Both the position numbers and the translations under genes were made by a program. A DNA stretch of 33,933 nt from an uncultured Deferribacteraceae bacterium. Its GTDB lineage: Bacteria; Chrysiogenota; Deferribacteres; Deferribacterales; Mucispirillaceae. The stretch lies in the NCBI GenBank assembly GCA_947039395.1, contig CAMQYS010000022.1:1-33933 (forward strand), read 5' to 3'. Of this stretch, positions 1 to 33,933 are shown piece after piece; the first letter of the stretch is position 1, and the number at the start of each line of letters is the position of its first letter. The notes under the pieces are model-generated. The model saw only the letters and a list, made by a program, of their open reading frames with translations, was not told the origin of the DNA and did not search any database.

Positions 1-280
1 GTTTATTGATTAACTTCTGATCTTAACATAAAATTTAATCTTAATATAATTATTACACTTATAAAATCATGAGTAGTAATTATCAAATTTAATTATAAAA
101 AAAATATAAAAAATTTAGGAGTTTATAAATAGTTGGTAGAGAGTTTATTGATTAACTTCTGATCTTAACATAAAATTTAATCTTAATATAATTATTACAC
201 TTATAAAATCATGAATAGCAATTATCAAATTTAATTATAAAAAAAAATATAAAATTTAGGAGTTGGTAGGGTTGATTAAT
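1..280. repeat. Tandem duplication, two copies of about 140 bp, AT-rich
   Basis: Positions 1-142 are repeated from 143 to about 275 with a few substitutions and small indels. Each copy begins GTTTATTGATTAACTTCTG and ends near TTTAGGAGTT. Each contains TTGATT, a 17-bp spacer and TAAAAT (6-34 in the first copy, 148-176 in the second), which resembles a sigma70 promoter pointing right. Each also has an 8-codon mini-ORF of the form ATG-Ser/Asn-Ser-Asn-Tyr-Gln-Ile-stop at about 69 and 211. No gene on the plus strand lies downstream, because the next gene is convergent. The block may be a duplicated promoter or small-RNA unit, or simply an intergenic duplication. The duplication is certain and its role is unknown. 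Confidence 0.85.
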
Positions 281-289
281 GAATACTAT

Positions 290-901
290 TTAGAAGTAAA
301 ACTTGACCTCAAGTGACGGTTTCTGTTCCTCAACTGAGTCCAAATACTTTACATAAAATACTATATTTTCAATAAATGCCATCTCTACTCTAAGTTCTGA
401 ATTGATATGTTCTGTGTCTAGTCCATTTAACCCTAACTTTAAATTCATCCAATGAACAGGTTTTACCGCTAAATCTAAGCCAAATCCATCATCAGAATTT
501 AATGAGAATAAAACCATATCTCCCAAAACTTTCTTTATAGCTGAACCCAATAAAAAGTTTGATAATACAAGACCGATATTAACATCTGTATCATCTCCAA
601 AATATGTAGAAGAGTAACGTTTATACGGATCATTAGAATCACTTGGAGACAACTTATCTTCATAATCATCTGGTGTGAATGTTGTTAGAAGCATTATTCT
701 TGGAGTAAAAATATCTCTTAAACTATCAAAACCAACTTTAGCTCCATTATAATCTTCCAAAATATCATTATCCATAAACTCATTAGTATTATAACTGCCA
801 CTAAAAAGAGGAGTATTAGTAGTATCCGCATGAGCCACTGACATAGTTGAAACACAAACAATAAATATTAAAAAAACAATTTTATGCATCATATTTAGCA
901 A
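290..901 (-). CDS. Small exported outer-membrane beta-barrel-like protein
   Basis: This 203-residue protein has an N-terminal hydrophobic signal segment (about residues 6-24, ending SVAHA), consistent with export. The rest shows alternating polar/hydrophobic stretches, and the last residues are VKFYF with terminal Phe, the usual recognition signal for outer-membrane beta-barrel insertion. The start is read as TTG at 901: an AGAAGG ribosome site at 909-914 lies 7 bases upstream of it, while the first ATG codons (892, 889) are too far away for that site. The gene follows addA by 52 bp on the same strand and may be co-transcribed with it, but nothing ties the two functionally. I do not recognise a specific family. 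A fragment of a larger porin-like family is possible. Confidence 0.7.
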   Translation of the reverse strand: MLNMMHKIVFLIFIVCVSTMSVAHADTTNTPLFSGSYNTNEFMDNDILEDYNGAKVGFDSLRDIFTPRIMLLTTFTPDDYEDKLSPSDSNDPYKRYSSTYFGDDTDVNIGLVLSNFLLGSAIKKVLGDMVLFSLNSDDGFGLDLAVKPVHWMNLKLGLNGLDTEHINSELRVEMAFIENIVFYVKYLDSVEEQKPSLEVKFYF

Positions 902-953
902 TATTATACCTTCTCATTATAAAGTCAATATCTAATTATTAATTATCAATATT

Positions 954-3900
954 CTAAACTATATCTTTAATATCATATGTTCGCTCTAATATATTAAATA
1001 TAATAATAAACGATATAACTTTCTTACTATACACACCCTCTAATATAGATGAATATGTATCTAACTGTTTCTTAAATTTATCAATATTAGGTAAAGAATT
1101 TTTACTACTCTTATAATCTACTAAAATAATTTCATCGTCAAATACCGAATAGAAATCTATTCTAACTAGCTTATCATCGGAAACAAACTTACTCTCTTTG
1201 AAAACTTTACCTTTATAAAACGATCTATAACGATCATCTTTAGCTATTTTTTTAACTATATCGGTTATACAATCTATATACTCATCAGAAATCTCAATAA
1301 ACACACTGTTTATAGCCGAAATAAGAGCATAACTTATAACGTTATCTATATCGTCTAAATCATCTATAAAATAAAGCACAGCGTGTAAAAACTCTCCTAA
1401 CTGAGATGACACATAATCTATACTTACCTCTTGAAACGGTAGCACAACTTTCTCCTGTATTTCTGGATAGCATAAAGACTCTGTAACCGACTTATCAACA
1501 ATAGCTTGTTTTAAAGATATAGAACCAAGCTCTCCTGATTGATAGTTACCTAACGAAATTTCTGGTAAAAGATATTTAACATTATTGATATCACCAACTC
1601 TACTCTTTTGTACTAACGAAAATAATATCAATACCTCTTCTGCCCTAGTCATACCAACATACAGTTTATTGAGTGAGTCTATTATTATCCTCATACGTTC
1701 TTCATTAACAAATCGATCAAAATTATCATTTGTAACTCTAGTTTTATCACCATGATTAAATACTAATGTAGATTCTCCAACTGTACCTGTATGGCACATG
1801 AAAAAATCTTGTCGTGATTTAAATACTGAAAACGATAACTCTAGTTTAGGTAACATAACAACTTTAAATTGCAACCCTTTAGATTTATTTATCGTCATCA
1901 ATAAAACTCCTGATGACACACTATTTGCAGATATATTTATACCTGATGCTAATCTTTCTAAATCTTTCAAAAATCTACTTGGGTTAGATTCATTTGCTAA
2001 ATATATAGATATTACATCTAATAATGTGAAGAAATTCATATCGTTTTTAAAGTTACTATATAAATTTTTCTTATCAATAATTTTAAGTATTACCTCAAAA
2101 ACTGTGATATCTGTTGATACTAAAAACTCTTCTCTCAATGAATTAATTATCCCATAAACTTTATCTAAACTATTATACTTATTCATATCGGTTGATATAT
2201 CCAATATAGAGATATAATTTAGAAACGATAGAACATCTCTAAAATAGATCGCTTTAATTAGACTTGATAACACTAAATACGTTTTATCATTATTTAGCTT
2301 TAATGATGTCTCTACAACTGTTGGAATATCTTTCAATTTTAATGAGGCATTTAACGATGAAATGTTATCATTAGTTGGAAGTAAAATCGCAATATCAGAG
2401 TAATTATAACCTTTTGATATTAAAAACTCTATCTGACTTACAACCTCTTCTTCATAATCACTCTCATCAATTACTACCGACTTCACATAACCTAATGGAG
2501 CGTTATCGGTTACTTTCTGATCTATACGAAAAACATCTAACTGTTCAACATACGGAAAATAATCTGCTAATTTATTTGATACAAGATTTACAAAATCTAC
2601 AACTGATTTTGATGATCTGAAATTTCTCTCTAAACTCTCTCTATCTATCCTATCGCTATATTTATTATAAACCGATAAAAACAGATCAGAGTTACTGCCT
2701 CTAAAACGATATAAGTTCTGTTTAGGATCGCCTACATAGAAAAATGAACCACTTCTATCTTTCTGTCCAATACCAGACATCGCTTCTAATATTAACGGTT
2801 CTAAAATCTCCCACTGCATGTGCGATGTATCTTGAAACTCATCAATTAATATATGAGATATTTTAGAATCAAGACGAAAATACAGATAATCTCTATCAAT
2901 ATTTTTGTCACCTAAATGAAGAATTTTATAAGCAAGATAAGTTATATCATTATATGTTAATGCGTTCTCTCTTGATTTTGCTCGCTGTAGATTACTTATA
3001 AAATATGAACCTAATAGTAGCGATAAATTAATTGCGATCTTCTCTTTTATTATAAGATACAACTTAATTTTATCTAAAATATATCTATGTTTATCTATCT
3101 GTGAATTTTTAAAATTGTATTTTTTAAACCATGAATGATTATTGATTAGATCGTAGCCTGCAAAAAGTTTTAAGTTAAATATATCCTCTGGAGATTTAGA
3201 TCTCATTAAACTTTCTATCTGTTTTCTATTTCTATCACCCTCTAAAATATCATCAAATAGTAAGCCTAGATCTTTAAAATCACTCATAATTTCTAAACGA
3301 AACTCTAAAGCTTTTGCAAGTTCTAAATCTAAATCTTTAATTGTCATGTCGATATTCTTAATAGATTTTGATAGATTAAAACTATTTTCATTAACAAATA
3401 AAACATATCTTTTAACTAAGCTTAATATATTTCTGTTACTGCTTCTAAGTATAGTGATAGATTTACGAAGGATATCTTTCCATATATAATTATTTAAAAT
3501 ATCATCAATTGTATACTCAAAAACTTCATCTTCAAGTCGTTCATTATCCCCTGTACTTAAAGTATCGTAATCTGGTCTAATAGATGCTTCAAACGGAAAC
3601 AGTTTTAATATAAGTGATGAATATGAGTCTATAGTTTTTATATTTAATGAAGAAAACTCTCTCAATAATCTATCAAGTGCTTTGTTTGAAAGTTCAACTA
3701 ATAGTTTATCATTAAACTCAATCTTATTTCTCTTAGCATAACTTTTCACAACTTCAGTCAACATTTTATACTCTGTTGAAGTTATATCAGGTGTTGTTGC
3801 AAGTTTAGTTAATTGAGTGATAACTCTTTCCTGCATCTCACCTGTTGCTTTTTTAGTAAAAGTTAATGCTAAAATATTTGATGGACTAATACCTTGAATA

Positions 3901-4016
3901 AGCATAGAGATAATACGTAATGATAGTTGAAACGTTTTACCAGTTCCAGCTGATGCCTCTAATGAGATATTACTTCTTATATCTAGGTTTTTATTGTGAG
4001 TATTAATATCTATCAT
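954..4016 (-). CDS. addA: AddA/RecB-like helicase-nuclease (UvrD superfamily)
   Basis: This 1020-residue protein is the motor and nuclease subunit of a double-strand-break processing complex that unwinds and trims DNA ends for RecA loading. Superfamily-1 helicase motifs are in order: Walker A ASAGTGKT (about 21-28), motif II with DEFQDT (about 392), GDPKQNLYRFRGS (about 430) and GMTRAEE near 789. The C-terminus carries a PD-(D/E)XK nuclease: an upstream Asp in VRIDFYSVF, then LVDYKSS (about 967) and the QLDTYS motif. The length is somewhat shorter than Bacillus AddA. The start ATG overlaps the stop of addB by one base (TAATG), so translation is probably coupled. RecB is the alternative name, but the iron-sulphur nuclease partner next door favours the AddAB type. 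Confidence 0.88.
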   Translation of the reverse strand: MIDINTHNKNLDIRSNISLEASAGTGKTFQLSLRIISMLIQGISPSNILALTFTKKATGEMQERVITQLTKLATTPDITSTEYKMLTEVVKSYAKRNKIEFNDKLLVELSNKALDRLLREFSSLNIKTIDSYSSLILKLFPFEASIRPDYDTLSTGDNERLEDEVFEYTIDDILNNYIWKDILRKSITILRSSNRNILSLVKRYVLFVNENSFNLSKSIKNIDMTIKDLDLELAKALEFRLEIMSDFKDLGLLFDDILEGDRNRKQIESLMRSKSPEDIFNLKLFAGYDLINNHSWFKKYNFKNSQIDKHRYILDKIKLYLIIKEKIAINLSLLLGSYFISNLQRAKSRENALTYNDITYLAYKILHLGDKNIDRDYLYFRLDSKISHILIDEFQDTSHMQWEILEPLILEAMSGIGQKDRSGSFFYVGDPKQNLYRFRGSNSDLFLSVYNKYSDRIDRESLERNFRSSKSVVDFVNLVSNKLADYFPYVEQLDVFRIDQKVTDNAPLGYVKSVVIDESDYEEEVVSQIEFLISKGYNYSDIAILLPTNDNISSLNASLKLKDIPTVVETSLKLNNDKTYLVLSSLIKAIYFRDVLSFLNYISILDISTDMNKYNSLDKVYGIINSLREEFLVSTDITVFEVILKIIDKKNLYSNFKNDMNFFTLLDVISIYLANESNPSRFLKDLERLASGINISANSVSSGVLLMTINKSKGLQFKVVMLPKLELSFSVFKSRQDFFMCHTGTVGESTLVFNHGDKTRVTNDNFDRFVNEERMRIIIDSLNKLYVGMTRAEEVLILFSLVQKSRVGDINNVKYLLPEISLGNYQSGELGSISLKQAIVDKSVTESLCYPEIQEKVVLPFQEVSIDYVSSQLGEFLHAVLYFIDDLDDIDNVISYALISAINSVFIEISDEYIDCITDIVKKIAKDDRYRSFYKGKVFKESKFVSDDKLVRIDFYSVFDDEIILVDYKSSKNSLPNIDKFKKQLDTYSSILEGVYSKKVISFIIIFNILERTYDIKDIV

Positions 4017-6652
4017 TACACCCTACCTTCACAGATAAGTGCGTACTCACAATATGTACAGATTTTTTTATTCTCTGTTCTTGTAAACGGGATATTAATA
4101 TCTTGAAGTTCTATAAGTTTTGATCTAATCCATATCTCTGCTTCATCACTTAAATCTGTATCAAAAACTTTTATATATTGATACGACTCGCTAAGTGATA
4201 CTTGATATAATGAAGTAGGTTCGACCTTTTTATTTTTACTATATAAAAAATAGTAGAACGGAAGTTGCATATCTTCATACTTATCCAATGTCGATTTCAT
4301 AACTGTAGACAATTTATCTGCTGATTTAAATTTATAATCTATAATATCTATCTCACGACTATTATGATTAAAATCAACTCTATCAATTTTACCGTGCAAA
4401 ATTAAACCCTCTGCATTGCACTCATAACTTTTTTCAACCTCTAATGTTTCGTAACCCGCTTTAGATCTTTCTAACTCAACATCTATGATCTCTTCAAAAA
4501 TATTAATTATTTCATCTTGAATAAATCTTGATGGTCTTGATGTTGAAAAAACATCGTATGTAGATATTATCTCTTCATGTATATCTTTCACACTATCAAG
4601 GTAATTTTTATCAGCTACAGATATGTTTTTTGTATGCAACACTTCTAAGATTTTATGCAAAATATTTCCTATCATCATAGGCGATACAACTGTTGCCATT
4701 TCCACCGTTTCATAAACTTTCATAATTCGTTTATAGAAATATTTTAGCGAACAATTTATGTAATCATTAAACGCTGATGCAGATAATTTATTTGATTTTA
4801 TTTTCTCAATCATTTTATCTGTTTTAAAAATCGTACCATCATTTGCAATAAGAATATTTTTATCAGTGAATTTATCGTACTTTTTAATATCAAATAAATT
4901 ATACTCTTTATTATAATATTGTTTAGTTTTTAAATTATATTTAAAACTTAGCTCATTAATAAAGCTACTACTATTACGTGTATCATCGCTTTTGGTAAAA
5001 GATAGAATGTTTTTTTGAGCTCTTGATATTATCTGTAATAGATAGTTTTTAATTAAACTTTCCCTATCTAAATATGTTGGAAGTTTTAAATCTAAACGCA
5101 TCTCTGTATTCAAAAATAGATCTTTTCTACTTGTTGGAGGAAAGATATCATCGTTTAATTCAGGTATGAATACTACATCGTAATCAAGCGCTCTTGATTC
5201 TAATATCCCAGATACAGTTATCAATCCTCTTGCTGTATTAACCTTTAATATAGATATATCGTTTAAGATTATATATATACTATCCTCAAGCGATAACTTA
5301 TCATCAATAACAGAGTATACAGATTTAATCTGATCTAATAGTTGCATAAGATTACTAAATAACTCTATTTCACTTTTTGATAAATTCTCTTTAACAGCTT
5401 TTAGAAACTCTTTAATATAATCTATCAACTGTGGTATAGGAAGCTCATCATTCAACTTATTTATAAGTCCAAAGTACTGATCAAAAAACGGTAAAACTGA
5501 AAGTTCTATAACAGGTATAAAAATATTATTCTCTGCTATTTTTTTATCTATTATCTTTTTAACATCTTCTAAACCCTCTAAAGATGTTAAAAAAATTTCG
5601 TAATAAAATTCTTTTAAAGCATCAAGAGTGATAGATTGTTTACTACTCCTATCAATAGTTAATTTAATATTTAAAGTTGATTTTAAAAGTTGAAAGATAG
5701 CTGTTTTATCTATATTTTCATTTGCAGTAATATTGAAAAGGTTATACTTATCGTAGCGTAGAAAGTAAGATTTTAAACTATCATCAACAAGCAGAATGCT
5801 CATTCTTTCATAAGGGATACTGTTAACCTTATTATAATACGCTGCTCTAAAAGTTATCAACTCTATTTGTGATAGAAGAGAGTCCACTCGTAAAATTTCA
5901 CAATTATCACGATTTAAAATCATAGTATCAGCATCAGGGATTTCTATATCTAAAAACTTTTCATACGATGTATAATGACTATTCTTACTTCCAACAAAAT
6001 TAAATATAATCACAATATCACTATTTTTTGATAAGTTTTTAATTTTGATTAGTTCATGTTTACTAAGGTATCCACCGATAAAGAAAATGAATTTATCGTA
6101 CCGTTTTATCATATTTCCTAAATCTTCATTTGAATATAAGTTCCAAGGCTCAACAAGGTTACTCTCATCTAACAGATCATTATAGTTATGCCATAAATTC
6201 ATGAGCGAATTAGCTTGTTGCTCATAATCGGTATATTTACCTGCTTTATATAGTTCATCAACTGAAATACATTCTGCAGATAACTCTCTAAAAAATGCAA
6301 GCAAATTAATAGAGATATTGTCGAACGAACTATAATTGTTTAAGAAAATATCTTGATTATTATGAAAAATATTTCTGCTATCATCAACAGATAAAGATGA
6401 TGCAACTTTTTTAAGAAAAAAGGATCTAAGACGTTTATCAATCTTTCTTTTTTTAGATACTGATGTGAATTCTAGAAACTCTTTAATTGTAAAGAGATCA
6501 ATATTTTGAAGTTTTAATGAAGCAACTTCTTTTAATGCTCTCATTGTTGGGATAATTAAAGCAGTACGATTATTTACAGATTCCTCTAAAGCAGTACCGT
6601 ATATAAAATCTATTGCACTGCTATTAGTTGGAGCCCGTAAAACCTTTATCAT
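4016..6652 (-). CDS. addB: AddB-like PD-(D/E)XK nuclease subunit with Fe-S cysteines
   Basis: This 878-residue protein is the second subunit of the AddAB-type end-processing enzyme. The N-terminal half is helicase-like but lacks a clear GxGKT Walker A, as is common for AddB-type proteins. The C-terminal nuclease shows GKIDRVD, then IDIIDYKFK (about 770) and QLPFYYFLY. Four cysteines expected to hold a 4Fe-4S cluster are present: one in NCSLKYFYKR (about 634) and three in CTYCEYALIC at the extreme C-terminus (C-x2-C-x5-C). The gene starts 4 bases inside the end of the M3 peptidase gene (ATGA overlap) and runs straight into addA. Sequence divergence makes the name approximate, but the nuclease and Fe-S signature are clear. 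Confidence 0.85.
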   Translation of the reverse strand: MIKVLRAPTNSSAIDFIYGTALEESVNNRTALIIPTMRALKEVASLKLQNIDLFTIKEFLEFTSVSKKRKIDKRLRSFFLKKVASSLSVDDSRNIFHNNQDIFLNNYSSFDNISINLLAFFRELSAECISVDELYKAGKYTDYEQQANSLMNLWHNYNDLLDESNLVEPWNLYSNEDLGNMIKRYDKFIFFIGGYLSKHELIKIKNLSKNSDIVIIFNFVGSKNSHYTSYEKFLDIEIPDADTMILNRDNCEILRVDSLLSQIELITFRAAYYNKVNSIPYERMSILLVDDSLKSYFLRYDKYNLFNITANENIDKTAIFQLLKSTLNIKLTIDRSSKQSITLDALKEFYYEIFLTSLEGLEDVKKIIDKKIAENNIFIPVIELSVLPFFDQYFGLINKLNDELPIPQLIDYIKEFLKAVKENLSKSEIELFSNLMQLLDQIKSVYSVIDDKLSLEDSIYIILNDISILKVNTARGLITVSGILESRALDYDVVFIPELNDDIFPPTSRKDLFLNTEMRLDLKLPTYLDRESLIKNYLLQIISRAQKNILSFTKSDDTRNSSSFINELSFKYNLKTKQYYNKEYNLFDIKKYDKFTDKNILIANDGTIFKTDKMIEKIKSNKLSASAFNDYINCSLKYFYKRIMKVYETVEMATVVSPMMIGNILHKILEVLHTKNISVADKNYLDSVKDIHEEIISTYDVFSTSRPSRFIQDEIINIFEEIIDVELERSKAGYETLEVEKSYECNAEGLILHGKIDRVDFNHNSREIDIIDYKFKSADKLSTVMKSTLDKYEDMQLPFYYFLYSKNKKVEPTSLYQVSLSESYQYIKVFDTDLSDEAEIWIRSKLIELQDINIPFTRTENKKICTYCEYALICEGRV

Positions 6653-8592
6653 ATCAATCCAGTAGTTTTAAGTAACGCTTCTGGATCTGGTTTGCGTCCT
6701 GCAAATTTAAAAAATAAATTATCCATTGTTTCTTCAGCACCTCTTGATAATATATTATCAAAAAATCTGCGTGCTAAATCTTTATCAAATACCCCTGCTT
6801 CACTAAACTGTAAATACGCATCAGCTGAAAGCATCTCTGCCCATTTATAACTGTAATATCCAGCAGCGTATCCGCCTGCAAAAATATGTGAAAAACTATT
6901 CTCAAACGATGTGTAATCAGGAGGAAAAATAACTGCAACTTTCTCTCTAACTTTATTTAATATTCCTCGAACTTCTTCGTAACTATAATCTGACTGATGC
7001 ACCAACATATCAAATAAAGCGAACTCTACTTGACGTAAAAGTTGCATAGCTGATCCGAAATTTTTATTTTTAATCAGCTTATCAATCATATCATCTGGAA
7101 TTGCCTCACCGTTATTACAATCTTTAGCAAACAGTTCTAACACTTTTTTCTCGTATGCAAAATTCTCTATAAATTGAGAAGGAAACTCTATAGCATCCCA
7201 CTCAACACCGTTAACTCCAGAGAAATATCCTTCCTCAACGTTGCTTAAAATATGATGGATAACGTGTCCAGCCTCATGAAATAAAGTTGTTACATCTGAA
7301 TGTTTAAGTAGTGACGGTTTACCATCTTTTGGTGGTGGAAAGTTTGAAACAATAAATGCTGATGATAAATATTCATTACCATTTCCATCAAACCGATATG
7401 TATGCCAATTATTCATCCATGCTCCACCACGTTTAGATTTTCTATTATATAAATCTAAAAACAATCGTGCATGAGGCTTACTATCTATTAGAAGATCGTA
7501 TACTACAACCTCATCATTCCATACATCAATATTTTCTATCTTTTTAAATTGTATATCAAATAATTTAGATAGAAATTTTAACAACCCTTCTGTTACATTT
7601 TTTGACTCAAAATATGGAAGATAATCTTCTTCAACAAATCCTAATTTCTCTTTTTTAATAAGATTATTTATAAATGCTAAATCGTACGATTCGATATTAT
7701 CTATCCCTAAATTTTTACCGAACTCTTTAATATCTTCTAACTCTTTTAAAGCGTAAGGTTTACCTTTTACAGCAAGCTCTTCTAAAAACGATATAACATC
7801 TTCAACAGATTTTGCCGACATAGATATATTGTTCATAGCTGCATAATTTTTATAACCTAAAATATCTGCCATCTCTTTTCTTAAAGACAAAATCTTCTCT
7901 ATCAGTTTTGAGTTATCATCTGCTCTTGTCATATACGCTTTATATATCTCTTTACGTAAATCTCTATTATCGCAGTACGTCGTAAAACTTATATAAGACG
8001 GTGCATGAAGTGTAAAAATATACGATTTATCTGCTTGTAGCGCTAAGGATCTATCTGATTCTGGCATAGATTTAATATAGCTATCATCTTTTAATTTTAA
8101 CTCAAAACTATTTGTTGCATCTAAAATATTTTTAGAGTATTGATCTGATAGCTCTGCTAATTTTAAACTTATATCTTTAATTTTATTTTTTTTAGCTTCA
8201 TCAAGATGTACACCTGATAGTTCAAATTTAAGAATATTATCATCAATAACTTTCTTCTCAACGCTGCTTAACTCTGTTTTAGAGATCTCTTTCAACGCTA
8301 GGTATATATCTTCTCTTTGCATAAGTTCAGTAAAATATCTAGTTATTTTCATAAGAACAAGAGGATACACTTGTCGTGAAAGATCTGAGTCGTTCACTAA
8401 GTTCATATGTGATACTGGAACAAAAAACTCATTTATAATAAACTGTAACTCCATAAATGGTTTCATAAAGTTTTTATATGTTTTTGGAGTTATCTTTAAT
8501 AATATATCTAACTCAACATTGTTTAGACATATAATTTCATCTAACTTTATCTCTGCATTATTTAAACAATCAACTGGAAACGATTTAAACAT
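6649..8592 (-). CDS. M3 family oligopeptidase (oligopeptidase A/PrlC-like)
   Basis: This 647-residue zinc metallopeptidase probably cleaves short peptides in the cytoplasm, since no signal peptide is visible. The zinc motif is HEAGHVIHH at about residues 438-446, where the family norm is HEFGH. It is followed by VEWDAIEFPSQFIENF, which supplies the downstream Glu ligand typical of thimet-oligopeptidase/PrlC enzymes. C-terminal signatures of the family include the segment around FSHIFAGGYAAGYYSYKWAE, with its conserved Tyr residues. The length is close to oligopeptidase A (about 680). The gene overlaps addB by 4 bp and follows the lipoprotein gene after 26 bp. This placement suggests one transcription unit rather than a shared pathway. 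Confidence 0.93.
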   Translation of the reverse strand: MFKSFPVDCLNNAEIKLDEIICLNNVELDILLKITPKTYKNFMKPFMELQFIINEFFVPVSHMNLVNDSDLSRQVYPLVLMKITRYFTELMQREDIYLALKEISKTELSSVEKKVIDDNILKFELSGVHLDEAKKNKIKDISLKLAELSDQYSKNILDATNSFELKLKDDSYIKSMPESDRSLALQADKSYIFTLHAPSYISFTTYCDNRDLRKEIYKAYMTRADDNSKLIEKILSLRKEMADILGYKNYAAMNNISMSAKSVEDVISFLEELAVKGKPYALKELEDIKEFGKNLGIDNIESYDLAFINNLIKKEKLGFVEEDYLPYFESKNVTEGLLKFLSKLFDIQFKKIENIDVWNDEVVVYDLLIDSKPHARLFLDLYNRKSKRGGAWMNNWHTYRFDGNGNEYLSSAFIVSNFPPPKDGKPSLLKHSDVTTLFHEAGHVIHHILSNVEEGYFSGVNGVEWDAIEFPSQFIENFAYEKKVLELFAKDCNNGEAIPDDMIDKLIKNKNFGSAMQLLRQVEFALFDMLVHQSDYSYEEVRGILNKVREKVAVIFPPDYTSFENSFSHIFAGGYAAGYYSYKWAEMLSADAYLQFSEAGVFDKDLARRFFDNILSRGAEETMDNLFFKFAGRKPDPEALLKTTGLI

Positions 8593-8618
8593 AATCTTAC
8601 CTATCTTTATATTAATTC

Positions 8619-9461
8619 TTAATACTCTTCTATGTTAATACTCTCTATTAGATGTATTCGTTCTCTATTTAAATCAGCACTTCTAGCTAAAAGAGATTTC
8701 ATACGTGAATATGATTCAGGTAGCTCGAATAACAGTACCTCATTGCTACTAGTTACCATAGTTTTTAATATAACCTCTATTTTAGATCTTTTATGACTTC
8801 TAAGGAAAACAACATCTTCTGCTGATATAGGAGCTATATCTACAAGTAATGTAAATCTATCATAAAGAACAAGCTTAGGTTCAAAATAGATAGCAAAATC
8901 TTCTGATGTAAATACAATCTCACTATCATTATCATATATTTTCATATATCCTGTTAGCTGTTTTATACTATTTCTTGAATGGTTGTTAATAGTAAACAGT
9001 AAGGATATTGATGAAGGATTTAATACTAATTCTGGGTTAGCTATAGGAAACTTTCTAGCACCCCTCTTATTTTTTTGATAATTTTTTTCTAGATCATCAA
9101 GTTGAGTAGATATCTGACTATTTTTATCCATATCCATCTGTATGAGATTCATCATATCGCTCTTATACATGAGAGTTAATTCTCGTGTAGTTTTATTGCT
9201 AAGTTTTTTATATAACAACTCAGCGTTAGCTTTTTCATGATCTTTAACTACATAACTGCTATCATTAGCATCTGGAAGAGACATTTTTATTAATGCCCAT
9301 ACATGTTCACAAAGAGTTTTATCATAAGATAAACATGTTGTTTCAATCTCTTTAAAAAGATCGTTTATATTGTTACCTACAATCGTCTGTTCAACGGTTA
9401 ATTCCTTTTCACATGCTACAAAAAATAGAAAAGAAAGAACTGTTAGAGCTATTTTTCTCAT
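8619..9461 (-). CDS. Putative lipoprotein of unknown function
   Basis: This 280-residue protein begins with two basic residues, a hydrophobic stretch and FFVAC, giving a lipobox with Cys at about residue 17, so it should be a lipoprotein. The mature part has an N-terminal helical half rich in charged residues (a possible coiled coil near DDLEKNYQKNKRG, about 130). The C-terminal half, from about 145, looks like a beta-sandwich (LLFTINNHSRNSIKQLTGYM, then IYDNDSEIVFTSEDF). That resembles domains that carry an extra immunoglobulin-like fold, but I recognise no family. An AGGA ribosome site precedes the ATG by about 10 bases. The gene sits between enolase and the oligopeptidase on the same strand. 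Confidence 0.75.
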   Translation of the reverse strand: MRKIALTVLSFLFFVACEKELTVEQTIVGNNINDLFKEIETTCLSYDKTLCEHVWALIKMSLPDANDSSYVVKDHEKANAELLYKKLSNKTTRELTLMYKSDMMNLIQMDMDKNSQISTQLDDLEKNYQKNKRGARKFPIANPELVLNPSSISLLFTINNHSRNSIKQLTGYMKIYDNDSEIVFTSEDFAIYFEPKLVLYDRFTLLVDIAPISAEDVVFLRSHKRSKIEVILKTMVTSSNEVLLFELPESYSRMKSLLARSADLNRERIHLIESINIEEY

Positions 9462-9576
9462 TAATTAATTCCTAAATCAAATGTATCAAACTACAAGCAC
9501 ATTATTTTAGCACTTTTATTTTAATAAATCAATAAGTCTAATTACTCAAACAGTTCCTCCTTTTTAAAACCTATCT

Positions 9577-11060
<1,484 letters not shown>

Positions 11061-11516
11061 ATGGTTAAAAAAATATTACTGGTTTTCATGATATTTTATA
11101 TATATACATTAAATGTTTATGCAACATCTAACAACTATATGTACTCTTTAGAGTGTAAATCCTCTTTTGCAAAAACTGTGCAACAATTAAAAAGTAGCAT
11201 CGTAGGAAATAACTTAACTATCTATAATGAACATCTACACTTTGAATACGCATTAGATGAAAAAATTGATATCCGTCCAATGGCAGTAATAGAGTTTGGT
11301 GATGTTAAAGATATAACAGCATTAATTCAACTAAATCAATTTTTAGGGTTTGAACTACCATTTAAAATAATGGTGTGGGAAAATAGTAAAGGAGATGTTA
11401 ATATAGGATTTATAAAACCTACATATATGGCTAGTAAATTCGGCTTATCTAAAAATAAAATAATAACATCAATGTATAACCTAATGATAGATATAGTGAT
11501 TACATCTGCTAGATAA
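11061..11516 (+). CDS. Exported DUF302-family protein
   Basis: This 151-residue protein has an N-terminal signal peptide (MVKKILLVFMIFYIYTLNVYA), so it is probably periplasmic. The body matches the DUF302 pattern as I know it: an N-terminal segment with SFAKTVQQLKSSIVGNNLTIYNE, a central IRPMAVIEFGD with hydrophobic beta strands, and a C-terminal FELPFKIMVWENSKGDVNIGF followed by a Tyr-containing helix. DUF302 proteins are small alpha/beta proteins of unsettled function, sometimes linked to redox or metal contexts. The gene is divergent from eno and convergent with the next small gene. Confidence 0.75.
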   Translation: MVKKILLVFMIFYIYTLNVYATSNNYMYSLECKSSFAKTVQQLKSSIVGNNLTIYNEHLHFEYALDEKIDIRPMAVIEFGDVKDITALIQLNQFLGFELPFKIMVWENSKGDVNIGFIKPTYMASKFGLSKNKIITSMYNLMIDIVITSAR

Positions 11517-11621
11517 AAAAATAGTAGCAACAACTTATCATAAAGTTATCGTAACAATTAAATAAAATAGTAATATAAACAGCTAACAAGATAATTAGAT
11601 AAAATTGTTATAGTAACAAAA

Positions 11622-11647
11622 TAGAGAGGAAAAATCCTCTCTACAAT
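11622..11647 (-). terminator. Rho-independent terminator
   Basis: TAGAGAGGA and TCCTCTCTA (11622-11630 and 11635-11643) form a perfect 9-bp stem with a 4-base loop. Read on the minus strand it is followed by TTTTG, so it suits the small secreted-protein gene that ends at 11742. It could also slow transcripts coming from the DUF302 gene, but the plus-strand side has no U tract. Confidence 0.65.
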
Positions 11648-11741
11648 GTATACTCTATTTAATATAATTTTAAATCAAATCTATGTAAACAAGCAAACTT
11701 AATACATAAAGCAACTAAACTCCATAGATTAAACTAATTGA

Positions 11742-12053
11742 TTAATAATCCCTATACGGACCATCAACCTCACCCGTACAGATATCAACTATAAAAACTA
11801 GATCAGCACCCCAACCTTGTTTCTCTGCTTCAATTTTATAAACAGTATACTCAATATCGACATCTTCAATATAATATTTTGGATATTTTGTCTTCAATAT
11901 CTGTTGTACCTTATTTATCGCAACATTATACTCTACTTTCTTGCCATCTGGACAAAAAGCAGCGGCACTTTGATACTTCATATAGTCATCATCTGCAAAA
12001 ACAACACCTGTAACCAATAAAGAAAACATAACTAACATTAATATTTTTTTCAT
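11742..12053 (-). CDS. Small exported protein, possibly PepSY-like
   Basis: This 103-residue protein starts with a clear signal peptide (MKKILMLVMFSLLVTGVVFA, then DDD). The mature 80 residues contain a helix (about residues 44-56, NVAINKVQQILKTKYP) followed by three strands. These end in GADLVFIVDICTGEVDGPYRDY, a helix-then-hairpin order reminiscent of PepSY or beta-lactamase-inhibitor-like folds. That similarity is only structural guesswork from the pattern. Two Cys residues in the mature part (in FCPDGK and DICTGE) could form a disulphide in the periplasm. GGAGG lies about 9 bases before the ATG. Transcription likely ends at the hairpin at 11622-11647. Confidence 0.65.
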   Translation of the reverse strand: MKKILMLVMFSLLVTGVVFADDDYMKYQSAAAFCPDGKKVEYNVAINKVQQILKTKYPKYYIEDVDIEYTVYKIEAEKQGWGADLVFIVDICTGEVDGPYRDY

Positions 12054-12246
12054 AACTTAAAACCTCCGTTTTTATTAATCATATCAATACCATCATAGGT
12101 ATCTATGGCTTGAAACTATTGTAGCTATACAAAATAAAAATGTACAGCTCTAATACGAAATATACCCTTATTTATCATAAAACATTAAATTATTACCACT
12201 AAGTTTCTACCCTCACCAACTACTTAGTTTGATACATCTCCATAAA
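12054..12246. other. Intergenic region, nothing further identified
   Basis: This stretch lies between two minus-strand genes. Apart from the GGAGG ribosome site at its left end, which serves the gene at 11742-12053, I see no hairpin with a T tract, no ORF with a ribosome site and no repeat. Confidence 0.5.
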
Positions 12247-14013
12247 TCACATCAATTGATTTGGAGCTAATTTCATATATTGAGCGTTACCTAACCGTTT
12301 TAATTCTTCAAACTGTTTAATGTACTCTTTATTATATTCAGTTGAAACTCGTTTCTCCTCAACATTTACAAGAACATAGTTCATACCATTTGATGATCGC
12401 CATTTATTTCTAGTGTGCATAGCGTAATTAAGGTTTATTGCAGTACCTGATGAGATCATCCATATCAATCTATTTCGTACCTTACTATCTTGTATAGCCA
12501 TAATATCTGGATCTTTTGCAAGTTTATACATTACCGATTTAACAATATCATTTTTAATCACTAACTTAGCATCACCTATAGCTATCTCTTCCTCTAAGTT
12601 TGATTTAACAACATTAAGAGGTGGAAGATCGTTACGTTTTATAACCCATGTTGGTATATTAGAGTCAGCTAAAAGTTTCGCTTTATTAGGAATTTCTTTT
12701 ACACGTGGAGCAGAGGGAGTTATAGCACCTATAGGAGCAATAGGTTTAACAGGAGCTACAGTTATAGTAATATTATCATTAACTTCAGCAGGCTGAACGA
12801 TATCGCCAACCTCTTCTACACCTACAACAACGGGTGCTACTGCTAAAGGAATAACCTCTGCAACTTCAACATTAGACGGTGAACCCACCTCTTTTGGAAT
12901 AACTGCTTTAGGTTGGCTAACAATCAACTTAGGAGTCTCTTTAACATGATATACCCCTGATACAACAGATGAAAATGGCCCGCATATTCTATCCCAAGGT
13001 AGAGGAGACTCTGGATTTAAAACAAGAATATCTCTTACACCTTCATCGCCTGAATCATTAATCAATTTAACTACAGCATCAAAAATAGCACCTTTTTTAG
13101 TTAGCACTATTTTACCAACAAAAGTACCTTCCTTTAAGTCATATACCTTCATAACATCGCCAGAATAGATAACAATCATATTTGAGTTATCTATACCTGA
13201 AAAAACTCCTCCATTAAGCTCTATGCTATAAAGGAGTTCTTTATTATTATAATCATATATATTTAGGTCATCGCCTGCAACAGTAAGTAATCTAGCCGAT
13301 CTTGAGTCTAAATATATTTTATCAGAAAAAACTCTAAGAAACATCTTAGCTTCAGTAAGATCTGCTTTTGCTTGATAAATACCACTACGTGCATGTATCA
13401 TTATTGAATCAAACCGACTATCTAGTACCATACTGATAATAGGAACTTTCAGATCTGATATTTTATCTAACCTTCCAGAAAAACTCCAAACAGTAATTAC
13501 TCCTGTTTTATCAGCAGAGTATAAAACACGTCTATCGCCATCAATTGCAACAGAGACCACATCTACTATAAAAGTCTTTTTAAATAATGGTATAATCTTT
13601 TCATCTAGTAAACGATAGAATATAATTGATCTACCATCTGTTGTTACAACATATTCACCTGTTGTATCTTGATAGATATTTTTAATATTACCATCATGAG
13701 AATCTGAAGATGAAACCTCTTCACCTCTTACAGTATTGTAAAGCTTCAATGTAGATCCATCTGCCAATATTAACTGATCAGGATAGTAGTTTGAGACCTC
13801 AAAAAATCTAGGAATAAACCCTAATGTATCTGCTCTTTCAGCGCTACAATCACGCATAGATATCTTAAATATTGCAATATCTTCCTTATCTGTTGCTGCA
13901 ATAAATAAAGACCTATTCAATGATAGATATTCAACAGCTCTTATATCTACAGCATAACTACTTGATACAGAAGATAAAAAAAACAATGTTAGGAAAAATA
14001 ATTTGTTCATCAT
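12247..14013 (-). CDS. Exported WD40/beta-propeller-like protein with proline-rich linker
   Basis: The open frame extends back to 14199, but the true start is most likely the ATG at 14013 (or 14010). There the protein begins MMNKLFFLTLFFLSSVSSSYA, a textbook signal peptide, while the 62 upstream residues are basic/hydrophobic junk overlapping the divergent TspO gene. The 588-residue product has repeated strands of WD40/propeller type, for example LILADGSTLKLYNTVRGEEV, YVVTTDGRSIIFYRL, VLYSADKTGVITVWSF and LNIYDYNNKELLYSIEL. A Pro/Val/Ala-rich linker follows (about 425-490), then a C-terminal domain of about 100 residues. It is probably periplasmic, with the propeller acting as a binding scaffold. 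The specific function is unknown. The ribosome site before 14013 is weak (TCTAAAGAT). Confidence 0.75.
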   Translation of the reverse strand: MMNKLFFLTLFFLSSVSSSYAVDIRAVEYLSLNRSLFIAATDKEDIAIFKISMRDCSAERADTLGFIPRFFEVSNYYPDQLILADGSTLKLYNTVRGEEVSSSDSHDGNIKNIYQDTTGEYVVTTDGRSIIFYRLLDEKIIPLFKKTFIVDVVSVAIDGDRRVLYSADKTGVITVWSFSGRLDKISDLKVPIISMVLDSRFDSIMIHARSGIYQAKADLTEAKMFLRVFSDKIYLDSRSARLLTVAGDDLNIYDYNNKELLYSIELNGGVFSGIDNSNMIVIYSGDVMKVYDLKEGTFVGKIVLTKKGAIFDAVVKLINDSGDEGVRDILVLNPESPLPWDRICGPFSSVVSGVYHVKETPKLIVSQPKAVIPKEVGSPSNVEVAEVIPLAVAPVVVGVEEVGDIVQPAEVNDNITITVAPVKPIAPIGAITPSAPRVKEIPNKAKLLADSNIPTWVIKRNDLPPLNVVKSNLEEEIAIGDAKLVIKNDIVKSVMYKLAKDPDIMAIQDSKVRNRLIWMISSGTAINLNYAMHTRNKWRSSNGMNYVLVNVEEKRVSTEYNKEYIKQFEELKRLGNAQYMKLAPNQLM

Positions 14014-14104
14014 ATCTTTAGATGTTACATTAAAAGAGATATTTTTGCAATAAAAATAGATATAAATACACAGTTGTTTCCAATTTTTTATGAGGTATAA
14101 TATT

Positions 14105-14590
14105 ATGAATTTAATGAGCGTTTTTAAAAAGACTCTTTCATTAGTTATAATTACTGCAATAATTCTTCTTCTTGGGTTTGCAAACCCATTAATATTCACT
14201 CCTATTAATATGGAGTGGTATAATTCTCTAAATAAATCAGTAATAACTCCATCTTCATCTTTATTTCTTTATGTATGGTTATTTCTTTATATAATTCAAG
14301 CAATATCTATTTGGCTAATATATATTAGTGAAAAAGTTGAGTTACGAACTAAGGGTATTAATCTATTTATAGTTCAAATGGGATTAAATATTATATGGAG
14401 TTATCTATTCTTTGGAATGAAGAATATCGGATATGCATTAATTGATATACTCATTATGGATATTCTAGTTGTAATATGTATCGTACTATTTTACAAAATA
14501 AATAAAATAGCATCTATACTACTTGTGCCTTATATCGGTTGGTTACTACTTGCGACGTATCTTAATTTTTATATTTTAATCAATAACTAA
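14105..14590 (+). CDS. tspO: TspO/MBR family membrane protein
   Basis: This member of the TspO (peripheral benzodiazepine receptor) family has five transmembrane helices and is predicted to bind porphyrins or other tetrapyrroles. The family signature lies between helices 1 and 2: WYNSLNKSVITPSSSLFLYVW, with the conserved Trp, Ser-Leu-x-Lys and VWxxLY-type end. Later landmarks are an Asn-Ile-x-Trp-Ser segment in helix 3 (LNIIWSYLFFGM) and YIGWLLLATYLNFYI in helix 5. I place the start at 14105 rather than 14090, because GAGGT (14092-14096) sits 8 bases before that ATG and the upstream ATG would overlap its own ribosome site. The product is then 161 residues, the usual family size. A strong stem-loop follows. 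Confidence 0.85.
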   Translation: MNLMSVFKKTLSLVIITAIILLLGFANPLIFTPINMEWYNSLNKSVITPSSSLFLYVWLFLYIIQAISIWLIYISEKVELRTKGINLFIVQMGLNIIWSYLFFGMKNIGYALIDILIMDILVVICIVLFYKINKIASILLVPYIGWLLLATYLNFYILINN

Positions 14591-14621
14591 TTTAAAACTC
14601 TTCTCCTACAAATATAAATAT

Positions 14622-14671
14622 AGGCTAAACAATAAAAATAACTTGTAAAAAAAGTTAAAATTGTTTAGCCT
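14622..14671 (+). terminator. Long stem-loop downstream of tspO
   Basis: AGGCTAAACAAT (14622-14633) pairs perfectly with ATTGTTTAGCCT (14660-14671), and an inner 6-bp stem TAACTT/AAGTTA (14639-14644, 14652-14657) stacks inside. The 3' side is only moderately T-rich (TTATATATAA). It may be a terminator for tspO or a structured leader for the DHH gene that starts 30 bases later. The structure is clear from complementarity and the role is inferred. Confidence 0.6.
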
Positions 14672-14701
14672 TATATATAAATGTTTGAGGTTTAAAATAA
14701 T

Positions 14702-15553
14702 ATGAAGCGATTACACATATCACATAACGATCTTGACGGTGTTGGATGTGGTATATTAATAAAAAAATTTTTACCAGGTAAAACAGATACTGTATACCTA
14801 TCATACGATGAAATAGATCCTTTACTAAACTCTGATTTAGATAACTACAATGAAATTATTATAACTGATGTATCTCCATCATATAAGTCTGTTGCAAAAA
14901 TTGTATCAGAGAAAGAACTCCTTATTATAGATCATCATCTATCAAGTGAATCATTAAAAGATTTCCCAAATGTATACCACGATATAAATTTCTGTGCTAC
15001 GATGCTTACCTATAAATATCTTGAAGATAACGGCTATGCAGTTGCCGAATATAAAGAGTTAGCTGAAGCGATTAATGATATAGATCTATGGCATATGAAA
15101 CGAAAAGATAGCCTTAAAATGGGTGTGCTTTTTAATATAATGGGTATATCAAGGTTTGAGAGTAGATTTTTAAAAGCTCCTTATAACGGATTCAACGAGA
15201 TAGAGAAAACTGTTATCGAACTTGAAACTGAAAGAAAAGAATCATATATGTTAAAAGCGATGAAAAGACTTAACAGTTATATAGATAAATCAGGTAAATC
15301 TGTAGCTGTTGTTTTTGCAGAAACTTACGCATCTGAATTAGGTAATAAAATTATAGTTGATAATGCAATAGATTATGTTGTTATAATCAATGCTCAAGCA
15401 AAGAGAGTATCACTTAGATCTGCTCCACACATTGATGTAAGATTAATTGCAGAAAAATTCGGTGGTGGTGGACATAAAAACGCTTCTGGGTTTCAGCTAA
15501 AAGAACGAAGTATTGATATTGAAAAGATTTTGATATCTATGGAGATAATTTAA
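14702..15553 (+). CDS. DHH/DHHA1 family phosphoesterase
   Basis: This 283-residue protein is probably a Mn-dependent phosphodiesterase of the RecJ/NrnA superfamily that degrades short oligonucleotides or cyclic dinucleotide products in the cytoplasm. The first domain begins HISHNDLDGVGC (the Asp-x-Asp metal motif) and continues with IIITDVSPS and IIDHHLSS, the DHH motif. The C-terminal DHHA1 domain ends with FGGGGHKNASGFQL, the glycine-rich substrate-binding motif. The size is below that of NrnA (about 320) and far below RecJ, so the exact substrate cannot be read from the sequence. The gene is followed by engB after one base, so the two form an operon. A GAGGT ribosome site precedes the ATG. 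Confidence 0.88.
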   Translation: MKRLHISHNDLDGVGCGILIKKFLPGKTDTVYLSYDEIDPLLNSDLDNYNEIIITDVSPSYKSVAKIVSEKELLIIDHHLSSESLKDFPNVYHDINFCATMLTYKYLEDNGYAVAEYKELAEAINDIDLWHMKRKDSLKMGVLFNIMGISRFESRFLKAPYNGFNEIEKTVIELETERKESYMLKAMKRLNSYIDKSGKSVAVVFAETYASELGNKIIVDNAIDYVVIINAQAKRVSLRSAPHIDVRLIAEKFGGGGHKNASGFQLKERSIDIEKILISMEII

Positions 15554-15554
15554 A

Positions 15555-16124
15555 TTGAACGTAAGTTTTATAAAATCAGCTGCAAAATTAAATCAGTTCC
15601 CTGTTAGTGATCTACCTGAAATATGTTTCTCTGGTAGAAGTAATGTCGGTAAATCTTCTTTACTTAACTTATTAACTGGTAGAAAGTCACTAGCAAAAAT
15701 AGGTAAAACACCCGGAAAAACAAGATTAGTTAATTTCTTTAATATTGATGATAAATATATATTTACTGACCTTCCAGGGTACGGATACGCAAATGTATCT
15801 AAAGCAGAAAGAGCTAGCTGGGGTTCATTAATTGAAGGGTATATCTATAAACGTAACAATCTAAAATTAGCTATACAACTACTAGACTCAAGAAGAATAC
15901 CTAATGAAAGTGATATGCAGATGATCGACTTCTTTAATTGTATAAAACTTGATACATTAATCGTATTAACAAAATGTGATAAACTATCTAATAACCAATT
16001 AGCTAATCAGATAAAAGCGATATCTGAAAAATTAGCTATCCCTAAAGAGAAAATAATTCAAACTACTATTAGAAAAAGTTCTTCTAAAGATAAAATTTTA
16101 GAGTATATTAACGAACATTATTAA
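15555..16124 (+). CDS. engB: Ribosome biogenesis GTP-binding protein EngB/YsxC
   Basis: This 189-residue TRAFAC-class GTPase is needed for assembly of the large ribosomal subunit. Motifs are G1 GRSNVGKSSLLN (about 27-38), G2 around GKTRLVNFF, G3 DLPGYGYA, G4 TKCDK (about 141) and a serine-rich G5 near the C-terminus. The length matches the family. The start is TTG at 15555, directly after the stop of the DHH gene. GGAGAT at 15541 is at proper distance, and no ATG is available before the conserved FIKSAAKLNQFP region. The two genes appear translationally coupled. Confidence 0.95.
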   Translation: MNVSFIKSAAKLNQFPVSDLPEICFSGRSNVGKSSLLNLLTGRKSLAKIGKTPGKTRLVNFFNIDDKYIFTDLPGYGYANVSKAERASWGSLIEGYIYKRNNLKLAIQLLDSRRIPNESDMQMIDFFNCIKLDTLIVLTKCDKLSNNQLANQIKAISEKLAIPKEKIIQTTIRKSSSKDKILEYINEHY

Positions 16125-16245
16125 CTATTATAATATAAAATATCTACTATGTTTCATATAGCATACTGCATATATATTTCTATACTTACCATGAAGTTAA
16201 CTAGATATATATGATGTAAAATACATAAAATTGAAAAATTATTAG

Positions 16246-16274
16246 TTGACTAAATTAAGATATATGCGTAAAGT
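16246..16274 (+). promoter_or_regulatory. Predicted sigma70-type promoter for the leader/PfoR-like operon
   Basis: TTGACT (16246-16251), a 17-bp spacer and TAAAGT (16269-16274) match the -35/-10 consensus at 5/6 and 4/6 positions. Transcription would begin about 30 bases ahead of the short leader ORF at 16313. That is the geometry expected for an attenuation-controlled leader RNA. Confidence 0.5.
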
Positions 16275-16312
16275 GTGATTAACAAAATTAAAGGATTAAG
16301 GACAAGGAATAA

Positions 16313-16402
16313 ATGATAACAAATATCTACAACATGTATTGGTGGCAAACGTTATTAAACTTATTCATGCTAAAAGGAGCAATGTCCGTGCATTCTAATT
16401 AA
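16313..16402 (+). CDS. Leader peptide with tandem Trp codons (trp-attenuator type)
   Basis: This 29-codon ORF is preceded by AAGGA (16304-16308). Codons 9-13 read Tyr-Trp-Trp-Gln-Thr, with the two TGG codons adjacent at 16340-16345. Trp is otherwise rare in a peptide of this size, and adjacent Trp codons are the hallmark of trp-type leader peptides. The ORF sits between a predicted promoter and a Rho-independent terminator (16452-16480). GCTAAAAG inside the ORF (16369-16376) is exactly complementary to CTTTTAGC of the terminator (16460-16467). A ribosome stalled at the Trp codons would leave this segment free to disrupt the terminator. Regulation by tryptophan is inferred and the elements are visible. 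Confidence 0.65.
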   Translation: MITNIYNMYWWQTLLNLFMLKGAMSVHSN

Positions 16403-16451
16403 CTAAAATTATAATTATTAATTTATAATTATTTATAGATAGTAGATACCA

Positions 16452-16480
16452 ACGTAGAGCTTTTAGCTTTACGTTTTTTT
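16452..16480 (+). terminator. Rho-independent terminator/attenuator ahead of the PfoR-like gene
   Basis: ACGTAGAGC (16452-16460) pairs with GCTTTACGT (16466-16474), giving 9 bp with one G-U, closed by a TTTTA loop and followed by an uninterrupted T tract to 16480. It lies between the leader ORF and the PfoR-like gene, with no complete gene before it in this transcript. It therefore looks like an attenuator rather than an end-of-operon signal. Confidence 0.8.
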
Positions 16481-16530
16481 ATGTTTATTTTTATAGTATA
16501 TAATAAATATTTTATGAAGGAGATAAGGTT

Positions 16531-17592
16531 ATGTCGAATATTATGTCAAAAGAAGAGGTTAAAGTGTTCATCTATAATATACTGAACGGCTTAGGAATGG
16601 GGGTAATATTCGCATTAATCCCAGGTGTGCTTATAGGTGAGATAATGAGGATATTTATAGATGTACTCCCTTATGCAAATGAGGTATTAGCTATCACTAC
16701 AATATCAACAAGAATTATGCCTGCAATAATCGGTGTATGTATTGCGATGCAATTTAAATTCTCACCTATGGCTACAGTTTCAATCGGTGCTGCAACGATA
16801 ATAGCATCAGGTGTTGCAACATTTAATTCAGATAGCACTTTTACTCTAGCTGGAACTGGCGATGTTATAAACTCTCTAATAACTGCTACAATCGCTGTTC
16901 TAATCGTAAAATTATTAAATAAACGATTTCGTTCAATTCAAGTTATCATACTACCGATAACTGTGATATTAGTAGCAGGAGGGATAGGTACATTACTGCT
17001 TCCTTATGTATCATTAACGACTGGTTACGTTGGAGAAATTATAGTTCTTTTTACAACTCTGCAACCGACGTTAATGTGTATTTTAATTGCAATGTCGTTC
17101 TCTGTTATAATTGTAACTCCGATATCAACAGTTGGATTAGCACTAGCCATTGAGCTTGCAGGAATAGGAGCAGGTGCTGCCAATTTAGGTGTTGTTGCCT
17201 CATCGTTCGGACTTGGAGTGGCTGGGCTTAAAGTTAATAATTTCGGTATCGTGATATCTCACTTTATAAGTTCTCCTAAAATGCAGTTAGCAAATTTTGC
17301 AAGAAAACCAACAATCATATTGCCTACCCTATCAATTGCAGCAATCTTAGGATTTATATCAAGCTTTATAGGTATAAAAGGAACATCGCTTAGTGCAGGG
17401 TTCGGACTTGCAGGGTTTATAGGGCCTATTAACGCTTTTAATTTTATGGACTATAACGCAGTAAATAAAATTATGATAATAACAGTAATGTACTTTATAC
17501 TTCCACTTATTTTAGCCTTTATATTCAAGTATATATATATGAACAAAATGGAAATTATTTCATCAGAAGACTATAAAATATATCTAGATTAG
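16531..17592 (+). CDS. PfoR/PTS_EIIC_2-like integral membrane protein
   Basis: This 353-residue, very hydrophobic protein has roughly 9-10 predicted membrane spans and many Gly/Ala/Ile-rich segments. It resembles the family known as PfoR or PTS_EIIC_2 (putative transport proteins related to PTS IIC domains). The N-terminus KVFIYNILNGLGMGVIFALI, GIGAGAANLGVVASSFGLG in the middle and the motif GFGLAGFIGPINAF near the C-terminus are typical. No IIA/IIB phosphorylation domain is present or nearby, so a PTS mechanism is doubtful. A strong AAGGAG ribosome site precedes the ATG. The Trp-rich leader peptide and terminator upstream suggest control by tryptophan. By inference it could import tryptophan or a related compound, but the substrate cannot be read from the sequence. 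Confidence 0.75.
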   Translation: MSNIMSKEEVKVFIYNILNGLGMGVIFALIPGVLIGEIMRIFIDVLPYANEVLAITTISTRIMPAIIGVCIAMQFKFSPMATVSIGAATIIASGVATFNSDSTFTLAGTGDVINSLITATIAVLIVKLLNKRFRSIQVIILPITVILVAGGIGTLLLPYVSLTTGYVGEIIVLFTTLQPTLMCILIAMSFSVIIVTPISTVGLALAIELAGIGAGAANLGVVASSFGLGVAGLKVNNFGIVISHFISSPKMQLANFARKPTIILPTLSIAAILGFISSFIGIKGTSLSAGFGLAGFIGPINAFNFMDYNAVNKIMIITVMYFILPLILAFIFKYIYMNKMEIISSEDYKIYLD

Positions 17593-17657
17593 TAGAATAA
17601 TTGGGGTAATATATATCATACGACGGCAACAATATAAAAAGTTTTAGGAGATAGATT

Positions 17658-18653
17658 ATGAAAATAATTATGTATTCAGTAAGAGATTATGAGAAAACAG
17701 CTATAAAATTAGCAGAGAATAAATTCAATATAGTTTTAACAAAATGTTCAGATCTTTTATCGCTAGAGAATGTACATCTAGCAGAGGGGCACGACTCGGT
17801 TATTTTCACAGGAAACTGTAATGTAGGGGATACGATTTTAGAGAAACTTTCATCGTACAATATAAAATATGTTACAACAAGAACAGCAGGTTACGATAAT
17901 ATAGATCTACAAACGTTAAAGAGATTAGGTATGAAATCAGGACACGTTCCACGATACTCTCCAAACGCAATATCTGAGTTTACTGTTCTATCAATTTTAG
18001 CTATTTTGAGAAAGTATAATGTTATGTTAAGTAGAGTTGATAAACAAAATTATTCATTAAGTAACAATATAGGTAGAGAGATCAGAAATATGAGTATAGG
18101 TATAATCGGTGCAGGAAGAATAGGTTCAAAAGTTATAGAAATCTTAGACGGGTTTAGACCTAAAAAAATCTACGCAAACGATATAATAGAAAGTAAAGAG
18201 GTAGAGAAGTATGCAACATACTCATCACTTGAAACCGTTTTAAAGATGAGTGATATTATAACTCTACATACAAATCTAACAGACTCAACCTATCATATGA
18301 TAGATAAAGAGAGCATTAAACTTATGAAAGATAATGTTGTGATTGTTAATACTTGTAGAGGTGGAGTTGTAGATACAGAGGCTGTGCTTGATGCTATAGA
18401 TAGCAAGAAAGTATCAGGATATGCAACAGATGTTTATGAGCATGAAAAAAATATCCTTCATTATAATCTAGAGGGGAAAACTATCAATGATCCATTATTC
18501 AATAGGTTAAAAAATAACGATAAGGTTATTCTATCTCCACATTGTGCATTTTATACAGATCAAGCCGTTGAAAATATGATTGAATATTCTATAAAAAACA
18601 TCTATGATTATATTGAAATCGGTAATTCTGAAAATAATATTACAATCGATTAA
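17658..18653 (+). CDS. D-2-hydroxyacid dehydrogenase (D-lactate dehydrogenase/VanH-like)
   Basis: This 331-residue NAD-dependent enzyme reduces a 2-keto acid to the D-2-hydroxy acid. The Rossmann motif is GIIGAGRIGSKV (about 148-159). The catalytic triad is visible as Arg in NTCRGGVVDTEAV, Glu in TDVYEHEK and His in SPHCAFYTDQA. The segment RYSPNAISEFTV and the overall layout are closest to D-lactate dehydrogenases and VanH. No VanA-type ligase lies nearby, so glycopeptide resistance is not implied. It follows the PfoR-like gene by 65 bp with its own AGGAG site and is probably in the same transcript. The substrate could be pyruvate or an aromatic keto acid, which the sequence alone does not settle. 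Confidence 0.88.
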   Translation: MKIIMYSVRDYEKTAIKLAENKFNIVLTKCSDLLSLENVHLAEGHDSVIFTGNCNVGDTILEKLSSYNIKYVTTRTAGYDNIDLQTLKRLGMKSGHVPRYSPNAISEFTVLSILAILRKYNVMLSRVDKQNYSLSNNIGREIRNMSIGIIGAGRIGSKVIEILDGFRPKKIYANDIIESKEVEKYATYSSLETVLKMSDIITLHTNLTDSTYHMIDKESIKLMKDNVVIVNTCRGGVVDTEAVLDAIDSKKVSGYATDVYEHEKNILHYNLEGKTINDPLFNRLKNNDKVILSPHCAFYTDQAVENMIEYSIKNIYDYIEIGNSENNITID

Positions 18654-18664
18654 AGGACTTAGAT

Positions 18665-19246
18665 ATAACATTACGTAATTATATTTTTGCAGTGGGTGTA
18701 ACTTGTATATTAGTACTTATCTCTACTGCGTTCATATACTCTAAGAGTAATACGCACGATGCAAAAGTTACCTTTCTAGGTGATGATGAGTATCTTACTG
18801 AAATAGTTAAAGATATCTATAACGCAAAAAAATCTGTATATTGTGGCAACTATATGTTTAAACTTGATGAAGAGTTAATAGGTACACCTAAAAATGAACC
18901 TGTCGCATTAATCGCTCATGCGTTAGTTAAGACTAAAGAGAACGGTGTAGATGTTAAACTATTGCTAGATATAGAGAAAGAAACAGATAGACTTAGTAGG
19001 TATAATACAAAAACAGCTGATATACTTAATAAGCATAATATTGAAATCTATTTTGATAGTAGTAAGAAAAGATTTCATCCTAAAATGTGTGTTATAGATA
19101 ATGATATCGTCTATATAGGTAGCCATAATTTCACATACTCTGCTATGAAAAGAAATAATGAGGTATCAGTAAAAATTATATCAAAAGATATAGCAAAAGA
19201 TAGTATAGAGTACCTTAACTTGATAGATAAAAAACTTTACAAATAA
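18665..19246 (+). CDS. Single-HKD phospholipase D-type protein, membrane-anchored
   Basis: The protein has an N-terminal hydrophobic anchor and one HKD catalytic motif, HPKMCVIDNDIVYIGSHNFT (H-x-K-x4-D, then GSxNFT). This is the Nuc-like form that normally acts as a dimer on DNA or phospholipids at the membrane or in the periplasm. The obvious start, GTG at 18692, has no ribosome site and would cut into the hydrophobic segment. AAGGA (18653-18657) instead sits 7 bases before an ATA codon at 18665. That start would give a basic N-region (ITLRNY, initiator read as Met) and a full anchor of about 20 residues. I therefore give 18665 as the likely start, with a rare AUA initiation codon, and 18692 as the conservative alternative. 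The gene follows the dehydrogenase stop directly. Confidence 0.75.
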   Translation: MTLRNYIFAVGVTCILVLISTAFIYSKSNTHDAKVTFLGDDEYLTEIVKDIYNAKKSVYCGNYMFKLDEELIGTPKNEPVALIAHALVKTKENGVDVKLLLDIEKETDRLSRYNTKTADILNKHNIEIYFDSSKKRFHPKMCVIDNDIVYIGSHNFTYSAMKRNNEVSVKIISKDIAKDSIEYLNLIDKKLYK

Positions 19247-19352
19247 GAATTAATTTTATATTTTAAAGATATAGAATTAGAAAATATAATACATAATTAA
19301 TAGTGCCATAGTTTTATTATGAACGCAATAAAGTTACAGATAGGAGAAGTTG

Positions 19353-20000
19353 ATGTTTGGACCTAACCCTAATCATATATACCCGAACCCTAAATACAAA
19401 TCGATTGTTTTTTTAAAAAACATAGTAAAAAAACCAAATATAGTTGTTGGAGATTATACATTTTATTCATCAGAGAAAGAGTGTCCCACCCAGTTTGAAC
19501 GACACGTTACTCATCATTACGACTGGGTTGGTGATAAATTAATAATAGGCAAATTCTGTGCAATCGGCGAAGGGATAGAGTTTATCATGAACGGAGCAAA
19601 TCACCGTATGTGTTCTATCACAACCTACCCGTTTGATATACTTGAAAGTGGCTGGGAACTTAGTAAACCTGATTATCCTATTATGCCGTTTAAAGGCGAT
19701 ACTGTGATAGGTAACGATGTATGGATCGGTCAAAATGTAACTATCTTACCAGGTATTAAAATAGGAGATGGTGCAATCTTAGGAGCTGGATCACTTGTTA
19801 CTAAAGATGTAGAACCGTATACCATTATCGGAGGTAATCCTGCAAAAGCTATACGCAAAAGGTTTACTGATGAAAGAATTGAGTATCTGCTTGATGTTAA
19901 ATGGTGGGACTGGGATATAGAAAAAATATCTAAGAACCTTAACTTACTATGTAGTTGCGATATTAATGTTGTTCAAAAAGGCGATATCAAACCTAAATAA
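19353..20000 (+). CDS. Vat/CatB-type xenobiotic acetyltransferase (left-handed beta-helix)
   Basis: This 215-residue hexapeptide-repeat acetyltransferase is similar to streptogramin A acetyltransferases (VatD) and CatB. Clear family markers are MFGPNPNHIYP at the start, IGKFCAIGEG, and IMNGANHRM containing the presumed catalytic His. Next come the hexapeptide coils GNDVWIGQNVTILPGIKIGDGAILGAGSLVTKD, then IIGGNPAKAIRKRF and VKWWDWD. It would transfer an acetyl group from acetyl-CoA to a hydroxyl of a small molecule, but whether that is an antibiotic is unknown. AGGAG (19342-19346) fits the ATG at 19353 better than the TTG at 19350. The VatD resemblance suggests possible exchange with Gram-positive gut bacteria. 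That is an inference. Confidence 0.87.
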   Translation: MFGPNPNHIYPNPKYKSIVFLKNIVKKPNIVVGDYTFYSSEKECPTQFERHVTHHYDWVGDKLIIGKFCAIGEGIEFIMNGANHRMCSITTYPFDILESGWELSKPDYPIMPFKGDTVIGNDVWIGQNVTILPGIKIGDGAILGAGSLVTKDVEPYTIIGGNPAKAIRKRFTDERIEYLLDVKWWDWDIEKISKNLNLLCSCDINVVQKGDIKPK

Positions 20001-20090
20001 TTTACACTTGGTGAAACAACAATTATAGATTATCTATACAACATTTAAGATACTCTTTTAAACGATAAATATATTGGTTATAAGAATAAA

Positions 20091-20655
20091 ATGAATATAC
20101 CAAAAGAGAGAAAAATAAAACTATTACTCTCAATAGAAGAGGCTGTGAAACTTTTTTAGATCAACATAAGAACTTACAGTTTTACTGTTTCACATTTGAT
20201 TGCAACGTTGCATACAGTATGATACTCATCTGTTTCAATACAGAAGAGTACTCTGATAAAACATTAATACATTATCAAAACTCATATAAAAATGGATCTA
20301 AATAATATAAAGATATTCTAGAAAAAGAGTACGATAAAGAGTTTATAGTATATACTGCGTATCAATCAGATAAAGCTGTTATAGATTTGAAGTATAATAC
20401 AGGGGACTTCAAGTATTCATGTTTTAAAACATTTTATAAGATTATTGATAAAAATATAGAAAGTTATAACGATAAGTATGAATGCATAGATGCAGAAATT
20501 ACTATGAAATTTAATTATAAATTACTAAACGAGTTTGCCAAACTGATACTTTTAAAAGTATTCCAACAACAGAAGATTTTAGAGTCCTTTGCATAGATCA
20601 CAATGTAGAGGTTAAAGATGTAATGGAACGAACAGATAAATATATAACATACTGA
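20091..20655 (+). pseudogene. Decayed DUF4303-like gene (two frameshifts, one internal stop)
   Basis: Reading across frames gives one continuous protein of about 190 residues. It starts MNIPKERKIKLLLSIEEAVK at 20091 and meets TAG at 20157. One base lost from the T tract at 20152-20157 restores the frame to LDQHKNLQFYCFTFDCN. A TAA at 20303 interrupts after NGSK, and the same frame continues YKDILEKEYDKEF and KYNTGDFKYSCFK. Near 20541 one missing A shifts the frame again before DTFKSIPTTEDFRVLCIDHN and the end at 20655. The FYCFTFDC, NTEEY, GDFKY and IDHN segments resemble DUF4303 proteins, related in role to immunity-type proteins. The intact 69-codon frame at 20387-20596 is only a fragment of it. 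The gene is inactive unless the frameshifts are sequencing errors. Confidence 0.8.
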
Positions 20656-20793
20656 TAAAAACAATCTAAATTATCACCTAATCTATACTTATAAATATTA
20701 ATTACTCTCTATTAGATACTCTTATCATACCGATATGATTTAATTGGTATTGGTTTTGCTAAGATACACTTGAGAATATATTTTAGGTGTACT
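20656..20793. other. Intergenic region upstream of the LRV-repeat gene
   Basis: TACC (20729-20732) and GGTA flank an AT-rich stretch as a weak dyad. I see no strong promoter pair. AGGTG (20785-20789) serves the ATG at 20794. Confidence 0.4.
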
Positions 20794-23055
20794 ATGAAAG
20801 TGATGAGTAATCAATTCACAAAAGGAATTGACAACGGTTTTAAAACATATGGATTAGAGGTTAAAGCTATTGAAGCTGGAGTTACAAACTCTCTATTCCG
20901 CCTTAAATTGCATGATCTTTTTCATGAGTCTGAAACGATCGGCTTAGCGATCAGCGATATAGCAGGAGAGGATTTTAACTCTAATTGGAACACAATTATC
21001 AGCAATGATCTTATACCTCTTCTTCATGAATCTAAAAGAACAGACTCTATTCCTCCTGTCGCATTGATAGTGCCTTCAACCGATCTTACTAAATTAGTAG
21101 CATACCTTAAACTTCTTAATATTGAGGTTAATGTTTATCAACTTTTTCAAGGTTACTCTGTTGCTGGTATTAAAAAAAGTTATATAGAAAAATTCTATAA
21201 TAATTTTATGACTGAAAAAGTAAAACTTGCTAATATGGAAGATGATGTATATCAAATTAACGAGAAAGCATTAAAAACAATTATCACCAAAACTTTAACA
21301 ATTAACTATCAACAAAGTAAACATTTAAGCGATATTGTGAAAAATAATAAAGTTATACCTATGCCAGAACTTATGAAAAATGCTAATCAGTCTTTATCTA
21401 ATAATGATATAAATACTGCAAAAAACGGTAGAGCAAATGATAATATAAATACAAGATCGGCAAGTGTTTCTATATTTCATAACATTACTCATCTATATAA
21501 GAAAATCGCAATAGCCTCTTTAGTTGGAATAACTATTGCACTTCTCTTATCGGTTTTAAAAGTTTTATACTTCTCTAATAATGTTGTTAGAGACACTGCA
21601 ACTGTTATGTCTGCAAAAGTAGCTAATAATGAGTTATATAGAGGATTTAAGTTTTTTAAAGATCCTAATACAGAACTTCAAAAACTGCTTGCTAAAAACC
21701 AAAAAGTATCAGGAAAGTATCTAAATAAATTAGCTGAAACTGATCTATGGATAAATGTTGTTGAGAACCCTAAAAGTAATGCTGACTTTATTCTCTATGC
21801 GTCTAATCACGATTTAGAGATAGTGAGACTTAGTGCCGCATCAAATCCATCTACTCCATCTACTATTTTAAATAAGCTATCGTATGACAAGTCTGTAAAT
21901 GTAAGAATTGCCGTTGCTAAAAACCCATCAACTACTGGAAGTGTATTAAATGCCCTAGCAGCAGATATTCCAGAAGTTAGAGAGAACCTATTAGAGAATA
22001 TAAATCTTACTCCTGCACTACTTAAAAGAATTACTAACGATGTCACTCCAAGCTGTTCATTTAACAGAAGGCTTATGGCGAATAAATTGACTCCTCTTAA
22101 CACAATTATGTATAATGAAAATAATCCTGATGAATGTATAAGAGAAGGAATTGCATTAAATAAAACTACTCCATCAGATATAGTAGAACGTCTATCAAAT
22201 GATCCTAGTTCAAAGGTTAGATCAGCTGCTCTTATAAGTGATAAAGTATCAAATACTAGATTAAATCAGGTTTTTATTGATGACACAGTATTTCTTAGCA
22301 GTAGTCTCATTAATGAAACTGATATTATGGCTGCGATTCAAAATCCGAATATTAGTCAAACTATACTCGAAAAAGCTATGATTATTAATCCGAACAGATT
22401 TAATTCTGTTGTTGTGCATAACCCATCTATATCAGAATCTCTTCTATCTAATATTAAGATGCATGCTCAAGGTTCAAGTGGAGTAAATCAGTTTCTTCTA
22501 TTATCTAAGGATATCCCAACTGATACAGATATATTAGATAGAATTACTCAATCTGTTTTATCTGGAAAATCAACCATATTAACTGCACTAAAAAAAGAGT
22601 TAAATATTATATTTGCAGAGACAATTTATGATCCATATATTTTGACAGACTACATGTTAAGGTATGTTAATATTAAAGATAAAAATAAAGTTTCAAATAA
22701 ATATAATTTAGATAAAGATGTTGATATCTCCTTTATAGATAACGATAATCTTAATTATGTTCCGACAAACTTCACCGACAACACATACATTCTTAACTAT
22801 ATTTTAGCTAAAAATAATGGTGAAAAAATTACTACAGTAGCATTAAATGCTGCAGATAATATAGTTTATGAAATGCTAATTATTATGCTACCTAAAGTGG
22901 AGAGTGCTTTAGTTAATAGCAAACTTGTCGATAGAGAATACACAGACAACTATGCTAAACCAGAAGAAGATTCATATTTATCAAGTGATGAAGTGTTTTT
23001 TCAAAATAGCTATAGAATGATTGATCAAGTAAATAATTTCTTTGATGAGGTCTAA
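20794..23055 (+). CDS. Membrane protein with LRV/HEAT-like repeats, function unknown
   Basis: I do not recognise this protein of about 753 residues, but its layout is clear. An N-terminal cytoplasmic-looking alpha/beta domain (about 1-190) has strands such as TIGLAISDIAG and VALIVPSTD. A low-complexity Asn/Ser linker follows, then one transmembrane helix (IAIASLVGITIALLLSVLKVLYF, nucleotides about 21505-21573). A long repeat region then carries leucine-rich-repeat-variant/HEAT-like units, for example AASNPSTPSTILNKLSYDKS, VRIAVAKNPSTTGSVLNALA and ERLSNDPSSKVRSAAL. With one membrane span, the repeats should lie on the opposite side of the membrane from the N-terminal domain. The open frame begins at TTG 20770, but ATG 20794 has the AGGTG site. 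It overlaps the next gene by one base. Confidence 0.7.
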   Translation: MKVMSNQFTKGIDNGFKTYGLEVKAIEAGVTNSLFRLKLHDLFHESETIGLAISDIAGEDFNSNWNTIISNDLIPLLHESKRTDSIPPVALIVPSTDLTKLVAYLKLLNIEVNVYQLFQGYSVAGIKKSYIEKFYNNFMTEKVKLANMEDDVYQINEKALKTIITKTLTINYQQSKHLSDIVKNNKVIPMPELMKNANQSLSNNDINTAKNGRANDNINTRSASVSIFHNITHLYKKIAIASLVGITIALLLSVLKVLYFSNNVVRDTATVMSAKVANNELYRGFKFFKDPNTELQKLLAKNQKVSGKYLNKLAETDLWINVVENPKSNADFILYASNHDLEIVRLSAASNPSTPSTILNKLSYDKSVNVRIAVAKNPSTTGSVLNALAADIPEVRENLLENINLTPALLKRITNDVTPSCSFNRRLMANKLTPLNTIMYNENNPDECIREGIALNKTTPSDIVERLSNDPSSKVRSAALISDKVSNTRLNQVFIDDTVFLSSSLINETDIMAAIQNPNISQTILEKAMIINPNRFNSVVVHNPSISESLLSNIKMHAQGSSGVNQFLLLSKDIPTDTDILDRITQSVLSGKSTILTALKKELNIIFAETIYDPYILTDYMLRYVNIKDKNKVSNKYNLDKDVDISFIDNDNLNYVPTNFTDNTYILNYILAKNNGEKITTVALNAADNIVYEMLIIMLPKVESALVNSKLVDREYTDNYAKPEEDSYLSSDEVFFQNSYRMIDQVNNFFDEV

Positions 23056-23597
23056 TGAAGTCAAGTAAATTTCTTAATAATGTGAAAAGTGTATTCTCTT
23101 CAATGGGGTTAAAAGTTTTTAAAGGAACAGAAGATTTCCTATATTCAAAACCAGAACTTATTGCAGTATACGAAGAAATAAAAAAATACTATGTTATTCA
23201 AGCTATAACAGAGAGCAGTTTTACAGAACCAAATACCTCTGTTGATTTAGATATAGCAGATGAAGATTCTGTTAGATATTATCATAATCTACTTGAAAGA
23301 GATAAATATCTAACCTCTATAGCGATTTCTATAATGTTTGAACTAACTGAAGCAATTTCTAACACATTAAATACTGGTGTAACTAATGAATTAAAGTTAA
23401 ATGATATGACTTGTTATGCAGGTATTGTTACAGATATATCATATTACAATTCAATAGAAACAGTGTTAAATGTTTTGAAAATTGAAAACAAAAGCCTTGA
23501 TATTATTGATCAGTTTCAACTTATTTTAATATCAAAAGAAGATACTATCAAGCTTCAAAAAGGGTATAATCAAAAAAGTAATATCTCAAAAAGTTGA
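23055..23597 (+). CDS. Small protein coupled to the LRV-repeat protein, unknown function
   Basis: This 180-residue protein is translated from an ATG that overlaps the stop of the upstream gene (TAATG), so the two are almost certainly made together and may form a complex. It is predicted soluble and largely helical, without signal peptide or metal motif. The N-terminus is basic (MKSSKFLNNVKSVFSSMGLKVF) and the middle acidic (VDLDIADEDSVRYY). I recognise no family. With its neighbour it makes a two-gene unit of undescribed function placed directly before the radical SAM/MnmC-like pair. Confidence 0.65.
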   Translation: MKSSKFLNNVKSVFSSMGLKVFKGTEDFLYSKPELIAVYEEIKKYYVIQAITESSFTEPNTSVDLDIADEDSVRYYHNLLERDKYLTSIAISIMFELTEAISNTLNTGVTNELKLNDMTCYAGIVTDISYYNSIETVLNVLKIENKSLDIIDQFQLILISKEDTIKLQKGYNQKSNISKS

Positions 23598-23653
23598 CTA
23601 TTTAGAACCTTATAATCTGTCTAAAAAATTATATCATTTATGGAAGTGAAGTT

Positions 23654-24979
23654 ATGTCAAGAATACCAAATTTAGTTTATGCTGATGAAGATGGAAGTAT
23701 ATATCCTCATCCATATTTGAAAATGTCTGTACGTTCTGGTACCTATGATATGCTCCCATATGATACAGAGTTGATTAAGCTTCCACCATCATCAAGACTC
23801 TATTTCCTACCATTTACAACAGCTGTAGCTTATGATGAAAATAAATCTACTATGGTGGACTTTAATGAAGGGTTAGCTGTATCCGTTTTTCTTCCACCAG
23901 GTTATCTACGTTTATTTCTGCCAAGTTATAAGAAAAAAACCGACTATACTATGCCTCTTTTTGCATACACTGCTGTTGGAGAATTAGATGGCGATCTTGT
24001 TGTGCCTGCCATAAAAGTTGATGATGATTCTCATTGGCGTCCATCATTATACGATTTTAGTGATAATTTTGAAAAAAAAGTAGATGAGTTTTTAAGTAAA
24101 GTAAATAAAAATAATAGATTATATGAACAACTTAAAATATGTGCATTAAAGTATCATTGTACCGCTGCAAAAAATGTATTCTATCCTAGATGGGAGTGTC
24201 CCATTCCTACATCTCCATCGTGTAACGCTAACTGTGTAGGGTGTATATCTTTACAAACAGCCGAGAGTTGTGTCTCTTCACAAGATAGAATAAATTTTAT
24301 CCCAACAGCAACTGAGATAGCTGAAGTTGCATTAAACCATCATGAAATAGCTAAAGATCCGATTATATCTTTCGGACAAGGCTGTGAAGGCGATCCGATA
24401 CTTCAAACTGATATTATAGTTGAGGCTGTGAAGATCATTAAAAAAGCTGTGCCAAATCTTACTGTAAACTTTAACTCAAACTGCTCTATACCTGAAAATA
24501 TCAATAAATTAATCAATGCAGGTGTTGATAGTTTTCGTGTATCTACCATATCCTTTATAGATGATACTTATAACGCATATTATCGTCCACGTAAATATAC
24601 TATTGAAGATGTTAAAAAATCTATGGGTTTAATTAGAGATGCTAATAGATATTTACAGATAAATCTTCTTACTTGTCCTGGACTAAACGATAGAAACTCT
24701 GAAGCTGATGAACTTATAAATGTTGTGAAAGAGTATAAAGTAAATCTAATACAAACAAGAAATCTAAATATAGATACAAACCTATTATTCAGTAAGTTAG
24801 CTGTTAAATCTGATGAAATATACGGTATAAAAAATATGTTAAAAAGAATAAAAAAAGAATCTCCAACGACATTATTCGGATACTTTAATAGAATGAAAAA
24901 AGATTTTAATAAAGATAGAATGCTTCCAGATTTAAGGACTAAGAGATATGTCTCTGAAGACGCTCGTAAAAATATATAA
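23654..24979 (+). CDS. Radical SAM protein of unassigned subfamily
   Basis: This 441-residue protein has an N-terminal domain of about 185 residues (MSRIPNLVYADEDGSIYPHP, a family-conserved opening as I recall from Deltaproteobacteria and Deferribacteres). The radical SAM core follows, with SCNANCVGC (C-x3-C-x2-C, about residues 190-197) binding the 4Fe-4S cluster that cleaves S-adenosylmethionine. Downstream core features are ISFGQGCEGDP (the GGE-like SAM motif), NFNSNCSIPE, DSFRVSTIS and LLTCPGLNDR. The substrate is unknown. The gene overlaps the following MnmC-like gene by 32 bases, a conserved pairing in my recollection, so a role in tRNA or translation-related modification is plausible but unproven. 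Confidence 0.85.
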   Translation: MSRIPNLVYADEDGSIYPHPYLKMSVRSGTYDMLPYDTELIKLPPSSRLYFLPFTTAVAYDENKSTMVDFNEGLAVSVFLPPGYLRLFLPSYKKKTDYTMPLFAYTAVGELDGDLVVPAIKVDDDSHWRPSLYDFSDNFEKKVDEFLSKVNKNNRLYEQLKICALKYHCTAAKNVFYPRWECPIPTSPSCNANCVGCISLQTAESCVSSQDRINFIPTATEIAEVALNHHEIAKDPIISFGQGCEGDPILQTDIIVEAVKIIKKAVPNLTVNFNSNCSIPENINKLINAGVDSFRVSTISFIDDTYNAYYRPRKYTIEDVKKSMGLIRDANRYLQINLLTCPGLNDRNSEADELINVVKEYKVNLIQTRNLNIDTNLLFSKLAVKSDEIYGIKNMLKRIKKESPTTLFGYFNRMKKDFNKDRMLPDLRTKRYVSEDARKNI

Positions 24980-25646
24980 AGATAAAAAAATCATAAGAAC
25001 TAGTGATGGTTCTTTTACATTATACTCATCTACATACAATGAAAGTTATAAGACAAAATCTACTGGTGCTTTTACTGAAAGTTATCATAAATTTATCAAA
25101 CAATCAAATATAGCTGAAAGATTAAAAGATAAAGATATACGAATTCTAGATATATGTTTTGGGTTAGGACAAAATATAGCAACAACTATTCATGAAGTTG
25201 AAAAATACGATCTAAATAACAAACTTCATATCGTATCTATAGAACTTGATCCTCATTTAATAGAAATCGTTAAATCATTATATATTTTATCACCCGTAAA
25301 ATCATACTCTATAGTAAGAGAACTACTTAATAATGGATCGTATAGAAATTACTCACTTGAACTATATATTAGCGATCTACGAGATATTTTATATAATCTA
25401 ACAGGTAAATTTGATATCATTTACTTCGATCCATTTTCAAAAAAACATAACCCAGAACTATGGGAAATACAGGTTTTTAAAAGACTTTACGACCTTCTAG
25501 AAGATGATGGATATATGATGACATACGCCTCATCAAAAATAATTACCGAAGATTTAAAGTCAGTAAATTTTAAAGTAGAAAAAATAAGTTCTATAGGTAG
25601 CAGACGACACCCAAGTATCAGATTATATAAAAATATCGATCAATAA
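24948..25646 (+). CDS. MnmC-like SAM-dependent methyltransferase (DUF752 type)
   Basis: This 232-residue Rossmann methyltransferase resembles the methyltransferase half of MnmC, which completes 5-methylaminomethyl-2-thiouridine at the wobble position of tRNA. The opening TSDGSFTLYSSTYNESYKTKSTGAFTESYHKF matches the DUF752 start. SAM binding is ILDICFGLGQNIA (about 65-77), and the active-site segment is YFDPFSKKHNPELWEIQVF (about 158-176), with LEDDGYMMTYASS near the end. It lacks the FAD oxidase domain of enterobacterial MnmC, so it is a stand-alone methyltransferase. It starts 32 bases inside the radical SAM gene and so is translationally linked to it. Confidence 0.85.
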   Translation: MSLKTLVKIYKDKKIIRTSDGSFTLYSSTYNESYKTKSTGAFTESYHKFIKQSNIAERLKDKDIRILDICFGLGQNIATTIHEVEKYDLNNKLHIVSIELDPHLIEIVKSLYILSPVKSYSIVRELLNNGSYRNYSLELYISDLRDILYNLTGKFDIIYFDPFSKKHNPELWEIQVFKRLYDLLEDDGYMMTYASSKIITEDLKSVNFKVEKISSIGSRRHPSIRLYKNIDQ

Positions 25647-25737
25647 AAATTAATATTGTGTTTTTCTCATAAATATCGGATAATTAAACATAAGTTATGG
25701 GAAGTATAAAAATATAATCTTACTTGGAGGAACTAGT

Positions 25738-27378
25738 ATGTATGATACGTGGAAAGCAGAGTACGATAAGACCTTAGCAAAATCACCAGAGAGGAAAACT
25801 CCTTTTAAAACTACCTCTGGATATGTAGTAAAACCTTTTTATTCTCCAGCAGATCTACCTAATTTTGATTTTGAAAAAAATGTAGGTTATCCTGGTCAAT
25901 ATCCTATGACTCGTGGTGTACAACCATCGATGTATAGAGGAAGATTTTGGACAATGCGTCAATATGCAGGATTTGCAACAGCTGCAGAGTCTAATAAGAG
26001 ATATAGATTTTTATTAGATCAAGGAACAACTGGTTTATCATGTGCGTTTGATTTACCAACTCAGATCGGTTTCGATTCAGATGATCCTATGGCTTCAGGC
26101 GAAGTTGGAAAAGTTGGAGTTGCTATTGACTCATTAGAAGATGTAGAGATGCTACTGGATCAAATTCCATTAGATAAAGTTTCAACTTCTATGACGATAA
26201 ACTCTACTGCAACATTTCTTTTAGCATCTTATTTAGCTGTTGGTGAGAAACAAGGTGTACCATCAGCAAAACTACAAGGAACAATTCAAAATGATATCTT
26301 AAAAGAGTATATGGCAAGAGGAACTTATCGTTTCCCACCTGTACCATCAATGAGATTAATTACTGATATATTCTCATTCTGTAAAGATAATATACCTTTA
26401 TGGAACTCTATATCAATTTCAGGCTACCATATCCGTGAAGCAGGATCAGATGCAGTTCAAGAAGTTGCATTTACATTAGCTGATGGTATAGCTTACGTTG
26501 ATGCTGCGATTAAAGCAGGATTAGATGTTGATGCGTTCGCTGGTAGATTATCATTCTTCTTTAACTGTCATAACAACTTCTTAGAAGAAGTAGCAAAATT
26601 TAGAGCAGCTCGTAGATTATGGGCTAAAATCATGACTGAACGTTTTAAAGTTAAAAACCCTCGTAATGCTACAATGCGTTTTCACACTCAAACGGCTGGT
26701 TGTACATTAACTGCTCAACAACCTATGAATAACGTTGTGCGTGTTGCATTACAAACATTAGCAGCTTGTATGGGTGGAACTCAATCACTACATACAAACT
26801 CATACGATGAAGCATTAGCGTTACCATCTGAAGATTCAGTACGTATCGCACTTAGAACTCAACAGATCGTTGCTAATGAGTCTGGTGCTGCTGATACTAT
26901 TGATCCATTAGGTGGAGCTTATATTATTGAACATATGACTGATGATATCGAAAGAAGAGCTGAAGAGTATATCACTAAAATAGATGATATAGGTGGAATG
27001 TTACGTGCCTTAGAGCAAGGATATCCACAGAAAGAAATTCAAAATTCTGCTTATGAGTATCAAGTTGCAATTGATAAGAAAGAACTAATAATTGTTGGAC
27101 TTAACTCTAATATTATGGAAGAGCCACCTCTTAAAGGCTTATTAAAAGTTGATATCGCTGTTGAGAAAGCACAAGTTGAAAGACTTAAAAAATTAAGAGA
27201 GAGAAGAGATAACGATGCTGTTAAACGTGCTCTTGTTGAACTTAAAGCTGCAGCTGCAGGAACTGATAATATTATGCCTAAAATGGTTGAAGCTGTTAAA
27301 GTTTACGCTACATTAGGTGAAACAATGAAAGAACTTGTTAGCGTTTACGGTGAATTCAAAGAAAACGTAGTACTGTAA
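25738..27378 (+). CDS. Methylmalonyl-CoA mutase, catalytic (N-terminal) subunit
   Basis: This 546-residue protein is the substrate-binding TIM-barrel subunit of the adenosylcobalamin-dependent mutase that interconverts methylmalonyl-CoA and succinyl-CoA in propionate metabolism. Family motifs are [86 protein letters not shown] (active-site His at about 231), [14 protein letters not shown] and [16 protein letters not shown]. The C-terminal B12-binding domain is absent, as expected for the split type. Its partner gene and the chaperone MeaB/ArgK are not in the window. GGAGG precedes the ATG by about 8 bases. Codon use is somewhat more GC-rich than in the neighbours, as expected for a highly expressed gene. 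Confidence 0.93.
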
Positions 27379-27392
27379 GGATCTCCTTACAG
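27373..27392 (+). promoter_or_regulatory. Stem-loop spanning the mutase stop codon
   Basis: CTGTAAGG (27373-27380) and CCTTACAG (27385-27392) form a perfect 8-bp stem with an ATCT loop, enclosing the TAA stop at 27376-27378. No T tract follows, so it is not a terminator by itself. It could protect the 3' end of the message. Confidence 0.5.
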
Positions 27393-27441
27393 AAGATATA
27401 AGTAAAAGATATTTTTAACAAATATTTTAAATAGTTACTTA

Positions 27442-27657
27442 AGTGGTGGGGTAGGTTTTATATCTACTCCACTTTTTTATGTGAATTTATATAATGTGCT
27501 TAGTGGTTGATAGGTTTTATATCTGTCCCACTTTTTTTATATGAATTTATATAATGTGCTTAGTGGTTGATAGGTTTGATATCTGTCCCACTTTTTTATG
27601 TGAATTTATATAATGTGCTTAGTGGTTGATAGGTTTGATATCTGTCCCACTTTTTTT
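27442..27657 (+). repeat. Four tandem 59-60 bp units, each a Rho-independent terminator
   Basis: AGTGG starts at 27442, 27502, 27562 and 27621, a period of 60, 60 and 59 bp. Each unit forms a hairpin (AGTGG with CCACT, then an inner GATAGG/TCTGTC-type stem after a 2-3 base bulge, loop about 7) directly followed by TTTTTT(T)AT. The inner stem of the first unit differs (GGTAG/CTACT) but still pairs, while the spacer GAATTTATATAATGTGCT is the same throughout. The array ends the methylmalonyl-CoA mutase transcript four times over, with no gene until 27940. Confidence 0.8.
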
Positions 27658-27939
27658 ATATGAATTTATATAAAATATTTATATAATGATTTTTATCATG
27701 TATAACCGTAAAAAATAAAATTTAATATCTATTCTGTAATTTCTTATCTACTAATTTAATATAGCAATACTTCACTCATACAATTTTATTGTCTATAAAA
27801 TTTATACAAGTAACTCCCTCCCCTTGCATACCTCTTTTAATTTTAACTATCTATTCATCTATATATTTTTAATTATAAAATAAATAATGAAGAATATACA
27901 AAGCTGTGATAAGGTACGATGGTTAGATAGGAGTTAAGA
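27658..27939. other. Intergenic region, AT-rich, upstream of the small AbiTii-like ORFs
   Basis: This stretch lies between the terminator array and the gene at 27940. I see no ORF with a ribosome site, no strong hairpin and no repeat beyond the last fragment of the array. A promoter for 27940 must lie here, but I could not assign it. Confidence 0.45.
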
Positions 27940-28323
27940 ATGGATAACATTATAAAAATAAATGAAGAGGCAAAAAATTGCCAAACGAAAGAAGTGAAAA
28001 GTAGTTCAATACAAATGATAAAGATAGGTAGTGGCAATAGCAATAGTAATATTAAAAGTAACGTGTTTAATTATAATAAAGTATTAGATATTTTATCATC
28101 TATACAGACACTCTCTGATAGTGATGAGTTTGCGACAGATTTTAGTAGTAATACTGACGCTGTTAAATCTGTGATTACTGATACGATTGAGATGGTGAAA
28201 AGAAAAGATACTCCGACTAATATAAACATAAGTTTAGAGAAGATCAAAGTTTTTGCAGAGGGCATAGGCAAAAGCACGATTGCAACAGATATTAACAGAT
28301 TAATCTTAAAGGCGATTAATTAA
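27940..28323 (+). CDS. Small protein resembling the C-terminal part of AbiTii-type proteins
   Basis: This 127-residue protein has a good ribosome site (AGGAG about 6 bases before the ATG). The N-terminal third is hydrophilic and ends in a Ser/Asn-rich segment (GSGNSNSNIKSNVFNYNKV). The rest is helical with two amphipathic helices (ILSSIQTLSDSDEFATDF, IEMVKRKDTP) and a C-terminal helix. A G-N-S-N linker followed by a helical bundle is, from memory, typical of the C-terminal extension in AbiTii-domain and other antiphage-type proteins, but the match is loose. No transmembrane segment or catalytic motif is visible. A second small ORF with a related theme follows 93 bp downstream in the same direction. 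Confidence 0.5.
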   Translation: MDNIIKINEEAKNCQTKEVKSSSIQMIKIGSGNSNSNIKSNVFNYNKVLDILSSIQTLSDSDEFATDFSSNTDAVKSVITDTIEMVKRKDTPTNINISLEKIKVFAEGIGKSTIATDINRLILKAIN

Positions 28324-28416
28324 GTTTTATGTTGTAATCGTAAAATCACTTAATTAAGTATTGATGTTTTTAGTAGCGTATAAAGTTATCATAATAGGTA
28401 TTATTCGGAGGACAAA

Positions 28417-28629
28417 ATGTCTATAGTTTTAGAGTTACAAAAAGAAGCAATGAAGAGTGATAAAGATATCTTAACCATATTAAGAATGGCGTTAATGCTA
28501 GAAAAAAATGGCGTACTCGGTGATGATTTAACATTCACTAAGGAAGAGATAGAAATTGCAAAAACTTCTCCACAAATAATTAATTATGTTAATACTACTA
28601 TTATTAATGGAAATGTTAAGAGTAACTAA
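28417..28629 (+). CDS. Mini AbiTii-like protein (apparent internal deletion)
   Basis: This 70-residue protein is preceded by an ideal GGAGG site 7 bases before the ATG. Its first part, SIVLELQKEAMKSDKD, resembles the N-terminus of AbiTii-domain proteins. The next part, ILRMALMLEKNGVLGDDLTF and TKEEIEIA, resembles the end of the same domain (ILxWALxLExxGILGEGxxFSxxEKxxA). The roughly 150 residues normally between them are missing. The protein is therefore either a decayed antiphage gene or a minimal form. It ends NYVNTTIINGNVKSN, comparable to the linker that precedes the C-terminal bundle. The family comparison is from memory and should be treated as a hypothesis. Confidence 0.55.
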   Translation: MSIVLELQKEAMKSDKDILTILRMALMLEKNGVLGDDLTFTKEEIEIAKTSPQIINYVNTTIINGNVKSN

Positions 28630-28779
28630 GCACAACTTGAAAGTTATAAATCAACTCATGCGAAAATCAGTCAACTTTAAAACTAGAAAATACCCAGTAA
28701 CTTAAAATAAATTTTGATGATGTTGAGTACTTTTATATTATATCTTCTCATACAAATTTTCTAAATATTTATTACTACA

Positions 28780-28809
28780 AAAAAATAGTCCCTAATAGAG
28801 ACTGTTTTT
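28780..28809 (-). terminator. Rho-independent terminator of the first ankyrin gene
   Basis: Read on the minus strand, AACAGTCTC, a TATTA loop and GGGACT are followed by ATTTTTTT. The stem is about 6-7 bp with one G-U. It lies 16 bases after the stop of the gene ending at 28825. The plus strand also ends in T residues, so it may work in both directions for the small plus-strand ORF at 28629. Confidence 0.75.
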
Positions 28810-28824
28810 ATATAGATAATATAA

Positions 28825-30828
28825 TTAATTTCTTACTATGTAACACCTTTGCGATGTAACACCTTTACTTTTTAAATATTTTACTACATCTGTATTTTTC
28901 TCATCTAAAGCATACATCAACGCAGTATAACCTTTTCTATTCATTAAATTCATATCTGCCTTATTTTCTACTAGATATTTTACAACTGTAAGATGTCCAT
29001 TTTCTGAAGCATATATCAATGCTGTAGAACCATATCCATCTGGTGTATTTATATCTGCACTGTTCTCTACTAGATATTTTACAACTTCTATATGTCCACC
29101 AAATGATGCCTCGATTAACGCTGTCAAACCGTTTCCATCTTGTGTATTTATATTCGCACCGTTCTCTACTAGATATTTTACTACATCTAAATATCCTTTA
29201 AGTGAGGCTGTCATCAATACACTCTCTCCACTATTATCTTCTACATTAACATCTGCTCCGTTTGATACAAGATATTTTACTACACCTAAATGTCCATTAC
29301 GTGAAGCCCGTATCAATGAGGTATCACCAGCTTCATATCGAGCATGAACATCTGCTCCGTTATCTACTAAATATTTTACTATCTCTAAGAACCCATCACC
29401 TGATGCGTATATCAATGCAGAAAAACCGTCTCCACTTTGCATATTTAAATCTATTCCGTTATCAACAAGATATTTTACTACTTCTAAATTTCTATTAAAT
29501 ACTGGATGTATCAACGCTGTAGAACCGTCATTATTCTTTAAATTAAGATCTGCTTTATTTTCTACTAAAATTTTTACCACTTCTATATGTCCACGTGCTG
29601 AAGCAAATATCAATGGTGTCCACCCATCATAATTTTTAACATTAAGATCTGCTCCTTTCTCTATTAAATATTTTGCCACATCTATATGTCCATTACGTGA
29701 AGCTAACAACAACGCTGTAGAACTATACCCAGTCTGAATGTTTATATCTGCTCCCTTCTCAACTAAATATTTTACTATATTTAATTTCCCATCATCTGAT
29801 GCAACTGTCAATGCTGTAGCACCGTTCTTATTCTGTATATTAACATCTGCTTTGCGATCTATTATAGATTTTATTAGTTCTAAATCCCCGTTATAAGAAG
29901 CAAGTATCAATACTGTATCACCGTTTTTATCTTGAAGATTAATATCGGTATTCTTTGATATAAGATATTTGACGATCTCATCATATCCTCCGTCTAGTGC
30001 ATATCCTAATGCTTTCTTACCGTTATTATTCTCTAGTTGAATATCTGCTCCGTTCTCTACTAGATATTTTACAACTTCTAAATTTCCTTGCCATGTAGCA
30101 AATATTAACGCTGTAAGACCATTATTATCTTTGAGATTACTATCTGCTCCATTTTCCATTAAATATTTAACTATATCTAATTTTCCATAAACTGAAGCGT
30201 ACCCAAGTGCTGTCCACCCCTCTTCACTTTGTATGTTAACATCTGCACCATTATCTACTAAATATTTTACTAATGCTAGATTTCCATAGTAACTTGAAGC
30301 ATTCATCAATGGTGTAAAACCACGATCTGTCTTAAAATTAATATCTGCACCACTTTCTACTAAATATTTAACTGTCTCTAAATTTCTACTTTCTGAAGCA
30401 GTCATCAATAAATAATTCATATAAGCAGGACTCATATCTGTATCTTTTGATATAAGATATTTTACAACTTCTATATGTCCATTAGCTAAAGCATACATTA
30501 CTGCTGTATAATCATAATTATTTACTATATTAATATCTGCTCCGTTCTCTACTAGATATTTTACGACATCTATATGTCCATGCTCTGAAGCTTGCATCAA
30601 TGCAGTAGACTCTTCGGGGTATGACTCCTCATACTCTGAATCATCAGGGTAATTGATAGAATTGATACATACCCCTTGCTCTACTAAATATTTTACTCTT
30701 TCTAAATTTCCACTACTAGACGCTTCAAATATATCTTCCGTATTTTCTGGCTCTTGCCCATAGCTTATACTACTAATCAGCAATAAAGTTGTTATAATGA
30801 GTATCCCTAGTTTTTGGATGTTAAACAT
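28825..30828 (-). CDS. Exported ankyrin-repeat protein A (about 18 repeats)
   Basis: This 667-residue protein has a signal peptide (MFNIQKLGILIITTLLLISS, then ISYGQ, probable signal peptidase I site). It continues as ankyrin repeats of 33-34 residues almost to the C-terminus, each with the pattern G-x-T-A-L-x-x-A-S-x-x-G-x-L-x-V-V-K-Y-L-V-E-N-G-A-D-I-N. The protein should form an extended solenoid in the periplasm or outside the cell and bind other proteins, but no partner can be named. The last residues (after LKSKG) come from a 16-bp tandem duplication that shifts the ending compared with its paralogs. The ATG at 30828 has the strong site AAGAGGGGAAAT. It shares a 321-bp near-identical segment with the next gene. 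Confidence 0.9.
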   Translation of the reverse strand: MFNIQKLGILIITTLLLISSISYGQEPENTEDIFEASSSGNLERVKYLVEQGVCINSINYPDDSEYEESYPEESTALMQASEHGHIDVVKYLVENGADINIVNNYDYTAVMYALANGHIEVVKYLISKDTDMSPAYMNYLLMTASESRNLETVKYLVESGADINFKTDRGFTPLMNASSYYGNLALVKYLVDNGADVNIQSEEGWTALGYASVYGKLDIVKYLMENGADSNLKDNNGLTALIFATWQGNLEVVKYLVENGADIQLENNNGKKALGYALDGGYDEIVKYLISKNTDINLQDKNGDTVLILASYNGDLELIKSIIDRKADVNIQNKNGATALTVASDDGKLNIVKYLVEKGADINIQTGYSSTALLLASRNGHIDVAKYLIEKGADLNVKNYDGWTPLIFASARGHIEVVKILVENKADLNLKNNDGSTALIHPVFNRNLEVVKYLVDNGIDLNMQSGDGFSALIYASGDGFLEIVKYLVDNGADVHARYEAGDTSLIRASRNGHLGVVKYLVSNGADVNVEDNSGESVLMTASLKGYLDVVKYLVENGANINTQDGNGLTALIEASFGGHIEVVKYLVENSADINTPDGYGSTALIYASENGHLTVVKYLVENKADMNLMNRKGYTALMYALDEKNTDVVKYLKSKGVTSQRCYIVRN
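30008..30328 (-). repeat. 321-bp segment duplicated in ankyrin gene B (copy 1)
   Basis: This segment of gene A is nearly identical to 31634-31954 of gene B. By eye I find only two differences (cttgaAgc/cttgaGgc and gtaaaAcc/gtaaaGcc). The flanking repeats are much more divergent. It encodes about three ankyrin repeats. Confidence 0.9.
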
Positions 30829-30900
30829 GATTTCCCCTCTTGATATAGTTATTAACTATTAGTTATTATGATCTATTATCTCATACCAATTTTTTAAGAT
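30829..30900 (-). promoter_or_regulatory. Conserved leader of ankyrin gene A
   Basis: On the minus strand the leader ends AACTATATCAAGAGGGGAAATC before the start codon, and further upstream reads AATTGGTATGAGATAATAG. The same arrangement precedes paralogs B and C: GAGGGG at 6-9 bases from the ATG, preceded by a TAACTAATAACTA block. GATAATAG is a possible -10 element. The conservation shows a shared promoter/5' leader. Exact promoter boxes are uncertain. Confidence 0.4.
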
Positions 30901-30916
30901 TTTTTACTTTGATAAC

Positions 30917-30946
30917 AAAAAACAGTCCCTAGCTGAGACTGTTTTT
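30917..30946 (-). terminator. Rho-independent terminator of ankyrin gene B
   Basis: On the minus strand AACAGTCTC, loop AGCTA and GGGACTGTT give a 9-bp stem followed by TTTTTG. It lies 23 bases after the stop of gene B. It is closely related to the terminator after gene A (same AACAGTCTC/GGGACT arms), so the terminator was duplicated along with the gene. Confidence 0.8.
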
Positions 30947-30969
30947 ATATATTTAATGTAACCAATTTT

Positions 30970-32553
30970 TTACTTTTTAGCACCTTTACTTTTTAAATAT
31001 TTTACTACATCTGTATTTTCCTCATCTGAAGCAAATTTCAACGCTGTTAAACCCTTTCTATTCTTTAAATTAATACCTGCCTTATTTTCTACTAGATATT
31101 TTACAACATCTATATGTCCATGTTCTGAAGCTTGCATCAATGCTGTAGAACCCTTTCTATCTCGTGTATTAATATATGCACCAGCTTCTATTAGATATTT
31201 TACCACATCGAAATATCCTTTTCGTGAAACCATCATCAACACAGTCTCGCCATCATGATCCTCTACATCAATACCTGCACCTTTTGATACAAGGTATTTT
31301 ACTACACCTAAATGTCTATTAAGTGAAGCCCATATCAATGAGGTATAACCAGCTTCATATCGAGCATGAACATCTGCTCCGTTCTCTACTAAATATTGTA
31401 CAACTGTAAGATGTCCCTTTCCTGAGGCATATACCAATGCTGTATAACCGTCTTCACATTGAAAATTAATATCTGCACCAGCTTCTATTAGATATTTTAC
31501 AATATTTAATTCTCCTTCCTCAGAAGCATACATCAACATTGTGTTACCGTTTTTATCTTGTACATTAACATCTTTATACTTTGAAATAAGATATTTTGCT
31601 ATCTCATCAGAGCCACCATCTAAAGTATATTCCAATGCTTTCTTACCGTTATTATTCTCTAGTTGAATATCTGCTCCGTTCTCTACTAGATATTTTACAA
31701 CTTCTAAATTTCCTTGCCATGTAGCAAATATTAACGCTGTAAGACCATTATTATCTTTGAGATTACTATCTGCTCCATTTTCCATTAAATATTTAACTAT
31801 ATCTAATTTTCCATAAACTGAAGCGTACCCAAGTGCTGTCCACCCCTCTTCACTTTGTATGTTAACATCTGCACCATTATCTACTAAATATTTTACTAAT
31901 GCTAGATTTCCATAGTAACTTGAGGCATTCATCAATGGTGTAAAGCCACGATCTAAATTAAAATTAATATCTGCACCATTTTCGATAAAATACTTAACTA
32001 AACTTAAACTTGCATCTTCGGAAGCAATCATCAATAAATAATTCATATAAGCAGGAGTTATATTTGTATCTTTTGATATAAGATATTTTACAACTTCTAA
32101 CCGTCCATTAGCTGAAGCCTTTGCCAATGCTGTAACCCCCCCATAAGTTTCTATGTTAATATCTGCTCCGTTCTCTACTAGATATTTTACAACATCTAAC
32201 TCTCCACTCTCTGAAGCATACATTACTGCTGTAGAGCCACCTTCATTTTTCATATTAATATCTGCACCGTTCTCTACTAGATATTTTACAACATCTAACT
32301 CTCCATGTTCTGAAGCTTGCATCAATGCTGTAAATTCTTCACTATAAGACTCCTCATACTGTGAAACGTTATAATCACTCAGAGAGTTAATATCTACCCC
32401 TTGCTTTAATAAATATTTTACTCTTTTTAAATTTCCCGAACTCGATGCTTCAAATATATTTTGTGTGTCTTGTGGCTCTTGCCCGTAGCTTATGCTACTA
32501 ATCAGCAATAAAGTTGTTATAATGAGTACCCCTAGTTTTTGGATGTTAAACAT
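30970..32553 (-). CDS. Exported ankyrin-repeat protein B (about 14 repeats)
   Basis: This 527-residue paralog of gene A has the same signal peptide (MFNIQKLGVLIITTLLLISS, ISYGQEPQDTQNIFEAS) and the same 33-34-residue ankyrin units to the C-terminus, which ends LKSKGAKK. Part of it (31634-31954) is almost identical at DNA level to gene A, while the surrounding repeats have drifted. Like A, it is expected to be exported and to act through protein binding. The order of repeats is not the same as in A, so units have been gained or lost. The ATG at 32553 has the conserved AAGAGGGGAAAT site. Confidence 0.9.
   Translation of the reverse strand: MFNIQKLGVLIITTLLLISSISYGQEPQDTQNIFEASSSGNLKRVKYLLKQGVDINSLSDYNVSQYEESYSEEFTALMQASEHGELDVVKYLVENGADINMKNEGGSTAVMYASESGELDVVKYLVENGADINIETYGGVTALAKASANGRLEVVKYLISKDTNITPAYMNYLLMIASEDASLSLVKYFIENGADINFNLDRGFTPLMNASSYYGNLALVKYLVDNGADVNIQSEEGWTALGYASVYGKLDIVKYLMENGADSNLKDNNGLTALIFATWQGNLEVVKYLVENGADIQLENNNGKKALEYTLDGGSDEIAKYLISKYKDVNVQDKNGNTMLMYASEEGELNIVKYLIEAGADINFQCEDGYTALVYASGKGHLTVVQYLVENGADVHARYEAGYTSLIWASLNRHLGVVKYLVSKGAGIDVEDHDGETVLMMVSRKGYFDVVKYLIEAGAYINTRDRKGSTALMQASEHGHIDVVKYLVENKAGINLKNRKGLTALKFASDEENTDVVKYLKSKGAKK
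31634..31954 (-). repeat. 321-bp segment duplicated in ankyrin gene A (copy 2)
   Basis: This is the partner of 30008-30328, aligned without gaps over 321 bp and differing at two positions by eye. The copies lie 1626 bp apart in direct orientation, which would allow deletion or gene conversion. Confidence 0.9.
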
Positions 32554-32617
32554 GATTTCCCCTCTTGTTATAGTTATTAGTTACTCTGATTTTATATTAT
32601 ATCTTCTCATACCAATT
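32554..32617 (-). promoter_or_regulatory. Conserved leader of ankyrin gene B
   Basis: On the minus strand it reads GAAGATATAATATAAAATC, then AACTAATAACTATAAC and AAGAGGGGAAATC before the ATG. TATAAT is a likely -10 element, but no good -35 was found. A remnant of the same block (ttttatattatatcttctcata) also lies downstream of gene A at about 28733-28754, which suggests a once-larger tandem family. Confidence 0.4.
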
Positions 32618-32621
32618 ACTA

Positions 32622-33617
32622 CTATTTAGCACCTTTACTTTTCAAATATTTTACTACATCTATATGTCCACTCTCTGAAGCTAGCATCAATGCTGTAGAA
32701 CCATATCTATCTTGTGTATTTATATCAGCTCCGTTTGACACTAAATATTTTATTACTTCAAAATTCCTACTAGATACAGCATTCATTAAGGCTGTGCCAC
32801 CATCTTTATTCTCAATATTAATATCTGCTCCGCTCTCTACTAAATATTTTACCATTTCTAAATTTCCATCATATGTAGCGATCCCTAAGGCTGTATGAAT
32901 ATCTGCTCCGCTATCTATAAGATATTTTACTACATCTAAATGCTCGTGATCGGAAGCCTCCATTAATGCTGTCCAACCGTCTTCATTCTCAACAGTAATA
33001 TCTGCACCCTTTGATACAAGATATTTTACTACTTCTAAATTGTTATATATTGAAGCATCCATTAATGCTGTCCAACCGTCTTTACGTTGAATATTAATAT
33101 CTACACCCTTTGATACTAAATATTTTACCGTTTCTAAATTCCCACCTATTGAAGCCGGCATCAATACCGTATTACCACTTTCACTTTGCATGTTAACATC
33201 TGCACCCTTTGATACTAAATATTTTACTATTTCAAAATTGCTAGATGAAGCACTCCACAATGCCGTAAAACCACCTGAACTCTTCATACTAACATCCGCA
33301 CCGTTCTCTACTAAATATTTAACTATCTCTAAATGTCCATGTTCTGAAGCATACGTTAAAGCTGCGGTACCATATTCATCTTTTTTATTCGTATCCGCAC
33401 CATTTGATACTAAATATTTTACTCTTTCTAAATCTCCACTACTTGACGCTTTAAATATATCTTCTGTGTTTTCTATATTTTTTGTGTTTTTTGTGTTTTT
33501 TGTATTTTTTGTGTTTTCTGTGTTTGTTGTGTTTGTTGTGTTTTTTATACAGCTTATACTACTAATCAGCAATAAAGTTGTTATAATGAGTGCCCCTAGT
33601 TTTTGGATGTTAAACAT
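32622..33617 (-). CDS. Ankyrin-repeat lipoprotein-like protein C (about 8 repeats)
   Basis: This 331-residue third paralog shares MFNIQKLGALIITTLLLISSIS with A and B but continues with Cys-Ile-Lys instead of Tyr-Gly-Gln. The SISC boundary resembles a (weak) lipobox, so C may be a lipoprotein while A and B are cleaved by signal peptidase I. After the Cys comes a low-complexity linker of Asn-Thr-(Thr/Glu/Lys) triplets (about residues 26-50). Ankyrin repeats of the same type follow, with some shortened or irregular units (for example the one containing DIHTALGIATYDG), ending LKSKGAK. It would be a shorter, membrane-tethered member of the family. Confidence 0.88.
   Translation of the reverse strand: MFNIQKLGALIITTLLLISSISCIKNTTNTTNTENTKNTKNTKNTKNIENTEDIFKASSSGDLERVKYLVSNGADTNKKDEYGTAALTYASEHGHLEIVKYLVENGADVSMKSSGGFTALWSASSSNFEIVKYLVSKGADVNMQSESGNTVLMPASIGGNLETVKYLVSKGVDINIQRKDGWTALMDASIYNNLEVVKYLVSKGADITVENEDGWTALMEASDHEHLDVVKYLIDSGADIHTALGIATYDGNLEMVKYLVESGADINIENKDGGTALMNAVSSRNFEVIKYLVSNGADINTQDRYGSTALMLASESGHIDVVKYLKSKGAK
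33474..33545 (-). repeat. In-frame 9-bp microsatellite coding the Asn-Thr linker of protein C
   Basis: On the plus strand the segment runs as repeats of TTTTTTGTG and close variants (TTTTCTGTG, TTTGTTGTG), each coding Asn-Thr plus Lys, Glu or Asn on the minus strand. Because the unit is 9 bp, copy-number change alters linker length without frameshift. Confidence 0.75.
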
Positions 33618-33665
33618 GATTTCCCCTCTTTATGTAGTTATTAGTTACTGTGATTTTATACTATA
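33618..33665 (-). promoter_or_regulatory. Conserved leader of ankyrin gene C
   Basis: On the minus strand TAGTATAAAATCACAG, then TAACTAATAACTAC and AAAGAGGGGAAATC precede the ATG at 33617. TATAAA or TATAGT may be the -10. It matches the leaders of A and B in the last 45 bases and diverges upstream. Confidence 0.4.
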
Positions 33666-33777
33666 ATAACACGCATTAATAATTTTGTCTTGCTATAATC
33701 AAAAATTATAACGAGTTATGATAAAGATATTGATGATGATTTTATTAAAGAATTTTTAAAGAATTAAGAACTTGCCG

Positions 33778-33933
33778 AACTGCCAAGCGGTACAAACTGC
33801 CAAACGGTGCGAACTGCCAAGCGGTGCAAACTGCCGAGAGGTGCAAACTGCCGAACCGTGTAAACTGTCGAGCGGTGCAACCTGCCAAACGGTGCAAACC
33901 TGCCAAACGGTGCAAACCTGCCAAACGGTGCAA
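33778..33933. repeat. 17/18-bp tandem repeat array at the window edge
   Basis: Nine units are visible. Seven are 17 bp (AACTGCCAAGCGGTGCA and variants, from 33778 to 33896). Two are 18 bp with an extra base (AACCTGCCAAACGGTGCA, 33897-33932). The array continues past the window. It is much more GC-rich than its surroundings. A minus-strand open frame through it gives Leu-His-Arg-Leu-Ala-Gly-type repeats. Because 17 is not a multiple of 3, the frame rotates between units, so protein coding is unlikely. Confidence 0.85.

Follow-up and report, generated by a model that had tools for sequence, protein, structure and literature searches.

Why does a short reading frame with two adjacent Trp codons, followed by a terminator, precede the gene of a PfoR/PTS_EIIC_2 membrane protein, and what could this arrangement say about the cargo of that protein? 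The question is raised by a stretch of 33,933 nucleotides (hereafter the window), contig 22 of a genome of 2.11 Mb; the named records closest to it belong to 'uncultured Deferribacteraceae' MAGs. Its genus was sampled through four genomes of this Deferribacterota lineage (G000–G003). Judged by conservation and modelled folding, a ribosome-mediated, Trp-specific transcription attenuator of the trpL type quite probably controls an operon of pfoR and a D-2-hydroxyacid dehydrogenase gene in this genus, which is predicted to be auxotrophic for Trp. The regulatory mechanism itself is already known; what is new here is the lineage, together with a target of unsettled function.

The leader and the genes behind it

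The 29-codon leader ORF with its pair of Trp codons, on which a preliminary description of the locus was built, is present in the window, and its peptide recurs, with the WW pair invariant, in each of the four genus genomes (Table 1). Over 180 bases, the leader DNA of the window genome is 95–97% identical to that of the other three genomes and its flanks diverge, compared with pairwise identities in the same genomes of approximately 84–91% for pfoR and 83–90% for the dehydrogenase gene. Where the amino acid is conserved, 21 of the 22 degenerate codons of the leader are invariant, as against 299 of 534 in pfoR and the dehydrogenase gene (Fisher p = 9e-5), which points to the RNA, and not the peptide alone, being constrained. 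Loss of the leader or of its Trp codons in related genomes had been named as the outcome that would speak against attenuation, and within the genus both are conserved.

Table 1. Positions of the features discussed; those with a locus label (L) lie in related genomes, all others in the window.
Feature	Position	Strand	Basis or remark
Promoter-like TTGACT-17-TAAAGT	16246..16274	+	Promoter scan; TTGACT invariant in 4 genomes
29-codon leader ORF, MITNIYNMYWWQTLLNLFMLKGAMSVHSN	16313..16402, stop included	+	Peptide kept in 4/4 genus genomes
Tandem Trp codons TGG TGG (codons 10-11)	16340..16345	+	Invariant in 4 genomes
Antiterminator strand (region 2), GCTAAAAG + ATGT	16369..16385	+	Pairing kept in four genomes despite partner changes
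Region 3, terminator 5' arm + loop, alternative partner of region 2	16451..16467	+	Complementarity, folding
Intrinsic terminator AACGTAGAGC-TTTTA-GCTTTACGTT + 7-T tract	16451..16480	+	Terminator scan; stem invariant, loop alone varies
PfoR/PTS_EIIC_2 membrane protein, 353 aa, presumed controlled gene	16531..17592	+	Pfam PF13303, 318.6 bits, residues 16-349
D-2-hydroxyacid dehydrogenase, 331 aa, presumed second operon gene	17658..18653	+	PF02826/PF00389
PLD-like short protein, directly after dehydrogenase gene	18692-19246	+	Conserved in genus
Vat-family streptogramin A O-acetyltransferase	19350-20000	+	NCBIfam 310.9 vs cut-off 300; counterpart downstream in four genomes
Radical SAM gene overlapping MnmC2-like methyltransferase gene	23654-25646	+	122.3 bits, below 136 cut-off
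Three consecutive long ankyrin-repeat protein genes (667, 527, 331 aa)	28825-33617	-	
WWW leader, trpE	L053:12879-12944	-	MEMEFKGFNFTASFWWWTLSE
WWW leader, trpE	L054:10942-11055	-	...LTAWWWTVTIS
WWW leader, trpE	L055:7029-7109	-	...NNAWWWTVNGIS
WWW leader, trpE	L056:6385-6441	+	MRRLIVFSRNWWWTTFRI
Leader + 372-aa gene + trpB, genus g3	L052 about 11640-11850	-	Likewise in L039 and L040
FMN riboswitch shortly upstream of ORF	L051:7503-7640	+	Same-family relative G004

A small WW ORF with a Shine-Dalgarno-like site and a terminator no more than 120 nt further on was found in no other case in 824,000 strand-bases, the background being approximately 0.41 Mb of stretches of the same genome, and a search for the WW-leader pattern across the four genus genomes returned background level only. 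The conservation in four genomes is stronger evidence than this chance test of the combination of elements. A covariance model of the leader (R1) matched in these four genomes only, and neither at other PfoR loci nor elsewhere in the order. The conservation looked for in the comparison of homologous loci proposed earlier is borne out inside the genus and not at the other PfoR loci examined. The leader is no general trait of the PfoR family, and because it was not found at those loci, it is informative on the role of PfoR in this genus and not in the family as a whole. As to the promoter proposed ahead of the leader, its TTGACT element is invariant in the four genomes, but promoter-like sites do not exceed the shuffle rate here (11 in the scan vs 11.3 in shuffles).

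The structure model of PfoR is of modest confidence (pLDDT 66), and a fold search against the PDB gave weak matches to PTS IIC proteins of the glucose superfamily (best E 2.7e-3), a hint of a PTS-IIC-like fold. No EIIA or EIIB domain was detected in PfoR or in the scanned neighbouring proteins. PfoR was found in all four genus genomes and in none of the other members of the family that were searched, with only one distant match (28%) elsewhere in the order. The PfoR/PTS_EIIC_2 family is nonetheless widespread, occurring on Enterococcus and Lactococcus plasmids and in Clostridium and Treponema. Our literature searches, which for PfoR mostly return pyruvate:ferredoxin oxidoreductase, yielded no experimentally assigned substrate.

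The dehydrogenase gene, which the preliminary description had missed, starts 65 nt after pfoR, and the two genes presumably form one transcript. Its product fits the D-LDH/D-HicDH branch in its Pfam domains and in its conserved catalytic Arg, Glu, and His regions, and its best solved relatives are (R)-2-hydroxyglutarate dehydrogenase, D-LDH, and D-HicDH. Within the family, an orthologue at comparable identity is found in this genus only. Identity as VanH was rejected (245.8 bits vs a cut-off of 540; no van-type genes among the scanned neighbours). Further along the window, approximately 770 bases (20000–20770) contain no ORF of 80 aa and may hold the remains of a decayed gene.

Terminator, antiterminator, and ribosome position

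The terminator lies between the leader ORF and pfoR and is the only terminator-like site within 16130–17700. Its tract of seven T's (16474–16480) agrees with the preliminary description; the stem (16451–16475) is slightly longer than the 9 bp given there, with 10 bp and a possible eleventh. The loop variants TTTTA, TTTTTG, and TTTTTA in the four genomes differ by an inserted T and by a change of A to G. The exact 8-bp complement to part of the terminator, also noted earlier, is present between GCTAAAAG (16369–16376) and CTTTTAGC (16460–16467), and is weak by itself, with equal pairing in 7% of exposed-strand shuffles. A second part of the antiterminator helix joins AUGU (16382–16385) to ACGU (16452–16455), and the duplex is retained in every loop variant (−9.6, −12.7, −12.7, and −13.0 kcal/mol). 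Evidence from covariation is thin, as only four closely related genomes are available. A further leader pairing, TATCTAC/GTAGATA, was discarded on being broken in G003.

With little charged tRNA-Trp available, the ribosome would stall at codons 10–11, leaving region 2 free to pair with region 3 (16452–16467); the terminator would then not form, and RNA polymerase would read through into pfoR. When Trp is ample, a ribosome on codons 17–27 would cover region 2, the terminator would form, and transcription would end. We infer that this switch works in the cell.

The leader was folded with a ribosome footprint placed at each codon in all four genomes, a simulation that yields predictions only and that came out much alike in the four. 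In it, the antiterminator is allowed with the ribosome up to codons 11–16 and blocked at about codons 17–27, which places the Trp codons where regulatory codons must be. When the Trp codons occupy the A site and the 3′ arm of the terminator is not yet made, the simulated antiterminator probability was 0.36–0.52 in the window and 0.73–1.0 in the other three genomes; it drops across codons 12–16, earliest in G002, and is close to zero at codons 17–26. At thermodynamic equilibrium, folding always favours the terminator, and the switch must therefore be kinetic. The model has two weak points: the antiterminator partly comes back once the ribosome sits on the stop codon, and no single conserved hairpin that could serve as the 1:2 pause hairpin was identified in the leaders of the four genomes.

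Rfam returned no family at E ≤ 10 in 16230–16540, Trp_leader and T-box included, and none in the whole window at the gathering threshold. A T-box or other known riboswitch was likewise sought and rejected in the window, beside related PfoR genes, and in the plasmid loci.

Tryptophan genes and trpE leaders in the order

A check for the loss of trp genes and for other Trp transporters had been recommended for this genome. The genes trpE, trpC (IGPS), trpA, and canonical trpB (TIGR00263) proved to be absent from all four genus genomes (93–98% complete), and no members of the SNF and Trp_Tyr_perm (Trp/Tyr permease) transporter families were found in the genus. A TrpB2-like enzyme is the sole trpB-type enzyme left, and no Trp leader is evident at its locus; the genus also has class I/II aminotransferases. 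On these searches, which covered trpE, trpC, trpA, trpB, and the two transporter families, the genus is predicted to be a Trp auxotroph.

Relatives in the Deferribacterales that retain trp genes carry small ORFs with three consecutive Trp codons (WWW) directly upstream of trpE, followed by strong hairpins with T tracts. These ORFs, which have no Rfam match, span four Deferribacterales families and are candidate trp attenuators. Since such leaders precede trpE in relatives, ribosome-mediated Trp attenuation is probably native to the order. The leader of pfoR likewise points to this form of regulation in the Deferribacterota, on which our targeted literature search returned no paper. The attenuator proposed in the preliminary description is thus backed from three sides, namely by conservation, by the simulated ribosome positions, and by the WWW leaders of trpE in the order.

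In genus g3, in genomes that lack IGPS and trpA, a gene of 372 aa and trpB are preceded by a conserved leader peptide whose end reads QYFSIYFWRSSVN or similar. For the product of the 372-aa gene, Pfam and NCBIfam gave no match and the PDB no significant one, and its assignment as TrpF is unsupported (hhalign probability 6.5).

Candidate cargoes of PfoR and known systems

The pairing of pfoR with a D-2-hydroxyacid dehydrogenase gene recurs in two Clostridium species and in Oceanivirga. In Gemella bergeri, Streptobacillus, and Lactococcus and Enterococcus plasmids, PfoR genes adjoin PanE/ApbA-type reductases, and PanE of L. lactis is a D-2-hydroxyacid dehydrogenase according to a reference cited in PMC7583248; the neighbour in Aerococcus is an alpha-ketoacid dehydrogenase operon. 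As two unrelated dehydrogenase families with the same type of substrate adjoin PfoR, its cargo is suggested to be a 2-hydroxy or 2-oxo acid. Import of Trp or a precursor by PfoR, as proposed earlier, is plausible, but the dehydrogenase points to an acid of this kind and not to Trp, indole, or anthranilate. The position aligned with Tyr52 of D-LDH is Thr in the dehydrogenase of the window and Leu in the Clostridium and Oceanivirga partners, and since Tyr52Leu shifts D-LDH towards larger, bulky 2-ketoacids (PMC5054688), a bulky side chain in the substrate is plausible.

A Trp-specific attenuator that governs the acquisition of a Trp source is the simplest account of the locus, and with a dehydrogenase accompanying pfoR, indolelactate/indolepyruvate is the most economical candidate. 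We tentatively infer that a Trp-derived 2-hydroxyacid, for example D-indolelactate, is what this operon brings into the cell. PfoR would import aromatic D-2-hydroxyacids that other microbes release, D-indolelactate would be oxidised to indolepyruvate by the dehydrogenase, and transamination would then give Trp. It is also conceivable, if doubtful, that Trp-attenuated salvage of Trp from D-indole-3-lactate has replaced trp biosynthesis as the Trp-regulated pathway of the genus. The combination of a Trp switch, predicted auxotrophy, and repeated pairing with dehydrogenases provides a concrete and directly testable hypothesis for the cargo of PfoR. If it is true, indolelactate, a metabolite of microbes that is attracting interest at present, would be a source from which some bacteria recover Trp.

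A serious rival, which we consider rather unlikely, concerns the substrate and not the switch: the attenuator would sense Trp, but the operon would import and oxidise D-lactate or another short 2-hydroxyacid, with Trp shortage acting as a general starvation signal. In Treponema pallidum, TP0037 has been shown biochemically to be a D-lactate dehydrogenase and the adjacent PTS_EIIC-like gene, TP0038, is proposed to encode a D-lactate importer (PMC7512555), and the top NCBIfam models of the window's dehydrogenase are D-LDH/VanH, though below their cut-offs. Such a specific leader with tandem Trp codons would be an odd general signal, however, and the Thr and Leu residues at the Tyr52 position argue, if only suggestively, for larger 2-ketoacids.

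It is improbable that the leader senses drugs, with any translation inhibitor that stalls the leader ribosome freeing region 2 and with the downstream Vat-type gene as the actual target, as in leaders of the bmrB type. Drug-responsive, ribosome-mediated attenuators do exist (BmrC/BmrD; PMC4191407), and the Vat-family protein scores above its NCBIfam cut-off and has a counterpart in all four genomes. Nevertheless, two further genes lie between pfoR and vat, as does a 103-nt gap that contains a TATAAT-like stretch in three of the genomes, and a generic sensor of stalling needs neither tandem Trp codons nor near-absolute codon conservation. The loss of trp genes and the WWW leaders of the order favour Trp instead.

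Even less probable is a catabolic role, in which free Trp is sensed in the manner of TnaC and high Trp switches on the export of D-indolelactate formed by transamination and reduction of Trp. D-2-hydroxyacid dehydrogenases often run reductively, as exemplified by L. lactis PanE (reference in PMC7583248), and the sequence of the leader peptide is conserved. In the simulation, however, region 2 is no more exposed by a stall near the stop codon than by one at the Trp codons, so that stronger activation of the operon is not predicted under this reading. The C-terminus of the leader (SVHSN before the stop) is also without the TnaC stalling motif. Finally, a chance assembly or a decayed trp-leader remnant without present function, which the 7% of shuffles equalling the 8-bp complement would allow, is very improbable in view of a leader that, across the four genomes, is better conserved than the genes next to it.

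Among known systems, the T. pallidum pair resembles the present operon in that a D-2-hydroxyacid dehydrogenase gene adjoins a PTS_EIIC-like (PfoR-type) gene, and differs in its proposed substrate, D-lactate, with no Trp attenuator mentioned in the available part of the source (PMC7512555). The trpE leaders of the Deferribacterales (L053–L056) share with the pfoR leader the order and the succession of a short Trp-rich peptide and hairpins with T tracts, but they have WWW near the C-terminus, trpE as target, and no covariance-model similarity to it. The trpL leader of E. coli (Rfam Trp_leader) is alike in its short leader ORF, tandem Trp codons, alternative antiterminator and terminator, and control by ribosome position. 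Unlike trpL, the present leader is longer (29 codons), has no Rfam match and no clear 1:2 pause hairpin, carries region 2 inside the leader ORF, 16–32 nt before the stop, and would control a transporter and a dehydrogenase instead of the genes of Trp synthesis that such switches normally precede.
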